Source: Candidatus Sulfotelmatobacter sp. (GTDB taxonomy: Bacteria; Vulcanimicrobiota; Vulcanimicrobiia; Vulcanimicrobiales; Vulcanimicrobiaceae). From it: 64,000 bases of DNA. Below are positions 1 to 64,000 of the stretch, piece after piece. The stretch spans positions 1 through 64,000 of the forward strand of contig DATJRY010000006.1 of the NCBI GenBank assembly GCA_035504415.1, given 5' to 3'. Made by a program: the position numbers and the translations under genes. How positions within the stretch are numbered: the stretch's first letter is position 1; each line of letters opens with the position of its first letter. Under the pieces are notes generated by a model. The model was not told the origin of the DNA. It worked only from the letters and a program-made list of their open reading frames with translations, and did not search any database.

Positions 1-444
1 GTCGAGATTCAACAGAAGTACTACAACAAGTGGATCTCCGGTTCACTCGATTTGTTCGGCACCGACCATTCCGGTTCGGCGCAATGGGCGTATGCGTGGG
101 GGATCAAGGGCCGCGTCGACGAGGACAAGGCAAGCCACGCGGCCGATAGGGAGCATCTCAACGAACGCGCGCGCGAGCAATTCTATGCGGAGGTGCAAGC
201 GACCGTGGATCGCGTCAACGAGGTCAACGCGAGCAAGACGGCGTTCTACGTGCCGGACATGCGCTTCAATCGTCGGATCGGCGCGTTCGCAGGCAAACAC
301 TACGCTGCCGACGGTCGCGAACTGACGGCGGCCGAATGGGAGACGTATGCGCCCACCGTGCTGCCGAACGAGGCGGATGAAATCGCCCTCAAGGAATTCT
401 TCAAGCGTCCGGACTGGATCGCCCCGAAAGGCAAGAACGTATGA
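1..444 (+). CDS. boxB: Benzoyl-CoA 2,3-epoxidase subunit BoxB, C-terminal part
   Basis: This is the last 147 residues of an ORF that runs in from the left edge. BoxB is the di-iron oxygenase component that epoxidises benzoyl-CoA in the aerobic box pathway. The segment SLDLFGTDHSGSAQWAYAW, the later RFNRRIGAFAGKHY and the terminal WIAPKG resemble the conserved C-terminal region of BoxB as I remember it. The iron-ligand region lies outside the window and cannot be checked. The next gene, a crotonase, overlaps the stop by 4 bases (ATGA), which fits a box-type operon. Family assignment is from memory of conserved motifs. Confidence 0.72.
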   Translation, partial: VEIQQKYYNKWISGSLDLFGTDHSGSAQWAYAWGIKGRVDEDKASHAADREHLNERAREQFYAEVQATVDRVNEVNASKTAFYVPDMRFNRRIGAFAGKHYAADGRELTAAEWETYAPTVLPNEADEIALKEFFKRPDWIAPKGKNV

Positions 445-1295
445 CGACTACGAACGGTAAGGCTGAGATCACCGCGTTCGGACGCGAAGCGCGCGTCTTC
501 GACGGTAAACGCGTCGTCAACGCCTGGAAGGACGGCCATGTTGGGTTCATCGAGATGGATGACCCGCCGGCGAATACCTACACCCACGAGATGATGCGAC
601 AGCTCGACGACGCAATACTCGATGCGCGGTTCGACGATGCGATCGAAGTCATCGTCGTGACCGGTAAGGGCGAGAAGTTCTTTTCGGCCGGCGCGAATGT
701 AGCGATGCTCGGCGCAGTCAGTCCGCAGTTCAAATACAATTTCTGCTTACACGCTAACGAAACGCTCAATCGCCTGGAACAGACGCCCAAGCTCATCGTC
801 GCCGCGCTCAACGGGCACTGCGTCGGCGGGGGCATGGAAATCGCGATGGCGGCCGACATCCGCATCGCGCGCAAGGACGCAGGCAAGATCGGCTTGCCGG
901 AGGTTTCACTCGGCGTCCTGCCCGGAACCGGCGGTACCCAGCGCCTAGCGCGACTCGTCGGCAAAGCGCGCGCCATCGAGTTGATGACGCTGGGCAAGAC
1001 CTTCAGCTACGAACAGGCATTGGATTGGGGCATCGTCAGCGATATCTATGAAGGCTCGGCCGACGAGTTTCGGGCGCAGATCCTCGATTATGCGCGGCAG
1101 TTCTGCACCCCGAACAAAGCGCCGATGGCCGTGGGATTCATCAAACGCAGCGTGCAGACGGGCTGGGAGCTTCCGTTGCAGGACGCGCTCGCCCTCGAGC
1201 GCGAGCTGCAGGCTCAGCTCTTCAAGAGCGACGACGCGAAAGAGGGCATCGGCGCCTACACCGAAAAACGCGTCGCGCGCTTCAAGAACACATAG
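441..1295 (+). CDS. Enoyl-CoA hydratase/isomerase family protein (crotonase)
   Basis: A 284-residue crotonase-fold protein translationally coupled to boxB by ATGA. The oxyanion-hole region [11 protein letters not shown] and the segment [12 protein letters not shown], followed by [17 protein letters not shown], carry both glutamates expected of a hydratase (in GGGMEIA and in LPEVSLG). It probably acts on an acyl-CoA in aromatic or fatty acid breakdown. The position next to boxB raises the thought of BoxC, the dihydrodiol lyase, but BoxC is about twice as long, so I call it only a crotonase. Third-codon positions are less GC-rich than in genes after 10 kb. Confidence 0.85.
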
Positions 1296-1522
1296 TGCGC
1301 CGCTGGGAGACGCTGACGTCGTTGGCCGCGGTCATTCTGGCGAGCGTCTCGGGTTTTCCCGTTCCCGGACGGCTTTGGTACGCCGGATTCGCGATCGCAT
1401 TGATCGCCGTGGTCGGCGGCGCGCACGTGCATCGAACGCTCACCGGGCAGCGGCTAACGCCGAGCGGTCCTTCACCCGAGGAGCTTGCCCGCCGCATTCG
1501 CGAGCAGCGCAACCGGCGCTAA
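1295..1522 (+). CDS. Small membrane protein, unknown function
   Basis: A 75-residue protein starting at GTG, whose first base is the last base of the preceding stop codon, so it is probably co-translated with the crotonase. Residues about 5-24 and 28-44 are hydrophobic and look like two membrane segments, followed by a charged tail rich in Arg and Glu (ELARRIREQRNRR). No family is recognised. It converges with the DNA ligase gene and overlaps it by 4 bases. Confidence 0.5.
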   Translation: MRRWETLTSLAAVILASVSGFPVPGRLWYAGFAIALIAVVGGAHVHRTLTGQRLTPSGPSPEELARRIREQRNRR

Positions 1523-3192
1523 CCACCCCTCTCGCGCTCCAGCATCGCTTCGTAGACCGCGTCGACGTTGGCCAGCGTGTCGATCTCGTCGACGGGTTTG
1601 TCGTCACGAATCCGCACGATACGTGGAAAACGCAGCGCGTAGCCGCTCTGGTGCAGCGCGCTCCTTTGGACGATGTCGAACGCGACCTCCAGCACGATAC
1701 GAGGTTCGACCGCGAAGGCACGCCCGTACCCCGGTCCGTCGACGCGATGCTCGAGAAACCACGGCGTGAGCGTGGCGATCTCGGCATCCGTCAACCCGGA
1801 ATAGGCTTTGCCGATCGTGAGCAGTTCGTCGTTGCTCCCGCGCACCGCGAAGGTGTAATCGGAAAGCACTTTGGCGCGCTTACCGTGGCCCCACTCCACG
1901 CCTACCACCACCACGTCGAGCGTCGCCAGCTCGCGCTTGAGCTTGAGCCACCACTTACCGCGCCGGCCCGGCACGTAGGGCGAGTCCGCACGCTTGAACA
2001 CCGCACCCTCGTGACCGCGAAGGCGCGCAGCCTCGAAGCGCGCGTTGATCTCCTCGGCGCTTACCTCGAGTTCGAAGCGTTCGAAGGGCGCGAGAAGCAG
2101 ATGCGCGTTCGGCACGAGCGCTTCCGCCAACCGCGAGCGCCGTTCGTGCAACGGCCGGTCGAGGAGGAGTGCATCGCCGATCGTCATCGCGTCGAAGACC
2201 ACGTACTGCAACGGCACTTCTGCCAGCAGCCGCGCATCGATCTCCTTGCGCTGCAGCCGCGCCTGCAGCGTGCGAAACGGCAGCACTTTGCCGTCACGCG
2301 AGGCGATGATCTCGCCGTCGAGCATCATGCGCCGCGGCTGATCCCGAAGTGCCGCCGCGATCTCCGGATAGGAGCGCGTCACGTCGTTGAGGGTGCGGGA
2401 GAAGAGCGTGACGTGCGCGCCGTCAACGTGCGCCTGGGCTCGAATGCCGTCGTACTTGTCCTCAGCGAACCAGGCGTGACCCGCCAAATCCGTATAGTGC
2501 TCACCGTACGCCATCGCCGAGGCGAGCATGAAGCCGATTGGCGACCCGAGCCGCATGCGAAGGTCATCGAGCCTGCCGAGCCGGGCCGCAGCCGCGACGG
2601 CGCCCACGTCGCCGCTCACCATGGCCGCGCGCCGGATTCGCTCCTGCGTCTCGTCGAATGCGGCGGCGATCGCGTCGAGCACCAATCCCTCGCGCAAGCC
2701 GATCCGCAGATCGCCGGTCATGATCTTGATCACGTACGTGGCTTCGAGCGGGTCGCCACACGCGGCCAAGATGCGCTCGCACAAGTGAAGCCGCCGCTTT
2801 CCCGCCGCGCGTCCGGACGCGGCGGCGATCTCTTCGAAGATCGCGGCCAGCGAGGACGGCGTTAGCCGTTCGTCGTGAAAGAGCGCGAGATCGACGGATT
2901 CGCGCGCAAGCGGACCGAGCGCGTCACCGAGGTCACCGTGTTCGCGATAACCCGCACGCAGTTGGGCGGCGGTGACGCCCCAGACGTGCTCCGCCGCTTC
3001 GACGATCGTACGACCGCCGATCGAGAGCTGCTTCTGCTCGCGTGCGCCAAATGGGTTGCCGGTGAAAAAGCGCGTTGCGGGCGCCAGATCGACATCGTCG
3101 CGGCCGCGTAGATACGCCGCGAGGATGGCGACTTTCTCGAGCTTTCCGCTCGAGGCGGCAACGGCGGCGCAGGTGCGGGCGAAGGCGATCAT
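1519..3192 (-). CDS. ATP-dependent DNA ligase (LigB/DNA ligase I type)
   Basis: 557 residues. Residues 1-220 form the helical DNA-binding N-terminal domain typical of archaeal/eukaryotic ligase I relatives. The adenylation domain begins with EDKYDGIRAQ, making Lys246 the adenylated lysine; later motifs include MLDGEIIA, YVVFDAM, HEGAVFKR and KWWLKLKR, which matches the nucleotidyltransferase motif order. The C-terminal OB fold ends near residue 540. This ligase family often travels with a metallo-beta-lactamase exonuclease and a DEXH helicase; the exonuclease is present at 5964-6938 but no helicase is in this window. A role in DNA repair rather than replication is inferred. It is divergent from a Lrp-domain gene only 14 bases away. 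Confidence 0.92.
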   Translation of the reverse strand: MIAFARTCAAVAASSGKLEKVAILAAYLRGRDDVDLAPATRFFTGNPFGAREQKQLSIGGRTIVEAAEHVWGVTAAQLRAGYREHGDLGDALGPLARESVDLALFHDERLTPSSLAAIFEEIAAASGRAAGKRRLHLCERILAACGDPLEATYVIKIMTGDLRIGLREGLVLDAIAAAFDETQERIRRAAMVSGDVGAVAAAARLGRLDDLRMRLGSPIGFMLASAMAYGEHYTDLAGHAWFAEDKYDGIRAQAHVDGAHVTLFSRTLNDVTRSYPEIAAALRDQPRRMMLDGEIIASRDGKVLPFRTLQARLQRKEIDARLLAEVPLQYVVFDAMTIGDALLLDRPLHERRSRLAEALVPNAHLLLAPFERFELEVSAEEINARFEAARLRGHEGAVFKRADSPYVPGRRGKWWLKLKRELATLDVVVVGVEWGHGKRAKVLSDYTFAVRGSNDELLTIGKAYSGLTDAEIATLTPWFLEHRVDGPGYGRAFAVEPRIVLEVAFDIVQRSALHQSGYALRFPRIVRIRDDKPVDEIDTLANVDAVYEAMLERERGG

Positions 3193-3206
3193 GGAAGCTC
3201 TTTTCC

Positions 3207-3485
3207 ATGGTAACGGCCTTCATCCTGATGAACGTCTCCCGCACGCACCTCCGGTCGATTGCCGACGATCTGCTCGCGATCGACGGCATTGCCGAGGTCT
3301 ACTCGGTAGCCGGTCCATTCGACATCGTCGCGGTGGCTCGCGTGCGAGCGCACGACGATCTCAACGATCTGGTAACCGAGCACGTCGCGGCGCTCGAAGG
3401 GATCGAGAACACCGAGACGCTGATCGCGTTCAAGACGTTCGCCAAGAAAGATCTCGGGCTGCTTTGGGACATCGGTATCGACTAG
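3207..3485 (+). CDS. Stand-alone Lrp/AsnC ligand-binding domain protein
   Basis: A 92-residue protein that matches only the regulatory (RAM) domain of Lrp/AsnC regulators and has no helix-turn-helix. The segment EVYSVAGPFDIVAVARV with the following ENTETLIAFKTF is typical of this alpha-beta domain, which oligomerises and binds amino acids. ATG at 3207 is chosen because it begins exactly at the domain. Stand-alone copies are common in bacteria and archaea; their targets are often unknown. The next gene overlaps its 3' end by 22 bases. Confidence 0.8.
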   Translation: MVTAFILMNVSRTHLRSIADDLLAIDGIAEVYSVAGPFDIVAVARVRAHDDLNDLVTEHVAALEGIENTETLIAFKTFAKKDLGLLWDIGID

Positions 3486-4249
3486 CGGTCATTGCGCTCC
3501 TGGTCGTCTCAGCCGCTACGAATGCGCGCGCGCAGTCGAACGGCGAGGACCTCAGCACGGCAGCTGCGCACTTTAAATCGGCAATCGCGCGTATGAACGC
3601 ACTACCGGTTCCGCCGGCGCTGCATTATCAGGTACGGATTGCTACTACCGGCGGCACGGTAAGCGCTACCGCCATGAAAGTCGTGTTCTTTCCGGGCGCC
3701 GGCCTACGTACAGACGCCTCGTACGAAGCCGACCTCAGCTTGACGTCGACAAGCGCGCCGTCGCCGATCTTGAACCCAACCTGGGGGTCGGCGTTTGGCT
3801 GGATGGAGCATCGCAGCATGCTCGTGCATGCCGCACGCTCGCCCGCGCCGTCGTCGGCGGCGGTCGACGTGCGGTTGCCCACGATCGTCGTCGTCGCCGC
3901 TGCGCCGGCTGCGATCTACCGCGTCGTGCACGAGCAAGACGAGGCCTGTCCCAACGGCGAGCCCGGCTGGCGGCAGCAGGTCATTGCGGTACGCGATGCT
4001 GATTCGCATCCGCTCGTCGCGACGGTCATCAACCAGCGAACCGGACTCTTCTGTGCGCTCGACTATCAGGAATCGGTGGAAGGCAGCGGCGCGGTCGCGG
4101 CGCAAGGCTCTGCTGAACTACGTTTTGCGACGACGGGGCCGTACTACCTCATGACCGGCGCGCATTTCAGTATGCACGCGGAAAGCGAGCGCGGACCGGC
4201 GAGCATGTCGGCCGAGATTTCGCTCAGCGATTTCGAACCGTTACGGTAG
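3464..4249 (+). CDS. Secreted protein of unknown function
   Basis: There is no ATG near the N-terminus. A TTG at 3464 gives MGHRYRLAVIALLVVSAATN followed by ARAQ, a convincing signal peptide with cleavage after ARA, so I choose it; the mature protein is about 237 residues. The mature part looks beta-rich, with alternating hydrophobic residues and no recognised catalytic motif. It overlaps the Lrp-domain gene by 22 bases and converges with the serine hydrolase gene, overlapping 9 bases. No function is proposed. Confidence 0.6.
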   Translation: MGHRYRLAVIALLVVSAATNARAQSNGEDLSTAAAHFKSAIARMNALPVPPALHYQVRIATTGGTVSATAMKVVFFPGAGLRTDASYEADLSLTSTSAPSPILNPTWGSAFGWMEHRSMLVHAARSPAPSSAAVDVRLPTIVVVAAAPAAIYRVVHEQDEACPNGEPGWRQQVIAVRDADSHPLVATVINQRTGLFCALDYQESVEGSGAVAAQGSAELRFATTGPYYLMTGAHFSMHAESERGPASMSAEISLSDFEPLR

Positions 4250-5986
4250 TTCGATGCGGTACAGATCCGCGCCGTCCAGCCACAGCCGCTGCATCTTGCC
4301 CTCGAAGAGCGTGTCGAAGCGCACCGTGGAATCGCCAAGGGTATAGGTTCCGTTGGCGTTTGTGCGCAGGGGATTGAGGCCGTCCGTGGTCAGTTTGCCC
4401 TTGACGATGACGACGCGAATGACGACCGGCGAGCCGAAGATCGAGTTTTCGTAGCGGCCGACGAGTCGATCCCACGCGGCGGGATGCGCGAACGTGGTAG
4501 GACCGGCGTGCTTGCCGTTGACGTAGAACGCGCTCCCGTTGGTGAAGCCGTCGACGGCCTTGGCCTTATTGCGCTCGAATGCGACGTAGAAGATCGTAAA
4601 GCGCGGATCGTCGGTCCAAAAAATGTCCCGATCCGCGGCGACGAGTTGATAACTCTTCGCGCCGTCGTGCAGCGCGAGCGTGCCGTTATCGTTAGCGACG
4701 ACGACGCCGGTACCGCTCGCGCTGCGATAGGTGCCCACGTAGTCGCTCGCGGCGATTTTCGGCGGAGCGATCGGCGGTCCGGAGGGCGGCGGCGGCAACG
4801 GCTGTCCCAGACTCTGTGCGCGCAGCACCGCCATCGCATACTTCACGATCGCGCATGGGTGCAGCGGCGCTTCGACCAGATTCGATAGGCCGATCGCACC
4901 GAAACCGCGGGTGAGATTGGCTTGAAAGCAGGCGGTGTATCCCGAGACGCCGCCGGTGTGACCGACGAGATGATCCCCGCCGGTGTGGAAAACGGAGAGG
5001 CCGTAGCCGTATTCGTGATAAAACGCGGGCCACTCCGCTAATTCCACATGCTTCGCTACGTCAGGCGCGCCATCGTTGAAATGGTCGGCGCTGGTCATTG
5101 CCGCGAAGGTCGCGGGTTTGAGCAGCTGCGCGCCGTTTGCGGCCTTCCCACCGTTCAAATAGAAGCGGATGTATGCTGCCATATCCCCGGGCGTCGAGAT
5201 CACGGAGCCCGCCGGATCGACGAAGTCGGTGAAGGGCGACGGTATCAGCACGGGATGCGGCGGTGCGGCGACGTAGTCGGCATCGCGGAATTGATAGCCG
5301 GTCGCGGTGGGAGCCGAGAGCGTGCGATCGTTGAATACCGCAAAGCTATCGCTCATGCCGAGCGGCGCAAAGACGTGATTTTCGATGTTGGTTTGCCAGC
5401 TGTCGCGCGAGACCGCAGCCACGATCGCTCCGACGGTGCCGAAGCCGTCATTCGAATATGACCACGCGGTGCCGGGCGGAAAGAGCGTGTGCGCGTTGCG
5501 CAGCGCCGCGATCGCGAAGCCGTATTGCTGGAAGGTGTAGTCGTCGGGCACGCCTGCGGTGTGCGAGAGGAGCTGGTGAACCAGAATCGGCGCACCCTTC
5601 GAGTGGATCGACCACGACGGTAAATACTGCTGCACCCGCGCGTTCAGATCGATGAGGCCTTTGTCGTGCAACTGCAGCAGCGCAACCGTCGTCATCGATT
5701 TCGAAATCGAACCAATCGGAAAACGCGTGTCAGGGCCGACCGGCGTTTTGCTCGCAACGTCCGCCATGCCTACGGTAATGATCGCCAGCGTGTGGGTGCG
5801 GTCGGTAATCGCGACCGACATCCCCGGCGCGCCCTGATCCTTCAGCGCTTGCGGAGCGTAGGCGCGAATCGCGGCGATCGCATCGTCGAGCGTCGGTGCC
5901 GTCGACGATGTCTGCGCCGGCGCAGGCGCGATTTGCGCGGCGAATCCGAGGGCCAGAAGAAGGCTAAAAAAGCGAGAGTTGCGCAT
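4241..5986 (-). CDS. Secreted serine hydrolase, beta-lactamase class C/AmpH family
   Basis: 581 residues beginning with a signal peptide (about residues 1-24, cut near APAQ). The penicillin-binding/beta-lactamase fold shows the nucleophile motif SISK (Ser93-Lys96), YSNDG as the YxN motif and a later HTGG in place of KTG. The region after about residue 400 is an extra beta-rich C-terminal domain of the kind found in esterase and D-aminopeptidase relatives. The substrate could be a peptide, an ester or a beta-lactam and cannot be told from sequence. The start codon at 5986 lies inside the 3' end of the upstream exonuclease gene (23-base overlap), suggesting co-transcription. Confidence 0.88.
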   Translation of the reverse strand: MRNSRFFSLLLALGFAAQIAPAPAQTSSTAPTLDDAIAAIRAYAPQALKDQGAPGMSVAITDRTHTLAIITVGMADVASKTPVGPDTRFPIGSISKSMTTVALLQLHDKGLIDLNARVQQYLPSWSIHSKGAPILVHQLLSHTAGVPDDYTFQQYGFAIAALRNAHTLFPPGTAWSYSNDGFGTVGAIVAAVSRDSWQTNIENHVFAPLGMSDSFAVFNDRTLSAPTATGYQFRDADYVAAPPHPVLIPSPFTDFVDPAGSVISTPGDMAAYIRFYLNGGKAANGAQLLKPATFAAMTSADHFNDGAPDVAKHVELAEWPAFYHEYGYGLSVFHTGGDHLVGHTGGVSGYTACFQANLTRGFGAIGLSNLVEAPLHPCAIVKYAMAVLRAQSLGQPLPPPPSGPPIAPPKIAASDYVGTYRSASGTGVVVANDNGTLALHDGAKSYQLVAADRDIFWTDDPRFTIFYVAFERNKAKAVDGFTNGSAFYVNGKHAGPTTFAHPAAWDRLVGRYENSIFGSPVVIRVVIVKGKLTTDGLNPLRTNANGTYTLGDSTVRFDTLFEGKMQRLWLDGADLYRIELP

Positions 5987-6938
5987 GGTCCTCCATATAC
6001 TCGGCGTCGACGCCGAGTGCACGCAGCCGGTAGACGAAATCGCGGCAACCGTGGTTGAGGAGCACTTTGCGCGGTTGCGCCCGTTCGACGTATTGCAACA
6101 GCGCGGGATAATCGGCGTGATCGGAGAGCGCGAAGCCGCGCTCCGTTCCATAACGGAGGAGCGCGCCGCGATCGAGCGACCAGCCGGTCAGCACGGCCGT
6201 GCGTACCGGTGTCTTGCGCAGCGCCTTGGGTAACGCCTTTCCACCGGGCGGCCAAATCAGCACGCTGCGCCTATCGAAGGTCGCTGCGTCGTAGCGCGTG
6301 TACGGAGGCAGCGGCACCTCACACGCAGCGTAGACCTGTGCCAAGGTATAGACCGCGTCGTGCACCGTTAGCGGCAACCCGGCACCGCCGAGAATCGCCA
6401 TCGCCTCTTGTGCCTTGCCGAGCGAATAGGCGAAGAACACCGGTACCGCGTCGCCGTCGAGTGTCTCGCGCGCGAAAGCGATCATCTGCGCCGCGACCTC
6501 GTCGTGCGGCGGGAAAACATACTGCGGTCGCCCGTAGGTGCACTCCATCAAGACGACATCGCAGCGTTTGACTTCCGGGGGTTCGACCGTCAGCGAGGTG
6601 CGCAACTTGAAGTCGCCGGTATAGACGAAGCGTCCGCTTTCGCCCTCGATCATCAGTTGCGCGCTGCCGAGGATGTGGCCGGCCGAGAAGAGGCTCAGCC
6701 GATAATCACGCTCTTCCCAGGGCTCGTTAAAGGCATGCTCTTCAAATGCGACCGCCGCGTGCCGCGCAAACCGGGCGCGGCAAATGCGTGCGGTGTTGGG
6801 AGTCGCGACCAGCGTCCGGTGTTCGCGCGCATGATCGCTATGGCCGTGCGATACGTAGCAGCGCTGCTGCGAGCGCAGGCTGTCGATCCACAGGTCGAGC
6901 GCTTCGACGTAGAGGGACTTCTGAGAGCGAGAGAACAC
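5964..6938 (-). CDS. Ligase-associated DNA exonuclease (metallo-beta-lactamase fold)
   Basis: 324 residues of the metallo-beta-lactamase/beta-CASP type, with the metal site SHGHSDHA (His31, His33, Asp35, His36), a later [14 protein letters not shown] and the terminal histidine in LNHGCRDF. It matches the exonuclease found with bacterial ATP-dependent DNA ligases, and the partner ligase lies 2.8 kb away at 1519-3192. The GTG start at 6938 follows a good GGGAGG ribosome site. A perfect CGAAC-N4-GTTCG palindrome sits just upstream, so LexA control is likely. Role in DNA end processing is inferred from the family. Confidence 0.88.
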
Positions 6939-6942
6939 CTCC

Positions 6943-6956
6943 CGAACATTCGTTCG
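6943..6956 (-). promoter_or_regulatory. Candidate LexA (SOS) box of CGAAC-N4-GTTCG type
   Basis: The 14-base palindrome CGAACATTCGTTCG has perfect half-sites CGAAC and GTTCG with a 4-base centre. This is the consensus of the Firmicute/Actinobacterial LexA operator. It lies 5 bases upstream of the exonuclease start, overlapping the edge of its ribosome site, so a bound repressor would block transcription or its start. The gene on the other side, cysK, starts 65 bases away and is not an expected SOS gene. Confidence 0.65.
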
Positions 6957-7020
6957 GCGTGGCGGGATTCACTCCAGCCGCGCAACAGTATGCCGATGGG
7001 ATGGGGTTAAAGAAGAAACT

Positions 7021-7986
7021 ATGGCACGCATCTATGAGAACCTGGCCGACACGTTCGGCAATACGCCCCTCGTCAAGATCCCGCGGCTCAACAAGGGGCT
7101 CGGCGGCACGGTGCTGGTTAAAATGGAGTCGTTCAATCCCGCCGGATCCGTCAAGGACCGCATCGGCGTCTCGATGATCGAGGCGGCCGAGCGTGACGGG
7201 CGCCTGCTTCCCGGGATGAAGATCCTGGAGCCGACCAGCGGCAACACCGGGATCGCCCTCGCCTTCGTGGCGGCTGCTAAGGGATATCAGTGCATTCTGG
7301 TGATGCCCGACACGATGACGATCGAGCGGCGCAGTCTGTTGAAAGCGTATGGCGCGCAGGTCATTCTGACGCCGGGTGCTGACGGCATGAAGGGTGCGAT
7401 TGCGAAGGCGTTGGAGATTTATACGGCTGAGCCGAACAAATATTTCATGCCGCAGCAATTCGAGAATCCGGCCAACCCCGAGATTCATCGCCGCACGACC
7501 GCCGAAGAAATTTGGCGCGACACCGACGGCGCCGTCGATATCTTCATCGCAATGGTCGGCACCGGCGGCACGATCACCGGCGTCGGCGAAGTACTCAAGC
7601 AACGCAAGGCCGGCGTCAAAGTCATTGCCGGCGAACCGGATGCTTCGCCGGTGCTTACGGGGGGTGCCCCCGGGCCGCACAAAATCCAAGGCACCGGCAC
7701 CGGATTCATTCCCAAAGTGCTCGACACTCACGTATACGACGAGGTGATCCGGGTGACCGATGCGGATGCGATCGCCACCGCACGACGCCTCGCACGCGAG
7801 GAAGGCATGCTTGTCGGCATCTCTGCCGGTGCGAACGTGTGGGCGGCGCTACAAGTCGCGGCGCGTCCCGAGTCGGCCGGCAAAACGATCGTCACGATCG
7901 GCTGCGACACCGGCGAGCGCTACCTGAGCAATCCGGTGTTCGCCGATCAAGAAGCGGTGGTGGTCGAACCCGCGCTCGTTATTTGA
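7021..7986 (+). CDS. cysK: Cysteine synthase A (O-acetylserine sulfhydrylase)
   Basis: 321 residues, the usual length. The enzyme makes cysteine from O-acetylserine and sulfide using pyridoxal phosphate. The PLP lysine is Lys45 in [11 protein letters not shown]; the substrate loop TSGNTGIA, the phosphate-binding GTGGTITG and the C-terminal [10 protein letters not shown] are all present. The asparaginase gene starts at its last base (TGATG), so the two are co-translated. Cytosolic enzyme of sulfur assimilation. Confidence 0.95.
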
Positions 7987-8993
7987 TGCACGTTGAGGTC
8001 ACGCGCGGCGACCTGGTAGAGTCCGTCCACCACGTCGCCGCCTGCGCGGCAACCGCGCGCGGTGACGTGATCCTACAGGCCGGCGATATCGAATCGCCGG
8101 TCTTTCTGCGTTCAACCGCCAAGCCGTTCATCGCTGCGGCGGCAATCGAGGCCGGCGTCCGCGAGGCGTTCGATCTCGATATGCGCGAGATTGCCGTCAT
8201 GAGCGCCTCGCACGTCGGCGAGCCGTTTCACATCGCGGCGGTGCGTTCGCTCTTGCAAAAGATTGGGCTCGACGAATCGGCCTTGCAATGCGGCGCGCAT
8301 TTGCCGTACGACGAAGCGGCTGCACATGACATGCTCCGTCACGGTAAAGCGCCGACCGCGATCGACAATAACTGTTCGGGCAAGCACGCCGGTATTCTCG
8401 CGCTCTGTCGCGCCTTGGGCGGCGATGTGGCGACGTACATGGACGTGGACAATCCGGCGCAGCGGCATATCCTGGCATTTTGTGCGCGTCTTTCCGACGA
8501 CGACCCGGCAACGTGGCCGCTTGGCATCGACGGCTGCGGGATTCCGGTCTACGCTACCGGACTGCGGAGAGCGGCGATGGCCTTTGCGCGCTTTGGATCG
8601 CTGACCGAACTTTCGCCGCGAGACGCGCAAGCGTTGCTCGTCGTACGCGACGCGATGGTGTCGCATCCCGAATACGTTTCCGGGACGGGACAGTTCGACA
8701 CGCGGGTGATGAGCGCCGGTGCAGGAGCGCTCGCGTGTAAATCGGGTGCCGAGGGCGTCCATGGCCTGACGCTGATCCCCCAGGGCATCGGCACGGCGCT
8801 CAAAGTCCTCGACGGAACCCCCCGTGCGCGCGGACCGGCGGTGTTGGCGATGTTGCGCGCTCTAGGTAGTCCGGCCGCCCATGCGACCGCCCTAGCCGCC
8901 TTCATCGAGCCGATCGTGTATAATCGGGCAGGGCATGCCGTCGGAGCGATCCGCGCAGTCTCTGACTTCGCCGTCGAACAAGCGAGTACGTAA
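7986..8993 (+). CDS. L-asparaginase II (Rhizobium-type, PF06089 family)
   Basis: 335 residues. The family hydrolyses asparagine and is unrelated to the E. coli enzymes. Hallmarks seen are RSTAKPF near residue 42, MSASHVGEP, NNCSGKHAG and GIDGCGIP, which hold the nucleophilic serine-lysine pairs and cysteine/zinc-type residues described for the family. ATG overlaps the cysK stop by one base. It ends 9 bases before metH, so cysK, the asparaginase gene and metH may form one amino-acid operon. Confidence 0.85.
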   Translation: MHVEVTRGDLVESVHHVAACAATARGDVILQAGDIESPVFLRSTAKPFIAAAAIEAGVREAFDLDMREIAVMSASHVGEPFHIAAVRSLLQKIGLDESALQCGAHLPYDEAAAHDMLRHGKAPTAIDNNCSGKHAGILALCRALGGDVATYMDVDNPAQRHILAFCARLSDDDPATWPLGIDGCGIPVYATGLRRAAMAFARFGSLTELSPRDAQALLVVRDAMVSHPEYVSGTGQFDTRVMSAGAGALACKSGAEGVHGLTLIPQGIGTALKVLDGTPRARGPAVLAMLRALGSPAAHATALAAFIEPIVYNRAGHAVGAIRAVSDFAVEQAST

Positions 8994-9002
8994 GCACTAA
9001 AA

Positions 9003-12000
9003 TTGCGTGACTATCTGCGCCTGCTGCAAGAGCGGGTATTGATTTACGACGGCGCCATGGGCACACAGCTCATGGCGCTTGAACTGTCCGCCAAGGATTT
9101 TGGCGGCGACCGGTATTTGGGCTGCTACGAGGCGCTCGTACTGACGCGCCCGGACGCGATACGCGCGATCCATACCGCCTATCTCGAGGCCGGCGCAGAC
9201 GTGGTCGAGACGGACTCGTTCACCGCCTCGCGGCTCAAACTCGACGAATTCGGGCTCGGCGACAAAACGCACGAGATCAATCGCCGCTCGGCGGAACTCG
9301 CGCGCGAGGCGTGTGACGCGATTGCGACCCCCGATCGCCCGCGCTTCGTGGCCGGCGCGATGGGTCCGACCGGAATGCTCATTTCGTCCTCGGATCCGAC
9401 GCTCTCGAAAGTCACCTTCGAACAACTCGCCGGCATCTACGGCGAGCAAGCTCGTGGACTGGTCGAAGGGGGCGCCGACCTGCTCTTGCTCGAGACGATG
9501 CAAGATCTGCTCGAGCTCAAGGCCGCCATCGCCGGGATCACGCGTGAGTTCGGTCGCGGAATGCGGCGCGTTCCGATTCAGGCGCAGCCGACGTTGATCA
9601 CCGAGGGCCGCATGTTGCTCGGCACCGACATCCGCGCAATCACCGCGACGCTCGATGCCCTGCCGATCGACGTCATCGGGCTCAACTGCTCGACCGGGCC
9701 GGCGCACATGCGCGACCCCATCCGCTACCTGGTCGAGAGCTCGCGCTGCTTCGTGAGCGTCGTGCCGAACGCGGGTTTGCCGCGCATGGGCCCCAAGGGC
9801 GAGACGATCTATCCCGAGACGCCGCCCGAGATGTCGCGCGAGCTGATCGCGTTCGTGCGCGAGCTGGGCGTCAACGCGATCGGCGGCTGCTGCGGCACCA
9901 CGCCGGCGCACATCGCGGCGTTCCGCGCCGGCCTGGACGCGCTCGAGGCCGGCGGTCACGTGCCGCGCCGGCCGGAGCCCAAGCCGTTGCAGCTGGCCGC
10001 GTCGGCGATGACGGCGGTCGCACTGCGGCAGGAAGGGACGGTGCTGCTGATCGGCGAGCGCGTCAACGCGCAGGGCTCGCGCAAGATCAAGCGTCTGCTG
10101 CTGGCCGAGGACTACGACGAGATCACGCTGGTCGCCCGCGAGCAGGTCGAGGGCGGCGCGCACCTGCTCGACATCTGCACCGCGCTCACCGAGCGCACCG
10201 ACGAAGACGCGCAGATGGCGACCATCGTCAAGCGTTTGGCGCAATCGGTCGAAGCGCCGCTCGTCATCGACTCGACCGAGCCGAAGGTGCTCGAGGCCGC
10301 CCTGAAGATCTACGCCGGCCGGCCCGTCGTCAACTCGGTCCATCTGGAGAACGGCCGCGACAAGGTCGACTCGGTGCTGCCGCTGGTGAAGGAAGCCGGT
10401 GCCGCCGTCGTCGCGCTCACGATCGACGAGACCGGGATGGCCAAGACCGCGGCCCGCAAGCTCGAGGTCGCGCAGCGCATCCACGACATCGTCGTCGGCG
10501 AGTACGAGATTCCGGCCGGCGCGCTGATCTTCGACGACCTGACCTTCACGCTCGCGACCGGCGACGCCGAGTACCTGGACTCGGCCGTCGAGACGATCGA
10601 GGGGATTCGTGCGATCAAGGCCGCGCTGCCGGGCGTATTGACCTCGCTGGGCGTCTCGAACGTCAGCTTCGGCCTCAAGCCCGCCGCGCGTCACGCGCTC
10701 AACTCGGTGTTCCTGCACCACTGCGTCGAGGCCGGGCTCGACATGGCGATCGTCAACCCGAAGGACGTGAAGCCGTACGCGGAGCTCGACGCGACCGAGC
10801 GCGAGCTCTGCGACGACCTGGTGTTCAACCGCCGGCCCGACGCGCTGCAGCGCGTCATCGAGCACTTCGAGTCGGTCACCGTCAGCAGCGACGGCGCGGC
10901 CGCCGTCGACGAAGATGCCGACGCCCCGGTCGAGGTACGCATCCACCAGGCGATCCTGCGCCGCCGCAAGGACGGCATCGAGGCGAAGGTCGACGAGGCG
11001 CTGCGCGATCGCGACCCGGTCGACGTGCTCAACAACGTCCTGCTGCCCGCGATGAAAGAGGTCGGCGACAAGTTCGGCGCCGGCGAGCTGATCCTACCCT
11101 TCGTATTGCAGTCGGCCGAGGTGATGAAGAAGGCCGTCGCGCACCTCGAGCAGTTCCTCGAGCGCAAGGAAGGCGTCAGCAAAGGCGTGATCGTGCTGGC
11201 GACGGTCTTCGGCGACGTGCACGACATCGGCAAGAACTTGGTCGGGACGATCCTCTCGAACAACGGCTACACCGTCCACGATCTGGGCAAGCAGGTTCCG
11301 GTCGGAACGATCCTCGAGCGCGCGCAGGAAGTCGACGCCGACGCGATCGGCCTCTCGGCGCTGCTGGTCTCGACCTCCAAGCAGATGCCGACGCTGGTCA
11401 AAGAGCAGATCTCGCGGGGGCTCTCGTATCCGGTCGTGATCGGCGGCGCCGCGATCAACCGCGATTTCGGGCGGCGCACCGCGTTCGCGGCCGACGCGTT
11501 CTTCGACCCCGGCGTGTTCTACGCCAAGGACGCCTTCGAAGGGCTCGAGATCCTCGACGCGCTGACCGCGCCCGAAGCGCGCGAAGCGCTGGTCGAGCAG
11601 GTTCGCAGCGAGGCGCAGGCCTTGCGCGCGAAAGATCAGGGCGCGATCGCGGCGCCGCGTCCCGAGGGACGCACCGCACGCGCCGAGGTCGGCGTCGCCG
11701 ACGTACCGCACGCGCCGTTCCTCGGTGCGCGCACGCTGCCGCACGTCGACGTGCGCGAGCTGTGGCCGTGCTACGACCTCAAGTCGCTGTACCGGCTCTC
11801 GTGGGGCGGCGCCAGCACCAAGGGTGAAGCGTGGGACCGGTTGGTGGGCGAGGAGTTCGCGCCGCGCCTGGCGCGGTATCAGGCACTCGCCGAACGGGAG
11901 CCGCTGCTCGATCCGCGCGTCGTGTACGGGTACTTCCCGGCCGCCGGCAGCGGCGACGACGTCATCGTGTACGATCCGCGCGACCCCGCCCGCGAGATCG

Positions 12001-12485
12001 CGCGCTTCACCTTCGCGCGTCAGGCCGGCGGCGAGCACTTGTGTCTGGCCGACTACGTGCGCGAACCGGTGAACGGCGGCGCCGGCGACGTCATCGCGCT
12101 GCAGGTCGTCACCGTCGGCGAGGAGCCTTCACGGCGCGTCGAGGCCGCGCAGCAGCGCGGCGACTACAGCGAGTCGTACTTCCTGCACGGGTTCTCGGTG
12201 CAGGCGGCCGAGGCGTTGGCTGAGCGCACGCACCGGCGCATCCGTGCGGAGCTGGGACTCGCGCCGGAGCGCGGCAAGCGCTACTCGTGGGGTTACGGCG
12301 CCTGCCCGGATCTGAGCCAGCACGAGCTGGTATGGCGCTTGCTCGACGTCGAACGCGCGATCGGCGCGTCGTTGACGTCGGCGTATCAGATCACGCCCGA
12401 GCAGTCGACCGCGGCGATCGTCATCCATCATCCGCGCGCGGCGTACTTCAACGCTGCCGCGACACGCGAGCTCGCAACGGTGTGA
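9003..12485 (+). CDS. metH: Cobalamin-dependent methionine synthase
   Basis: 1160 residues with a TTG start. All four modules are present: homocysteine/zinc domain (about 1-310, with GLNCSTGPAH and GGCCGTTPAHI giving the zinc cysteines), pterin domain (about 345-610, IGERVNAQGS), B12 domain (cap about 640-720, then GDVHDIGKNLVG with axial His740) and the AdoMet reactivation domain (from about 915, GYGACPDLSQHE). The enzyme transfers a methyl group from methyltetrahydrofolate to homocysteine. The gene itself straddles a change in composition near 9.65 kb: early codons often end in A/T, later ones almost always in G/C, while the reading frame and protein stay intact. Confidence 0.96.
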   Translation: MRDYLRLLQERVLIYDGAMGTQLMALELSAKDFGGDRYLGCYEALVLTRPDAIRAIHTAYLEAGADVVETDSFTASRLKLDEFGLGDKTHEINRRSAELAREACDAIATPDRPRFVAGAMGPTGMLISSSDPTLSKVTFEQLAGIYGEQARGLVEGGADLLLLETMQDLLELKAAIAGITREFGRGMRRVPIQAQPTLITEGRMLLGTDIRAITATLDALPIDVIGLNCSTGPAHMRDPIRYLVESSRCFVSVVPNAGLPRMGPKGETIYPETPPEMSRELIAFVRELGVNAIGGCCGTTPAHIAAFRAGLDALEAGGHVPRRPEPKPLQLAASAMTAVALRQEGTVLLIGERVNAQGSRKIKRLLLAEDYDEITLVAREQVEGGAHLLDICTALTERTDEDAQMATIVKRLAQSVEAPLVIDSTEPKVLEAALKIYAGRPVVNSVHLENGRDKVDSVLPLVKEAGAAVVALTIDETGMAKTAARKLEVAQRIHDIVVGEYEIPAGALIFDDLTFTLATGDAEYLDSAVETIEGIRAIKAALPGVLTSLGVSNVSFGLKPAARHALNSVFLHHCVEAGLDMAIVNPKDVKPYAELDATERELCDDLVFNRRPDALQRVIEHFESVTVSSDGAAAVDEDADAPVEVRIHQAILRRRKDGIEAKVDEALRDRDPVDVLNNVLLPAMKEVGDKFGAGELILPFVLQSAEVMKKAVAHLEQFLERKEGVSKGVIVLATVFGDVHDIGKNLVGTILSNNGYTVHDLGKQVPVGTILERAQEVDADAIGLSALLVSTSKQMPTLVKEQISRGLSYPVVIGGAAINRDFGRRTAFAADAFFDPGVFYAKDAFEGLEILDALTAPEAREALVEQVRSEAQALRAKDQGAIAAPRPEGRTARAEVGVADVPHAPFLGARTLPHVDVRELWPCYDLKSLYRLSWGGASTKGEAWDRLVGEEFAPRLARYQALAEREPLLDPRVVYGYFPAAGSGDDVIVYDPRDPAREIARFTFARQAGGEHLCLADYVREPVNGGAGDVIALQVVTVGEEPSRRVEAAQQRGDYSESYFLHGFSVQAAEALAERTHRRIRAELGLAPERGKRYSWGYGACPDLSQHELVWRLLDVERAIGASLTSAYQITPEQSTAAIVIHHPRAAYFNAAATRELATV

Positions 12486-12593
12486 TCCGGTGCACGCGCG
12501 TTTGCGCGGGCGCCGTAAGTAGTCAGTAAGAGCGCGAGCGTACCTTCTCGCCGGTAGCTGGATTTCGCACGCTATCGATTGAGAGGAACACGT

Positions 12594-13172
12594 ATGGCGA
12601 CGACCCTTGCCAATTTGCCGGCGGCTGATCGAGCGAATTTCGAGAAGCGACTTGCCGTCTATCGCGTGGCACCGACCGCGGTCGCTCAAGCCGACCTGGT
12701 CGTGCCCGCGAATTCCGAGATGACGCTCTCGGTCAGCGACTCGAAGAGCGCCGTCAAACCCCAGACGCTGACGACGACGAGTCTGTCGGAGTTGAAGTCG
12801 TGGATCGGCTTACCGGACACGTTGTACAGCGCCGGAAAGCTCGACCGCGCCAAGGTCGTGATGCCGAAGGTGGCCGCGAGCGCGCTCACCGCCGAGGCCA
12901 CCGCGGCCATCCGCACCGCGGCCGCCGCGTACCTATTCGGCGAGTCGAGCTCGGTCTCGGCGTATCAGTCGGCGATCGAAAAGTACTTCAAGAACTTCCA
13001 GATCATCTTCTGGCCGTTCTACACGATCACGGTCGGCGCGAACAGCACGCTGACGATGGGCCCCGGACAGAACGTCCTCTCGGCTTGGAAGATCGTGCTC
13101 GAAAAGGGCGCCAAAGTGAAAGCTGCTCAGGGCGCGCTCAAAGTCGACTCCGTGATCTTGCAGGTCGCGTAA
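12594..13172 (+). CDS. Unknown protein, first gene of the glycine-rich operon
   Basis: 192 residues from ATG at 12594 behind GAGAGGA. No signal peptide is evident. The N-terminal half is helical and alanine-rich; the C-terminal half (from about 130) has short hydrophobic beta strands separated by turns (ITVGANSTLTMGPG, IVLEKGAKVKAAQGALKV), resembling a beta-solenoid or sandwich. A similar phrase, VVPANSEMTLSVSD, occurs near residue 40, suggesting an internal duplication of a strand-turn-strand unit. It is 12 bases upstream of the glycine-rich protein gene and probably works with it. I do not recognise the family. Confidence 0.7.
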   Translation: MATTLANLPAADRANFEKRLAVYRVAPTAVAQADLVVPANSEMTLSVSDSKSAVKPQTLTTTSLSELKSWIGLPDTLYSAGKLDRAKVVMPKVAASALTAEATAAIRTAAAAYLFGESSSVSAYQSAIEKYFKNFQIIFWPFYTITVGANSTLTMGPGQNVLSAWKIVLEKGAKVKAAQGALKVDSVILQVA

Positions 13173-13184
13173 GGGGAGCATGAC

Positions 13185-13841
13185 ATGTCATTTGTGTATA
13201 CGGTCGCCTCGGGCCTGAACGGCCCCAACGGTACGAACGGCGGCAACGGCTTCAGCGGGTCGACGGGCAACGCGGCCGTCTGTCACTGGGACAGCACCGA
13301 TCAACCGACCGCCGCGGGCCCGGGCGGCCACGGCACCGACGGTTCCGACGGCTCCAACGGTGGCGACGCGCCGCCGCCCAGCCCGCTGCAATTCCAGATC
13401 GGTCAGCTGATCGGGAGCGTGCAATGCATCGCGCAAGGCGGTGTCGGCGGCAACGGGGGCAACGGTGGCAACGGCGGCAGCGGCGGCGCCGGCGGCAACG
13501 GCGGCAGCGGCAGCGGTTGCACGAACGGTGCTGCCGGTGGGAACGGCGGCGACGGAGGCAACGGCGGCAATGGCGGGAACGGCGGCGCCGGCGGCAACGG
13601 CCCCGACATCGTCGCGCTCTACACCACCATCGAAGCCGGCGGCCAGTTCCAACTGAACTCGACGATCGGCTCCGGCGGGCAAGCCGGTGCCGGCGGTAAT
13701 CCCGGCGCGGGCGGCGCCGGTGGCGACGCCGGCGACAACGGCGCCGAGGCACAGGGTGGGAATCCCGGCAAGGCAGGCAAATCCGGTCTGCCCGGCGCGA
13801 AAGGCTTCGCGGGCCAGACCAGCATCGTGCAGCAGCAATGA
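13185..13841 (+). CDS. Glycine-rich, collagen-like/PGRS-like protein
   Basis: 218 residues behind GGGGAG. Residues 1-40 and the middle stretches (about 65-85 and 143-165) are ordinary sequence; between them are runs of G-x-G-G and GNGG repeats, about residues 85-143, and a Gly-x-y rich tail (GNPGKAGKSGLPGAKG). There are a few cysteines (C33, C80, C111) and no clear signal peptide. The pattern recalls mycobacterial PGRS and bacterial collagen-like proteins, but low-complexity similarity proves no homology. A surface, structural or modified-peptide role is possible given the neighbouring glycosyl- and methyltransferases. The following gene overlaps by ATGA. Confidence 0.75.
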   Translation: MSFVYTVASGLNGPNGTNGGNGFSGSTGNAAVCHWDSTDQPTAAGPGGHGTDGSDGSNGGDAPPPSPLQFQIGQLIGSVQCIAQGGVGGNGGNGGNGGSGGAGGNGGSGSGCTNGAAGGNGGDGGNGGNGGNGGAGGNGPDIVALYTTIEAGGQFQLNSTIGSGGQAGAGGNPGAGGAGGDAGDNGAEAQGGNPGKAGKSGLPGAKGFAGQTSIVQQQ

Positions 13842-14821
13842 CGACGCTGCCGGAACGCGGCCACCACCTGCGCTCGCTGGTGCGCGCCGCTGCCGACCTC
13901 AGCGGCGCGGATACGGCGGCTGTCGTCGCCGCGCGAGCCGCGGTGCTCGGTCCACGTTCCGGCGAGCGTGGCGTGATCCGCTCGACGCTCAACAACGACG
14001 GCACGCCGTTGCAGGTCTGCGTCACCGCGCACGCGCGCGGTCGTGCGGTCCGGCTCATCGGCGACCCCGGCGCGTCCGCGCCGACGATCCGCGCGCGGGT
14101 CGCGGCCGGACGTGCCGCCTCGATCGCGCTGTTCGGCTCGACGCCGAGCGGCGTGTTGGCCGCGCGCACGGTGACGGCGCTCCTGCCGGCGTCGATCACC
14201 GACCGCGTCGAGGCGCTGCGCGGCGTGCTCTGGTTGGCCAGCGGCGTGCGCGGTACCGAGCGTGCCGTCTACGTCAAGGCACGCTGGGACGGTGCGTGCG
14301 CGGATTGGGAACGCGTTCGCACCTGCGTGCAGGCGCTGCTCCCCGCGCCGGAGGAGGCCGAGGACGCGATCGACGCGCTGCGCGGCTGCGCGCAACCGGT
14401 CAGCGTCGGCTACGAGACCGCGGGCGACGATCGTGCGCGGTTGAAGATCTATTGGCGGCTGGAACGGCCCGTCGTCCTCGCGTCGCTGGGCATCGCGCTC
14501 TTGCGCGAGGACGCGTTCCGCGACGTGCTGGAGCGCGTCGTCGGACGGCACAGCATTCTCAGCTCGGGGCTCGTGTTCAGCACCAGCTACGCGCTGCGCG
14601 ACGGCACGAGTGCCGACGCGAAGGTCGACGTGTGCGCGCATTGCTTACCGTACGCACCGGCGCAGTGGAACGCGACTGCCGAACGGCTTGCCGCCGATCA
14701 CGGGCTGGAATCGCCCGGGATCGAGGCCGCACTGCGCGACGGCTGGGCCGAGCCGGCTTTCCTCGGGTTCGGCGTCGACCGGCAGCGGCGCGCGCGCCTG
14801 AACGTCTATCTGAAGGAATGA
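13838..14821 (+). CDS. Unknown 327-residue protein, possibly enzyme
   Basis: Start overlaps the glycine-rich gene stop (ATGA). The protein is soluble and has no signal peptide. Two segments look alike: around residue 198, DDRARLKIYWRLERP, and at the end, DRQRRARLNVYLKE; both end a strand with a K/N-x-Y motif. This repeated beta-alpha pattern with a terminal RLxVYL faintly recalls ABBA-fold aromatic/peptide prenyltransferases, but I would not assign that function. Central region includes ILSSGLVFSTSYALRDG. It lies between a putative substrate-like glycine-rich protein and further modifying enzymes, so an enzyme role is inferred. Confidence 0.65.
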   Translation: MTTLPERGHHLRSLVRAAADLSGADTAAVVAARAAVLGPRSGERGVIRSTLNNDGTPLQVCVTAHARGRAVRLIGDPGASAPTIRARVAAGRAASIALFGSTPSGVLAARTVTALLPASITDRVEALRGVLWLASGVRGTERAVYVKARWDGACADWERVRTCVQALLPAPEEAEDAIDALRGCAQPVSVGYETAGDDRARLKIYWRLERPVVLASLGIALLREDAFRDVLERVVGRHSILSSGLVFSTSYALRDGTSADAKVDVCAHCLPYAPAQWNATAERLAADHGLESPGIEAALRDGWAEPAFLGFGVDRQRRARLNVYLKE

Positions 14822-14822
14822 G

Positions 14823-15092
14823 ATGCGACCGATGCTGCTCTACCGCGCGACCTGTGCGAAGTGCCGTACGCTCTCGGCGCTCGTGGCGGCGCTCTCGGCC
14901 GGCTGGATCCGCCGCGTCGCGGTCGATGCGCCCGAGGCACTGGAGCTCTACGCGCGCTACGGTGCCGCGCCCGGGACGCTGGCGCTGCTCTACCGTGGGG
15001 CGTTGTACACGCGCTGGACCGTTCCGGCCTTCGCCCTGATGGCGATGCCGGGCGGCGTCCTGCGCGCCGCGCGACGGCTGCGAGGCGGCTGA
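14823..15092 (+). CDS. Small CxxC thioredoxin-like protein (DCC-like)
   Basis: An 89-residue protein starting one base after the previous stop. It opens with a strand and a redox-type motif, LLYRATCAKCRTLSALV (CAKC at about residues 11-14), then a helix and a second strand, as in the N-terminal part of thiol-disulfide oxidoreductases of the DCC/thioredoxin-like group. The C-terminal helix (VPAFALMAMPGGVLRAARR) may be amphipathic. Possible role: redox or cysteine handling for the glycine-rich partner. The glycosyltransferase gene starts at its last base. Confidence 0.65.
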   Translation: MRPMLLYRATCAKCRTLSALVAALSAGWIRRVAVDAPEALELYARYGAAPGTLALLYRGALYTRWTVPAFALMAMPGGVLRAARRLRGG

Positions 15093-15931
15093 TGGCACGC
15101 CGTGTCGCGCCGGCCGTCATCACGTTCAACGACGTGCCGGCGCACAACCCGACCTTCAAGTACGAAGTCCTCGGCCGTCTCGCGATCGAGAACCGGCGTC
15201 GGTATTGCGCGCGCCACGGTTACGACTTCATCGAGACGGTGCCGGTCGCACCGGATCGCCCGGCGTGCTGGGCCAAGCTGCCCGCCCTGCTGGCCGCGCT
15301 CGAGTCGTACCCGTGGGTGCTGTGGGCCGACAGCGATGCGCTCATCTTCGCGCCGGAGCGGCGTCTCGAGCCGCTGTGCGATCCGGCGTACGACCTGATC
15401 GTCCAGTCGCACGAAGCGTATTTTCGGTTCCTCGGCGTCCCGCTCGCCACCGGGCTCGCGCGGATGCCGATCAACACCGGCGTCTTCCTGATTCGCTCCT
15501 CGCCCTGGTCGCGGGCGTTCCTCGCGCGCGCCTACGAGCAGACGCAGTTCGTCTCGCACGGTGAGCTGTGGGACGGAATCGGCGAACAAGAAGCGATGAC
15601 GGCGCTGCTGCAACGCGAGCCGGCTGACCTGCGCCGCATCGGCTACGTTGACGGGTTGCAGAACCACCCGCGCTTCTATCGGCCGGGCGATCTGTTCGTC
15701 CACTTCTACGGCAACTACGCTCAGCACCGTCTCCCGCTCGAGGCCTGCGCGGAAGTCTTCGTGCGCTGGGGTGCGGCCGTCCACTGCGAGCGCCCGCTGC
15801 CGGACGATCGCGCGCGTTTTCACTGGTGCTGCATCCAGAACAAGGTCGCCGGCGCGGAACCGGTCCGCGGCGACCTGGGCCGCTATCTCTACGAGCCGGG
15901 CGACATCGCGGCGGAACCGGTCGGCGCATGA
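15092..15931 (+). CDS. Glycosyltransferase, GT34/GMA12-MNN10-like
   Basis: 279 residues, coupled to the previous gene (TGATG). The sequence WVLWADSDALIFAPERRL carries a DxD-like motif (DSD) that would bind the metal-nucleotide-sugar complex; PINTGVFLIRSS and VHFYGNYAQHR fit the galactosyl/mannosyl transferase superfamily used for protein or oligosaccharide decoration. No membrane segment is seen, so it is probably cytosolic. In this operon the acceptor may be the glycine-rich protein; that is inference. Confidence 0.78.
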   Translation: MARRVAPAVITFNDVPAHNPTFKYEVLGRLAIENRRRYCARHGYDFIETVPVAPDRPACWAKLPALLAALESYPWVLWADSDALIFAPERRLEPLCDPAYDLIVQSHEAYFRFLGVPLATGLARMPINTGVFLIRSSPWSRAFLARAYEQTQFVSHGELWDGIGEQEAMTALLQREPADLRRIGYVDGLQNHPRFYRPGDLFVHFYGNYAQHRLPLEACAEVFVRWGAAVHCERPLPDDRARFHWCCIQNKVAGAEPVRGDLGRYLYEPGDIAAEPVGA

Positions 15932-16671
15932 GGCATGCGATGTACGACGAGCCGGTGACGATCTATCGCGACGCGTATGCGGACGCCTACCCGTCGCTTT
16001 ACCTGACGCCGTGGGCGCGCAAGCACGCGCTGAACGTGGCGAACCTGGAGCGGATCGTCGCGGCGCTGCCCGCCGCGCGGCCGCGCTGGCTCGACCTCGC
16101 CTGTGGTCAGGGATGGCACTTCTCGGCGTTCGCCGGACGCGCGGAGATGACGGGGCTCGACCAGAGCGCCGCGCAACTCGCCCGCGCACGCGCCAACGCG
16201 CCGGGTGCGCGCTTCGTGCAGGACGACATGACGCGGGCGGCCTTTCCGACCGGCAGCTTCGATCTGGTCACGAACTTCTGGGCCGGCTACTGCTACCTGC
16301 GCGACCGCGGGCACATCCTGGCCTTGCTGCGCACCGCGCTCGACTGGATCGCGCCCGGCGGCGCCCTGTACGTCGAGGTCTTGGTCGGGCGCGATCTGGC
16401 CGAGTTCAATCGCTCGCTCTACGCGCAGCGGACCGGATTCGGCGTGACGCCGTGCAGCGACGACTTCTCCGAGTGGCTCTACGACGACAGCGGCGGTCGT
16501 CATCGGATGACGAGTCCGCCGCTGGAGGACTTCCTGGCCGTCGTCGAGCCGGCGTTCGCCGCCGTCGAGGCGCACCACGACGGCGGCTTCATGCACCACC
16601 TGATCGCGACGGGGCGCCGGCGCGACCCCTACAGCGGCAGAAGGGTCGAGGAGCGCACGTCGACCGTATAG
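15928..16671 (+). CDS. Class I SAM-dependent methyltransferase
   Basis: 247 residues, ATGA overlap with the glycosyltransferase gene. Motif I is RWLDLACGQGWHFSAF near residue 51, followed by GLDQSAAQLARAR, DDMTRAAFP and SFDLVTNFW, the usual Rossmann-fold order; it resembles small-molecule/lipid methyltransferases. It is the last gene of the six-gene operon and its 3' end overlaps 43 bases with a convergent secreted-protein gene. Substrate unknown. Confidence 0.85.
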   Translation: MRHAMYDEPVTIYRDAYADAYPSLYLTPWARKHALNVANLERIVAALPAARPRWLDLACGQGWHFSAFAGRAEMTGLDQSAAQLARARANAPGARFVQDDMTRAAFPTGSFDLVTNFWAGYCYLRDRGHILALLRTALDWIAPGGALYVEVLVGRDLAEFNRSLYAQRTGFGVTPCSDDFSEWLYDDSGGRHRMTSPPLEDFLAVVEPAFAAVEAHHDGGFMHHLIATGRRRDPYSGRRVEERTSTV

Positions 16672-17174
16672 GTGCCGGCCCGCACGAAGGCGTTGGGCAC
16701 GGCGCAGGTCACGGTCCCGTCGGGCTGGTCGATGACGACGAGCGGCGCGCCGGCGATGCAGGCGGTCTCGTCCAGACGATAGGTCGTCAAGAACAGATGC
16801 GCGGCGATCCCGACGGTACGGAGGGCGGCGTCGACGTTGTCCAGCGTGTCGTTGCTGCTCACCGACGCATTCGTCCCGGCGTGATCGTCACGATCGTGGT
16901 GGTGCTGCGGCTGCGCCGCCGGCGGCGGTGCGGTGACCGGTCCCACGGGCACGTCGCGTCGGATAATCGGACCGGGTCCGCGGTCCGCCGCCGTGGCCGG
17001 CGAGGCGGGAGCGGTGTGTTCGACCGGCGCCGCAGGCTCCGCGCGCTCGACGGGTGCCGGCGGCGCCGGGCGCGAGTCGTCACCACCGCCGTGTGGTCCG
17101 CTCACGCCCATCAGGCAGAGCGCCAGCGCGAATGCGCTGGTGAGATGCGTGGCTGTTCGGAGCATCGTTCGCAT
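16629..17174 (-). CDS. Secreted Pro-rich protein with a conserved C-terminal domain
   Basis: 181 residues: signal peptide (about 1-24), a disordered Pro/Ala/His-rich linker to about residue 105, then a folded domain with the phrase GAPLVVIDQPDGTVTCAVPN and a closing GTYTVDV. The same domain ends the protein at 17289-17996, so the two are paralogues. The conserved module has cysteines at about C140 and C157 that could form a disulfide. ATG at 17174 follows GAGGG. No family is recognised. The 114 bases upstream hold the palindrome GAAGATCTTC near 17200. Confidence 0.65.
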   Translation of the reverse strand: MRTMLRTATHLTSAFALALCLMGVSGPHGGGDDSRPAPPAPVERAEPAAPVEHTAPASPATAADRGPGPIIRRDVPVGPVTAPPPAAQPQHHHDRDDHAGTNASVSSNDTLDNVDAALRTVGIAAHLFLTTYRLDETACIAGAPLVVIDQPDGTVTCAVPNAFVRAGTYTVDVRSSTLLPL

Positions 17175-17288
17175 TGCAGTCCCTCGCTTTCGGAACGAAG
17201 ATCTTCCAACGCCAGTCTTGCATTGCGGGCTGGCAATCGCTTTACAGCCCGATGAAAGAATCGTGAGCGCTACGCTCGAGCGGAACTG

Positions 17289-17996
17289 CTAGATGGATTC
17301 GAGCGTGAGCGTCGACGGATCGACGGTGTACGTTCCGGGTCCGACGACGGCGTTGGGGATCGCGCAGATGACGCTGCCGTCGGGACCGTCGATGACGACC
17401 AGCGGCGCGTCGGTGTTGCAGTCGGTTTGCGTGAGCTGATAGTCCTGCAGCAGCTCCGCGCCCGGACTGCCGGGTGCGATCGGCACGAACGTGAGCGGAT
17501 ACTGCGCGCCGATGTCGCCGGGCGCGATGTCGCCCCAGAAGTCGCCGCCCCAGAACGTCAGGACCGGGACCCACGGCGTGCCGCCGTGCCAGCCCCAGTT
17601 GGGATGGTTGTGCGGGTTGTGCACGATCACGCGGTGCAGGTTGGGCGGCGGACGGCGCGCGATCGGCTGATAACCGCGTTGCGCCTGCGGCGCGGTCTGC
17701 GCGGGCTGGTACTGCGGCACGACGATCCGCCCGCTGTTCGACGTGTCGCCGTGCAGGTCGAAGCCCGGCTGCGGCGCCGCGCGCTGCACGGGCTGCGGCG
17801 GCGTGTACGACCGTGCCGGCGGTGCGTACGAGCGCGCCGGCGGCGCGTACGAGCGCGGCGCGGACGGCGCGGATCGCGGTGCCCCGCCGCCACCACCGCC
17901 GCCGGGCCGCGGCGGTGCCGCCGCGGTACCGAGGAGGGTGAGCGTCAGCGCCAGCGCGCCGGCGCACCGGAGGGTCGTGCCGATGGTCGCGTGCAT
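17289..17996 (-). CDS. Secreted Pro/Tyr-rich protein, paralogue of its neighbour
   Basis: Start chosen at 17996 (MHATIG) because GAGG lies 8 bases upstream; an ATG 21 bases earlier is less likely. The 235-residue product has a signal peptide to about residue 26, a Gly run, repeats of the type RSYAPPA (three copies, about residues 47-67) and a C-terminal domain with DAPLVVIDGPDGSVICAIPN and PGTYTVD, matching the downstream gene. The middle, with HNPHNHPNWGWHGG and WGGDFWGD, is His/Trp-rich and might bind metal. Exported, unknown function. Confidence 0.65.
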   Translation of the reverse strand: MHATIGTTLRCAGALALTLTLLGTAAAPPRPGGGGGGGAPRSAPSAPRSYAPPARSYAPPARSYTPPQPVQRAAPQPGFDLHGDTSNSGRIVVPQYQPAQTAPQAQRGYQPIARRPPPNLHRVIVHNPHNHPNWGWHGGTPWVPVLTFWGGDFWGDIAPGDIGAQYPLTFVPIAPGSPGAELLQDYQLTQTDCNTDAPLVVIDGPDGSVICAIPNAVVGPGTYTVDPSTLTLESI

Positions 17997-18006
17997 CGCG
18001 TCCTCG

Positions 18007-18453
18007 CTACTTTCCACCGGACGAGTCGACCCAGCCGCGACCGGTGATGTACGTGCCCCGTTTGGTCAGGATCTCGACGAGCAGCGTGTTCGGGCTCAGC
18101 TCGACCCGCGAGCCTTTGATGGGCAGCTCGCGGTGCGTGTCGTTGATGAAGACGAAGGCTTTCGTGAGCCGCAGCTCTTCGTTCACGCCGTAGCGGTCGA
18201 ACCAAACCTCGGCGCCGTCACAGACGCGCACGCCGTTTTCGCGGTGACAGTCCTTCCCCGTCACCACGATCGCATGCTGCGAATTCGGCAAGGTGAAGGT
18301 GACCGTGTCGGCGGCGACCCCGATCCGCACGCCCGGGTAGAGCGTGTTCGAGCCGTCGTGCTGCTCGATCCGCACCTCGCCTTGCGCGAGCGCGGAAAGC
18401 GGCACCGCTGCCGCGAGCAGGGCAAAGAGCGAACCTCGTAGCCAACGCGACAT
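18007..18453 (-). CDS. Small exported protein, unknown function
   Basis: 148 residues starting at ATG 18453 with a clean signal peptide (cut after about LSALAQ, residue 24). The mature part has many beta strands and three cysteines (KDCHREN, RVCDG region) and no recognised domain. It lies 10 bases upstream of the Pro/Tyr-rich gene on the same strand and so probably forms an operon of three exported proteins with it and its paralogue. It is divergent from the liv operon by about 104 bases, where the promoters must lie. Confidence 0.65.
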   Translation of the reverse strand: MSRWLRGSLFALLAAAVPLSALAQGEVRIEQHDGSNTLYPGVRIGVAADTVTFTLPNSQHAIVVTGKDCHRENGVRVCDGAEVWFDRYGVNEELRLTKAFVFINDTHRELPIKGSRVELSPNTLLVEILTKRGTYITGRGWVDSSGGK

Positions 18454-18557
18454 GCCGGTAGCATTGCAAGGCAAGCTGGTAAAAGCCTGGAGAAATCGGC
18501 CCCAAAGAGGTTCCTTTTTCGGAGGGTCGCCGTGGCGGCCGGGCGTAGGCAAACGCC

Positions 18558-19814
18558 ATGGTCTCTTTCGTCGGCCGCGCCTCCGCGGCCGCGTTGCTGG
18601 TCGCCCTCGCGGCATGCTCCTCGAACGGCGGCGCGGCATCCTCGGGCGCGAACGCCGCGGCCAGCCCCGGGGCGGCCGGCACGATCGCGATCGGGATCGA
18701 CCTGCCGCTGAGCGGCGCGGACGCTTCCGACGGCCGCCCGACGGCGAACGGCGCGGTGCTGGCGATCGAGCAGGCCGACGCGCACGGCTTCGCGCACGGC
18801 AAGTACGTCCTCAAACCGGTGCTGCTCGACGACGCGGTGCAAGGGAAGCACGATCCCGCCGCCGGCGCGCAGAACGTCAAGACGTTCATCGCCGACGCCA
18901 GCGTGCTGGCGATGGTCGGACCGTTCAACTCGAACGTCGCCAAGTCGGAGATCCCGCTCACCAACGACGCCGGCTTGGCGCAGATCGCGCCCTCGACGGT
19001 CAGCGACGGCCTCACCGTCGGTCCCGACGCCGCGGCGCTGCGCGAGGCGCATCCGGACACGAACGCGTTCTTCCGCGTCTGTACGCGCGACAGCCGTCAA
19101 GGCGCGGCGCTGGCCGCCTTCGCGCACAAGCAGGGCTGGAAGAAGATCTACGTCGTCGACGACGACGAGACGTACGGCAAGGACCTTGCCGACGTGTTCG
19201 TCGCGCAGGCCCGCCGGCTGGGCGTGCAGATCGTCGGGCGCGACCACATTCTGGCCAACCAGCAAGACTTCCACGCGCTGCTCACCAAGGCGAAGGCACT
19301 GGGGCCGCAAGCGGTGTTCTTCGGCGGCACGACCTCGACCGGCGGCGGCTTGCTGCGCCGGCAGATGGCGGACGCGGGGCTCGCCGGCGTGCCGATGCTG
19401 GGCGGTGACGGGATCAGCGACCATTCGTTCATCGACGTCGCCGGATCGATGGCGAACGACACCTACTACGCCGTCGCCGCTCCGGACGCGACCAAGCTGC
19501 CCTCGGCGCGCGCGTTCGTCGCCGCCTACCGCAAGCGTTTCGGCGAGAACGTCGGCCCGTACAGCGCCAACGCGTACGCGTCGGCGCAGGTCGCGATCGC
19601 CGCGATCGCCGCGGCGATCGACGCCGGCAACGGCGCGCTCCCGACCCGCGCCGAGGTGCTGCACGAGGTCGCGGCGACGCACGACCTGCAGACACCGATC
19701 GGCGTCGTCGGCTTCGATCGCAACGGCGACACGACGGCGCCGGTGCTGAGCCTGGTTCGGATCGTCGGCTCGACGCCCCACACCGTCGACCAGATCACCC
19801 TGCCGCCGTCCTGA
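18558..19814 (+). CDS. livK: Branched-chain amino acid ABC transporter, substrate-binding lipoprotein 1
   Basis: 418 residues. The N-terminus MVSFVGRASAAALLVALAAC has a lipobox ending at Cys20, so it is a lipoprotein. The mature part is a periplasmic-binding type 1 fold: IAIGIDLPLSGADA, MVGPFNSNVAKSEIPLTNDA and the later FGGTTSTGGGLLRRQM are typical of LivJ/LivK. It probably delivers leucine/isoleucine/valine or related amino acids to the permease that follows. A second, strongly similar binding protein follows 79 bases later, so duplicated specificity is likely. Confidence 0.9.
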   Translation: MVSFVGRASAAALLVALAACSSNGGAASSGANAAASPGAAGTIAIGIDLPLSGADASDGRPTANGAVLAIEQADAHGFAHGKYVLKPVLLDDAVQGKHDPAAGAQNVKTFIADASVLAMVGPFNSNVAKSEIPLTNDAGLAQIAPSTVSDGLTVGPDAAALREAHPDTNAFFRVCTRDSRQGAALAAFAHKQGWKKIYVVDDDETYGKDLADVFVAQARRLGVQIVGRDHILANQQDFHALLTKAKALGPQAVFFGGTTSTGGGLLRRQMADAGLAGVPMLGGDGISDHSFIDVAGSMANDTYYAVAAPDATKLPSARAFVAAYRKRFGENVGPYSANAYASAQVAIAAIAAAIDAGNGALPTRAEVLHEVAATHDLQTPIGVVGFDRNGDTTAPVLSLVRIVGSTPHTVDQITLPPS

Positions 19815-19893
19815 CGAACGACCGCAGGGCGGTCGGTCCGGCCGGGCGTACTTGGGTCCAACTCGCTCCCGGTATATGCCCTAGGAGTCGCGC

Positions 19894-21141
19894 ATGCGTT
19901 GGTCTTCTTCCCCTCGCGCCGTGCTGGTCACCGGTCTGGCGTTCGCCCTGACGGCCTGTTCGGGCTCGCCCTCGGGCTCCTCGGGTTCCACCGCAGCGAG
20001 CCCGGCGGGGAACGTCATCAAGATCGGCATCGACTTTCCGATGAACGGCGCCGACGCGGCCGTCGGCGTCCCGTCGGCCAACGGCGCGATCCTCGCCGTC
20101 GAGCAGGCGAACGCGGCCGGCTTCGCCGGCGGCAAGTACAAGCTCGAAGCCGAAGTGCTCGACGACACGGTGCAAGGGAAGCACGATCCGGCCGCGGGCG
20201 CGCAGAACGCGAAGACGTTCGCCGCCGACCCGTCCGTTCTGGCCATGGTCGGGCCGTACAACTCGAACGTCGCCAAGGCGCAGATTCCGATCACCAACGA
20301 CGCCGGTCTGGCGCAGATCTCGCCGGCCAACACCAACGACGGGTTGACGATCGGCGACGCCGCCAAGGCGCTGCGCTCCTCGCACCCCGACACGATCGCG
20401 TACTTCCGCGTCTGCACGCGCGACAGCCGGCAAGGCCTGGCGCTGGCCAAGTTCGCGCGCCAGCTCGGCTGGAAGAACGTGTACGTGATCGACGACAACG
20501 AGACGTACGGCAAGGGCCTCGCCGACGTCTTCGATCCCTCGTTCGGTCAACTGGGCGGAAAGGTGCTGGGGCACGACCACATCACCGCCAACCAGCAAGA
20601 CTTCAAAGCGCTGCTCACCAAGGCCCACGCCACCCATCCCGACGCGATCTTCTACGGCGGCGACGTCTCGACGGGCGGCGCGCTGCTGCGCCGCCAGATG
20701 GCCGACGTCGGCATGCAGAGCGTGCCGTTCATGGGCGGCGACGGCATCGGCACCTCGGAGTTCTTCAAGGTCGCCGGCCCGATGGCGGATCACACGTACT
20801 ATAGCCTGGCGGCGCCCGACGCCGCGAAGCTGCAGACCGCGGCGCAGTTCGTCGCGGCATATCGCAAGCGGTTCAAGGCCGACATCGGCGCCTACTCGGC
20901 GAACGCGTACACCGCCGCACAGATCGAGATCGCGGCGATCGCGGCCGCGATCAAGGCCGACAACGGCGCGATGCCGACGCGCGCCGCCGTGCTGGCCAAC
21001 GTCGCCGCGACCAAAGACTTCCCCTCGGCGATCGGGACGATCAGCTTCGACGCGAACGGCGACACGACCGCGCCGATCCTGACCCTCAAGCAGGTCGTGG
21101 GCGGCAAACCGATCACCCGCGCGCAGCTCGTGCTCGACTGA
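19894..21141 (+). CDS. livK: Branched-chain amino acid ABC transporter, substrate-binding lipoprotein 2
   Basis: 415 residues with lipobox LTAC around residue 20 and a Ser/Gly linker. It aligns almost without gaps to the upstream copy (IKIGIDFPMNGADA, VLDDTVQGKHDPAAGAQN, MVGPYNSNVAKAQIPITNDA, FYGGDVSTGGALLRRQM), so the pair came from a tandem duplication. AGGAG precedes the ATG. The different residues in the pocket regions may give different ligand preference. It is followed after 7 bases by livH. Confidence 0.92.
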   Translation: MRWSSSPRAVLVTGLAFALTACSGSPSGSSGSTAASPAGNVIKIGIDFPMNGADAAVGVPSANGAILAVEQANAAGFAGGKYKLEAEVLDDTVQGKHDPAAGAQNAKTFAADPSVLAMVGPYNSNVAKAQIPITNDAGLAQISPANTNDGLTIGDAAKALRSSHPDTIAYFRVCTRDSRQGLALAKFARQLGWKNVYVIDDNETYGKGLADVFDPSFGQLGGKVLGHDHITANQQDFKALLTKAHATHPDAIFYGGDVSTGGALLRRQMADVGMQSVPFMGGDGIGTSEFFKVAGPMADHTYYSLAAPDAAKLQTAAQFVAAYRKRFKADIGAYSANAYTAAQIEIAAIAAAIKADNGAMPTRAAVLANVAATKDFPSAIGTISFDANGDTTAPILTLKQVVGGKPITRAQLVLD

Positions 21142-21148
21142 ACCGCCG

Positions 21149-22060
21149 GTGGAGACCTTCCTCCAGCAGCTGGTCAACGGGCTCTCGCTGGGCGGCATCT
21201 ACGCGCTGATCGCGCTCGGCTACACGATGGTCTACGGGATCATCGAGCTGATCAACTTCGCGCACGGCGACGTCTACACGCTCGGCACGTTCTTCTCGCT
21301 GATGATCCTCGGGCTGCTGGGCGTCACCGGCGTCGTGACGGGGCCGGCCTTGATCGGCGTCGTGCTGGTCACCATCGTCGGCGCGATGCTGCTGTGCGGG
21401 ATCGTGGGCGTGCTGATCGAGCGGCTGGCCTACCGGCGGCTGCGCAACGCCCCGCGCTTGGCGCCGCTGATCACCGCGATCGGGATGTCGTTCATCCTCG
21501 AGAACCTCATGCAATACTGGCACGGGCCCTCGCCGATCCCGTTCCCGGACGTCGTGCCGAATCCGACCTTCACCACCGGCTTGGTCGCGATCCAGATGAA
21601 GCAGATCCTGGTCATCGTGCTGGCGGTGGTCATGATGATCGGTCTGCAGGCCTTCGTCTACAACACGCGGCTGGGCAAAGCGATGCGCGCCACCGCGCAG
21701 GACCGCGACGCCGCGCAGCTGATGGGGATCGACATCAACACGACCATCGCGCTGACGTTCCTGATCGGCTCGGCGCTGGCCGGCGCGGCCGGCTTCGTCT
21801 CGGGGGTCTACTACGGCTCGACCTGGTTCTTCAACGGCTTCGCCGCCGGACTGAAGGCGTTCACCGCCGCCGTGCTGGGCGGGATCGGCAACCTGGCCGG
21901 CGCGATGCTGGGCGGCTTCCTGATCGGGCTGATCGAAGCGCTGACGACCCAATTCATCAGCGATCAGTGGTCGAACGTGGTCGTGTTCTCGGTGCTCGTG
22001 CTGGTGCTGATCTTCCGTCCGTCCGGCTTGCTCGGCGAGTCGCTCCCCACCAAGGTCTGA
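21149..22060 (+). CDS. livH: Branched-chain amino acid ABC transporter permease LivH
   Basis: 303 residues, GTG start 7 bases after the binding-protein stop. Hydrophobic throughout with about eight membrane segments; the opening QQLVNGLSLGGIYALIALGY and the phrase FAHGDVYTLGTF are family signatures, and the EAA-like loop reads MRATAQDRDAAQLMGIDINT. Forms the inner-membrane channel with LivM. Confidence 0.95.
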   Translation: METFLQQLVNGLSLGGIYALIALGYTMVYGIIELINFAHGDVYTLGTFFSLMILGLLGVTGVVTGPALIGVVLVTIVGAMLLCGIVGVLIERLAYRRLRNAPRLAPLITAIGMSFILENLMQYWHGPSPIPFPDVVPNPTFTTGLVAIQMKQILVIVLAVVMMIGLQAFVYNTRLGKAMRATAQDRDAAQLMGIDINTTIALTFLIGSALAGAAGFVSGVYYGSTWFFNGFAAGLKAFTAAVLGGIGNLAGAMLGGFLIGLIEALTTQFISDQWSNVVVFSVLVLVLIFRPSGLLGESLPTKV

Positions 22061-22061
22061 C

Positions 22062-23093
22062 GTGAAGCCCCAGCTGCGCAACGTCCTGTTGGCGTTCGCG
22101 GCCGCGATCGTGCTGCCGTTTCTCGTGCGCAACGGGGCCTTCACGAACTTCCTGGCCGATGCCGGCGCGTTCGTGCTGCTGGCGCTGGGGCTCAACATCG
22201 TCGTCGGCTTCGCCGGCCTGCTGGATCTGGGCTACGCGGCCTTCTTCGCGATCGGCTCGTACGCGTTCGCGATGCTGGCCTCGCCGCAGTTCGGCATCCA
22301 CCTGCCGTTCTGGCTGCTGCTGTTCCTCGCGTCCGGTATCGCGGCGGTGTTCGGCATCTTGCTCGGCGCGCCGACGCTGCGGCTGCGCGGCGACTATCTC
22401 GCGATCGTGACGCTGGGCTTCGGCGAGATCGTCCCGCAGACGTTCCTGAACCTCTCGCAGTGGACGGGCGGCCCGAACGGGATCAGTCCGCTCGATCAGC
22501 CGGTGCTCTTCGGGTACCGTTTCGGTCTGAACGCGCTGCCGTACTACCTGATGATCCTGGTGCTGATCGCGGCGGCGGTCTGGTTCGCCAACAATTTGCG
22601 CGCCAGCCGCCTGGGCCGCGCCTGGATGGCGATCCGCGAGGACGAGCTGGCGGCCGCGCACATGGGGATCAACACGACCAAGACCAAGCTGGCCGCCTTC
22701 GCCCTGGGCGCGTCGTTCAGCGGCCTGGCCGGCTGCGCGTACGCGGCGAAGCTGCAGCTGGTCTCGCCCGATCAGTTCCAGTTCAACGTCAGCGTCGGAC
22801 TGCTCTCGATGCTGGTGCTGGGCGGGATGGGCAACATTCCGGGCGTGATCGTCGGGTCGCTGGTCATCTCGTTCCTCGACCGCTTCCTGTTGCCGCAGAG
22901 CGCGAGCTGGCTGCACGTCGACTTGAGCGCGTCGCGCTTTCTCATCTACGGCGTCATCCTCGTGCTGATGATGCTGTTCCGGCCCGAGGGGCTGTTGCCG
23001 AGCCGTCAGCGCAAGGCCGAGCTGCACGCGGCCGACGACGACGCGGACGCCGCCGCCGCGGAGCAAGAGCTGTACGCGGAGGCTCCGCACTAG
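22062..23093 (+). CDS. livM: Branched-chain amino acid ABC transporter permease LivM
   Basis: 343 residues starting at GTG one base after livH. Polytopic membrane protein with the LivM signatures GLNIVVGFAGLLDLGYAAFF and, in the cytosolic coupling loop, MAIREDELAAAHMGINTTKTK. The tail after about residue 315 is acidic (AADDDADAAAAEQE). The next gene follows directly. Confidence 0.95.
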   Translation: MKPQLRNVLLAFAAAIVLPFLVRNGAFTNFLADAGAFVLLALGLNIVVGFAGLLDLGYAAFFAIGSYAFAMLASPQFGIHLPFWLLLFLASGIAAVFGILLGAPTLRLRGDYLAIVTLGFGEIVPQTFLNLSQWTGGPNGISPLDQPVLFGYRFGLNALPYYLMILVLIAAAVWFANNLRASRLGRAWMAIREDELAAAHMGINTTKTKLAAFALGASFSGLAGCAYAAKLQLVSPDQFQFNVSVGLLSMLVLGGMGNIPGVIVGSLVISFLDRFLLPQSASWLHVDLSASRFLIYGVILVLMMLFRPEGLLPSRQRKAELHAADDDADAAAAEQELYAEAPH

Positions 23094-23855
23094 ATGCCGC
23101 TGCTCGAGCTCCACGGGGTCACCCAGCGCTTCGGCGGGCTGGTCGCCGTCGGCGACCTGAGCTTCAGCGTCGAGGCCGGTTCGATCGTCGCGATGATCGG
23201 ACCCAACGGCGCCGGCAAGTCGACGGTGTTCAACCTGATCACCGGGATCTACGCGCCGAGCGCCGGCCGCATCACCTTCGACGGCGCCGCGATCGCCGGG
23301 CGCAAGACCAGCGACATCGCCGCCCGCGGCGTTGCTCGCACGTTCCAGAACATCCGCCTGTTCGCGTTCATGTCGGTGATCGACAACGTCCTGGCGGGCC
23401 AGCACGCGCGCTTGCGCGCGACGTTGCTCGACGACTTGCTCCACACGCCGCGCGAGCGTGCCGAGGAGAAGACGGCGCACGAGCGGGCGCTCGAGCTGCT
23501 GCGCTTCGTCGGTCTCGAGCGCGACGCCGAGACGACGGCGCGCAACCTCGCCTACGGGTTGCAGCGGCGGCTCGAGATCGCGCGCGCGCTGGCCTCGGAG
23601 CCCAAGCTGCTGCTGCTCGACGAGCCGGCGGCCGGGTTGAACCCGACCGAGAAGCGCGAGCTGGTCGCGCTGATCCGGCGCATCCGCGAGCGCGGCGTCA
23701 CCGTCTTCCTGATCGAGCACGACATGGGTCTGGTGATGGAGCTGAGCGAGCGCATCACGGTCCTCGATCACGGCGAGAAGATCGCCGAAGGGACGCCGGC
23801 CGCGGTGCGTGCCGACCCGCGCGTGATCGAGGCGTATCTGGGAGCGCCGGCCTAG
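23094..23855 (+). CDS. livG: Branched-chain amino acid ABC transporter ATPase LivG
   Basis: 253 residues. Walker A GPNGAGKST (about residue 38), long insertion with FQNIRLF typical of LivG, signature NLAYGLQRRLEIARAL (the usual LSYG form), Walker B LLLLDEPAAGLNP and the switch histidine in LIEHDM. Starts immediately after the livM stop and shares its last base with the livF start. Confidence 0.96.
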   Translation: MPLLELHGVTQRFGGLVAVGDLSFSVEAGSIVAMIGPNGAGKSTVFNLITGIYAPSAGRITFDGAAIAGRKTSDIAARGVARTFQNIRLFAFMSVIDNVLAGQHARLRATLLDDLLHTPRERAEEKTAHERALELLRFVGLERDAETTARNLAYGLQRRLEIARALASEPKLLLLDEPAAGLNPTEKRELVALIRRIRERGVTVFLIEHDMGLVMELSERITVLDHGEKIAEGTPAAVRADPRVIEAYLGAPA

Positions 23856-24571
23856 TGGCGCTGTTGGAGGTCGAGCACCTGGTCGCGCGCTACGGCCGCG
23901 TCACGGCGTTGCGCGACGTCTCGCTGACGGTCGACGAGGGCGAGATCGTCACGCTGATCGGCGCCAACGGCGCGGGCAAGACGACGACGCTGCGCGCGAT
24001 CAGCGGCCTGCTGCGCCCGACCTCCGGCCGAATCGTGTTCGCCGGCCGCGACCTGGCGCGCCTCTCGCCGAGCGAGATCGTGCGCGCCGGGATCAGCCAA
24101 TCGCCCGAGGGGCGGCGCGTCTTCCCGCGCATGACGGTGCGCGAGAACCTCGAGCTGGGCGCCTACACGCGCCGCTCGAAAGCCGAGATCGCGGCCGACA
24201 CCGAACGCGCGTTGACCGTCTTTCCGCGTCTGCGCGAGCGCTACGACCAGAAGGCCGGCACCATGTCGGGCGGCGAGCAGCAGCAGCTGGCGATGGCGCG
24301 TGCGCTGATGTCGCGGCCGCGCGTGCTGCTGCTCGACGAACCCTCGCTGGGGCTCGCGCCGATGCTCGTGCAGACGATCTTCGGCGTGATTCGCGAGCTG
24401 AACGCGGCCGGGACGACGATCCTGCTGATCGAGCAGAACGCGCGCCAGGCGCTGGCCGTCGCGCGGCGCGGGTACGTCCTCGAGGTCGGCCGAATCGCGC
24501 AGTCGGGCACCTCGGCGGAATTGCAAGCCAGCGACGCGGTGCGCGCCGCGTATCTTGGAGGAGAAGCATGA
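23855..24571 (+). CDS. livF: Branched-chain amino acid ABC transporter ATPase LivF
   Basis: 238 residues from GTG at 23855 (TAGTG overlap with livG). Walker A GANGAGKTT, EGRRVFPRMTVRENLELGAY, signature MSGGEQQQLAMARAL and Walker B LLLDEPSLGLAP, all typical of LivF. Pairs with LivG. The following small membrane protein gene overlaps its stop by 4 bases. Confidence 0.96.
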   Translation: MALLEVEHLVARYGRVTALRDVSLTVDEGEIVTLIGANGAGKTTTLRAISGLLRPTSGRIVFAGRDLARLSPSEIVRAGISQSPEGRRVFPRMTVRENLELGAYTRRSKAEIAADTERALTVFPRLRERYDQKAGTMSGGEQQQLAMARALMSRPRVLLLDEPSLGLAPMLVQTIFGVIRELNAAGTTILLIEQNARQALAVARRGYVLEVGRIAQSGTSAELQASDAVRAAYLGGEA

Positions 24572-25080
24572 ACGGGAGCGCCGGAGCGCAGAGCACGCTC
24601 ATCACGCTGGTGATCGTCGTGCTGGTCGTGTACCGCTTCTCGGTGCGCGAGCTGAAGGACCGCGTCGTACGGGCGCGCGGTCTGTGGGGTCGGCCCGGTA
24701 TCCTGGCGCTGTTTACGATCGCGCTGTGCTACGGCGCGCTCCAGGCGCCGAACCCGCACCCGCTCACGCTGACCGTCGAGCTGGTCGTCGGCGTCCTGGT
24801 CGGACTCGTCGTCGGCGCGTTCGTCGTGTACTTCACGACCTTCCAGCCCGCGCCGCGCGCCGTCTATCCGGCCGTGCGCGCGCAAGGCTCCTGGAAGACG
24901 ATCGTCGTGTGGGTCGTCGCGATCGCGCTTCGCTTCGCGGTGCGGTTCGCCATGCACGGCGAGAGCGCGGCCGACGAGTACACGCTCAACGCCGCGCTGG
25001 TCGCGCTGATGGCCGCCGCCTTCGGCGTCGTGGCCGTCAGCTTCCAGCGCGCGATCGGGCGCTACCCGCCCGTCGGCTGA
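24568..25080 (+). CDS. Small polytopic membrane protein
   Basis: 170 residues, ATGA overlap with livF, so co-translated with the liv operon. About four hydrophobic segments (residues about 10-24, 48-64, 72-91, 108-125 and a weaker one at 140-156). The architecture recalls CcdC/DUF1453-like proteins but I am not sure of this. It could be an accessory protein of the transporter or merely the last gene of the operon. Its 3' end overlaps a convergent gene by 44 bases. Confidence 0.65.
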   Translation: MNGSAGAQSTLITLVIVVLVVYRFSVRELKDRVVRARGLWGRPGILALFTIALCYGALQAPNPHPLTLTVELVVGVLVGLVVGAFVVYFTTFQPAPRAVYPAVRAQGSWKTIVVWVVAIALRFAVRFAMHGESAADEYTLNAALVALMAAAFGVVAVSFQRAIGRYPPVG

Positions 25081-25693
25081 CCGCCACCGGGAGGCCGCTC
25101 GCGGCAAGCGCGGCTGCCGTGGCGGTCTTGTGGTCGGCGCCCCACGGCGCGCCCGCGCTCGCACGCAGGCCGTCGATCCGGTCGCGCAGCGCGTCGATGG
25201 GTTCGCCGGTCGCGTCCGCGGCCGCCGCCCACACCTCGCGCTCGCGCACGGTCAGCACGCGCACGTCCTGGCGCGCGCATGCGGCGACGATCGCATGCTG
25301 GAAGAGCCGGCCTTCGGCGGCGTGGATCAGCGGATGCGCGCGCACGATCGCGGCGAGGTCCGGAACCGGATCGTGCCGCCGTCCGCTGGTGAGAACGCCG
25401 GCCGCGTGCACCGCGGCTCCGCGCTCGGCGATCGACGCGAGCAACTCCGCGAGGAGCGCATCCGCGCGTGCCGCGACGGCCGATGCCGCGCGCTCGACGA
25501 GTGCGGCGGCCGCCGCGGCGTCGAGCTCGGCGGCCGCGTGATAGACGAAGCGCGGGACGGACTCGTCGTCGGGCACCAGCGTGGCGCGCCGGCGTGCCGA
25601 CAGGTCGAGGCGGCCGGCGTCGATCGTCACCGCGACGGCGGTCGTCCAGCCCGTATGGACCTTGAATCCGATGACCGTGCGCGGCGGCGTCAC
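25037..25693 (-). CDS. Unknown protein coupled to the WYL regulator gene
   Basis: 218 residues from a GTG at 25693 that overlaps the regulator stop (GTGA). The N-terminus, VIGFKVHTGWTTAVAVTID, has a strand-turn-strand pattern of the RNase H/actin-like kind; the middle is a long alanine-rich helix (LDAAAAAALVERAASAVAAR). Near residue 130 the sequence has PLIHAAEGRLFQHAI. No active site or family is recognised. Translational coupling to the upstream regulator suggests shared expression. Confidence 0.6.
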   Translation of the reverse strand: MTPPRTVIGFKVHTGWTTAVAVTIDAGRLDLSARRRATLVPDDESVPRFVYHAAAELDAAAAAALVERAASAVAARADALLAELLASIAERGAAVHAAGVLTSGRRHDPVPDLAAIVRAHPLIHAAEGRLFQHAIVAACARQDVRVLTVREREVWAAAADATGEPIDALRDRIDGLRASAGAPWGADHKTATAAALAASGLPVAVSRRAGSARSRAGS

Positions 25694-26391
25694 GGCGCGT
25701 CCTGCGAGCGCGCCGCCTCGCGTGCGCGGATGCGCGCCAAGAACACCTCGAGCGTCTTGTCGGGCTCGTCGGTGAACGGCTCGCCCAGCCGCGCCGACGC
25801 GACGCGGTCGATGCGAAAGCTGCGGAAGTCCGTGCGCAGCTCGCACCACGCGGCCAGCGTCCAGACCTTGCCCCAGAAGTAGAGTCCGAGCGGCCGGATC
25901 GTCCGTGAGCTCGGCGTGCCGTCCTCGCCGGCGTAGTCGATCGCGAGCCGGCGATGTTCGCCGATGGCCTGATGCAGCAGGTCGAAGTGCTCGGTCGTCG
26001 CGCGCCGGCCGAAGCGCGGCGCGAAGACGCGGGCTTGATCGACGTGGTCGAGCAGCTCGGTCGGCACGACGCCGCGGATGCGCGCCAGCGCCGAGCGCGC
26101 CGATGCGGCCAGGCTCGGACCGCACCACGCCTCGACCAGCCGCGCGCCGACGACGAGCGCCTCGATCTCGTGGCGTTCGAACATCAGCGGCGGGATCTCG
26201 AAGTGCTGCGGCAGCGCGTAGCCGCGGCCGGGTTCACCGTCGATCGGGACGCCGCACAGCGTGAGCTCGTCGACGTCGCGGTAGATCGTGCGCTCCGAGC
26301 ACTCGAGGCGCTCGGCGAGCTGGCGGGCCGTGACGCGCCGACCGCCCCGAAGGAGCAGGACGATCGTGAACAGGCGATCGGCGCGGCGCAT
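25690..26391 (-). CDS. YafY-type HTH/WYL transcriptional regulator
   Basis: 233 residues. The N-terminal winged helix-turn-helix (residues about 5-58, RQLAERLECSERTIYRDVDE) is followed by a WYL domain (about 125-205) with IDYAGEDG, LYFWGKVWTLAAWCELR and FRSFRIDR, which is the degenerate WYL motif found in YafY proteins. Such regulators often control an adjacent VOC (glyoxalase-fold) gene, as here: the VOC gene lies 3 bases upstream on the same strand. The inverted repeat at 26826-26857 is the obvious candidate operator. Confidence 0.9.
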   Translation of the reverse strand: MRRADRLFTIVLLLRGGRRVTARQLAERLECSERTIYRDVDELTLCGVPIDGEPGRGYALPQHFEIPPLMFERHEIEALVVGARLVEAWCGPSLAASARSALARIRGVVPTELLDHVDQARVFAPRFGRRATTEHFDLLHQAIGEHRRLAIDYAGEDGTPSSRTIRPLGLYFWGKVWTLAAWCELRTDFRSFRIDRVASARLGEPFTDEPDKTLEVFLARIRAREAARSQDAP

Positions 26392-26394
26392 GCC

Positions 26395-26778
26395 TCAAGA
26401 GACCGCGTGCAAACCCACCCGGTTCCCTTCGGAGTCGGCGATGTGCGCGACGTAGCCGATCGGCCCCAGCGAGGTCTTCGGGGCGACGATGCGGCCCCCG
26501 GCCGCCTCGACGAGCTCGAGCGTGCGATCGAGCCGCCCGTCGACGTTGAGGAACACCAGCGTGCCGTGCGGGCTGGGGTGCGCGTCGGCCACCAGGCAGC
26601 CGCCCACGCCGGGCTGCTCGTAGGGAAACACGGCGATCGGCTCGCCCTGGAAGTCGGCGACGCTCATCGGCGTCTCGAGGATGGTCGAGTAGAAGCGGAC
26701 GGCGCGGTCCAGATCGGCCGTCGGGATCTCGAACCAGGTGATCGCGGTCGTCGCCGCGCGGGTCGTGGTCTCGGGCAT
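26395..26778 (-). CDS. VOC family (glyoxalase-fold) protein
   Basis: 127 residues with two beta-alpha-beta-beta-beta modules: ITWFEIPTADLDRAVRFYST begins module one and APKTSLGPIGYVAHIADSEG lies in module two. This matches small VOC proteins found beside YafY regulators; function of these is unclear and may be detoxification or stress protection. GGAG lies at a good distance from ATG. First gene of a three-gene operon with the WYL regulator and the unknown protein at 25037. Confidence 0.88.
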   Translation of the reverse strand: MPETTTRAATTAITWFEIPTADLDRAVRFYSTILETPMSVADFQGEPIAVFPYEQPGVGGCLVADAHPSPHGTLVFLNVDGRLDRTLELVEAAGGRIVAPKTSLGPIGYVAHIADSEGNRVGLHAVS

Positions 26779-26825
26779 CGGAGGTCTCCTCGTGCGAAGC
26801 GGAGTGAACGCCCCGATGCTACCAA

Positions 26826-26857
26826 GACGCTCCTGCCATCGTGGTGTCAGGAGCGTC
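26826..26857. promoter_or_regulatory. Perfect inverted repeat between rsr and the VOC gene
   Basis: GACGCTCCTG and its exact complement CAGGAGCGTC are separated by 12 bases. The element lies 48 bases upstream of the VOC start and 7 bases downstream of the rsr stop. It can be an operator for the WYL regulator or a hairpin ending the rsr transcript; there is no U-run, which favours an operator. Confidence 0.6.
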
Positions 26858-26863
26858 CTGGAA

Positions 26864-28471
26864 TCACTCGCCGCGCGCGAAGCCGGCGATCAGGGCCGGC
26901 GCCGCGGCGTCGAATCCGACGACGTCGAGCATCCCGGCGTCGTCGGGGTCGGCGATGGTGAACCCGGTCGCGGTCATTCCGACGACCGCGAGCTTGGCGC
27001 GGATCCCCGTCCGTTCCCGGTAGCGCCGCAGCGCCTCGTCGGGGTGGACGTTCCCGAACCAGGTCTCGTTGTCGGTGTAGATGACGAACAGGTCGATCTC
27101 CAAGCGCTTTTCGAGCGCGTAGAGCATCGGCAGCGCGCAGTCCGTCGCCATGAACGGGAGCGCGTTCGTGCGCGCCACGACCGACCGGATCGGCTCGTCA
27201 CGACGGATCGGAAACGGGACGAACTTCTCCGAGAAGGCCATGACGTGCACGCGCGCTTCCGTGCGCACGTGCGTCACCGCCATCGCCGCCGCGGCGACCC
27301 GCGGGGTGATCCCCGGAATACCGGCGATCTCACCGCTCCCCATCGATCCCGACACGTCGAGCGCGACCAGCATGCGGGCACCGCTCGGCTCGACGTGCGC
27401 GAAGGACAGCGCGAACGCCGTCTCCAGCGCGTCGACGATCGACTTGACCGGAGTCCAGGTCGTCGACCCGCGCACGCTCTTCCCCGACCGATAGGTCTCG
27501 AGCGCCGCCAGGATCGCGATCGGGTGAACGCGCGTCGTGCGCAGCGCGCTCGCTTCGGTCAGCCGCTGCGCCACCTGCGCCGTCTCCGGCGCCTTCGGCG
27601 TCAACAGCCCGACGCGGGTGAGGGTCGCGAGGTTGCGCAGCAGCGCCGTCATCGGCAACGTCGGCAGCAACGCGTCCCAGACGAGGGGCTCGCGGAGCCA
27701 CTCGCTCGGCAACGCCTCGCGCGGCAGCCCGCTTCCCCGCACCAGCTCCGCGCACGCCAGCGCGTCGGCGTCCGCGAACGCCTTGGCCTGCGCGTGCGCC
27801 CGCAAGAGCGCCAGCTCGCGAAACTCCTCGCTCGGCACCGTCCCCGCCACGATCCACGCGTAGAGCGCCGCCCGTTCCGCATCACCCGCCAACGGGTGCG
27901 CCAGCCGGAAGACGTCACGGTGCGTGAACCCGTGCCGGTTCTGGTACTTGAGCGCCTGATACGCCAGCTGCCCGACCGGCTTGTTCGCGTACCAGTCGTG
28001 GAGCGCGCGGCGCAGCCCGCGTCCCCACCCGCGGAACTGTTCGACGTACGAGCAGAACTGCAACAGGTGCGAACCCGTGCGGCAGACCCGTCGCAACCCC
28101 TCCCCGAGCGCGTAGCGTCGCGTCGCCTCGTCACCCAGACCCGCGCACGCCGCGAGCGCGAAGATCGCCGCGTCCACCTTCGGTGCCCGCCCGCTCTCCG
28201 AGATCGTGACGACGCGCGCGACGACGCGCTGGCCGTCCTCGCCGATCGCCGCGATCAGGTTGGCCGCGTTCTCCTTGGTGAGCGCCCACTCGCTCGCGTA
28301 GTACGTCCCGCCTTCCGATCCGAGGATCAGAAAGCGGTCCAAACGCGACCAGCGATCGAGCGCGTAGACGTATCCGCCGGCGCTGTTGGCGACCTGCGAA
28401 CGGTTGGGCTGGGCCTGCGACTGCGGCGTTCCGAAGACGCGCGCGCGGAAAACCCGCGCCAGGGACTGCAT
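26864..28471 (-). CDS. rsr: Ro60 orthologue Rsr (TROVE and vWA domains)
   Basis: 535 residues starting at ATG 28471 behind GGAGG. The first about 340 residues are the HEAT-like TROVE ring: ANSAGGYVYALDRWSRLDRF, YYASEWALTKENAANLI, HDWYANKPVGQLAYQALKYQ and the phrase FTHRDVFRLAHP are characteristic. From about residue 365 follows a von Willebrand A domain with the MIDAS sequence ALDVSGSMGSG. Ro/Rsr proteins are ring-shaped and bind misfolded RNAs and Y RNAs; in Deinococcus Rsr works with PNPase in RNA decay. Here the gene follows rtcB and two tRNA-like RNAs on the same strand. Slightly long for the family but complete. Confidence 0.95.
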   Translation of the reverse strand: MQSLARVFRARVFGTPQSQAQPNRSQVANSAGGYVYALDRWSRLDRFLILGSEGGTYYASEWALTKENAANLIAAIGEDGQRVVARVVTISESGRAPKVDAAIFALAACAGLGDEATRRYALGEGLRRVCRTGSHLLQFCSYVEQFRGWGRGLRRALHDWYANKPVGQLAYQALKYQNRHGFTHRDVFRLAHPLAGDAERAALYAWIVAGTVPSEEFRELALLRAHAQAKAFADADALACAELVRGSGLPREALPSEWLREPLVWDALLPTLPMTALLRNLATLTRVGLLTPKAPETAQVAQRLTEASALRTTRVHPIAILAALETYRSGKSVRGSTTWTPVKSIVDALETAFALSFAHVEPSGARMLVALDVSGSMGSGEIAGIPGITPRVAAAAMAVTHVRTEARVHVMAFSEKFVPFPIRRDEPIRSVVARTNALPFMATDCALPMLYALEKRLEIDLFVIYTDNETWFGNVHPDEALRRYRERTGIRAKLAVVGMTATGFTIADPDDAGMLDVVGFDAAAPALIAGFARGE

Positions 28472-28552
28472 GGACGTATCCTCCGAAAAGTGCGTGATGA
28501 AGAAGAGCCGGTATCAGCGGTCGGGAACGATGCAGGTCGATGGACGAGTGTT

Positions 28553-28661
28553 GTTCCGAGATCGGGCGTGCGCCCGCGATGCTCTACCGCTGAGCTACCG
28601 GCGTATGCACGCCGGGCGGGATTCGGACCCGCGACCTTCGATTGAGAGATAACCTCGAAAC
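28553..28661 (-). ncRNA. Y RNA (YrlA-like) with a circularly permuted tRNA mimic
   Basis: Read on the minus strand, GUUUCGAG (28661-28654) pairs with CUCGGAAC (28560-28553), closing a 109-nt RNA. Inside are, in order, a T-arm (GCGGG/CCCGC, loop UCCGAAU, 28632-28616), a 7-bp acceptor-like stem CCGGCGU/ACGCCGG closed by GCAU (28615-28598), UA as bases 8-9, and a D-arm GCUC-AGCGGUA-GAGC (28595-28581), then a CGGGC-GCAC-GCCCG hairpin. This is a tRNA whose ends are joined at the acceptor and reopened in the anticodon region, as known for YrlA RNAs that bind Rsr. Location between rtcB and rsr supports it. Transcript ends are inferred. Confidence 0.85.
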
Positions 28662-28662
28662 T

Positions 28663-28677
28663 CCGGCCCATCGCCGG
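28663..28677 (-). other. Short hairpin between the two tRNA-like RNAs
   Basis: CCGGC and GCCGG separated by 5 bases form a small hairpin directly 5' of the permuted tRNA mimic. It may mark the end of the upstream RNA or a processing site. No U-run follows it. Functional status unknown. Confidence 0.35.
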
Positions 28678-28720
28678 CACCGTCACGAATCGGCCTCGCA
28701 GGCAAGGTGGGCGCGCGGCC

Positions 28721-28788
28721 CCCACTGGCGGCGCACCCGAAGATGCGCCGTCCTGGATTCGAACCAGAAGACACCAAGGTCCAGTGGG
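28721..28788 (-). ncRNA. Second tRNA-like RNA: T-arm plus UUCG-closed acceptor-like stem
   Basis: On the minus strand CCCACUGG (28788-28781) pairs perfectly with CCAGUGGG (28728-28721). Enclosed are a T-arm CUGG-UUCGAAU-CCAG (28767-28753), with the canonical T-loop, followed three bases later by a 9-bp stem CGGCGCAUC/GGUGCGCCG (one G-U pair) capped by a UUCG tetraloop (28750-28729). The T-arm then closed-acceptor order is the same permuted order as in the neighbour, but I see no D-arm. It may be a second Y RNA (compare two Yrl RNAs in Salmonella) or a T-arm-only decoy. No ORF covers it. Ends are inferred from the outer stem. Confidence 0.7.
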
Positions 28789-28824
28789 ATCCCAAAATAA
28801 CCGCACGCTGTCGGCCCGCGAGGT

Positions 28825-28848
28825 GCCGTGGGCCCGCAGGCCCACGGC
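28825..28848 (-). terminator. Perfect 10-bp hairpin just after rtcB
   Basis: GCCGTGGGCC and GGCCCACGGC flank a TGCG loop, 7 bases past the rtcB stop. No U-run follows, so it may be a processing or stabilising hairpin rather than an intrinsic terminator; read-through into the tRNA-like RNAs and rsr would be needed if all share the rtcB promoter. Confidence 0.5.
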
Positions 28849-28854
28849 GGAGCG

Positions 28855-30045
28855 TCAACCTTTGACGCAGACCACCTGACGGAGCGTGTGCACGATCTCG
28901 ACGAGGTCGCGCTGCGCCGCCATCACGGCGTCGATGTCTTTGTACGCGGACGGCGCCTCGTCGAGGACGCCCGCGTCTTTGCGGCACTCGATCCCGTCGG
29001 TCTCGCGTCGTAGATCGCCGAGCGTGAGGCGACGGCGCGCCTCGCTGCGGCTGAGACGGCGGCCCGCGCCGTGCGAGCACGACTCGAACGAGGCCGGGTT
29101 ACCGCGCCCACGAACCACGAACGAGCGCGCACCCATCGAGCCCGGGATGAAGCCGAGCTCGCCGAGCCCGGCGCGAACCGCACCCTTGCGCGTCACGAAC
29201 ACGTCGGCACCGAAGTGCCGTTCGCGGGCGACGTAGTTGTGGTGACAGTTCACGACGGTTGCGCCGCGCTCGAACGCCGGCAGACCGACGTTGCGATGCG
29301 AGAGCGCCGCGATCGCACGCGAGAGCATGAGCTCGCGGTTGAGCCGCGCGTACTCCTGCGCCCACCCGACCGCCTCGACGTAACCGTCGAAGCTCGCCGT
29401 GTGCTCGCTCAGGTACGCGAGATCGCGATCGGCCAGCGTCACGCCCAGACCGTCCAGCTCACGCTGGGCCGTCTCGATGTAGACCATACCGATGCGGTTG
29501 CCCGCGCCGCGCGAACCCGAGTGCAGCGTCAACCACACATGACCGTGCTCATCGATGCACAATTCTACATAGTGGTTTCCCGAGCCGAGTGTACCGAGCT
29601 GCTGACGAGCCGTGCGTACCGAGACCCGCGGCGCACGCGCCATGACACGCGCGTAGCCCTCCGCGAGCTGCGTCTCCCAAACCTGGTCGATTTCGGCCGG
29701 CACCTCGCGGTGCGCACCCTGACCGACCGGGATCTGGCGCTCGAGCGCGTTACGCACGCGGCGCAGATCGTCGGGGAGGTCCTGTGCGCGGAGCGTGAGC
29801 TGCTGTGCGATCATGCCGCAGCCGATGTCGACGCCGACCGCGGCCGGCACGATCGCACCGAGCGTGGGCACGACGCTGCCGACCGTGGCGCCGCGTCCGA
29901 AATGGACGTCGGGCATCACGGCGACGTGATCGTGCACGAACGGCAGCGCCGCGACGTTCGCGACCTGTTCGCGCGCTTGGCGCTCGAATTCGACGCCGTC
30001 GACCCACGCGTAGACCGGACGACCGGCGGTCTCGATGACCTGCAT
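28855..30045 (-). CDS. rtcB: RNA-splicing ligase RtcB
   Basis: RtcB joins RNA 2',3'-cyclic-phosphate or 3'-phosphate ends to 5'-OH ends using GTP and manganese. Start chosen at 30045 (MQVIETAGRPV) because AAAGGAGG lies just upstream; 396 residues. Metal and guanylate-site motifs seen: MPDVHFGRGATVG, VGVDIGCGM, GTLGSGNHYVEL, LHSGSRGAGNRIG, NCHHNYV and the C-terminal SHGAGRRLSRSEARR (guanylated His region). No rtcA or rtcR is next to it. In Salmonella rtcB sits with rsr and Y RNAs, and the same set is here in the order rtcB, RNA, RNA, rsr, which supports a joint RNA repair/quality-control role. Confidence 0.96.
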   Translation of the reverse strand: MQVIETAGRPVYAWVDGVEFERQAREQVANVAALPFVHDHVAVMPDVHFGRGATVGSVVPTLGAIVPAAVGVDIGCGMIAQQLTLRAQDLPDDLRRVRNALERQIPVGQGAHREVPAEIDQVWETQLAEGYARVMARAPRVSVRTARQQLGTLGSGNHYVELCIDEHGHVWLTLHSGSRGAGNRIGMVYIETAQRELDGLGVTLADRDLAYLSEHTASFDGYVEAVGWAQEYARLNRELMLSRAIAALSHRNVGLPAFERGATVVNCHHNYVARERHFGADVFVTRKGAVRAGLGELGFIPGSMGARSFVVRGRGNPASFESCSHGAGRRLSRSEARRRLTLGDLRRETDGIECRKDAGVLDEAPSAYKDIDAVMAAQRDLVEIVHTLRQVVCVKG

Positions 30046-30087
30046 GACAGAACCTCCTTTCCTGTAAAGCGTGCTGAAAGCTGAACG

Positions 30088-30116
30088 AGCGTAGGCGAGC
30101 ACCGCATCGTTGTCAA
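30088..30116 (-). promoter_or_regulatory. Sigma70-type promoter for rtcB
   Basis: On the minus strand TTGACA (30116-30111), a 17-base spacer and TACGCT (30093-30088) form a near-consensus promoter about 40 bases upstream of the rtcB start. A perfect -35 is unusual in this high-GC sequence, so expression may be strong or constitutive. No sigma54 element is seen, unlike rtcBA of E. coli. Confidence 0.65.
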
Positions 30117-30158
30117 GCAGAATCGCGCGGGTTTTCTGCGATAAACGCGCTCGCGGGC

Positions 30159-30188
30159 TTGACAGCCGAGGCGAGCAGCATTTAGGAT
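30159..30188 (+). promoter_or_regulatory. Sigma70-type promoter facing the tRNA-Pro/HNH side
   Basis: TTGACA (30159-30164), an 18-base spacer and TAGGAT (30183-30188) on the plus strand, divergent from the rtcB promoter. The predicted start near 30195 is 3 bases before an ATG, so the first reading frame would be leaderless. Confidence 0.6.
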
Positions 30189-30197
30189 CAACGCACT

Positions 30198-30323
30198 ATG
30201 TGGCAACCGACGGCATCGATTCGGCCGACGAACCCAGACTGCGGCGTGCAGCCTGTGTTGAAGCACGCCCTGCTCACCGGCCGGAATCAGAACGACGTCG
30301 CGTCGCCGGAGATCCTATCGTAG
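30198..30323 (+). CDS. Possible leaderless 41-residue small ORF
   Basis: ATG at 30198 follows the promoter by only about ten bases and opens a 41-codon frame ending TAG at 30321-30323 (start MWQPTASIRPTNPDCG). It has five prolines, three of them CCG codons, and lies upstream of a strong hairpin and a tRNA-Pro(CGG). It might be a leader peptide, or the region may simply be a non-coding RNA. No homology known to me. Confidence 0.3.
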   Translation: MWQPTASIRPTNPDCGVQPVLKHALLTGRNQNDVASPEILS

Positions 30324-30354
30324 CTGCTGCCCCGCAGTCTTTTCGTACACACGA

Positions 30355-30386
30355 AAGAGGGGATCGGCAGCCGCCGGTCCCCTCTT
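30355..30386 (+). terminator. Strong 14-bp hairpin upstream of tRNA-Pro
   Basis: AAGAGGGGATCGGC pairs with GCCGGTCCCCTCTT (one G-T pair) around an AGCC loop. It closes with TT but lacks a long U-run. It could end the short transcript starting near 30195 or act as an attenuator or RNase processing site before the tRNA. A weaker overlapping stem (CTTTTCGT with ACGAAAGAG, 30339-30359) offers an alternative fold. Confidence 0.5.
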
Positions 30387-30443
30387 CGCATGTCGCAACG
30401 ACGGTGCGTTCGAGCCTAACCTGAGCAGCCATATCACCATCTT

Positions 30444-30521
30444 CTGCGCGTGGGGAAGCTTGGTCATCCCGCGTCCCTCGGGCGGACGAGATCGTCGGTT
30501 CGAATCCGACCGCGCAGGCCA
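30444..30521 (+). tRNA. tRNA-Pro (anticodon CGG), CCA encoded
   Basis: A complete cloverleaf: acceptor CTGCGCG/CGCGCAG (7 bp), T8 G9, D-arm GGGA-AGCTTGGTCA-TCCC, anticodon stem CGTCC/GGACG with loop CTCGGGC giving anticodon CGG and G37, variable loop AGATC, T-arm GTCGG-TTCGAAT-CCGAC, then GCCA. G15 can pair with C48. The discriminator base is G73, whereas bacterial tRNA-Pro usually has A73. It reads CCG codons, which are frequent here. Confidence 0.88.
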
Positions 30522-30565
30522 TGTACACCCCTAATCACGACCTCGAGGAAAGGAGGCGACCCATC

Positions 30566-31105
30566 ATGAGCGACGTGCTCTTGCTGAACTTCACCTACGA
30601 GCCGCTGGCCGTCATCGGCGTCCGGCGCGCGGTCCGACTGGTATTCACACGGAAGGCCGAGGTCGTCTTCGCCGGAGAGGACGAGCTGCGATCGCCGACC
30701 GTCGCGTTTCCGTTGCCGTCGATCGTGCGACTGCTCTTCTCGGTGGCGCGGCGCCGTCGGCGGCTCGCGCTCACGAAAATGAACGTGCTGCTGCGCGACG
30801 ACTACCGGTGCGGGTACTGTGGCGTGCGCTGCGGTGCCGGGTCGGCCAGCGTCGACCACGTCGTGCCGAAGAGCCGTGGCGGACGCTCGGCGTGGGACAA
30901 CCTGGTGACGTGCTGCCTGGCCTGCAACGGTCGCAAGGGCGATCGCACGCCGGACGAGGCACGCATGCCGCTGCGACGGATCCCGCGCGAGCCCCGTTCG
31001 ATCCCGTGGATCGTCGTGCGTCGTCACACGCTCCCGGACGAGTGGTGGAAGTACCTGTTCCTCTACTCGGTCGACGTAGTGGAACGGCCGGTGCGCCATG
31101 GGTGA
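30566..31105 (+). CDS. HNH endonuclease family protein
   Basis: 179 residues; ATG at 30566 (MSDVLLLNFTYEPL) is chosen because AAAGGAGG lies upstream. The N-terminal VLLLNFTYEPLAVIGVRRAV is the usual opening of a common small HNH family. The nuclease core has CGYCG (about residue 78), SVDHVVPKSRGG with the HNH histidine, W/N positions in SAWDNLVTCC and CLACNGRKGDRTP, forming a zinc-binding CxxC...CxxC pair. Cellular role of the family is not settled. Directly downstream of tRNA-Pro and overlapped by the XRE gene; a link to RNA repair next door is only positional. Confidence 0.88.
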   Translation: MSDVLLLNFTYEPLAVIGVRRAVRLVFTRKAEVVFAGEDELRSPTVAFPLPSIVRLLFSVARRRRRLALTKMNVLLRDDYRCGYCGVRCGAGSASVDHVVPKSRGGRSAWDNLVTCCLACNGRKGDRTPDEARMPLRRIPREPRSIPWIVVRRHTLPDEWWKYLFLYSVDVVERPVRHG

Positions 31106-31352
31106 ACCGGACGTTCTGCAGCGAGTCGGAGCGCGCGTGCGCGCGGTGCGTTCGGGACGCGGCCTCACGCAGCGCGCGGTGGCGGAACGCGCGGGACTCA
31201 GCCGCGCCTCGGTCGCCAACGTCGAGGCGGGCCGGCAGAACCTGGGGCTGTTGCAGCTCGAGGCGCTCGCCGGTGCGCTCGGCGTCCAGGTCGAGCGGCT
31301 CATGGGCGCCGAATGCGCCGAGCATGGCCGAGTCGACTCTCACTTTCCGTAA
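31098..31352 (+). CDS. XRE-family HTH DNA-binding protein
   Basis: 84 residues overlapping the HNH gene by 8 bases. Nearly the whole protein is one Cro/C1-type helix-turn-helix: LTQRAVAERAGLSRASVANVEAGRQNLGLLQLEALAGAL, split over residues about 22-60. It lacks a ligand or dimerisation domain. It may regulate its own operon. Its 3' end overlaps the hydrolase gene by 29 bases. Confidence 0.85.
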   Translation: MGEPDVLQRVGARVRAVRSGRGLTQRAVAERAGLSRASVANVEAGRQNLGLLQLEALAGALGVQVERLMGAECAEHGRVDSHFP

Positions 31353-32289
31353 CGACGGCGGCGTCGAGGTGTACGTGCGGCGTTGGGTACCGGCGAGTCC
31401 GTGCCGGGCGATCGTGGTGATCGTGCACGGGCTCGCCGAGCACTCCGCGCGCTACGAACGCTTCGCCGAAGCGCTCGCGGCGCGCGGGTACGCCGTGTTC
31501 GCGCCCGACTTACGCGGCCACGGCCGCACCGCCGGCGGCGACGAGCACCTGGGCTGGGCCGGTCCCGACGGTTGGAACGGAATGCTCCGCGACCTCGCCA
31601 CGGTCGTCGAGCTCGCGCGCGCGCAGTATCCGGCGACCGGCATCGTGCTGTTCGGGCACAGCATGGGCTCGTTTCTCGCGCAGCGCTTCGCGCAGCTCCA
31701 CGGTCCCGAGCTGGCGGGGCTCATCCTCTCGGGCACGTCGGGCTCGGCGCCGGGGATCGACGCGGGCATCGTCGCCTCACGCGTTCTCTCGGTCGGTGGG
31801 AACGCGCGCAAGCCCTCGCCGTTGGCGAAGCAGATCTTCGCCGGCTTCAACAAACCGTTCGCACCGGGCCGCACCGGCTTCGAGTGGCTCAGCCGCGACG
31901 AAGCCGAGGTGCAGAAGTACGTCGACGATCCGTGGTGCGGCTTCCCGGTCTCGAACCGCTTCTTCACCGACATGCTGGCCGGTGAGCGTGAGGGGTGGAA
32001 GCGCGAGAACGAGCGCGAGCTCCCGACCGATCTGCCGGTCCTGCTTTTCGCCGGCGACCGCGATCCGGTCGGCCGCAACGGCGCCGGCGTCACCGAGCTG
32101 ACGGAACGCTACCGGCACGTGGGTATGCGCGACGTCAGCGAGATGCTCTACCCGCAAGGGCGGCACGAGATGCTCAACGAGACCAACCGCGAGCAGGTCG
32201 TCGCCGACGTGCTCGGGTGGCTCGACGAGCATACGGATCAGTCGACGAAGATGTCGTCGGCCAGCGGGCCGCCCGGCGAGACGGCGTAG
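31324..32289 (+). CDS. Alpha/beta hydrolase, monoacylglycerol lipase-like
   Basis: Start at ATG 31324 (MAESTLTFRNDGG) gives 321 residues. The order IVVIVHGLAEHSARYERFAE, FAPDLRGHGRT, the nucleophile elbow LFGHSMGSFLAQ (Ser at about residue 118), a late aspartate in LLFAGDRDPVG and histidine in QGRHEMLNE matches monoglyceride lipases/lysophospholipases. Cytosolic. It overlaps 29 bases with the XRE gene upstream and converges with the SDR gene, overlapping 52 bases. Confidence 0.9.
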   Translation: MAESTLTFRNDGGVEVYVRRWVPASPCRAIVVIVHGLAEHSARYERFAEALAARGYAVFAPDLRGHGRTAGGDEHLGWAGPDGWNGMLRDLATVVELARAQYPATGIVLFGHSMGSFLAQRFAQLHGPELAGLILSGTSGSAPGIDAGIVASRVLSVGGNARKPSPLAKQIFAGFNKPFAPGRTGFEWLSRDEAEVQKYVDDPWCGFPVSNRFFTDMLAGEREGWKRENERELPTDLPVLLFAGDRDPVGRNGAGVTELTERYRHVGMRDVSEMLYPQGRHEMLNETNREQVVADVLGWLDEHTDQSTKMSSASGPPGETA

Positions 32290-33071
32290 GCGTCGAAGTT
32301 CGGCGCGCCCTCGGCGCGCAGCACGTCCTCGTCGATGAAGGCGTTGCCGGTGCAGCCGCGCGCGTCGCGGTTGAGGATTGCATAGGCCGCGTCGGCGACG
32401 ATCTCCGGCGTGCGCGAAGCGCGCATCATCGCCTCGCCGCCCAACAGGTTCTGCACCGCGGCGGTCGCGATGGTGGTGCGCGGCCAGAGCGCGTTGGCCG
32501 CGATCCCGCGTTGGCGGAACTCCGCCGCGAAGGCGAGCGTCAGCAGCGTCATGCCGTATTTCTTGAAGGTGTAGGCCGGCGCTTGGCCGACCCACTTCGA
32601 GTCCAGCGCGATCGGCGGCGAGAGGGTGAGGATGTGCGGCGAACGTCCCGCGTCCGCCGCCGCCTCCAGGTGCGGCAACGCGGCCCGGGTGACCAGATAC
32701 GTCGCGCGCGGACCGATCGCGGTCATCAGGTCGAACGCCTTCGCGTCGACCTGTGCGAGGCCGCCCAGACGAATCGCGCTGGCGTTGTTGACGACCACGT
32801 CGATCCCGCCGAAGCGCTCGACGCCGGCCTGCACCGCCTGCGCGATCTGCTCGTCCGAACGCACGTCGCAGGCGACCGGGAGCGCGTGGCCGCCGGCCGC
32901 TTCGATCTCCGCCGCGGCGCTGAAGATCGTCCCCGGCAGCTTGGGGTGCGGCTCGGTCGTCTTCGCCGCGACGATCACGTTGGCGCCGTCGCGCGCCGCG
33001 CGCAGCGCGATCGCGAGGCCGATCCCGCGGCTGGCGCCGCTGACGAACAGCGTCTTGCCGGCGAGGCTCAC
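32238..33071 (-). CDS. Short-chain dehydrogenase/reductase, HSDL2-like
   Basis: 277 residues. The Rossmann motif is TLFVSGASRGIGLAIALRAA; the NNAS motif, the catalytic pair in APAYTFKKYGM (Tyr and Lys four apart) and the HSDL2-type phrase GANVIVAAKTTEPHPKLPGT are present. HSDL2-like enzymes are NADP(H)-dependent and probably act on lipids. Overlaps the crotonase gene by ATGA and likely belongs to a MarR-regulated operon with it. Confidence 0.88.
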   Translation of the reverse strand: MSLAGKTLFVSGASRGIGLAIALRAARDGANVIVAAKTTEPHPKLPGTIFSAAAEIEAAGGHALPVACDVRSDEQIAQAVQAGVERFGGIDVVVNNASAIRLGGLAQVDAKAFDLMTAIGPRATYLVTRAALPHLEAAADAGRSPHILTLSPPIALDSKWVGQAPAYTFKKYGMTLLTLAFAAEFRQRGIAANALWPRTTIATAAVQNLLGGEAMMRASRTPEIVADAAYAILNRDARGCTGNAFIDEDVLRAEGAPNFDAYAVSPGGPLADDIFVD

Positions 33072-33817
33072 GCGCGCGCGCCGCGCTCGAAGAACGCCGC
33101 CATGATCGCGCGCGCTTCCGGGGACTGCAGCCGTTCACCGAAGGCTTTGCCTTCGCGATCGATCGCCTCGACGATCTGCGCGCGATCGTGGTGCAACAGC
33201 CGTTTGGTCGCGCGGACGGCGCCGCGCGGTTTGGCGGCGACCGCGCGAGCGGCGGCGAGCGCCGCGGCGTCGAGCTCCTCGTCGGCGACGACCTTGGTGA
33301 TCAGTCCGTCGCGTTCGGCGTGCGTCGCGTCGATCGGCTCGCCCAGGAACAGCGCGGCGCCGGTGCGCGCGTAGCCGAGCAGACGCGGCAGCAACACCGT
33401 CGAGCCCGCTTCGGGGACGATGCCCAGGTCGACGAACGGCAGCCGCAGGCTGGCCGAGGGCGCGGCATAGACGAGGTCGGCGTGCAGCAGCATCGTGGTG
33501 TCGATCCCGACCGCCGCGCCGCGCACCGCGACGACCAGCGGGACGTCGGTGCTCGCCAGCGCGTGCAGGAAGCGCATCGCGGGCGAGTCGGCGAACGCCG
33601 CGCGCTCGAGGAAGTCGCGCAGGTCGTTGCCGGCGCAGAACGTGCCGCCGTTCGCGCCGATCAGCACCGCACCGACGTCGTCGGCCGCGGCCGATTCGAC
33701 CGCGTCGGCCAGCGCCGCGTACATCGCGACGGTCAGCGCGTTCTTCTTGTCGGGGCGGTCGAGGACGACGTGCCGGACGCCGTCGCGATCGGTCACGGTG
33801 ATGCCGAGCGAAGTCAT
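33068..33817 (-). CDS. Enoyl-CoA hydratase/isomerase family protein
   Basis: Start placed at ATG 33817 behind GGAG (a GTG nine bases earlier is possible); 249 residues. Crotonase fold with FCAGNDLRDF and VRGAAVGIDTTMLLHADLVY. In place of the hydratase glutamate in LPE it has LPFVDLGIVPEAGST; the glutamate in VPEAGS is that of isomerase-type members, so an enoyl-CoA isomerase-like activity is more likely than hydratase. Between MarR and SDR genes on the same strand. Confidence 0.85.
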   Translation of the reverse strand: MTSLGITVTDRDGVRHVVLDRPDKKNALTVAMYAALADAVESAAADDVGAVLIGANGGTFCAGNDLRDFLERAAFADSPAMRFLHALASTDVPLVVAVRGAAVGIDTTMLLHADLVYAAPSASLRLPFVDLGIVPEAGSTVLLPRLLGYARTGAALFLGEPIDATHAERDGLITKVVADEELDAAALAAARAVAAKPRGAVRATKRLLHHDRAQIVEAIDREGKAFGERLQSPEARAIMAAFFERGARA

Positions 33818-33834
33818 GCTCCGCACTCCGCCCG

Positions 33835-34287
33835 TCAGCCGGGGTTTCCTCCCTCGTAGCGCGCCAGCCGCTCGAGCAAGTCGCGCGCGATGCGCAGCAC
33901 GTCGCGCTCGGCCGGCGAGAGCGCGTGCGCCATGGCGCCGGCCAGCCGGGCCTCGCGCCGCAGTGCTTCCGCCACCAGGTGCTGTCGCCCGAGCAGCGTG
34001 ATCGCGATCAGCCGGCGGCGCCGGTCCTCGTCGTCCCGGCGGCGGGTGATCAGGCCGCGGTCTTCGAGCCGGGCCAGCATCCGCGTCAGCGACTGCGGCA
34101 AGAGCCGCTCGCGCTCGCCCAGCTCACCAGCCGTCAGCGGCCCCTCGCGCTGCAGCACCCCCAGAACGCTCATCTGCTCGGGGCTCGGCTCGTCGAAGCC
34201 GCGCCCGGCGCGCAGGCTGCGCTGGAACAACGCGACCGTCGCACGCAAGGCCCGGGCCTCGGCGAGGATCTCGGGACTCCGCTCCAT
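33835..34287 (-). CDS. MarR-family transcriptional regulator
   Basis: 150 residues. Winged helix-turn-helix (about residues 38-105): LTAGELGERERLLPQSLTRMLARLEDRG and the wing LITRRRDDEDRRRRLIAIT (split here for length), flanked by long dimerisation helices. First gene of a minus-strand operon with the crotonase and SDR genes and divergent from the GT39-like gene; the inverted repeat at 34351-34373 between them is a likely operator. Ligand unknown, possibly an acyl-CoA or phenolic compound. Confidence 0.88.
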   Translation of the reverse strand: MERSPEILAEARALRATVALFQRSLRAGRGFDEPSPEQMSVLGVLQREGPLTAGELGERERLLPQSLTRMLARLEDRGLITRRRDDEDRRRRLIAITLLGRQHLVAEALRREARLAGAMAHALSPAERDVLRIARDLLERLARYEGGNPG

Positions 34288-34345
34288 CGTACGCGGGGTT
34301 CACCATTTTTCGACGCGAGGCCCGCACCGGCTCTGAACATCCGCC

Positions 34346-34375
34346 TTGACAATACTACGTAGTGCGTACTATTTT
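34346..34375. promoter_or_regulatory. Promoter and MarR-type operator in the divergent gap
   Basis: TTGACA (34346-34351) followed by TATTTT (34370-34375, spacer 18) reads toward the glycosyltransferase gene. Overlapping it is an imperfect inverted repeat, AATACTACGTA against AATAGTACGCA on the other strand (34351-34373, 9 of 11 positions match). The A/T-rich patch stands out in the surrounding high-GC DNA. A repressor bound here would shut the promoter. Confidence 0.55.
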
Positions 34376-34384
34376 GAGGCGGAC

Positions 34385-35911
34385 ATGCAAGGGCAGCGAC
34401 AGGGACGTGGGGTCGACCGGGGCGTGCTGGTCGCCTTGGTGGTGGCGGGGGTAGTCGCGATCGTGCACCTGGCCGTCGCCGGCCGCTACGACGCCTTCCG
34501 CAACGAGCTGTACTTTATCGTCTGCGGGCGCCACCCGGCCTTCGGCTACGTCGATCAGCCCCCGCTGGTCCCGCTGCTGGCGGCCGCGACGCAGCTGTTC
34601 GGCGACGACGTCTGGCTGCTGCGGCTGCCGGCCGTTCTCGCGGCGGTCGCGCTGATCGGGGTGACCTACCGGTTCGTGCGCGACCTGGGCGGCTCGCCGG
34701 TGGCGGTGACGCTGGCGACCGTCGCGGTGGCGATCTGTCCGCTGCTGGTCGGCGTCTCGACGACGCTGACGACCTCGAGCTTCGAGCCGCTGGCGTGGAC
34801 GCTCGTCGCCTGGCTGCTCACCCGCGCGCTGCTCGCCGGCGACCGTCGGGCACTGCCGTGGGCCGGGGTCGTCGCCGGCCTGGCGTTCGAGGCCAAGTAC
34901 GGGATCGTCATCTGGCTGATCGGCCTGGCGATCGGGCTGCTGTGCACGCCCGAGCGGCGAGTGTTCCGCAGCGGTGCGCTGTGGCTCGGCGTCGGCATCG
35001 CGGTGGTGCTCGCCGCGCCGAACGTCGTCTGGCAGACCGTGCACGGCTGGCCGTTCCTGGCCGTCGTGCAAAATCACATCGTCCGCGATCCGGTGCGGCC
35101 TGGCGCGATCGGGTCGATCGTCGTGCAGCTGTTCGCCGCCAACGTCGCGCTCGCGCCGCTGTGGCTGGCGGGCGTGATCGCGCCGTTCGTGCGCGCCGAC
35201 CTCGCGCGGCTGCGCTTCCTGGCGATCGGATTCGTGGTGGCCGTCGTGCTGCTGGTCGTCACGCACGGCAAGGACTACTATTTCGCCGGCCTCTACCCGA
35301 CCGCGTTCGTCGTCGGCGGCCTGGCGTGCGCGGGCCTCGCGCGTCCGCTGCGCATCGGTTGGCTGGTGCTGGCCGGCGCCTTCTCCGTGTTGCTCGCACC
35401 GGTCGTGCTGCCGATCCTGCCGCCGCCGGTGCTGGCGCGCTACCTCGACGCGACGCGCCTGCGGCCCGTCCCCGACGAGCGCGCCGCGGTCGGCGCGCCG
35501 CTCACACAGGTTTTCTCCGACGAGATGGGCTGGCGCAGCCTCGAGCAGTCCGTCGCCGCGGCCTACGAGGCGCTGCCCCCGGCCGATCGTGCGCGCGTCG
35601 CGATCCTGGCCGTCGACTACGGCGAGGCGGCCGCCATCGACGTCTACGGCGCGAAGGACGGCTTGCCGCCGGCGATCAGCGGCAACGATCAGTACTGGCT
35701 GTGGGGACCGCGCGACCACGACGGCAGCGTGATCTTGCACGTCAACGGCGAGCCTGCCATGTGGGCGGCGTTCTGCGCGCAGAGCAGCGTCGTGGGCACC
35801 TTCGGCGCACCGTACGCGATGCCGTACGAGAACGACCGCCCGATCATCCTCTGCCGCGGCCTGCGCGCCGACCTGCGCGACACCTGGTATCGGTTCAAGC
35901 GCTACGGTTAG
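34385..35911 (+). CDS. Membrane glycosyltransferase, GT39/PMT_2-like
   Basis: ATG at 34385 with GAGG upstream gives 508 residues. About ten to twelve membrane segments; the first periplasmic loop holds RNELYFIVCGRHPAFGYVDQ, with the acidic residue and PPL typical of dolichyl/undecaprenyl-phosphate mannosyltransferase-like or ArnT-like enzymes. These transfer a sugar from a lipid carrier to a periplasmic acceptor. A soluble domain of about 120 residues ends the protein. Converges with and overlaps by 4 bases the ArsB-like gene. Confidence 0.85.
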   Translation: MQGQRQGRGVDRGVLVALVVAGVVAIVHLAVAGRYDAFRNELYFIVCGRHPAFGYVDQPPLVPLLAAATQLFGDDVWLLRLPAVLAAVALIGVTYRFVRDLGGSPVAVTLATVAVAICPLLVGVSTTLTTSSFEPLAWTLVAWLLTRALLAGDRRALPWAGVVAGLAFEAKYGIVIWLIGLAIGLLCTPERRVFRSGALWLGVGIAVVLAAPNVVWQTVHGWPFLAVVQNHIVRDPVRPGAIGSIVVQLFAANVALAPLWLAGVIAPFVRADLARLRFLAIGFVVAVVLLVVTHGKDYYFAGLYPTAFVVGGLACAGLARPLRIGWLVLAGAFSVLLAPVVLPILPPPVLARYLDATRLRPVPDERAAVGAPLTQVFSDEMGWRSLEQSVAAAYEALPPADRARVAILAVDYGEAAAIDVYGAKDGLPPAISGNDQYWLWGPRDHDGSVILHVNGEPAMWAAFCAQSSVVGTFGAPYAMPYENDRPIILCRGLRADLRDTWYRFKRYG

Positions 35912-37137
35912 CGCGCGAGCAGCGCGGCGGTACCGAGCGCGAGCGGGGTCGCGAGCGCGCCGACGGCGGCGAAGCGCAGCGCTGAAACGTCGATGTTCGC
36001 GCGTTGCATGATCGCCAGCCACAGGACGGTCGCCAGCGAGCCGTTGATGCTGAAGTTGGGGCCGACGTTGACGCCCAGCAGCGCCGCGGACGCCAGCGGT
36101 GTCGGCGGATGCGCGTGCGCGACGAAGCGGCCGACTTCGAGCCCGACCGGCAGGTTGTTGACCACGTTGGATGCGCCGGCGGCCGCGCCGGCGATCGCCA
36201 GGCGCGCCAACGGCGGCGCGAGGTGCGCGGCCCAGGCGAACACCGCCTGCGGCAGCGTCGCGACGCCGGCGAGGTCGAGCGCTTGCACGATCACGAACAG
36301 TCCCGCCGTCAGCACCACGATCGGCCAGGCGATGCCGCGCGCGATGTGCAGCGGCGCGTCGCGCCGCCGCGTCGACGCGATCAGCGCCGCGATCGCGCCG
36401 AGCGCGAACGTGACGGGGCCCAGCGCCCCCGCGCGCGAGGCCGTCGCGACCAGCGCCGCCGCGGCCAGCACCAGCATCGCCAGCGCGATCGTCCGCGGCC
36501 GCGCCGCGTCGCGGCGCACGACGTGCAGCGGCGCGCTCAGCTCGCGGCGGAAGAGCACGATCAGCACCAGGTAGGTCGCGACGATCGCCGCCAGCGAGGC
36601 CCAGCCGAACGAGGCGAACCAGGTCGTCAGCGGCGGCATCCGCTGGGCGAAGAAGAGCAGGTTGGAGGGGTTCGCGATCGGCAGCAGCGTGCTGGCGGCG
36701 TTGGCGACCAGCGCGCACGCGAACGCGTACGGCAGCGGCGACGCGTCGGTGTCGGCCAGCGCCACCACCACGGCGGGCGTCAACACGACGATCGTCGCGT
36801 CGTTGGAGAGGAACGCCGTCGTCATCACGCCGGTCGCGTAGACCAGGGCGAACAGCCGCGCGTGCGAGCCGTGCGCCGCGTGGACCGCGGCCGCGGCGAT
36901 CCAGCCGAAGACGCCTTCGACGCGCGCGAACTCGGCCAGCGCCATCATCCCGATCAGAAACAGATAGACGTCCAGCCCGCGCGCGACGGCGGCTCCGGCT
37001 TGCGCCGGCGTGAGCGCGCGCACCAGCACGAGTGCCAGCGCGCCGCCGGCCGCCCACCACGCCGGGTAGGTGTGCCACGGGCGGACGAGCACGCCCAGCA
37101 GCGCGACCGCCGCGACCGTCAGCGCGACGGCGTGCAA
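35908..37137 (-). CDS. ArsB/NhaD-type membrane transporter
   Basis: 409 residues and about eleven membrane segments. Conserved phrases of the ion-transporter superfamily include FLSNDATIVVLTPAVV in the first half and GASNVVNNLPVGLEVG in the second, the paired re-entrant motifs of ArsB/NhaD proteins. Substrate may be arsenite, sodium or an organic anion; no arsR/arsC is nearby, so arsenic is not supported. Followed by nagA on the same strand. Confidence 0.82.
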   Translation of the reverse strand: MHAVALTVAAVALLGVLVRPWHTYPAWWAAGGALALVLVRALTPAQAGAAVARGLDVYLFLIGMMALAEFARVEGVFGWIAAAAVHAAHGSHARLFALVYATGVMTTAFLSNDATIVVLTPAVVVALADTDASPLPYAFACALVANAASTLLPIANPSNLLFFAQRMPPLTTWFASFGWASLAAIVATYLVLIVLFRRELSAPLHVVRRDAARPRTIALAMLVLAAAALVATASRAGALGPVTFALGAIAALIASTRRRDAPLHIARGIAWPIVVLTAGLFVIVQALDLAGVATLPQAVFAWAAHLAPPLARLAIAGAAAGASNVVNNLPVGLEVGRFVAHAHPPTPLASAALLGVNVGPNFSINGSLATVLWLAIMQRANIDVSALRFAAVGALATPLALGTAALLAR

Positions 37138-37144
37138 CGCGTCG

Positions 37145-38311
37145 CTATGCGCTCGCCCGCGACGGCCGGTACAAGTGAGCGCCGCCGTAGACGGGGATGC
37201 CGCCGACGATCGTCGCGATCACTTGGTAGTCGTCGCTCCAGACCGACAGGTCGGCGCGCTTGTTGGGCTCGATCGTGCCCAGCTCGCGGTCGAGGTTGAG
37301 CAGCTGCGCGGGGCTGCGCGTCGCCGACATCACGGCGACTTCGAACGGGATGTCGGCATAGGCCATCAGGTTGCGGACCGCCTGATCGATCAGCAGCGCG
37401 CTGCCGGCGATGGTGCCGTCTTCGGCGCGCACGACCCCGCCTTCGATGCGATAGCCGCTGCCGGCCGGCGGCATGTTGTCCGTCGCCAGCACCAGCCGGT
37501 CGTGCAGCGTGCGGTACAGCAGGTCGACCATCGGCGGCGAGACGTGATAGCCGTCGCAGATCAGCTGCACCGTCGTGCGCGTCTCTTGGATGAAGGCCGC
37601 CAGGATCGAGGGGTCGCGGTGGTCGAGCGGCGGCATCGCGTTGAACGCGTGCGTGATGGTGCGAAAGCCGATGCCGATCGCGAGCACGCCTTCGCGGTAC
37701 TTCGCCGAGGTGTGGCCCGCCGAGCAGACGATGCCCTGATCGAAGAAGAAGCGCGCGACGTCGTCGACGCCTTCCGCTTCCGGCGCCATCGTCACCATGA
37801 CCAGCGCGCCTTTGCAGGCCTCGATCATCTCTTGGGCGCGCTCGAGCGAGGCTGGCTGCACCCACTCGCCGCGATGGACGCGACGGAATTTCGGATTGAG
37901 GAACGGGCCTTCGAAATGGATGCCCAGACAGCGCGCGCCGATCGGCTCGCCTGCCTCGAAGAGCTGGTTCGCCGCCTCCGCGACCTCGGCCGCGGCGTGC
38001 ATCATCGACTCCCACGGCGCGGTCATGACGCCGGCCACGAAGCCGGTCGCGCCGTGGCGCGCGTAGGCGCGCGATGCGACCTCGACCGCATTGCCCTGAT
38101 CGCGATTGAAGAGCAGTTCGTCGGCGCCGTTGGTGTGGACGTCGATCAGGCCCGGTGCGACGATCGCGCCGTCAGGCGGGCGGAGATCCGTCGGGCCGTC
38201 TTCCGGCAGGATGCGGGCGATGCGCCCGCGTTCGATGGCGAGCCGTCCGTGAACCAGTGTGCCGTCCCCCAGTGCGAGCCGGGAGGGGCCAAAGATGTAC
38301 GTATCGGGCAC
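37145..38311 (-). CDS. nagA: N-acetylglucosamine-6-phosphate deacetylase
   Basis: 388 residues of the amidohydrolase superfamily. Metal motif APGLIDVHTNGAD near residue 52, the GIHFEGPFLN glutamate, SAGHTSA and THAFNAMPPL histidines, and ATDNMPPAGSG with the catalytic aspartate are all present. The enzyme removes acetate from GlcNAc-6-P in cell wall recycling or chitin use. No nagB or PTS gene is next to it. Confidence 0.93.
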   Translation of the reverse strand: MPDTYIFGPSRLALGDGTLVHGRLAIERGRIARILPEDGPTDLRPPDGAIVAPGLIDVHTNGADELLFNRDQGNAVEVASRAYARHGATGFVAGVMTAPWESMMHAAAEVAEAANQLFEAGEPIGARCLGIHFEGPFLNPKFRRVHRGEWVQPASLERAQEMIEACKGALVMVTMAPEAEGVDDVARFFFDQGIVCSAGHTSAKYREGVLAIGIGFRTITHAFNAMPPLDHRDPSILAAFIQETRTTVQLICDGYHVSPPMVDLLYRTLHDRLVLATDNMPPAGSGYRIEGGVVRAEDGTIAGSALLIDQAVRNLMAYADIPFEVAVMSATRSPAQLLNLDRELGTIEPNKRADLSVWSDDYQVIATIVGGIPVYGGAHLYRPSRASA

Positions 38312-38351
38312 GTCCGGCCGGATTCGGGAACGGCCGCAGCGGCACCCCTGC

Positions 38352-41174
38352 CTACCGTCGTCCGAAGAGGCGTCCCAGGAACGACGATCGGTCGGCTGGC
38401 AATTCGCTGGGAACCGCGGCGGCGGCGAGCCGTTCGCGTTCCGCCCGTTCGCGCTCGGCGCGCGCCAGGCGCGCCATGTGCTCCTCGGCGTGCGCCTGCA
38501 GCGTCTCGCGCAGCGCCACCAGCTCGTTCCACCCGGCCGGCGCGCGGCCCGCGGCCCGCGCTTCGCGATACTCTTGGGTCGAGACGGTGAAGACGCGCTG
38601 CGGTACGATGGCCCGCTCGCGCAGGTAGCGATCGGCCAACATGACGACGTTGCGGCGTTCGGCGGCGTCTTCGTGGTCGGCCATGGTGTGCACGAACGTC
38701 ATCGGCTTGCCGAGCTCGTTGACGCGGCCGTAGAGCTCGAGCTCGCGGTCGGAGAGCTGCCGCGAGAAGAGCGCCACGATCTCGCTCGCCGCCGACGCGG
38801 CGGCGCGCACGATCTCGCCCGCCAGCGGATTGCCCGAGTCGAACGCCGGCACGTGCACCAGCACCAGCTGCGGCGGCAGCGACCACGGCGTCTCGATCAG
38901 CAGCGGCGTGCGCGTCGCCGCGTCGAGCGCGTCGCCGACGGAGATCGGATTCCAGCCGGCGTCGTCGCCGAGCGCGTAGACGCGATGCTCGGGACCGTAG
39001 CGCACGTGGACGGGGAAGCGCATCTCGACCTCGCTGCCTTCGTCGGGCAGCACGCGTTCGCCGGCGAAGGCGTTGATGAGGCTCGACTTGCCGCGCTTGA
39101 ACGCGCCGAGCACCGCGACGCGCCAGCGCTCGGGGCGTAAGCCGTGCTCGTAGGTCGCCGGATCGAAGCGGGCGGTCTCGGCCGGCACGAGGCGCTCGCG
39201 TCCGGCGTCGGGATCGAGCGGAATGGACGGGTCGGCGCGCTCGGCACGGTCGACGCGGCTCTCGCGCGCGAACGCTTCGGTGCGGGTCTCGATGCGGGTC
39301 GCCAGCGCGCGCGCCGCGCCGGCCCGTTCGCGCGCCGCGCTCGCCGCCGCGGCACGATCGGTGCCGCCGGCGTGCGCGGCCAGCGCGCGATCGAGCGGTG
39401 CCAGCGCCTCTTCGCGCACCCGCGGCGCGAGCAGGCCCAGCCGTGCGCCCAGCCCCGCGCCGACCGCCGCGACGCGCGTCGCGATCCCCTCGACGTAGGC
39501 GGCCAGCTCGGCGTCGAAGGCGGGGTAGATGTCGGCGTCGAGATCCGCGACCAGCTCGCGCTTCATGTACGTGCCGGGCGGCGCGGCGGCGAAGCGGCGC
39601 GCGATGGCGTCCACCAGGCCGACGGCGGGACCGCCGAGCGCGCCCAGCACGATCGACGAGCGCAGGCCGGTCTCGAGGTCGGTGCTCCAGGCGCCGCTGG
39701 CCGGATCGGCGCCGAACGCACGCGCCGCGTCTTCGGTCACCGGCAGCCGTTCGGCCGCGATCCCGTCGAGCAGCGGCGCCAACGTGCCGTTCGCGTCGGC
39801 CGCGCGGGCCGCGGCGACGACGGCGCCCGAGGCCGCGCGCGTCTGGTCGCGCAGCCGCTTCGCGACCAGCTCGGCGGCGTCGCCGGCGAAGCGCCCGATC
39901 GCGCTGGCCAACACGTCGTCGACCAGGATGTGCAGCTTGGCGCGATCGCGCAGCCGTGCGACGTCGGCGGTGTCGAACGCGCGCAGCAAGGTGCGCACGA
40001 GCCCGGCGCGCATCTGTTCGCCGTGCCCGCGCAGCGCGTCGGCGACCGAGGTCCCGGTCTGCTCGAGCGCCGTCCGCGCGTCCGCGGCGGCCGCGTCGAA
40101 CGCATCGAGCGCGGGGACGACCGTGCCGCGGCGCGTGCGCAGCGTGTGCGCGTCCGTCTCGAGCGCTTCGGCGTCGAAGGTCAGCGCGTCGGCGGCGCGG
40201 GTGGCGACGCGGCGTGCCTCGGCGGCCGCCCGCCGTAACCGCGAGCGCCCGGTGGTGGCGACCAGCGAGGCGTCGAGCGCGCCGAAGAACTCGCGGAAGC
40301 GGCTCTGCGCCAGCAGATGCTCGTCGCCGGTCAGCAGCCCTTCGGCGTACTCGCGCGCGGAGAGCGGGAAGACCGGCGTGCCCGGCGCGTGCAACGCCGC
40401 CTGCGCGACGATGCGCTGCGCGGCCGATTGCCACGCTTCGCGATCGCCTTCGCGCATGCGCCACAGATCGATCTTCGTCTGCACGATGAAGACCGACTCG
40501 ATGTAGCGGCGGATGATGCCCAAGAACGACGCGTCGCCTTCGGTGAACGGCTGCTGCGTGTCGATCAGGTAGAGGACGGCGTCGGCGCCCGGCAGATACG
40601 AAAGCGTCGCGCGCCGGTGGGCGGGGTTGATCGAAGCCAGGCCCGGCGTGTCGGCGACCACGAAACCGACCTGCAGAAACGGCGAATCGACGCCCACCCG
40701 CACCAGCGCGGGCGCGCTCGAGTCGTCGGCGTCGGTCGCGTCGTGCAGCTTCCCCTCTTCGCCGACGGCGACGAAGCGCGCCAGCCGGCCGAGCGGGACG
40801 CGCTCCTCGCGGCCGTTGGGGTAGACGGCCGTCGCGCTCTCCTCGGCCGCGTACGAGAGCTCGGTGATCGTCGCCGTCGAGGGATTGATGTCGGTCGCCA
40901 GCAGGCCGACGATGCGGCGCCCGCCGGAGCGCTCCTCGAACTCGACCTTGCCCAACAGCGCGTTGAGCAGGAAGGACTTCCCGCTGGAGAACTCGCCGAC
41001 GACGGCGAGGACGAAGCGCCCGTCGCGCAGCCGGACCGCGGTCCGTTCGAGCGCCGCCGCGTCGTCGTCGGCGTCGTGCCAGCGCGCCGCGCTGGTCAGC
41101 AGCGCGCGCAGCTCGTCGAGCGCTCCGGCGACGTCGTCCCGCGCCGCACGATAGCGCTCTAGCGGGTCAGCCAT
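38352..41174 (-). CDS. Dynamin-like protein with two GTPase domains
   Basis: 940 residues. The first G domain has P-loop GEFSSGKSFLL (about residue 60), G3 DTPGLASINPAHR and G4 QTKIDLW. After a long helical region the second begins about residue 690 with GAFKRGKSSLINAFAG, a weak G3 (HVPAFDSGNPL) and G4 HTMADHE. Long helices after each G domain would be stalks. Bacterial dynamin-like proteins often come as pairs of adjacent genes or as a fused tandem like Bacillus DynA and act in membrane remodelling or membrane protection. The second domain may hydrolyse GTP poorly. No transmembrane segment is obvious. Confidence 0.88.
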   Translation of the reverse strand: MADPLERYRAARDDVAGALDELRALLTSAARWHDADDDAAALERTAVRLRDGRFVLAVVGEFSSGKSFLLNALLGKVEFEERSGGRRIVGLLATDINPSTATITELSYAAEESATAVYPNGREERVPLGRLARFVAVGEEGKLHDATDADDSSAPALVRVGVDSPFLQVGFVVADTPGLASINPAHRRATLSYLPGADAVLYLIDTQQPFTEGDASFLGIIRRYIESVFIVQTKIDLWRMREGDREAWQSAAQRIVAQAALHAPGTPVFPLSAREYAEGLLTGDEHLLAQSRFREFFGALDASLVATTGRSRLRRAAAEARRVATRAADALTFDAEALETDAHTLRTRRGTVVPALDAFDAAAADARTALEQTGTSVADALRGHGEQMRAGLVRTLLRAFDTADVARLRDRAKLHILVDDVLASAIGRFAGDAAELVAKRLRDQTRAASGAVVAAARAADANGTLAPLLDGIAAERLPVTEDAARAFGADPASGAWSTDLETGLRSSIVLGALGGPAVGLVDAIARRFAAAPPGTYMKRELVADLDADIYPAFDAELAAYVEGIATRVAAVGAGLGARLGLLAPRVREEALAPLDRALAAHAGGTDRAAAASAARERAGAARALATRIETRTEAFARESRVDRAERADPSIPLDPDAGRERLVPAETARFDPATYEHGLRPERWRVAVLGAFKRGKSSLINAFAGERVLPDEGSEVEMRFPVHVRYGPEHRVYALGDDAGWNPISVGDALDAATRTPLLIETPWSLPPQLVLVHVPAFDSGNPLAGEIVRAAASAASEIVALFSRQLSDRELELYGRVNELGKPMTFVHTMADHEDAAERRNVVMLADRYLRERAIVPQRVFTVSTQEYREARAAGRAPAGWNELVALRETLQAHAEEHMARLARAERERAERERLAAAAVPSELPADRSSFLGRLFGRR

Positions 41175-41182
41175 TCACACCT

Positions 41183-42535
41183 TTAGCCACGAATCAATTT
41201 TAGCGCCTCGTCGCGGTGCTGTTCCATGAGTTCTCTCGTATCGCCCTCGACGTTGAGGCGCAGGAGCGGCTCGGTGTTCGACTTGCGCACGTTCAGCCAC
41301 CAATGGGGATACTGGACCGTCACCCCGTCGAGGTGGTCGATCTGGGCGTCCTTGTAGTAGTCCTGGACGTGCTGCATCTTGGCGTCGGCGTCGGTGACCG
41401 TCGAGTTGATCTCGCCCGACCGGAAACGGGTGTTGTACGGCGCGATCGCCTGAGTGACCGTCTCGCCTTCTTCGCTGAACAGGTCCAGGCACTGCATGAG
41501 CGCGATCATCCCCGAGTCGGCGAACCAGTTCTCGCGGAAGTAGAAATGGCCGCTGTGCTCGCCGCCGAACGGGATGTTCTCCGCGCGCATGAGCGGCTTG
41601 ATCAGCGAGTGGCCGACCTGGGAGCGCACCGGGATGCCGCCGTGCGCGAGGATCGCCTCGGGGACGCTGCGCGAGCAGATCAGGTTGTAGAGGATCCGCG
41701 AGCCGGGATACTTCTTGAGCGTCGCGACGCCGACCGCGGCGGTGACGATGCTGCCGTCCGGGAAGCCGCCCCGCTCGTCGACCAGGAACATGCGGTCCGC
41801 GTCGCCGTCGAACGCGGCCCCTAGGTCGCAGTGGTGCGCCAACACCGCCTTGCGCAGGTCGAGCTTGTTCTCGTCCTCGATCGGGCTGGCCGGATGGTTC
41901 GGGAAGGTGCCGTCGAGCTCGAAGAAGAGCGGGATGACCGTCACCTGCGGCAGGTACTTGAAGACGTAGGGGACCGTCAGGCCGGCCATGCCGTTGCCGG
42001 CGTCGATCGCGATCGTGTACGGCTTGATCTTGGTCGTGTCGCGGATGAACGAGACGCAGTGCTTGCCGAAGTCGTCGAGGACCTCGCGCTCGCCGACGGT
42101 GCCTTGCTTCGCCGGCGCGGTGAACTTGCCGGAAAGCGCGAGGTCGCGCACCTCGCCCAGGCCGGTGTCCAGCGAGATCGCCTGCGCCTGCTCGCGGCAG
42201 AACTTGAGGCCGTTGTACTCGGCCGGGTTGTGCGAGGCCGTGATCATCACGCCGCCGTCGAAGCCGTAGTGGCCGACCGCGAAGTAGAGGGCGTCGGTCG
42301 AGATCAGGCCGATGTGCGTGACGTTCGCGCCGCCCTCGACGGCGCCGCGCGTGAGGGCCTCCAGGAGCGGCTCCCCCGAAGGACGCATATCGCGTCCGAT
42401 GCAGATGTTCGTCCGGCCCAGGGCTTGGACGAACGCGCGCCCGATCAGATACGCGACGTCCGGCGTCAGTTGGGTTCCAACGATTCCGCGGACGTCGTAG
42501 CTCTTGAAGATCGACGCGTCGAATGCGGTCTGCAT
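41183..42535 (-). CDS. Phosphomannomutase/phosphoglucomutase
   Basis: Start at ATG 42535 (MQTAFDASIF) gives 450 residues. Family marks: FKSYDVRGIVG, the phosphoserine loop MITASHNPAEYNG, metal loop FDGDADRMFLVDERG, sugar-binding GGEHSGHFYFRE and the phosphate-binding C-terminal RKSNTEPLLRLN. Converts hexose-1-P and hexose-6-P for envelope polysaccharide precursors. It ends 8 bases before the dynamin gene on the same strand and is divergent from gyaR. Confidence 0.93.
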   Translation of the reverse strand: MQTAFDASIFKSYDVRGIVGTQLTPDVAYLIGRAFVQALGRTNICIGRDMRPSGEPLLEALTRGAVEGGANVTHIGLISTDALYFAVGHYGFDGGVMITASHNPAEYNGLKFCREQAQAISLDTGLGEVRDLALSGKFTAPAKQGTVGEREVLDDFGKHCVSFIRDTTKIKPYTIAIDAGNGMAGLTVPYVFKYLPQVTVIPLFFELDGTFPNHPASPIEDENKLDLRKAVLAHHCDLGAAFDGDADRMFLVDERGGFPDGSIVTAAVGVATLKKYPGSRILYNLICSRSVPEAILAHGGIPVRSQVGHSLIKPLMRAENIPFGGEHSGHFYFRENWFADSGMIALMQCLDLFSEEGETVTQAIAPYNTRFRSGEINSTVTDADAKMQHVQDYYKDAQIDHLDGVTVQYPHWWLNVRKSNTEPLLRLNVEGDTRELMEQHRDEALKLIRG

Positions 42536-42563
42536 GGTTGCTCGGCTTTCGGAGGAGAAAAGC

Positions 42564-43526
42564 GTGAAACCTCGGGTTGTCGTGACGCGCCGCATCCCCG
42601 ATGACGGGATCGCCCTCTTGCGTTCGTACTTCGACGTCGACGAGAACCGGGACGACCGTCCGTATACCCCGGACGAGTTGGCCGCACGCGCGGCGGAAGC
42701 CGATGCCCTGGTCGCGCTCCTGACCGACCGCGTCGACGAAGCCTTGCTGGCACGCAGCCCGAAACTGAAAATCGTCGCCAACGTCGCGGTCGGCTACGAC
42801 AACATCGACCTGGCCGCGGCCGCGCGCCACGGGGTGGCGGTGACGAACACCCCCGGCGTGCTGACCGACGCGACGGCGGACTTCGCCTTCACGCTGCTGC
42901 TGGCGACGGCGCGGCGCGTCGCCGAGGCCGATCGCTACGTGCGCGCGGGGCGCTTCAAAGGCTGGCTGATGATGGGCTTCTTGGGCGGCGATCTGAACGG
43001 GGCGACCCTGGGCATCGCGGGCTTCGGCCGCATCGGTCAGGCGGTCGCCCGCCGTGGCCGCGGGTTCGGGATGCAGATCGTCTACCAGGACGAACAGCCC
43101 GCGCCGGAGGCGCTCGAAGCCGAGCTGGGCGCGCGGCGCGTCGACAAGGACACACTGCTCGAGCACAGCGACTACGTCTCGCTGCACGTGCCGCTGCTCC
43201 CGACGACGCGTCAGTACATCGGCGAGCTCGAGCTGCGGAAGATGAAGCGCACCGCGTACCTGGTCAACACCTCGCGCGGACCGGTCGTCGACGAGGCGGC
43301 GCTCGCGAAAGCGCTGCGCGCGGGCGAGATCGCCGGCGCCGGACTCGACGTCTTCGAGCGCGAGCCCGAGGTGCACCCCGAGCTGCTGACGCTCGAGAAC
43401 GTCGTGCTCGCGCCGCACATCGCCTCGGCGACGGTCGGCACGCGCACGAAGATGGCGCTGATCGCCGCCGAGAACGCGATCGCCGCCGTCAGCGGGAAGA
43501 CGCCGCCCAACCTCGTGCGCGCATAG
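42564..43526 (+). CDS. gyaR: Glyoxylate/hydroxypyruvate reductase, D-2-hydroxyacid dehydrogenase family
   Basis: GTG at 42564 behind GGAGGAG; 320 residues. NAD(P)-binding Rossmann motif LGIAGFGRIGQAVARRGRGF, catalytic Arg in VNTSRGPVVDEAAL, Glu in DVFEREPEVHPEL and His in VLAPHIASAT. The phrase NVAVGYDNIDLAAAARHGV is typical of glyoxylate reductase/D-glycerate dehydrogenase. Reduces glyoxylate or hydroxypyruvate. Confidence 0.9.
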   Translation: MKPRVVVTRRIPDDGIALLRSYFDVDENRDDRPYTPDELAARAAEADALVALLTDRVDEALLARSPKLKIVANVAVGYDNIDLAAAARHGVAVTNTPGVLTDATADFAFTLLLATARRVAEADRYVRAGRFKGWLMMGFLGGDLNGATLGIAGFGRIGQAVARRGRGFGMQIVYQDEQPAPEALEAELGARRVDKDTLLEHSDYVSLHVPLLPTTRQYIGELELRKMKRTAYLVNTSRGPVVDEAALAKALRAGEIAGAGLDVFEREPEVHPELLTLENVVLAPHIASATVGTRTKMALIAAENAIAAVSGKTPPNLVRA

Positions 43527-43556
43527 CGCCGTCCGGACGCGGGCACTCCTCGCGAT

Positions 43557-44729
43557 GTGCGCGGGGAGGCCGGGTTCTCGCTGATCGAGGTCCTGCTGGC
43601 GGCGGCGTTGTTCGTGACCGTCGCGCTGGGCGCGTTCGAGACGCTGCGGCAGCTCAGCAGCGGCGCGAGCCATCTGGCGGCGCGCCATCTCGCCTACGCC
43701 GGGCTGGAGCGGTTGAGCGGGACGCTGCGCGCCGAGGCCCGCAGCGCGACGGCGATCTGGTCGAGCGCGCCGGCGGCGAGCGCCGCCTACGACGGCTGCG
43801 TGCAGCTCGACTTCTACACCGCCGACGCCGGCGGCCCACGCTTTTGGAGCTATCGCGCGTTTCCGCACCACGCGTCGGACGATGCGGTGCCCCCCGACGC
43901 GCTCGAACGGCTGGCGGCCGCCGCGCCGATCGCGGCGTGCGATCCGAGCCTGAGCGGCGCGATCGTGCTGCATGGCCTGCAAAGCGCGCCCACCGTCACC
44001 GCCGTCGCGCCGAACCTGCTCGCCGCGCACGCCGACGCGTACCTTCGCACGCCGGACTCGGGCTTCGTCGCGGCGAGCGTGCCGGCGACCGCACCGATCC
44101 CGGTCGGCGTGCTCGACGCGAACGGCAACCCGGTCGCGGGCGGCAACACGGTGCTCGAGCTGCGGCTCGACACGGGTGACGCATCGCGCGTGCTCGACCT
44201 GGTCGCCGGCGCGTTCCCGAACGGGTTCACCGAGGTGTTGCAATACACGTGCAGCGCGCGCTGTGACGTCGGCCACGATGCCGGCGGCGCCAAGACGTTA
44301 ACCGCCTGCGCGATGAGCTGGCAGACGGCGTGGAGCGAGTACGTCGTGTGGAACGACGCGACGACCAGCGCCGACGGCTCGCTGACGTTCCCGGGCGGGT
44401 GGTTCATCGCCGGCGATTTCGTCTTCACCTACAGCGGCACGCGCGCGTCGGACGGCGGGACCGACACGTTCGTGCAGAGCGATCCCGCCACCAACTGGGA
44501 CGCGACGCGCAACTACGTCAGCGACCCGCCGAACCTGCCGACTCCGGCGGGAACGTGGGCCGGCAGCTTCGCGCCGTGGAACGTCGTCGCGGAAGCGCCG
44601 GCGGCGTGGCTGAACGACTTCGGGCCGTATCTGGCCGCCGGCGAGCTGACGGCGGTCGACGCCGATCAAGCGCGCTGCGCCGCCGTGCAGGCGCAAGGGA
44701 GCAGCGGTGGCTTCTACACGAACGGCTGA
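43557..44729 (+). CDS. Type IV pilin-like protein (large, PilW/GspJ-like)
   Basis: 390 residues from GTG at 43557. The N-terminus RGEAGFSLIEVLLAAALFV is a class III signal: prepilin peptidase would cut between Gly and Phe, with Glu at position 5, followed by the pilin helix. The long C-terminal head has eight or so cysteines and is unlike major pilins, so a minor pilin or pseudopilin is likely. First of three linked pilin-type genes; no assembly ATPase or peptidase is in the window. Confidence 0.75.
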   Translation: MRGEAGFSLIEVLLAAALFVTVALGAFETLRQLSSGASHLAARHLAYAGLERLSGTLRAEARSATAIWSSAPAASAAYDGCVQLDFYTADAGGPRFWSYRAFPHHASDDAVPPDALERLAAAAPIAACDPSLSGAIVLHGLQSAPTVTAVAPNLLAAHADAYLRTPDSGFVAASVPATAPIPVGVLDANGNPVAGGNTVLELRLDTGDASRVLDLVAGAFPNGFTEVLQYTCSARCDVGHDAGGAKTLTACAMSWQTAWSEYVVWNDATTSADGSLTFPGGWFIAGDFVFTYSGTRASDGGTDTFVQSDPATNWDATRNYVSDPPNLPTPAGTWAGSFAPWNVVAEAPAAWLNDFGPYLAAGELTAVDADQARCAAVQAQGSSGGFYTNG

Positions 44730-45255
44730 GCGGGGCTTCACGCTGCTCGAGGTGCTGGTGTGCGTCGGCGTGCTGGTCGCGGCCGGAGCCGCGAGCGCCG
44801 GCGCGTTCGCCGCCGTCGCGCGCGAGGCGACGCCGGGGACCGTGCGCGATCTCGCGTTGATGGCCGGTGAGAACGCGCTGGCGCGAGCGCGCGCCGCCGT
44901 CGCCTACGCGTCCTCGCCGAGCGCCGACGGGACGACGCTGTTGGCCGACCGCTCGTGGGGACTGATCCCGGGCCAGACCGACCTCGTCGCCGGCGGCGAG
45001 CTGCAGGCTCCGGCGACGTGCGGGACGAGCGCTCCGCTCGTGCTCAGGCTGCCGATCGCCGCGACGTACGACGCGACGACGCAGCGCTTCACCGTCGTCG
45101 TCACCTATCCGCGCGATCCGTGCGCGCTCGCCGGGGACGGAAGCATTCCGGCGGGCGACGCGCAGACGCTCACGCTCGGCGAGACGCTGCCGCCGTCGGT
45201 CTATCCGCCGGGCCAGACGCTCACGCGCGCCGTCGCGACGCCGGCGCGCATGTGA
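44707..45255 (+). CDS. Type IV pilin-like protein (PilV/GspI-like)
   Basis: 182 residues from GTG at 44707, overlapping the previous gene by 23 bases. Signal ERGFTLLEVLVCVGVLVAAG with cleavage after Gly10 and Glu at +5. Head domain carries cysteines at TCGTSAP and DPCALAG. The short, positively charged leader is normal. Next gene overlaps the stop by one base. Confidence 0.75.
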   Translation: MASTRTAERGFTLLEVLVCVGVLVAAGAASAGAFAAVAREATPGTVRDLALMAGENALARARAAVAYASSPSADGTTLLADRSWGLIPGQTDLVAGGELQAPATCGTSAPLVLRLPIAATYDATTQRFTVVVTYPRDPCALAGDGSIPAGDAQTLTLGETLPPSVYPPGQTLTRAVATPARM

Positions 45256-46082
45256 TGCTGGGGGTCGCGCTGTGGTTCGCGATCGCGCTCACGCTGCTGG
45301 CCGGCGTGCTGCTCGACGGCGCTGCGGCGTTCGCGCGCGCCAGCTTGCACGCGGCCGCCGACCACGCGATCGAGAGCGCGCTGCACGACACCCTCGCCGG
45401 CTACCAGAACGCGCTGCAAACGGCGATCGCGAACGCCAGCGCTCCGCTCTCGCCGGCACAGCCCTTCACCGGCGCGCCGCCCTCGCTCGCGGGCTACGCG
45501 AGCGCGCTGGCGTCGTTGCCGAACCCGTGGCAGACGACGGTCGCGCCGCCCGCGGGCAGCGACGTACCGTTCACCGTCAGCGCGACGGTCACGCCGACGA
45601 CGCTGGCCGCGCCCGCCTGCGGCGCGTCGGCGGGGAGCGCGTCGTCCGGCCCGGACGCGATCGCGTGGCTGCAGTGCTCGGGCTTCGTGCAAGAGTCGCG
45701 CCTCTCGGTGCGCGTCGACGTCGAGGTGCTCGACGCGAACGGCGGCGCGGTGTTCGCCGAGCGCGAAGAGGACGTCACGCTGCGGCTGTTCGCGGAGCCG
45801 CCGTACAGCGCGGTCGTCGGGCACGCCGACGGTCGTGCCGACGCGCCGACCGACGACGATCCGGTCACGCCGCCGGTGCACGAAGGCGATCTCGGCGGCG
45901 ACACCGTCAGCGGCGCGCCGCTCCCCTCGCCGAGTCCGTGGCCGGCCGGCGGCACGCTGATCCACGTGCGGTACCAATGCGTCGACGGCACCGGCTCGTG
46001 CGCGAACGCAACGCCGCCCGACCCCGACGCCGCGCTCCAATACGACACGCACTGGCAAAACGGCAACGCCCCGCCCCCATGA
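45255..46082 (+). CDS. Pilus-assembly accessory protein, PilX-like
   Basis: 275 residues, ATG shares a base with the previous stop (TGATG). One N-terminal membrane helix (residues about 2-24) without the GFxxxE cleavage motif, then a head with about six cysteines (PACGAS, LQCSGF, YQCVDGTGSCAN) and a Pro-rich section. Gene order after two prepilins suggests a PilX/GspK-like tip component, but similarity is weak. The tail is low complexity. Confidence 0.6.
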   Translation: MLGVALWFAIALTLLAGVLLDGAAAFARASLHAAADHAIESALHDTLAGYQNALQTAIANASAPLSPAQPFTGAPPSLAGYASALASLPNPWQTTVAPPAGSDVPFTVSATVTPTTLAAPACGASAGSASSGPDAIAWLQCSGFVQESRLSVRVDVEVLDANGGAVFAEREEDVTLRLFAEPPYSAVVGHADGRADAPTDDDPVTPPVHEGDLGGDTVSGAPLPSPSPWPAGGTLIHVRYQCVDGTGSCANATPPDPDAALQYDTHWQNGNAPPP

Positions 46083-46109
46083 GAAGGCACCGGTGAGGTA
46101 CGGGGAGCG

Positions 46110-47072
46110 TCAGGCGGCGGCGTGCGGGACGGCGAGAAATGCCGCCAGCGCCTCGTCGACGAGCTCGGGCTCTTCTTCGTGCGGGAGCAGGCCCGAGTTC
46201 GCGAAGGTGACCAGGCGCGCGTTGCGGGTCAGTCGGAGGAACTCGTCGGCGTTCGAGCGGGGCGCGAGCACGCTCGCGCGCTCGCCCCACAGCACCAGCA
46301 GCGGCGTGCTCAGGAACGGCAAGTCGCGCGCGATCTGACAGTCGAGCCGGCCGCCGACGAACGCGGCGGGGACGTAACGCGCGCCGGGCTGGTGCGTGAC
46401 GGCGTAGTAGTGGTCGACGATCTGATCGGTCACGCTGGCCGGATCGGCGTACACGCGGTGCTGCAAGAACCAGCGCAGCGACGCCTTCGAGGCCAGCACG
46501 TTGAACATCGCCTCGCCGAGGATCGGCGTGCGGATGAGGGTCGTCAGCGTGGTACCGGGCGTGGTGGCCGGGCGATCGAGCATGCCGGCGAGGCCGGCGG
46601 GACAGATGACGGCGAGCCGTTCGATCCGATCCGGGTCGCGAACGGCGGCGCGGATCGCGAACGCCGCACCCAGTGACGAGGCGACGACGCAGACCGGTCC
46701 GTCCCCGAACCGCACCAACGCCTCGGCGATCTGGTCGACGAACAGCTCGGTGTCGTAGCGCAGGCGCGGTTTGTCCGACAAGCCGCAACCGAGCAGGTCG
46801 AAGGCGACGACGCGATGGTGCCGAGCGAGCAGCCCGAACAGGCGGTGGAACTCGAACGAGGACGCGCCGGCATAGATGCCGTGCACGAGCACGACGGGCG
46901 GACCCTCGCCGGCCTGGGTGGCGAAGATCTCGTGGCCGCGCCACGTCCACGGGACGCGCGTCCCGCCCAGGGCGTTCGTCGGGAGCGGTGCGTTGCTGAG
47001 CGCGCGGTTGGCGGCGGCGACCGCACCGGTGACCCCGGCACCGGCGAGGAGCGGACGGACGAGCTTCTTCAC
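46110..47072 (-). CDS. Alpha/beta hydrolase with N-terminal membrane anchor
   Basis: GTG at 47072 gives 320 residues. A hydrophobic stretch at about residues 8-24 may be an anchor or uncleaved signal. Catalytic features: VVLVHGIYAGASSFEF, VAFDLLGCGLSDKP, nucleophile elbow CVVASSLGAAFAI (Ser in ASSLG), LLVLWGERA and a final histidine in LLPHEEEP. Similar to haloalkane-dehalogenase/epoxide-hydrolase type esterases. Located downstream of the glnA terminator, so probably transcribed separately. Confidence 0.85.
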   Translation of the reverse strand: MKKLVRPLLAGAGVTGAVAAANRALSNAPLPTNALGGTRVPWTWRGHEIFATQAGEGPPVVLVHGIYAGASSFEFHRLFGLLARHHRVVAFDLLGCGLSDKPRLRYDTELFVDQIAEALVRFGDGPVCVVASSLGAAFAIRAAVRDPDRIERLAVICPAGLAGMLDRPATTPGTTLTTLIRTPILGEAMFNVLASKASLRWFLQHRVYADPASVTDQIVDHYYAVTHQPGARYVPAAFVGGRLDCQIARDLPFLSTPLLVLWGERASVLAPRSNADEFLRLTRNARLVTFANSGLLPHEEEPELVDEALAAFLAVPHAAA

Positions 47073-47137
47073 GGTGGTACATTCACAAACGGTCGCAACC
47101 CCCGCTTTGTTGCACTTGGCCACCCCGGAAAACAAAC

Positions 47138-47162
47138 GGGACCCGGTCGCAGACCGGGCCCC
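47138..47162 (-). terminator. Intrinsic terminator of glnA
   Basis: On the minus strand GGGGCCCGGTC pairs with GACCGGGTCCC around a TGC loop and is followed by GTTTGTTTT. This is the best rho-independent terminator I see in the window. It lies about 70 bases past the glnA stop, after the hairpin at 47202-47226. Confidence 0.8.
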
Positions 47163-47201
47163 GCGTAGCGGCTCGCGGCCGCCGGCCGCGAACGCGAAGG
47201 G

Positions 47202-47226
47202 TTCGGCGCTCGTCGAGAGCGCCGAA
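47202..47226 (-). other. Perfect 10-bp hairpin directly after glnA
   Basis: TTCGGCGCTC and GAGCGCCGAA flank a 5-base loop 5 bases beyond the glnA stop. No U-run; it may protect the mRNA 3' end together with the terminator downstream. Confidence 0.55.
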
Positions 47227-47230
47227 GCCA

Positions 47231-48715
<1,485 letters not shown>

Positions 48716-48908
48716 CAGGGGCGCTCCGTTCGGCCCATTCGACGGGATGCGTTTCGCCATTTGTCCAGCATACGAGGCCTCCGATTCTATCTGGGGGCCG
48801 GGCGTCCGGCCAGTTGCAAAAGGGTTGCATCCACACGTCGTGCCGCGCACGCCAAGCGTACAGCAAATCTCCAATGGCAGCGGGGTCGGCGGACCGTAGA
48901 ATCGGCGA

Positions 48909-48937
48909 ATAGACCGCGGCACATTCCCGTGGTCTAT
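48909..48937 (+). promoter_or_regulatory. 11-bp inverted repeat just upstream of the porin gene
   Basis: ATAGACCGCGG and CCGTGGTCTAT (one G-T pair in RNA) surround a 7-base loop, ending about 20 bases before the AGGAGG of the porin. It may be a 5' leader hairpin that stabilises an abundant outer-membrane protein mRNA, or a protein operator. The rest of the 250-base gap to glnA shows no ORF or RNA that I recognise. Confidence 0.5.
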
Positions 48938-48965
48938 CTGCTTATCCAAATGTAGAGGAGGGGTT

Positions 48966-50201
48966 TTGAAAATCCTGGCTGCGGCGTTTCTCGCCGCGTG
49001 CACGCTGATGGCGATCCCTGCGATCGCGCAGCAGGCCGCCCCGTCGCCCAGTCCAGCCGCGGCGGCCCCGGCTGCCAGCGCCAGTCCGGTTCCCACTCCG
49101 TCGCCGACGCCGACGCCGACGTGGCAAGGTGCGGGCTTCGTCGCGGCGTCGTACAACTCACCATCGACTGGCAACGTCAGCGGCCCACACACCGCGTTCG
49201 ACTTCGCGAACGGCGGCCTCTCGCGCGTCTTCGACACGCAGAGCGACGAGCTGATGCTCAACGCCATGAACTACACCGTGACGCGCAACGGCCCGATCGG
49301 CGGCAAGCTCGAGGTCACCGCCGGCAGCAACGCCAACGTCATCGCCTCGTACCCGACGTTGCCGAACAACTCGTTCGACGTCACGCAGCTCTACGTCGAC
49401 GCGACGAGCGGACTGTTCACGCTGCAGGTCGGCAAGTTCGAGACGCTCGCCGGGGCCGAGGTCATCGAGGATCCGAACGACGTCAACATCTCGCGCTCGA
49501 TCTTGTTCGGCTACGCGGTCCCGTTCACGCACACCGGGGTGCGGCTCACCTTCGCGCCCTCGTCGCTCTTCACGTTCATCGTCGGTGCCAACAACGGTTG
49601 GGACAACCTCAAGGGCAACGGTTTGGGGAGTCCGACCGCCGAGGTGTCGGCGGCTTACAACGGAGCGGTGATCTCCGGCTCGGTGAACGGCTACTTCGGC
49701 ACCGAACGGGTCAGCGACAGCGCCTGGACGACCGATGCCGCCGAGCCCACCGGGTCGCGCCAGCTGATCGACGTCGTGGCGACGTATCACGTGACGCCCA
49801 AGCTCACGCTGCAAGGGAACTTCGACACCGGCTCGCAGGGCAACGCCCCGATCCTCGACGGCGCCGGCTTGCCGGTGACCAGCGGCGGCGGCGTGCCGAT
49901 CACGGGCCTGGCCACCTGGAACGGCGTCGCGGGGTACGCCGAGTACGCGTTCACCTCGTCGTTCTCGGCCGCGCTGCGCGCGGAGACGTTCAACGACGCG
50001 GAGGGCTATCGCACCGGCTACGACCAGCAGTGGAAGGAGACCACCGTGACGCTCTCCTACACGCCGCCGGGCGCGTCGATGCTGACCTTCCGGCTCGAGG
50101 GACGCGCGGACGTCTCCAACCAAGGCGTCTGGCTGACGCCCGGCGGACTGCTGACCAACAACCTGCAGAGCGTGGCGGGGCAAGTCCTCATCAAGTTCTA
50201 G
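48966..50201 (+). CDS. Outer-membrane beta-barrel porin-like protein
   Basis: 411 residues from TTG at 48966 behind AGGAGG. Signal peptide MKILAAAFLAACTLMAIPAI cut near AQ (residue 22), a Pro/Ala/Ser-rich linker to about residue 52, then alternating amphipathic strands for the remaining length and a terminal aromatic residue (VLIKF), the recognition signal for the BAM machinery. DAFDFANGGLSR-type segments and the phrase KFETLAGAEVIEDPNDVN resemble the BBP2 group of proteobacterial and Bacteroidetes-like porins. Substrate unknown. Shows that the cell is diderm. Confidence 0.85.
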   Translation: MKILAAAFLAACTLMAIPAIAQQAAPSPSPAAAAPAASASPVPTPSPTPTPTWQGAGFVAASYNSPSTGNVSGPHTAFDFANGGLSRVFDTQSDELMLNAMNYTVTRNGPIGGKLEVTAGSNANVIASYPTLPNNSFDVTQLYVDATSGLFTLQVGKFETLAGAEVIEDPNDVNISRSILFGYAVPFTHTGVRLTFAPSSLFTFIVGANNGWDNLKGNGLGSPTAEVSAAYNGAVISGSVNGYFGTERVSDSAWTTDAAEPTGSRQLIDVVATYHVTPKLTLQGNFDTGSQGNAPILDGAGLPVTSGGGVPITGLATWNGVAGYAEYAFTSSFSAALRAETFNDAEGYRTGYDQQWKETTVTLSYTPPGASMLTFRLEGRADVSNQGVWLTPGGLLTNNLQSVAGQVLIKF

Positions 50202-50219
50202 GGGCTTCGCGCGAATTGA

Positions 50220-50258
50220 CCGTCGAGGAGCGCCGTGCCGGGCGGCGAACCTCGACGG
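50220..50258 (+). terminator. Hairpin between the porin gene and the riboswitch
   Basis: CCGTCGAGG (50220-50228) pairs with CCTCGACGG (50250-50258); an inner stem CGCCG/CGGCG strengthens it. It starts 19 bases after the porin stop and probably ends or stabilises the porin mRNA. No U-run. Confidence 0.45.
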
Positions 50259-50260
50259 CC

Positions 50261-50402
50261 AGCTCGCGACGGGAACCCGGTGCAATTCCGGGACGGTCGC
50301 GCCACTGTCAGCGGGGAGCTGCCGATCCGCCACTGGTCCGCGTGACCGGGAAGGCGCCGGCGTCGAAGCGCCGATCCGCAAGTCAGGACACCGGGGCGAG
50401 CT
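50261..50402 (+). promoter_or_regulatory. Cobalamin riboswitch (B12 element) upstream of btuF
   Basis: The closing stem is AGCTCGC (50261-50267) with GCGAGCT (50396-50402). Conserved parts of the cobalamin aptamer are all there: GGGAACCCGGTG-CAATTCCGGG, the B12 box CGCCACTGT and near the end AAGTCAGGACACC. It precedes the btuFCD-cob operon by 46 bases; ligand binding would reduce expression. The short expression platform holds the ribosome site AGGGTAGG, so translational control is likely. Confidence 0.93.
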
Positions 50403-50448
50403 CGCGTTTCGTTCGTGGCTCGCTGCCTCGCGTCAGGGTAGGTGTCCG

Positions 50449-51213
50449 TTGCTCCTCGTCCCCGTGCTGCTGGCGGCGGCCAGCCTGCGCATCGTCTCTC
50501 TCGCCCCCGCGCTGACCGAAGATCTGTTCGCGATCGGTGCCGGGCCGCAGGTCGTCGCGACCGACGTGTTCTCGAACCGTCCGGCCGCGGCACGGCGCCT
50601 GCCGCACGTCGGCGGCATGCGCGACGTCGATGCCGAGGCGGTGCTGACCCATCGTCCGGGGCTGGTCGTCGGCGTGCCGTACGAAGCGGCGCAGCTGGCC
50701 GACGTGCGGCGCGCCGGTCTGCGCACCGTCGCGCTGCCGCTCGACGACCTCGGCGACGACCTGCGCGCGATCCGGACGCTCGGCGCGCTCACCGGTCACC
50801 GCGTCGCCGCGGCGCGGCTGGTCGCGGCGATTCGCGCGCGGCTCGGCGCGGCGCACGCCCGTGCGGCGCGCGGCCGGCGCCTGCGCGTCTTCGTCTCGCT
50901 GGGCTCGATGGGCACGGCCGGCGGCGGCTCGTACGTCGACGACCTGCTCGGCTTGGCGAACCTCGACAACGTCGCGCACGACGTGCACCGCCCGTGGCTG
51001 ACGTACGCGGCCGAGCAGCTCGTCGCCGCGCAGCCCGACGTCGTCGTCCTGCCGGTGCCGGGCCCGCCGCTGGTCGGCGAGCCGTGGGCGCACTTGGACG
51101 CCGTGCGTGCCGGCCGGATCGTGCGCATCCCGCAGGACGACCTGTTGCGACCGGGACCGCGTGTCGCGGACGTGCTCGACGATCTCGTGGCGGGTGTCGC
51201 ACGGTGGCGGTGA
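50449..51213 (+). CDS. btuF: Cobalamin ABC transporter substrate-binding protein BtuF
   Basis: 254 residues from TTG. Short signal-like start LLLVPVLLAAASL, then the class III binding-protein pattern: RIVSLAPALTEDLFAIGAG, HVGGMRDVDAEAVLTHRPGL and a backbone helix. The N-terminal signal is weak, so the true start might be upstream. Delivers B12 in the periplasm to BtuCD. First gene behind the riboswitch and coupled to btuC by overlap. Confidence 0.9.
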   Translation: MLLVPVLLAAASLRIVSLAPALTEDLFAIGAGPQVVATDVFSNRPAAARRLPHVGGMRDVDAEAVLTHRPGLVVGVPYEAAQLADVRRAGLRTVALPLDDLGDDLRAIRTLGALTGHRVAAARLVAAIRARLGAAHARAARGRRLRVFVSLGSMGTAGGGSYVDDLLGLANLDNVAHDVHRPWLTYAAEQLVAAQPDVVVLPVPGPPLVGEPWAHLDAVRAGRIVRIPQDDLLRPGPRVADVLDDLVAGVARWR

Positions 51214-52202
51214 ACGCTCGTCGCACGGCCAACCTGCTCGCGCTGTGCGTCGTGCTGGCCGTCTGCGCGGTGGTCGGCATCGCGGTCGGATCGGTCGCGC
51301 TGGCGCCGGGCGACGTGTGGGGCGCGCTCGTCCACCCGCACGCGGGCGACGTCGTCACGACGATCGTGTGGGCGCTGCGCTTTCCACGCGTGCTGATCGC
51401 GGTGCTGGTGGGCGGTGCGCTGGCCGTCAGCGGCACGATGCTGCAAGGGATGCTGCGCAACGGGCTGGTCGATCCGTACTTGACCGGCGGCAGCGCCGGC
51501 GCCGCCTTCACGATCGCGATCGCGATCGTGCTCGGCGCGCCCGAGCCGCTCTTCGCGGGGTTCGCGTTCGCCGCCGCGCTGGGGACGACGCTCGGCGTCG
51601 CGGCGTTGGCGCGCAGCGGGCGCGGCGTCTCGCCGGAACGGCTGATCTTGGCCGGCATCGCCGTCTCCTCGTTGTTCGCGGGCTTGACGACGCTGGTCAT
51701 CATCGCGTGGGCCAGCTCGACGGCGTCGCTCCAGATCATCAGCTGGCTGGGCGGCTCGCTGGCCGGCCACGGCTGGCACGAGCTGGGCTGGGCCGCGGTC
51801 TACGCGGCGCTCGGTCTGGCGCTCGCGGTCGTCGCGGTGCCGGCGCTCAACGCGCTGCGCTTGGGCGACGTGCGCGCGCGTGCGCTCGGCGTCGATCTCG
51901 ACCGCACGCGCTGGCTGGTGCTGATCGCATCCTCGTTGCTGGTCGCGGCAGCGGTCAGCGTCAGCGGCATCGTCGGCTACGTCGGCTTGATCGTGCCGCA
52001 CGTCGTGCGCCGGCTGTGCGGCTCGGACACGCGCTGGGCGCTGCCGGCCAGCATCCCGGCCGGCGCGATCGTCGTGCTCGTCGCCGACGTCATCGCGCGC
52101 ACCGCCGCACAGCACCAAGAGCTCCCGATCGGCGTGCTGCTCTCGGTCGTCGGCGTGCCGGCGTTCCTCTATCTCGGCTTCGTCCGGCGGCGGACGGCAT
52201 GA
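51204..52202 (+). CDS. btuC: Cobalamin ABC transporter permease BtuC
   Basis: 332 residues from GTG at 51204 (GTG at 51210 also possible). FecCD-family permease with about ten membrane segments; LRFPRVLIAVLVGGALAVSG, GMLRNGLVDPYLTGGSAGAA, GVSPERLILAGIAVSSLFAG and GIVGYVGLIVPHVVRRLCGS are signature regions. Overlaps btuF by 10 bases and btuD by ATGA. Confidence 0.94.
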   Translation: MAVNARRTANLLALCVVLAVCAVVGIAVGSVALAPGDVWGALVHPHAGDVVTTIVWALRFPRVLIAVLVGGALAVSGTMLQGMLRNGLVDPYLTGGSAGAAFTIAIAIVLGAPEPLFAGFAFAAALGTTLGVAALARSGRGVSPERLILAGIAVSSLFAGLTTLVIIAWASSTASLQIISWLGGSLAGHGWHELGWAAVYAALGLALAVVAVPALNALRLGDVRARALGVDLDRTRWLVLIASSLLVAAAVSVSGIVGYVGLIVPHVVRRLCGSDTRWALPASIPAGAIVVLVADVIARTAAQHQELPIGVLLSVVGVPAFLYLGFVRRRTA

Positions 52203-52984
52203 TCGAGGCGCGCGGGCTGCAGCTGGGCTACCGCGATCGCGTCGTGCTGCGCGACGTCGCGCTGACGTTGCGGCCGGGGGAGCTGGTCGCGATCGTCGGG
52301 CCGAACGGGTCGGGCAAGTCGACGCTGCTGCGCGCGCTGGCCGGCGCGCTGGCGCCGCAAGCGGGCTCGGTCGCGGTCGACGGCCGGCCGGTCGGGTCGC
52401 TGGGTCCGGCGGCGCGCGCGCGCAGCGTCGCCCTGGTGGCGGCGGAAGAGCACGCCGACGACGACGTCGCCGTGCGCGAGGCCGTCGCGCTGGGGCGCTT
52501 GGCGCACCGGCCGTGGTGGCGCTGGAGCGGCGACGAGCGCGACGAGGCGATCGTCGAGCAGGCCCTCGCGCGCGTCGACCTGGTCGCGTTCGCGGAGCGT
52601 GCGATCGCGACGCTCTCGAGCGGCGAGCGGCAGCGCGTGTGGATCGCGACCGCGCTCGCGCAAGGTGCGCCCACGCTGCTGCTCGACGAGCCGACCAGTC
52701 ACCTCGATCTGGCCGGCGCCTACGCGACGCTCGACGTGCTGCACGGGCTCGCCGCCGACGGCGCCGCGATCGCGGTCGTGCTGCACGACCTCAACTTGGC
52801 CGGTGCGGCCGTCGACCGCGTCGTGCTGATCGGCGAAGGCACCGTGCTCGCCGACGGTCCGGTCGCCGACGTGTTTCGCGACGAACTGCTCTCGCGCGCG
52901 TACGGCGCCGAGATCACCGTGCTGCGCACCGGCGACGGCACGCTGGTGGCGGCCCCGGCGCGGCGCGCGCGAGCGGGCACGTGA
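52199..52984 (+). CDS. btuD: Cobalamin ABC transporter ATPase BtuD
   Basis: 261 residues; start overlaps btuC stop. Walker A GPNGSGKSTLL, signature LSSGERQRVWIA, Walker B LLLDEPTSHLDL and switch histidine VLHDLNLAG, all of the FecE/BtuD class. The stop is overlapped by the cobQ GTG (GTGA). Confidence 0.94.
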   Translation: MIEARGLQLGYRDRVVLRDVALTLRPGELVAIVGPNGSGKSTLLRALAGALAPQAGSVAVDGRPVGSLGPAARARSVALVAAEEHADDDVAVREAVALGRLAHRPWWRWSGDERDEAIVEQALARVDLVAFAERAIATLSSGERQRVWIATALAQGAPTLLLDEPTSHLDLAGAYATLDVLHGLAADGAAIAVVLHDLNLAGAAVDRVVLIGEGTVLADGPVADVFRDELLSRAYGAEITVLRTGDGTLVAAPARRARAGT

Positions 52985-54525
52985 GCGCGTCGCGCGCACG
53001 CGGACTGATGGTGCTCGGCACCGCGTCGAACGTCGGCAAGTCGGTGACGGTGGCCGCGCTGTGCCGCATCTTCGCCGACGACGGCGTCGACGTCGCGCCG
53101 TTCAAGGCGCAGAACATGTCGCTCAACGCGGCGGTGACCCCGGACGGCCGCGAGATCGGTCGCGCGCAAGCGGTGCAGGCGGAGGCGGCGCGGCGCCCGG
53201 CCGAGGTCGAGATGAATCCGATCCTGCTCAAGCCGACCGGCGAGCGGCGCTCGCAAGTCGTGCTCGAAGGCGCGATCTGGGACGACGTCGACGCGTGGGA
53301 CTACCATCGCCGCCGCACCGCGGAGCTGTTCCCGCGCGTGGTGGCCGCGTACGAACGGCTGGCCGCGCGGTGCGAGCTGATCGTGCTCGAAGGTGCGGGC
53401 TCGCCGGCCGAGATCAACCTCAAGGACCGCGACGTCGCGAACATGCGAATGGCGCAAGCCGCCGACGTGCCGTGCCTGCTGGTGGCCGACGTCGATCGGG
53501 GCGGCGCGTTCGCGGCGCTGGCCGGAACGCTCGGGCTGCTCGAGCCGGCCGAGCGCGCGCGCATCCGCGCCTTCGCGCTGACGAAATTCCGGGGAGATCT
53601 CGATTTGCTGCGGCCGGGGCTGACCGCGATGGAAGAGCGCCTCGGCATCCCGTGCGCCGGGGTCGTGCCGTGGATCGACGCGCTCGGCATCGACGAGGAA
53701 GACGGCTATGTGGTGCCGCCGACGCCGCCACGCTGGCCCGCCGAGGACGGACCGGCGCGCCGCTTGCGGATCGCCGTGCTGGATCTGCCGTTCTTCGCCA
53801 ACGCGACCGACGTCGACGCGTTGGCCGCCGAACCGTCGGTCGTCGTGCGCCGCGTCGCGACGCCCGGCGAGCTCGACGGCGCCGATCTCGTCGTGCTGCC
53901 GGGCAGCAAGGAGACGGCGCGCGATCTGGCGTGGCTGCGTGCGCGCGGGTTCGGCGAGGCGCTGCGCGCGCACGTCGCGCGCGGGCGCGCCGCGATCGGC
54001 ATCTGCGGCGGGATGCAGATGCTCGGGGACCGGCTCGACGATCCGCACGGCGTCGAGCGCGGCGGCTCCGCCGACGGGCTGGGCTTGCTGCCGCTGACGA
54101 CGACCCTGGCGGCGCGCAAGACAACCGTGCGCGTGCACGGGCGCATGGCGGCCGGCGTGCTGTTCGGTCAGCCGGTCGACGTCCCTGCGTTCACCGGCTA
54201 CGAGATCCACGTCGGCGTCTCGCGTCGCGCGGGCGGTGCGCCGTTCGCGCTGCTGCACCGCGACGGCGCGGACGGCGAGCACGAAGACGGCGCGCTGGCG
54301 GGCGTGGTCGCCGGCACCTACGTGCACGGGCTGTTCGACGACGACGCGTTCCGCCACGCCGCGCTGCGCGCGTTGCGCGCGCAGGCCGGGCTCGCGCCGC
54401 CGCGTACGCTGGTGCCATGGCGGGAGCAGCGCGAGACGCGCTACGATCGGCTGGCGTCCATCGTCCGGGAGGCGCTCGACGTCCCGCTGCTGGCGCGCAT
54501 CGCCGGCGTCGGGACGCGCGTGTGA
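52981..54525 (+). CDS. cobQ: Cobyric acid synthase (adenosylcobyric acid synthase)
   Basis: 514 residues. Makes four amide groups on adenosylcobyrinic a,c-diamide using glutamine. The dethiobiotin-synthase-like ATPase half has GTASNVGKSVTVAAL and FKAQNMSLNAAVT; the class I amidotransferase half has the nucleophile cysteine in IGICGGMQMLG and histidine in TYVHGLFDD. GTGA overlap with btuD. Confidence 0.95.
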   Translation: MSASRARGLMVLGTASNVGKSVTVAALCRIFADDGVDVAPFKAQNMSLNAAVTPDGREIGRAQAVQAEAARRPAEVEMNPILLKPTGERRSQVVLEGAIWDDVDAWDYHRRRTAELFPRVVAAYERLAARCELIVLEGAGSPAEINLKDRDVANMRMAQAADVPCLLVADVDRGGAFAALAGTLGLLEPAERARIRAFALTKFRGDLDLLRPGLTAMEERLGIPCAGVVPWIDALGIDEEDGYVVPPTPPRWPAEDGPARRLRIAVLDLPFFANATDVDALAAEPSVVVRRVATPGELDGADLVVLPGSKETARDLAWLRARGFGEALRAHVARGRAAIGICGGMQMLGDRLDDPHGVERGGSADGLGLLPLTTTLAARKTTVRVHGRMAAGVLFGQPVDVPAFTGYEIHVGVSRRAGGAPFALLHRDGADGEHEDGALAGVVAGTYVHGLFDDDAFRHAALRALRAQAGLAPPRTLVPWREQRETRYDRLASIVREALDVPLLARIAGVGTRV

Positions 54526-55433
54526 GGCGGCGCGATCTGGCCGTGGCGTGCGCGCTCGACCTCGCGCTGGGCGACCCGCCCGGCTGGCCGCATCCGGTGC
54601 GCGCCTTCGGCGCCGCGATCGCCTTCGCCGACCGCCGCCGCGCGCGGGCGGCATCGCCGGCGCGCGCGTTGGCCCAAGGTGCGCTGCTGACGATCGCGCT
54701 GGCCGGGACGGCGGCGCTCGCCGGCCGGTTGGTGGAGCGGCGTTCGCGCACCCTCGCGGTGGTGCTCGGCGCCTCGACGCTGGCCATGCGCAGCCTCGAT
54801 GACGCGGTCGCGGCGGTGCAGCACGCGCTCGAACGGGCCGACCTGGACGCCGCCCGGTGCGCGCTGGCCGCCATCGTCGGCCGCGACGTCGACGACCTCG
54901 ACGCGAGCGGCGTCGTGGCGGCGGCGCTCGAGAGCTTGGCCGAGAGCTTCTGCGACGGCGTCGTCGCGCCGCTGTTCTGGCTGCGGGTCGGCGGCCTCGG
55001 CGGCGCGTTGGCCTTCAAGGCGATCAGCACGCTCGACTCGATGATCGGCCACCGCGAGCCGCCCTACACCTGGTTCGGCCGCGTCGCGGCGCGGGCCGAC
55101 GATCTCGCCAACGCGGTGCCGGCGCGGATCGCCGCGTTGGCCGTCGCGCTCGCCGCGCGCGGACGCGTCGCGCGCCGCCGTGCGGTCGCGACCGCGCTGT
55201 GCGACGCGCCGGCGCACGCCAGCCCGAACGGCGGTTGGCCGGAAGCCGCGCTGGCCGGCGCGCTCGCGGTCCGGCTGGGGGGACGGGCGTGGTACGACGG
55301 CGTTCGTGCCGACCGTGCCGTGCTCGGACCCACCTTCGCGCCGCCGCGACTCGGCGATCTCGCGCGCGGCCGGCGTCTGGTGCGCCGTGCGACGGCGGCG
55401 GTCGTCGCGCTGACGCTGGCGAGCGCGCGATGA
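54522..55433 (+). CDS. cbiB: Adenosylcobinamide-phosphate synthase CbiB/CobD
   Basis: 303 residues from GTG at 54522 (overlaps cobQ stop). The membrane protein attaches aminopropanol (phosphate) to cobyric acid. Typical: LDLALGDPPGWPHPVRAFG at the N-terminus, FCDGVVAPLFWLRVGGLGGA, AFKAISTLDSMIGHR and the C-terminal PNGGWPEAALAGALAVRLGG. Hydrophobic segments near 45-65 and 190-205. Confidence 0.94.
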   Translation: MRRRDLAVACALDLALGDPPGWPHPVRAFGAAIAFADRRRARAASPARALAQGALLTIALAGTAALAGRLVERRSRTLAVVLGASTLAMRSLDDAVAAVQHALERADLDAARCALAAIVGRDVDDLDASGVVAAALESLAESFCDGVVAPLFWLRVGGLGGALAFKAISTLDSMIGHREPPYTWFGRVAARADDLANAVPARIAALAVALAARGRVARRRAVATALCDAPAHASPNGGWPEAALAGALAVRLGGRAWYDGVRADRAVLGPTFAPPRLGDLARGRRLVRRATAAVVALTLASAR

Positions 55434-56530
55434 GCGCGTATCACGGTGGCGATCTGACCGCCGTCGCGCGCGAGTTCGGGCGCGATCCCGCCGCGCTGCT
55501 CGACTTCAGCGCGAACGTGAACCCGCTGGGTCCGCCGGCGGGCGTGCTCGACGTGCTGCGCGCGGTGCTGGCCGATCCGCGCCGCCTTTCGCGCTATCCC
55601 GATCCGCGCGCCGCCGCGCTGGTCGAGGTGGCGGCGCGCGCGCTCGGCGTGGCGGCCGACCGGGTCGTGGTCGGAAACGGCGGCGCCGCGCTGCTCGACG
55701 CCGCGGTGCGCGCGCTCGGCGCGCGGCGCTGCGTCTTGCCGGTGCCGGCGTTCAGCGAATACGCGCGCGCGCTGGGCGCCGCCGGCATCGCGATCGTCCC
55801 GGTCGAGCTGCGCGCGGCGGACGACTTCGCGCTCGACCTGGTGCGGCTGCTGGTCGCGGTGCACGAGTCGGGCGCCGATCTGTGCGTGCTGGCGAACCCG
55901 CACAACCCGTCGGGCGCGCTGCTGCCGCGGCCGGCGATGCTGGCGCTGGTCGCCGAGCTGGCGCAGCAGGGCTGCGCGGCGATCGTCGACGAGGCGTTCG
56001 TCGACTACGTGCCGGGCGAGTCGATCGTGGGCGAGCTCGACCCGGAGCTGCCGGTGGTCGTGCTGCGCTCGCTCACCAAGTTCTACGCGATTCCCGGCCT
56101 GCGCATCGGGTACGCGTCGGCGTCGCCGGCGCTCGCGCCACGGCTGCGCGATGCGTTCCCGTCGTGGCCGACCGGCAGCGTCGAGCAGGCCGCGGCGCGG
56201 GCCGCGCTGGCCGACGAAGCGTACGCGCACCGGACGCGGCGCGAGAACGCCGCCGCGCGCGAGCCGCTGGTCGCGGCGCTCACGCGGGTCGGCGTGCGCG
56301 TGCTCCCGTCCGCGGCGAATTTTCTGCTGCTCGACGTCTCGGCGGTCGCGTCCGACGCGATCGCGCTGCGGGCGCGGTTGGTACGCGAGGAGGGGATCGT
56401 CGTGCGCGCGTTCCCCGGCGAGCCGGCACTCGAGTCGGCCTACCTCCGCGTCGCGGTGCGCGCGGGGTTCGAGAACGCGCAGCTCGTCGCCGCGCTCGAG
56501 CGCGCGACCGACCGGAGGCATCCAGCATGA
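55430..56530 (+). CDS. cobD: Threonine-phosphate decarboxylase-like aminotransferase (CobD/CobC)
   Basis: 366 residues, fold-type I PLP enzyme of the HisC class. N-terminal YHGGDLTAVAREFG and LDFSANVNPLGPP identify the cobalamin branch; the PLP lysine lies in RSLTKFYAIPGLRIGY, with ANPHNPSG and IVDEAFVDY upstream. It would provide (R)-1-amino-2-propanol phosphate for the nucleotide loop. HisC itself is excluded by the CobD-type N-terminus and the context. ATG overlaps the cbiB stop. Confidence 0.92.
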   Translation: MSAYHGGDLTAVAREFGRDPAALLDFSANVNPLGPPAGVLDVLRAVLADPRRLSRYPDPRAAALVEVAARALGVAADRVVVGNGGAALLDAAVRALGARRCVLPVPAFSEYARALGAAGIAIVPVELRAADDFALDLVRLLVAVHESGADLCVLANPHNPSGALLPRPAMLALVAELAQQGCAAIVDEAFVDYVPGESIVGELDPELPVVVLRSLTKFYAIPGLRIGYASASPALAPRLRDAFPSWPTGSVEQAAARAALADEAYAHRTRRENAAAREPLVAALTRVGVRVLPSAANFLLLDVSAVASDAIALRARLVREEGIVVRAFPGEPALESAYLRVAVRAGFENAQLVAALERATDRRHPA

Positions 56531-57141
56531 GCGAGACACCCGGCCCGCGCGGACGGCGCACGCAGGCCTCGATCTCGACCCGGCGCGGCGACGCCGGCGA
56601 AACCAGCCTCGGTGGCGGTGGCCGCGTGTCGAAAGCCGAGGCGCGGGTCGAAGCGTACGGCGCCATCGACGAAGTGAACACGATGATCGGTCTCGCGCGC
56701 ACGCTGTGCGAGGATGCCGAGGTGACGGCGGCGCTGCGCACGATCCAACGCGAGCTGTTCGCGGTCGGTTCCGCCATCTCGACCAAGCCCGACGCGAAGA
56801 AGCCGATCCCGGAGATCACCAAGGCGATGGTGGCGCGGCTGGACGCGCTCGTGGCGCGCTGGGAAGCGGAGCCGAACGTGTTGCGCGACTGGTCGATTCC
56901 GGGCGAGTACCGCGGCTCGGCCGCGCTCGACGTCGCCCGCGCGATGGCACGCCGCGCCGAACGCGCGACGGTTCGCTACGTGACCGGCGGCGGCGCCGTG
57001 CAGCCGACGGTGCTCGAATACCTCAACCGGCTCAGCGACGTGCTGTGGATCGCGGCCCGCGTCGTCGAAGCGCGGGCCGGGATCGACGCGCGCTTGCGCG
57101 ACGATGCACATCCCGGGCCGCCCTGGTCGCGCGCCTGGTGA
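56527..57141 (+). CDS. pduO: Cob(I)alamin adenosyltransferase, PduO type
   Basis: 204 residues. The ATP-binding N-terminus STRRGDAGETSLGGGGRVSK, the aspartate in YGAIDEVNTMIGLAR and the C-terminal RRAERATVRY and EYLNRLSDVLWIAARV match PduO/MMAB enzymes, which add the 5'-deoxyadenosyl group to cobalamin. Last gene of the riboswitch operon; ATGA overlap with cobD. Converges with the FecR-domain gene. Confidence 0.94.
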   Translation: MSETPGPRGRRTQASISTRRGDAGETSLGGGGRVSKAEARVEAYGAIDEVNTMIGLARTLCEDAEVTAALRTIQRELFAVGSAISTKPDAKKPIPEITKAMVARLDALVARWEAEPNVLRDWSIPGEYRGSAALDVARAMARRAERATVRYVTGGGAVQPTVLEYLNRLSDVLWIAARVVEARAGIDARLRDDAHPGPPWSRAW

Positions 57142-57144
57142 ACG

Positions 57145-57867
57145 TCACGGCCGCGGTGACGGCGCCGGTGCGAGCAGCGGATCGGCGCTCAGCGAGTCGG
57201 TCGTGTCGACTTGCCGCTCCGGCGGCACGTTGCGGCCGAGCTTGCCGGCGCTGATCGCGATCGCGGCCGGGTTCACGCAGGGCGCCTTGACGACGGTCAC
57301 ATTGGCCGTCGCGGCGTCGCTCCCGACGACGATGATCTGCTGGCCGGTCGTGAGCGTGTACGCCGTCGGCCCGACCTGCACGGTGACGTCGCCGGCGGTG
57401 CAGTCGGCGCAGTAGAAGTCGGTCCCGCGCGGTCCGGCGACCAAGTAGCCTTCGGTGCCGCGCACCGCGACCTGCGCCGTCGGCGTCACGAACACGTAGT
57501 TCGCGTGCGCGCCGGCGGGGTGCCGGATCGTGAAATGGATCGCGCCCAGCTCGACCGTCAACGTCGTCGGCTTCTCACTCGCGAGCGCGTTGAAGGCGCC
57601 GACGCGGACCCGTGCCCGCGCGCCGATGTCGACGGTCGAGGAGTCCGGCAGCCGCAGCAGCGCTCGGGAGTCGGCCAGCGTCACCGCGAGCGCGTCGTCC
57701 GGGACGACGAGACTCCCGGCGATCGGCCGGAACGGCTCGTCCGCAAGCTGATATTCGACCGTCCCGCGCACGCGCGCCAGCTCCTTGTCGCCTGCTGCCG
57801 CTTGCGCCTGAACGGCCGGTAGGGCGACGAGCAACGCGCACATCACCAGCAGCGGCGTCCGTCCCAC
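57145..57867 (-). CDS. Exported FecR-domain protein
   Basis: 240 residues with a signal peptide (cut near AQAAA, residue 25). The central FecR domain, about residues 55-155, has DSRALLRLPDSSTVDIGARARVRV, VELGAIHFTIRHPAG and TPTAQVAVRGTEGYL. There is no membrane anchor or sigma/anti-sigma partner here, so it is a stand-alone FecR periplasmic protein. Two cysteines (YCADCTAG) may form a disulfide. Confidence 0.82.
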   Translation of the reverse strand: MGRTPLLVMCALLVALPAVQAQAAAGDKELARVRGTVEYQLADEPFRPIAGSLVVPDDALAVTLADSRALLRLPDSSTVDIGARARVRVGAFNALASEKPTTLTVELGAIHFTIRHPAGAHANYVFVTPTAQVAVRGTEGYLVAGPRGTDFYCADCTAGDVTVQVGPTAYTLTTGQQIIVVGSDAATANVTVVKAPCVNPAAIAISAGKLGRNVPPERQVDTTDSLSADPLLAPAPSPRP

Positions 57868-57918
57868 GCTGGTCCGCTTCTGCCGCTCGCACTCGTCCCC
57901 TGCGGCGCCGGCCGACGT

Positions 57919-59469
57919 CTAGCGCCGGCGCAGCCCGATCGGCGCGCTGCCGGGGTCGAGGTAGAGCGTTCCGTTCGCGTAGTCGAACGTCGGCGTGAAG
58001 TACGAGAGCACGAACACGCCCAGGTTTCCCGCCTCCGTCCAGGACGAGAGCGCGCCGCTCTTCATGTCGGTGAACGCGCACGGCATGCCGTCGATGGTGC
58101 GGCCGCCGAGCGCGAAGCGGCGCAAGCGCTCGATGCGCGCCGTGTTCTCGCCGCCGGTGCCGTGCCCGATCACCACCCGCCCGGCCGGATAGCGCGCGAA
58201 CATTCCCGTGCGACGTAAGAAGTCGCCGAACAAGAGCAGCACGCCGCCGTTGCCCGTGTCGACGCCGAACAGCCCGCGGTGTCCGTCGGCGGACGCTTCG
58301 GTCAACGGCATGTCCTCCTGGAACCTGATCGGAACGGCGCTGCCGGATCCGCGGTGCGCGAACGCGTCGAGCGGGGTGAGCGTCACCCGGCGTGCGTGGA
58401 AGTCGAGGCGCGTCGCGAACCGTTCGAAGACCTCCAGGCCGAGGATGCCGGCGATCGGCGCTCTCCCGCGGCCGCGGTCGGAGAACGCGGGCGGATAGGG
58501 GATGACGAGCATCGGCTGATCGCGCAGCTCGGCCGCGCCCAGGCGGATCGAGCGCACGCGTGCGTACTGCACCGCGATCGTCCCGGCGCCCGAACCGCCG
58601 GTCACGCCGGCGCCGGCCGGCCGCAGCCCGAGGGCCGTCGCCGTCTGCGTGGTGAGGATCGCGTGGCCGCCGGTGTCGAGGATGAAGAGCATCGGCGGGT
58701 GGCCGTCGATCGACGCCCACACCATCATCACCGCGCCGTCGAGCACCATCGGCACCGAGGCCGTCCGCGCGCCGCCGAGCATCACCGGCGCGCCCGTCGG
58801 ACGGGGGCGCGTGAAATCGGACGCGTGCACGCTCGGCCGCACGGTGTAGCGGCTCACGTCGAAGACGTAGCCGTCCTCGGGCTCGTGCAGCGTCCCCGCC
58901 GCGATGGTGAACGGCAGGACGACGTCGCCGACGGTGCGATAGTCGTTGTAGCGCGTCACCGCGGTCGTCGTGGGCAGCCGTTCCGAAACGCTGGCGGGTA
59001 AGAACGTACGCGCGTCGACGGCCAGCTCGGCGGGCGTGCCGCCCGGCGGCACGATCCGCAGGACCGTCACCGCGCGGCCGTCCTCGATCCGCGTGCCCGC
59101 GCAGGTGATGCGCGCCGCCGGCTGCGGATCGAGATAGGCGCGCCGGGTCAGATATTCCATGGTGATCGCGCGTCGGCGCGGGAACCAGGCGTCGTAGGCG
59201 TGGACGCCGCCCGAAACGTCCTGCGACCACCAGTGCCGGCCGTCGTCGATCTCGGCCGACGGGCCCATGACCGCGATCGAGAAGCGGCGAGCCGTCCGTC
59301 CGTCGCGCAGGTCGTCGTCGAAGCGGGCCGTGCCGTGCAGGCCGGACACCGTCGCGCGGCCGCGCGCGGTCAGTTGCGCGATCGCGTTCCAATGGTCGCC
59401 GCTCGCCGCGCGCACGTGGGCGAGCGTGACGGCGGCGCAAGCGGGGAGCGGCGGCGGAGCGAGGGCCAT
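57919..59469 (-). CDS. Retropepsin-like aspartyl protease family protein
   Basis: 516 residues without a clear signal peptide. Two protease-like subdomains are seen: the first active aspartate in MLFILDTGGHAILTTQTA (about residue 245) and a second in GLFGVDTGNGGVLLLFGDF (about residue 380). Each is followed by hydrophobic-hydrophobic-Gly regions. This arrangement occurs in bacterial pepsin-retropepsin-like proteins thought to work as single-chain dimers. The N-terminal 230 residues are a beta-rich domain of the sort found in other exported proteases. Substrate unknown. Confidence 0.78.
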   Translation of the reverse strand: MALAPPPLPACAAVTLAHVRAASGDHWNAIAQLTARGRATVSGLHGTARFDDDLRDGRTARRFSIAVMGPSAEIDDGRHWWSQDVSGGVHAYDAWFPRRRAITMEYLTRRAYLDPQPAARITCAGTRIEDGRAVTVLRIVPPGGTPAELAVDARTFLPASVSERLPTTTAVTRYNDYRTVGDVVLPFTIAAGTLHEPEDGYVFDVSRYTVRPSVHASDFTRPRPTGAPVMLGGARTASVPMVLDGAVMMVWASIDGHPPMLFILDTGGHAILTTQTATALGLRPAGAGVTGGSGAGTIAVQYARVRSIRLGAAELRDQPMLVIPYPPAFSDRGRGRAPIAGILGLEVFERFATRLDFHARRVTLTPLDAFAHRGSGSAVPIRFQEDMPLTEASADGHRGLFGVDTGNGGVLLLFGDFLRRTGMFARYPAGRVVIGHGTGGENTARIERLRRFALGGRTIDGMPCAFTDMKSGALSSWTEAGNLGVFVLSYFTPTFDYANGTLYLDPGSAPIGLRRR

Positions 59470-59513
59470 GCGCTCACTCTAGCCGCCCGCGCGGTGGTCG
59501 ATCTAGAAGATCT

Positions 59514-60116
59514 TTAGCGCGCGAACGCCCGGCGGTACGCCGCCGGCGCCAAGCCGAGCGTGCCGGCAAAGGTGCGCGTCAGGTGGCTCTGGTCGCTGAA
59601 CCCGCAGGCCTGCGCGATGCCGGCCAGCGAGGCGTCCGAGGCTACCAGCAAGGCCGAGGCGCGGTCCAGCCGCGCCCGGCGGCGGAACGCGCCGGGCGTC
59701 GTGCCGAGCACACGCCGGAACTCGCGGCAGAAGTGCGTTTGGTGGAGCCCGGCCATCCGCGCCGCATCGCGCAGCGGCGCCGGCCCGGCCCACTCGAACG
59801 CGTCGAGCGTGTGCCGCAGCCACCCCGGCAGCGCCGCCGCACCGTGCGGCTCGCGGAGCGCGCGCGCGCGACGCAGCGCGACCTCGTCGAACTCGACGTT
59901 GAGACAGCGCGTCGCGCGGGTGAAGTAGTCGGCGTGCTCTTCGTGCGGATCGTGCAGGACGACCGTGCCCGCCGGACAGACGCGCGGCACGCCGTCGCGC
60001 ACCTCGGTGTAAGCGCCTTCGAGGACGATCGTCGCGAACGCGATCCCGTGGTGATGGTAGCGCAGCGTGCTTCTCGCGGCGTGCTCGGTCGTGAAGGTAC
60101 GTGGGCGATCGGCCAT
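59514..60116 (-). CDS. AraC-family transcriptional regulator
   Basis: ATG at 60116 (MADRPRTFTT) with GGAGAG upstream gives 200 residues. A short N-terminal cupin-like half is followed by two helix-turn-helix motifs, LRDAARMAGLHQTHFCREFR and LAGIAQACGFSDQSHLTRTF, with the conserved GLAPAAYRRAF end. Located between a protease-like gene and btuB; its target is unknown and it need not regulate B12 uptake, which has a riboswitch. Confidence 0.9.
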   Translation of the reverse strand: MADRPRTFTTEHAARSTLRYHHHGIAFATIVLEGAYTEVRDGVPRVCPAGTVVLHDPHEEHADYFTRATRCLNVEFDEVALRRARALREPHGAAALPGWLRHTLDAFEWAGPAPLRDAARMAGLHQTHFCREFRRVLGTTPGAFRRRARLDRASALLVASDASLAGIAQACGFSDQSHLTRTFAGTLGLAPAAYRRAFAR

Positions 60117-60172
60117 GCTCTCCGGTTGATACGCGGCGGCGCCCGGCGAGTTTCGCCGGGCGCCGGGCATCG

Positions 60173-62092
60173 CTAGCGGGTCGCCAGCTCCAGCTCGAAC
60201 GTCCGCCCCGGGGCCGGGTAGCCGAAGATCGGCGCGTAGCGCGCATTGGCGAGGTCGCGGACGCGCGCGGTCAGGACGGCCGTGCGCGCCAGCCGGTAGC
60301 GCACGTACGCGTCGGCGCTGGTATAGGCGTCGAACGGGTCGGCGTACGGCGCCGCGTTCGTCGCGTTGTAATTCGGCACGTCCGCGGTCTGGCCGACGAC
60401 CCGCACGCGCGCCCCGTAGGCCAGCGCTCCGCCGTCGAACGGACGCTCGAGCCCCACCGTCGCGATGATCGGCGGCGTGTTCGGCAGGCGCAAGCCGGTG
60501 CTCGTGTCGAGCGCGCGGTAGACGTCGGTGACGCCCGCCGTCAGCCGCAGGTGGCCGAACGCGGGCGTCGCCGCGTTCAGCTGCAGCCCGTTGACGGACG
60601 CGCGCGAGGCGTTGAAGGGAACGAAGGTCGTCGGATTGTCGACGATCAGGTTCGAGCCGTCGCGTCCGAAGTAGCCCAGGCTCAGGTTCGCCAACGCCGG
60701 GAACGCCAGCGTGGCGTCGTAGTCGGTCAGCTTCTCCGGCAGCAGCGACGGGTTGGCGTAGCCGGGATAGTACAGCTCGTCGAGCGTCGGAACGCGGTAC
60801 GCCTCGCCGACGTTGGCGCTCAGCCGCGCGGCGCCCAGTGCCAGCTTCGCGCCGAACGACGGCGCCGCGACGCTGCCGTTGGGAGCGTCGTGCTCGGCGC
60901 GCAGCCCCGCCACCAGTCGCAGCGCGCCGGTGGCGTCGTAGCCCACTTGCGCGTAGGCGGCGGCTTGCGCGGCGCTCGCCCCGACGGCCGGCTCGGGCGC
61001 TTCGATGGGTTCGCCGGGGAAGGTCAGCACCGCGCTCTCGCGCGCGACGTCGAGCCCGGCCACCAGGTCGGTGCGCGCGCCGCTCGTGGTATAGCGCAGC
61101 GAGGCTTGCGTGCGCGCGTCGTCGGTGTCTTGCGCGCCCTGGCCCAGGCCGTAGTCGTAGTCGAGCAGCTGCGTGCTTCCGCTCAGCGAGAGGCTCAGCG
61201 TGCTCGGGCCGGCGGTGTGCGCGATGTCGAGCTGGCCGTCCTCGCGTTGCAAGCCCTGACGCGCATCGGGCGAGAGGAAGCTGAGCGAGCCCGGAACGCC
61301 GATGTTCGTCGCCGTGTCGTCGGCCGTCAGCCGCGCCGTCCAGCCGGCGCCGAGCTGCGCGAGGTACGAGAGCCGCACCGCGCTCTGCTGCGCGTCGGCG
61401 TTGGTGCGCGTTCCGGCCGGCGTCGCGTTGCCGCCGGCGTACGCGAAGGCCGGGTAGTCGTAGACGTTGTCGGCGACGTGGCGCTCGAACGAGACCAGCA
61501 AGCCGCCGGTGCCGAACGCGGCGGCGAGGTCGCGGTCACCCAAGCTGCCGTCCGCGAGACGGAAATAGGACTGCGGCTGGGCGTCGCTGATCACGTTGAC
61601 GACGCCGCCGGTCGCGCTGGTGCCGTACAGCGTCGAGGCGCCGCTCTCGACCACCTCGATGCGCGAGATCCCGATCGTCGAGAGCGAGCCGACGTCGACG
61701 CTGCCGCTGGTGCCGGCGATGATCGGAATGCCGTCTTGCAGGATCAGCGTCTGCTCGGAGGTCGTGCCGCGGATGCCATAGTTGACCTGCGCGCCGAACG
61801 GCCCGTACGAGAAGAGGTCGACGCCGGGCACGTTACCCAGCGCGTCGCCGACGGTGCGGTCGCCGAACGCGTCGATCGTCGCGCGGTCGACGACGAACGT
61901 CGGACGCGTCGTCGTCGCGAGCGACTCCGGACGCCGGTCGCTGGTGACGACGGCGCCGATCGACGGCGGTGGGGTCGGCGAGGCCGACGGTACGGGAGAC
62001 GGGGCCGCGGCCCGGGCGGGCGCGGCGGGAGCGAGAGCGCACGCGGCGCCCAGGAGCGCGGCGCTGACGCCGGCGCGAACGGATGGAGACAA
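60173..62092 (-). CDS. btuB: TonB-dependent outer-membrane receptor, BtuB-like
   Basis: 639 residues from TTG at 62092. Signal peptide to about residue 29 followed by a Pro/Ser linker, a plug domain (about 55-165; VVDRATIDAFGDRTVGDAL, VNYGIRGTTSEQTLILQDG, ISRIEVVESGASTLYGTSAT) and a 22-strand-type barrel ending FELELATR. The upstream cobalamin riboswitch indicates that it carries cobalamin. The final residue is Arg rather than an aromatic, though Phe is near the end. Energy would come from TonB-ExbBD, which is not in this window. Confidence 0.92.
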   Translation of the reverse strand: MSPSVRAGVSAALLGAACALAPAAPARAAAPSPVPSASPTPPPSIGAVVTSDRRPESLATTTRPTFVVDRATIDAFGDRTVGDALGNVPGVDLFSYGPFGAQVNYGIRGTTSEQTLILQDGIPIIAGTSGSVDVGSLSTIGISRIEVVESGASTLYGTSATGGVVNVISDAQPQSYFRLADGSLGDRDLAAAFGTGGLLVSFERHVADNVYDYPAFAYAGGNATPAGTRTNADAQQSAVRLSYLAQLGAGWTARLTADDTATNIGVPGSLSFLSPDARQGLQREDGQLDIAHTAGPSTLSLSLSGSTQLLDYDYGLGQGAQDTDDARTQASLRYTTSGARTDLVAGLDVARESAVLTFPGEPIEAPEPAVGASAAQAAAYAQVGYDATGALRLVAGLRAEHDAPNGSVAAPSFGAKLALGAARLSANVGEAYRVPTLDELYYPGYANPSLLPEKLTDYDATLAFPALANLSLGYFGRDGSNLIVDNPTTFVPFNASRASVNGLQLNAATPAFGHLRLTAGVTDVYRALDTSTGLRLPNTPPIIATVGLERPFDGGALAYGARVRVVGQTADVPNYNATNAAPYADPFDAYTSADAYVRYRLARTAVLTARVRDLANARYAPIFGYPAPGRTFELELATR

Positions 62093-62129
62093 GACACCGA
62101 CCTTATCGCGAGGTGGAGTACAGTGGCCC

Positions 62130-62266
62130 GCGCGTCGGTATCCTGACTTCGCGGCTCGTCACCCATCGTGCACGCGCCTTCCAGCCTCTCGGCCGTGGCG
62201 CGTGCGGGCTCCCCGCTGACAGTGGCGCGACCGTGCCGGATTCTCACCGGCTTCCCGCGCACGCGA
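62130..62266 (-). promoter_or_regulatory. Cobalamin riboswitch upstream of btuB
   Basis: On the minus strand the sequence holds GGGAAGCCGGTGAGAATCCGG, the B12 box CGCCACTGT, CAGCGGGGAG and AAGTCAGGATACC in the right order and spacing for a cobalamin aptamer. It ends about 38 bases before the btuB start, allowing translational control. Its 5' end lies about 60 bases from the divergent cobU start. Confidence 0.94.
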
Positions 62267-62327
62267 ACGGCGTGAGCTTCGCACGCCGAGGACGGAGACC
62301 TCTTCGCGACGCCGAAGCGCGCGCCGG

Positions 62328-62909
62328 ATGACGACGCTCGTGCTGGGACCGGTTCGCTCGGGAAAGACCGCGCGTGCGCTCGCGCTGGCGCGCGCGAGCG
62401 GCAAGCGCGTCGTCGTCGCCGCCACGGCCGCGGTCGATCCGGCCGACGCCGAGATGGTCGACCGCGTCGCGCGCCATCGCCGTGAACGGCCGGCGGACTG
62501 GACGCTGGTCGAAACCGCGACGCCCGGCGCGCCCGCGCTGATCGAGCTGCTGCGCGGCAGCGATGCGCAGACGTGCATCCTCGTCGATGCGCTCGGCACG
62601 TGGCTGTCCTCCGAGCTGCTGGCGCTGGGCGCCGGGGCCGAGGCCGATGCGGTCGCCGCGTTGGCCACGCTCGACGCGCGCGGCGCCGCGCTCGTCGACG
62701 CGGCGGCGCACGCGCGGGCCGACGTCATCGTCGTGGCCGAAGAGACCGGGTGGGGTATCGTCCCGGCAACGCGGCTCGGCCGCCTGTTTCGTGACGCTCA
62801 AGGTCGGCTGGTGCGCGCGCTGGCCCAACGGGCCGAACGGGTCGAATTGGTCGTGGCCGGCTTCGCCGTCGACCTGCGCGCGATCGGCAGGCCGGTGGAC
62901 GCACCGTAA
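62328..62909 (+). CDS. cobU: Adenosylcobinamide kinase/guanylyltransferase CobU
   Basis: 193 residues. RecA-like kinase that phosphorylates adenosylcobinamide and adds GMP. P-loop GPVRSGKTARAL, the segment VDRVARHRRERPADW, VDALGTWLS and the family hallmark EETGWGIVPATRLGRLFRD are present. It is divergent from btuB; the divergent gap is almost filled by the minus-strand riboswitch, so its own promoter must overlap the riboswitch DNA. Confidence 0.93.
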   Translation: MTTLVLGPVRSGKTARALALARASGKRVVVAATAAVDPADAEMVDRVARHRRERPADWTLVETATPGAPALIELLRGSDAQTCILVDALGTWLSSELLALGAGAEADAVAALATLDARGAALVDAAAHARADVIVVAEETGWGIVPATRLGRLFRDAQGRLVRALAQRAERVELVVAGFAVDLRAIGRPVDAP

Positions 62910-62926
62910 CTGCCGAAGACCGAAGG

Positions 62927-63763
62927 GTGCCCTCGCGCGTTCTCGCCGCCGTGCTGTTGCTCGTGTCGACCGTTCTGGCCGGCGCGCGGCCGGCGCCTGC
63001 CGTGGCGGGCGCACAGCGCATCGTCTCGCTCGCTCCCTCGCTGACCGAAGACCTGGGCGCGCTGGGCGTGCTCGACCGTGTCGTCGGCGTGTCCGCCTAC
63101 AGCGACTTCCCGCCGGCGGCCCGGCGCATCCCGGTCGTCGCGTCGTTCTCGTCGGTCGCCGCCGAACGGCTGTTGGCGCTGCACCCCGACCTGGTCGTCG
63201 GGATCGCGGCGCAGCGCGCCATGGTCGCCGACGTGCAGCGCGCCGGCGTGCGCGTGGTGCTGCTGCCCGACGACGACTACGCCAGCATCTTCGCCGACCT
63301 GCACGCCCTGGGCGCGCTGGTCGCCGAACCGGCCCGCGCCGCTCGCGTGATCGCCGCGCTGCGCGCCCGAACCGTGTCCCTGGTGCGGAGTGTGCCGCGT
63401 CGCGCGCACGCTCCGCGCGTGTTCATGGTGCTCGGCGTCGATCCGACCTTCACCGTCGGGAGCGGGTCCTACATCGCGACGCTGATCGCGATGGCCGGCG
63501 GGCGCAACGCCGCCGACCTGCACGCGGCCTACGCGCCCTACAGCGACGAAGCGCTGGTCGTCGCGCAGCCCGACGCGCTGATCGTCGACGGCGCGGTCGG
63601 TTTCGCGAGCGTGCGCGGCCGAGCGCCGTGGAGCGACTTGCGCGCGGTGCGCGACGGGCACGTCTACACGCTCGCCGACGCGGCGCTGCTCGAACGGCCC
63701 GGGCCGCGCTACAACGAGGGCTTGGCGTGGCTGATCGCGACGCTGCGCGCGGTGCCGACGTGA
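62927..63763 (+). CDS. btuF: Second BtuF-type cobalamin substrate-binding protein
   Basis: 278 residues from GTG with a good signal peptide (about residues 1-27, LLLVSTVLAGARPAPAVAGA). RIVSLAPSLTEDLGALGVL, VVASFSSVAAERLLALHPDL and the long connecting helix show the class III periplasmic-binding fold. It is clearly related to the BtuF at 50449 (both have RIVSLAP-LTEDL and a following VVG/VVA strand) but longer. It has no permease next to it, so it may share BtuCD or serve another corrinoid. Confidence 0.88.
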   Translation: MPSRVLAAVLLLVSTVLAGARPAPAVAGAQRIVSLAPSLTEDLGALGVLDRVVGVSAYSDFPPAARRIPVVASFSSVAAERLLALHPDLVVGIAAQRAMVADVQRAGVRVVLLPDDDYASIFADLHALGALVAEPARAARVIAALRARTVSLVRSVPRRAHAPRVFMVLGVDPTFTVGSGSYIATLIAMAGGRNAADLHAAYAPYSDEALVVAQPDALIVDGAVGFASVRGRAPWSDLRAVRDGHVYTLADAALLERPGPRYNEGLAWLIATLRAVPT

Positions 63764-64000
63764 CCGACATGCGCGACGAGCACCGGCGGCTCTATCCGAC
63801 CGGGCCGCAGGCTCAGCGCGCGCTGGTGGTCGCGGTCGACCTGCAGGACCCGCAGCGTCCGCTGGCGCCGGAGCTGGCCGAGTTCGAGGCGCTCGCCGAC
63901 GCGGCCGGCGCGCAGATCGTCGGCGAGGTCGTGCAGAAGCTGCCGCACGTCGATCCGGCGACGCTGGTCGGCAGCGGCAAGGCCCGCGAGATCGCCGAGC
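63760..64000 (+). CDS. hflX: GTPase HflX, N-terminal part (truncated by window edge)
   Basis: The first 80 residues. GTG overlaps the btuF stop (GTGA); ATG at 63769 is an alternative. The stretch ELAEFEALADAAGAQIVGEV and QKLPHVDPATLVGSGKAREI is the conserved N-terminal nucleotide-binding subdomain of HflX, a ribosome-associated GTPase that splits stalled ribosomes. The G domain lies beyond the window. Confidence 0.93.
   Translation, partial: MTDMRDEHRRLYPTGPQAQRALVVAVDLQDPQRPLAPELAEFEALADAAGAQIVGEVVQKLPHVDPATLVGSGKAREIAE

Follow-up and report, generated by a model that had tools for sequence, protein, structure and literature searches.

A Ro60-Y RNA-RtcB locus of a Candidatus Sulfotelmatobacter genome read as a contracted tRNA-damage-response island

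The window (the whole stretch of 64,000 nucleotides analysed here, from a little-studied soil bacterium) contains a locus in which a single divergent intergenic region parts an rtcB-Y1-Y2-rsr unit, i.e., RtcB, two Y RNAs and Ro60, from a tRNA-Pro gene and an HNH gene. Judged from sequence comparison, this locus is a contracted form of an island present in its relatives. In our preferred reading, to which a probability of roughly 0.55 is assigned, the island would serve RNA repair and tRNA replacement, the window would hold a contracted tRNA-damage-response version of it, and the relatives would use leader-peptide attenuation. Some parts of this model are well supported; its regulation and function we infer.

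The rtcB-Y1-Y2-rsr unit

The elements of the unit are, in order:

30088..30116, minus strand: sigma70-like promoter of the unit, TTGACA-17-TACGCT (relatives' counterpart, TTGACAAAGGTCG..GTAAGCT)
28855..30045, minus strand: rtcB, 396 aa (PF01139, E 5e-120; phmmer to 2epg/1uc2)
28826..28847, minus strand: strong GC hairpin directly 3' of the rtcB stop, without a T-run (sequence and fold)
28694..28823, minus strand: Y1, a Y RNA with the same Ro60 stem as Y2 and a reduced module (T-arm 28752-28768 plus a UUCG hairpin that resembles an acceptor stem; D-arm missing); its stem pairs line up with those of 28 covarying Y RNAs
28536..28675, minus strand: Y2, a YrlA-type Y RNA (RF02553) with a Ro60 stem and a permuted tRNA-like module (T-arm 28616-28633, acceptor-like hairpin, D-arm 28581-28598)
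26864..28471, minus strand: rsr, Ro60 ortholog, 535 aa, HEAT/TROVE ring and vWA domain (PF05731, E 1.5e-39; PF25045, E 1.7e-63)

Both proteins have the hallmarks of their families over their full length. The rsr product contains the TROVE ring and the vWA domain of Ro60/Rsr (TROVE and vWA_Ro60 in profile searches, E 2e-63), and Deinococcus Rsr (2nvo) is a full-length phmmer match (residues 13-535, E 1e-125); its score for the NCBIfam Rsr equivalog lies below the cut-off (543 vs 900 bits). The rtcB product has the complete ligase fold, and its DIGCG and HGAGR motifs, which contain the catalytic Cys and the guanylylated His, align by phmmer with solved RtcB structures (2epg/1uc2). The hairpin behind rtcB is possibly a processing or stability element.

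Folding of the 383-nt rtcB-rsr gap beats 100 of 100 shuffles (z -3.95). Together with the profile matches, this confirms the first-pass annotation, which had placed rtcB, two RNAs and rsr in a row on one strand with non-coding gaps. That annotation had also described two structurally different tRNA-like RNAs: the modules do differ, but one predicted Ro60-binding stem, a feature it had not reported, is common to both (10/10 lower and 7/7 upper pairs in Y1, 9/10 and 7/7 in Y2). This stem, with its conserved motif, covaries strongly over 28 Y RNAs from relatives, and an alignment of eight YrlA-type RNAs has compensatory changes in 18 of 37 consensus pairs. Y1 and Y2 are both Y RNAs, with predicted Ro60 binding. 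Scanning of the same-genus loci yielded mostly 3-4 Y RNAs per locus in sense, 0 in antisense, 0 downstream and ~0 in shuffles.

An Rfam search of the kind proposed earlier for 28472-28854 (minus strand) gave a YrlA match to Y2 at 28553-28658 (48.1 bits, E 8e-10 in 501 nt searched) but none to Y1. Since the match falls below the gathering score of 69 bits, which no genome of the phylum reaches, the YrlA assignment of Y2 rests on structure (T-arm, closed acceptor stem and D-arm in a full-length RF02553 alignment) and context. Y1 is matched by no Rfam family and, as it lacks a D-arm, it is classified as a Y RNA and not as a YrlA. Across the phylum, and likewise in E. coli and other control genomes, the YrlA model produces many matches of 27-34 bits, many of them spanning just the stretch from T-arm to D-arm, as neighbouring tRNAs would give; only matches above ~36 bits with supporting context were relied on. 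Two matches in genome G137 (46.4 and 37.6 bits) were discarded, having no Ro60, ARAGORN tRNA or Ro60-stem motif nearby.

The sigma70-type promoter named in the first pass has a counterpart in relatives, but its own -10 box is weak and a consensus scan misses it. No RtcA, RtcR or archease was detected genome-wide (genome 95.7% complete), which extends the earlier statement that rtcA and rtcR are missing.

The tRNA-Pro side and the leaders of tRNA arrays

On the other side of the intergenic region lie the following elements:

30159..30188, plus strand: divergent sigma70-like promoter, TTGACA-18-TAGGAT, 10/12 (counterpart in six same-genus relatives)
30198..30323, plus strand: predicted leader ORF, 41 aa, 18/20 amino acids (no F, Y), at a position shared with relatives' ORFs
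30355..30386, plus strand: attenuator-like hairpin, 31 nt past the leader ORF stop, with a poor T-tail (same hairpin in relatives, several with a T-run)
30444..30521, plus strand: tRNA-Pro(CGG) (ARAGORN; RF00005, 54.5 bits)
30569..31105, plus strand: array-type HNH endonuclease, second paralog (PF14279/PF01844)

The first-pass annotation included neither the leader ORF and hairpin nor the array-type tRNA-Pro and HNH gene as parts of the locus. In six genomes of the same genus, the locus adjoins a tRNA array with a second HNH gene at its far end; where the window has a single tRNA, the relatives have 13-28 tRNA genes, besides 3-4 Y RNAs. The same-genus arrays sit beside rsr, rtcB or HNH, and the array-type HNH is present in the array genomes. 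The window HNH is 66-75% identical to the array-end HNH of seven same-genus genomes, and the long same-genus matches to the window's tRNA-Pro are array tRNAs of G092 and G094. This tRNA gene is likely to be the last remnant of an array; the genome, with 47 tRNAs, contains no large one. By eye, homing-endonuclease-like ORFs can be seen within the arrays.

Upstream of the arrays there are a promoter, an ORF of 41-52 codons and a hairpin, usually 27-32 nt past the ORF stop. The predicted leader peptides mostly hold 18-20 of the 20 amino acids; relatives' ORFs at the position of the window leader encode 41-46 aa with 17-20 amino acids. The array of G031, looked at after the pattern had been spotted, has 19/20 amino acids and a gap of 28 nt, and G099 is an outlier (17/20, 38-nt gap). 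With related leaders counted once, the diversity statistic is moderate (Fisher combined P 0.0008-0.002). A larger random-ORF set served as the null, because the control set of ORFs before terminators was too small (only 17) and contained the window leader itself and L065; that set was dropped.

It is possible, if tentative, that one leader peptide, containing nearly every amino acid, serves as a sensor for aminoacyl-tRNAs of every kind, so that loss of any tRNA would stall the ribosome and, by attenuation, switch on the array beside the Ro60-Y RNA-RtcB unit. Alternatively, the array-side ORF might sense ribosome speed in general, for instance under translation-inhibiting antibiotics, its amino-acid set being incidental. 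Translation inhibitors do induce the Anabaena tRNA operon (PMC10272220), the leader peptide sequence is poorly conserved, and in Chloroflexota the diversity exceeds chance only moderately, at least 19/20 amino acids being found in 7.6% of ORFs and thus not rare. We nonetheless consider this alternative unlikely: at least 18 distinct amino acids occur in four of five independent Eremiobacterota lineages vs 4.8% of random ORFs there, and off-frame translations of the same leader DNA reach just 13-17.

As for attenuation itself, ORF and hairpin are conserved, while antiterminator pairing is weak. Compared with shuffles, pairing with the post-stop region is weak in Eremiobacterota, and Chloroflexota generally lack it; an antiterminator of this kind was not established. 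The rtcB-side leader ORFs of relatives (33 aa, 15-17 amino acids) have no excess diversity, and the window has no leader ORF on that side. Since, in addition, its array-side hairpin lacks a good T-tail, control in the window is probably relaxed, and its own attenuator may be degenerate.

Distribution of the islands and comparison with known systems

Similar Ro60-Y RNA-array-HNH(-RtcB) islands are found in Chloroflexota, and 10 of 23 long Ro60 loci have at least eight tRNAs. The first pass had suggested looking for the same gene order in relatives: synteny is indeed conserved, but several of them (G100, G093, G099 and G033) have rsr and Y RNAs with no adjacent rtcB. Consequently, the Y RNAs are taken to belong primarily to Ro60 and to RtcB merely by association.

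These separate pairs, together with the full-length match to Deinococcus Rsr, would suit an ordinary Ro60-Y RNA quality-control RNP of the Deinococcus kind (PNPase tethering), with RtcB, tRNAs and HNH as functionally unconnected neighbours. Such a reading is improbable, as tRNA array, HNH and sometimes RtcB are found repeatedly close to Ro60, in differing orders and across two phyla or more, which chance neighbourhood does not explain, and G080 keeps array, HNH and RtcB without Ro60. We give as little credence to the idea that the island came from a phage or plasmid as a mobile cassette, directed against anticodon nucleases or defence systems and spread by its HNH gene. In its favour, Ro60 is frequent among phages such as mycobacteriophages (342 phage records), phages and plasmids of mycobacteria carry tRNA arrays with HNH genes (PMC5966550), and homing-endonuclease-like ORFs would fit. 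Against it, the genus shares the window's synteny, in which the locus has enoyl-CoA hydratase/SDR genes on one side and the liv block on the other, and the tested viral-contig arrays have no comparable leader. The leader-array link is thus not universal. No arrays accompany the Ro60 loci on plasmids of Bosea, Rhizobium and Picosynechococcus.

The preferred island reading can be set beside six known systems. The Salmonella rsr-yrlBA-rtcBA operon, induced by damaged tRNAs (PMC7790460), likewise combines Ro60 and RtcB with two Y RNAs, one of them a YrlA, in a single unit. The likeness drawn in the first pass holds for gene content but not for order (rtcB-Y-Y-rsr in the window) or regulation: RtcA and RtcR are absent, the promoter is sigma70-like instead of sigma54, and in the relatives leader ORFs and terminators are present, with a tRNA array next to the unit. 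Y2 resembles YrlA (RF02553) in its T-arm, closed acceptor-like stem and D-arm, permuted and set on a Ro60 stem, whereas the window's other Y RNA has no D-arm and relatives have 3-4 tandem Y RNAs with varied modules. In Deinococcus radiodurans, Rsr is an ortholog of near full length and the Y stem motif (GGGCCG..GGUUAU) is similar, but the Rfam Deinococcus_Y_RNA model scores merely 21 bits (E 0.27), and PNPase tethering is known from the Deinococcus system.

Dense tRNA arrays are also described in mycobacteria, with HNH genes (PMC5966550), and in archaea, where TROVE genes accompany 20 of 29 tRNA clusters (PMC6333295); in the present islands, such arrays come together with Y RNAs and RtcB, and a leader ORF with hairpin is conserved, while the window keeps one tRNA. 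In Anabaena, rtcB and an operon of 26 tRNAs are under common repression, which translation stress lifts; however, control is by a repressor (TrcR), the operon is unlinked to rtcB, and the report mentions no Ro60, TROVE or Y RNA (PMC10272220).

Attenuators of the trp/his type place a promoter, a short leader-peptide ORF and a terminator ahead of structural genes. The island arrays have a promoter, short ORF and hairpin or terminator in front, but the ORF holds nearly all amino acids instead of repeats of one, the genes under its proposed control are tRNA genes, and the antiterminator is not established.

Proposed mechanism and significance

The island might work as follows: (i) tRNA cleavage or stalled translation would be the trigger; (ii) RtcB would reseal RNA halves with 2',3'-cyclic-phosphate/5'-OH ends; (iii) Ro60 and its set of Y RNAs would hold or route damaged structured RNA, the YrlA module, as a tRNA mimic, tethering or decoying a tRNA-binding factor; and (iv) the array would replace lost tRNAs. 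In relatives, the array transcript would carry the 41-52 codon ORF with nearly all amino acids and the hairpin ~28 nt past its stop; if a missing charged tRNA stalled a ribosome at any point of that ORF, termination would fail and the array would be turned on. Homology, covariation and conserved synteny support what the first pass said on gene set, YrlA identity and a setting in RNA repair. Its scheme, in which Rsr would hold the RNA, the Y RNA act as a gate and RtcB reseal the ends, extrapolates from Deinococcus and Salmonella.

The leader peptide, if the proposal is true, would be a simple sensor for the loss of any tRNA, and the trigger of the island could be tested directly. The tandem Y RNAs share a Ro60 stem but differ in their modules, and look like exchangeable adaptors. 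That bacterial Ro60 and Y RNAs keep company with RtcB, tRNA arrays and HNH in no fewer than two phyla suggests that tRNA damage is the problem they share.

Two Y RNAs between rtcB and rsr

The minus-strand unit of the window consists of the following features:

28855-30045, minus strand: rtcB
28694-28823, minus-strand unit: Y1, the upstream Y RNA (read in register, lower stem 10/10 pairs, upper stem 7/7)
28536-28675, minus-strand unit: Y2, the downstream Y RNA (read in register, lower stem 9/10 pairs, upper stem 7/7)
26864-28471, minus strand: rsr, the Ro60 (TROVE) gene

As the first-pass annotation had proposed, the space between rtcB and rsr appears to be non-coding: no convincing gene was found within the 383-nt gap, which folds far better than shuffled sequences. 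In the covariance-model check it proposed, the Rfam YrlA model matches 28553-28658 at 48.1 bits, under the gathering score of 69. This RNA has a T-arm, a closed acceptor-like stem and a D-arm in the permuted order of the Rfam YrlA family. Y1 has no Rfam match; it keeps the T-arm and the acceptor-like hairpin and is missing the D-arm. Judged by sequence and pairing, both are Y RNAs. Elsewhere in the window, two cobalamin riboswitch matches exceed the gathering score (50270-50393, plus strand; 62136-62257, minus strand).

In same-genus relatives (Eremiobacterota), the tandem RNAs 5' of rsr share GGGCC-N10-GTTAT at their 5' side, together with a 3' side that matches it. The paired positions, whose conservation the Y-RNA claim implied, are indeed kept: variable stem pairs of 28 Y RNAs covary far above dealt-out controls, in a count whose 3' strand was placed partly via complementarity, a bias towards pairing that is answered by the controls of the scan (antisense 0, downstream 0, shuffled ~0). 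Furthermore, an alignment of 8 YrlA-type RNAs has compensatory changes at 18 of 37 pairs. Relatives with complete upstream sequence carry 3-4 Y RNAs per locus versus 2 in the window. In locus L012, the Y3-rsr interval holds a ~26-nt miniature, GCGGGCCGTATGACACCTCGTCCGCG, resembling a Y RNA cut down to the lower stem; apparent small Y hairpins are nested between T-arm and D-arm of YrlA-like RNAs at L071:3569-3780 and L081:2996-3545.

The tRNA-array island and its probable contraction in the window

Sequence comparison places the window rtcB-Y RNA-rsr locus within a larger island. ARAGORN reports 19-28 tRNA genes adjoining rsr or rtcB in same-genus loci, and 13 and 23 in two further loci, counts that are approximate because some Y RNAs (e.g., Y3 of L016) are reported as tRNAs. 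In L011, L012, L013, L015, L103 and L104 the array runs divergently to rtcB or to the Y RNAs; in L017 it lies 5' of rsr on the same strand. Six Chloroflexota-type loci (L059, L060, L063, L067, L082, L085) have arrays of 11-20 tRNAs 5' of rsr, with HNH in 5/6 and RtcB in 2/6. Archaeal tRNA clusters were already known to include TROVE genes (PMC6333295), and mycobacterial arrays to include HNH genes (PMC5966550); no paper that links tRNA arrays with both Y RNAs and RtcB was found in the open literature, key works lying outside this search.

In genomes G100, G098, G092, G093, G095, G094 and G097, the distal end of the array carries a second HNH paralog that shares 66-75% identity with the window HNH; one housekeeping-like HNH is present in most genomes of the phylum. 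On the array side of the island, the window keeps (i) a tRNA-Pro(CGG), with no second DNA match within its own genome and whose long genus matches are array tRNAs; and (ii) the HNH. The window genome, with 47 tRNAs in total, has no large array. Since the flanking genes of the island are alike in window and relatives, contraction in the window is favoured over independent assembly.

Several variants were also observed. A tRNA-Thr call of ARAGORN at L016:1525-1600 falls within a YrlA-type Y RNA, a possible origin of false tRNA annotation. L144 (G031) and L110 (G080) have full arrays and array-type HNH without adjacent rsr, and in G080 rtcB adjoins HNH. ORFs lie within arrays at L011:1167-1769, L012:1268-1831 (LAGLIDADG homing endonuclease-like by eye) and L015:11266-11994. 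In G100, rtcB is absent and a LAGLIDADG-type-like ORF (by eye; L011:4783-5721) occupies its place, the final rtcB codons and flanks agreeing with G098. On Bosea plasmid pANAM02 (L141), the annotation places genes for an aminoacyl-tRNA hydrolase and a seryl-tRNA ligase close to a TROVE gene.

Leader ORFs ahead of the arrays

The rtcB-array interval contains two diverging TTGACA promoters. On the array side, a leader ORF of 41-46 codons begins a few bases from where transcription is expected to start; a strong hairpin follows 28-31 nt past the stop of this ORF (38 nt in G099; 27-32 nt in Chloroflexota-type loci).

Distinct amino acids in the leaders
20: G092, G093, G094, G095
19: G098, G080, L059, L060, L063, L065
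18: G100, window, L082
17: G099

In the Armatimonadota locus L062, the ORF runs to 66 codons and uses all 20 amino acids, yet the gap is 50 nt; G031, examined after the pattern was noticed, has 19 and a gap of 28 nt. A rule-based pass over every array of at least 8 tRNAs having enough upstream sequence re-found the listed leaders bar L062 (with longer ORF starts for G099, G095 and L063), together with one dissimilar viral-contig leader (15 amino acids, gap 57); it found no leader at the remaining viral-contig arrays. The window hairpin has a poor T-tail and is not listed by a simple terminator scan, hence its attenuator may be decaying.

The amino-acid breadth of the leaders is suggestive of more than chance. 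For 43 residues sampled from local proteins, P is 0.0015 for 20/20 amino acids and ~0.02 for at least 19; Fisher's combined P is 0.0008-0.002, with one count per sequence lineage. Among random ATG ORFs of 40-46 codons from the same loci, 4.8% have at least 18 in Eremiobacterota, as do 20% in Chloroflexota and others; the leaders of 4/5 and 3/3 lineages, respectively, reach this number, two of the latter leaders being length-favoured at 52 codons. The peptides are strongly divergent in sequence and still broad in composition. The rtcB-side leaders of relatives (33 codons) have no excess of diversity, and the window has no leader on that side. No paper on a leader peptide ahead of a tRNA array was found in the open literature, key works again being outside the search.

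A possible response to tRNA damage

RtcB ligates a 2',3'-cyclic-phosphate end to a 5'-OH end, and RNA that is damaged or misfolded is bound by Ro60-Y RNPs. In Salmonella, the rsr-yrlBA-rtcBA operon responds to damaged tRNAs (PMC7790460), and in Anabaena a tRNA operon and rtcB are released together under translation stress (PMC10272220). In view of these roles and responses, the most economical reading is that RtcB, tRNA mimics and replacement tRNAs would together constitute a tRNA-damage response.
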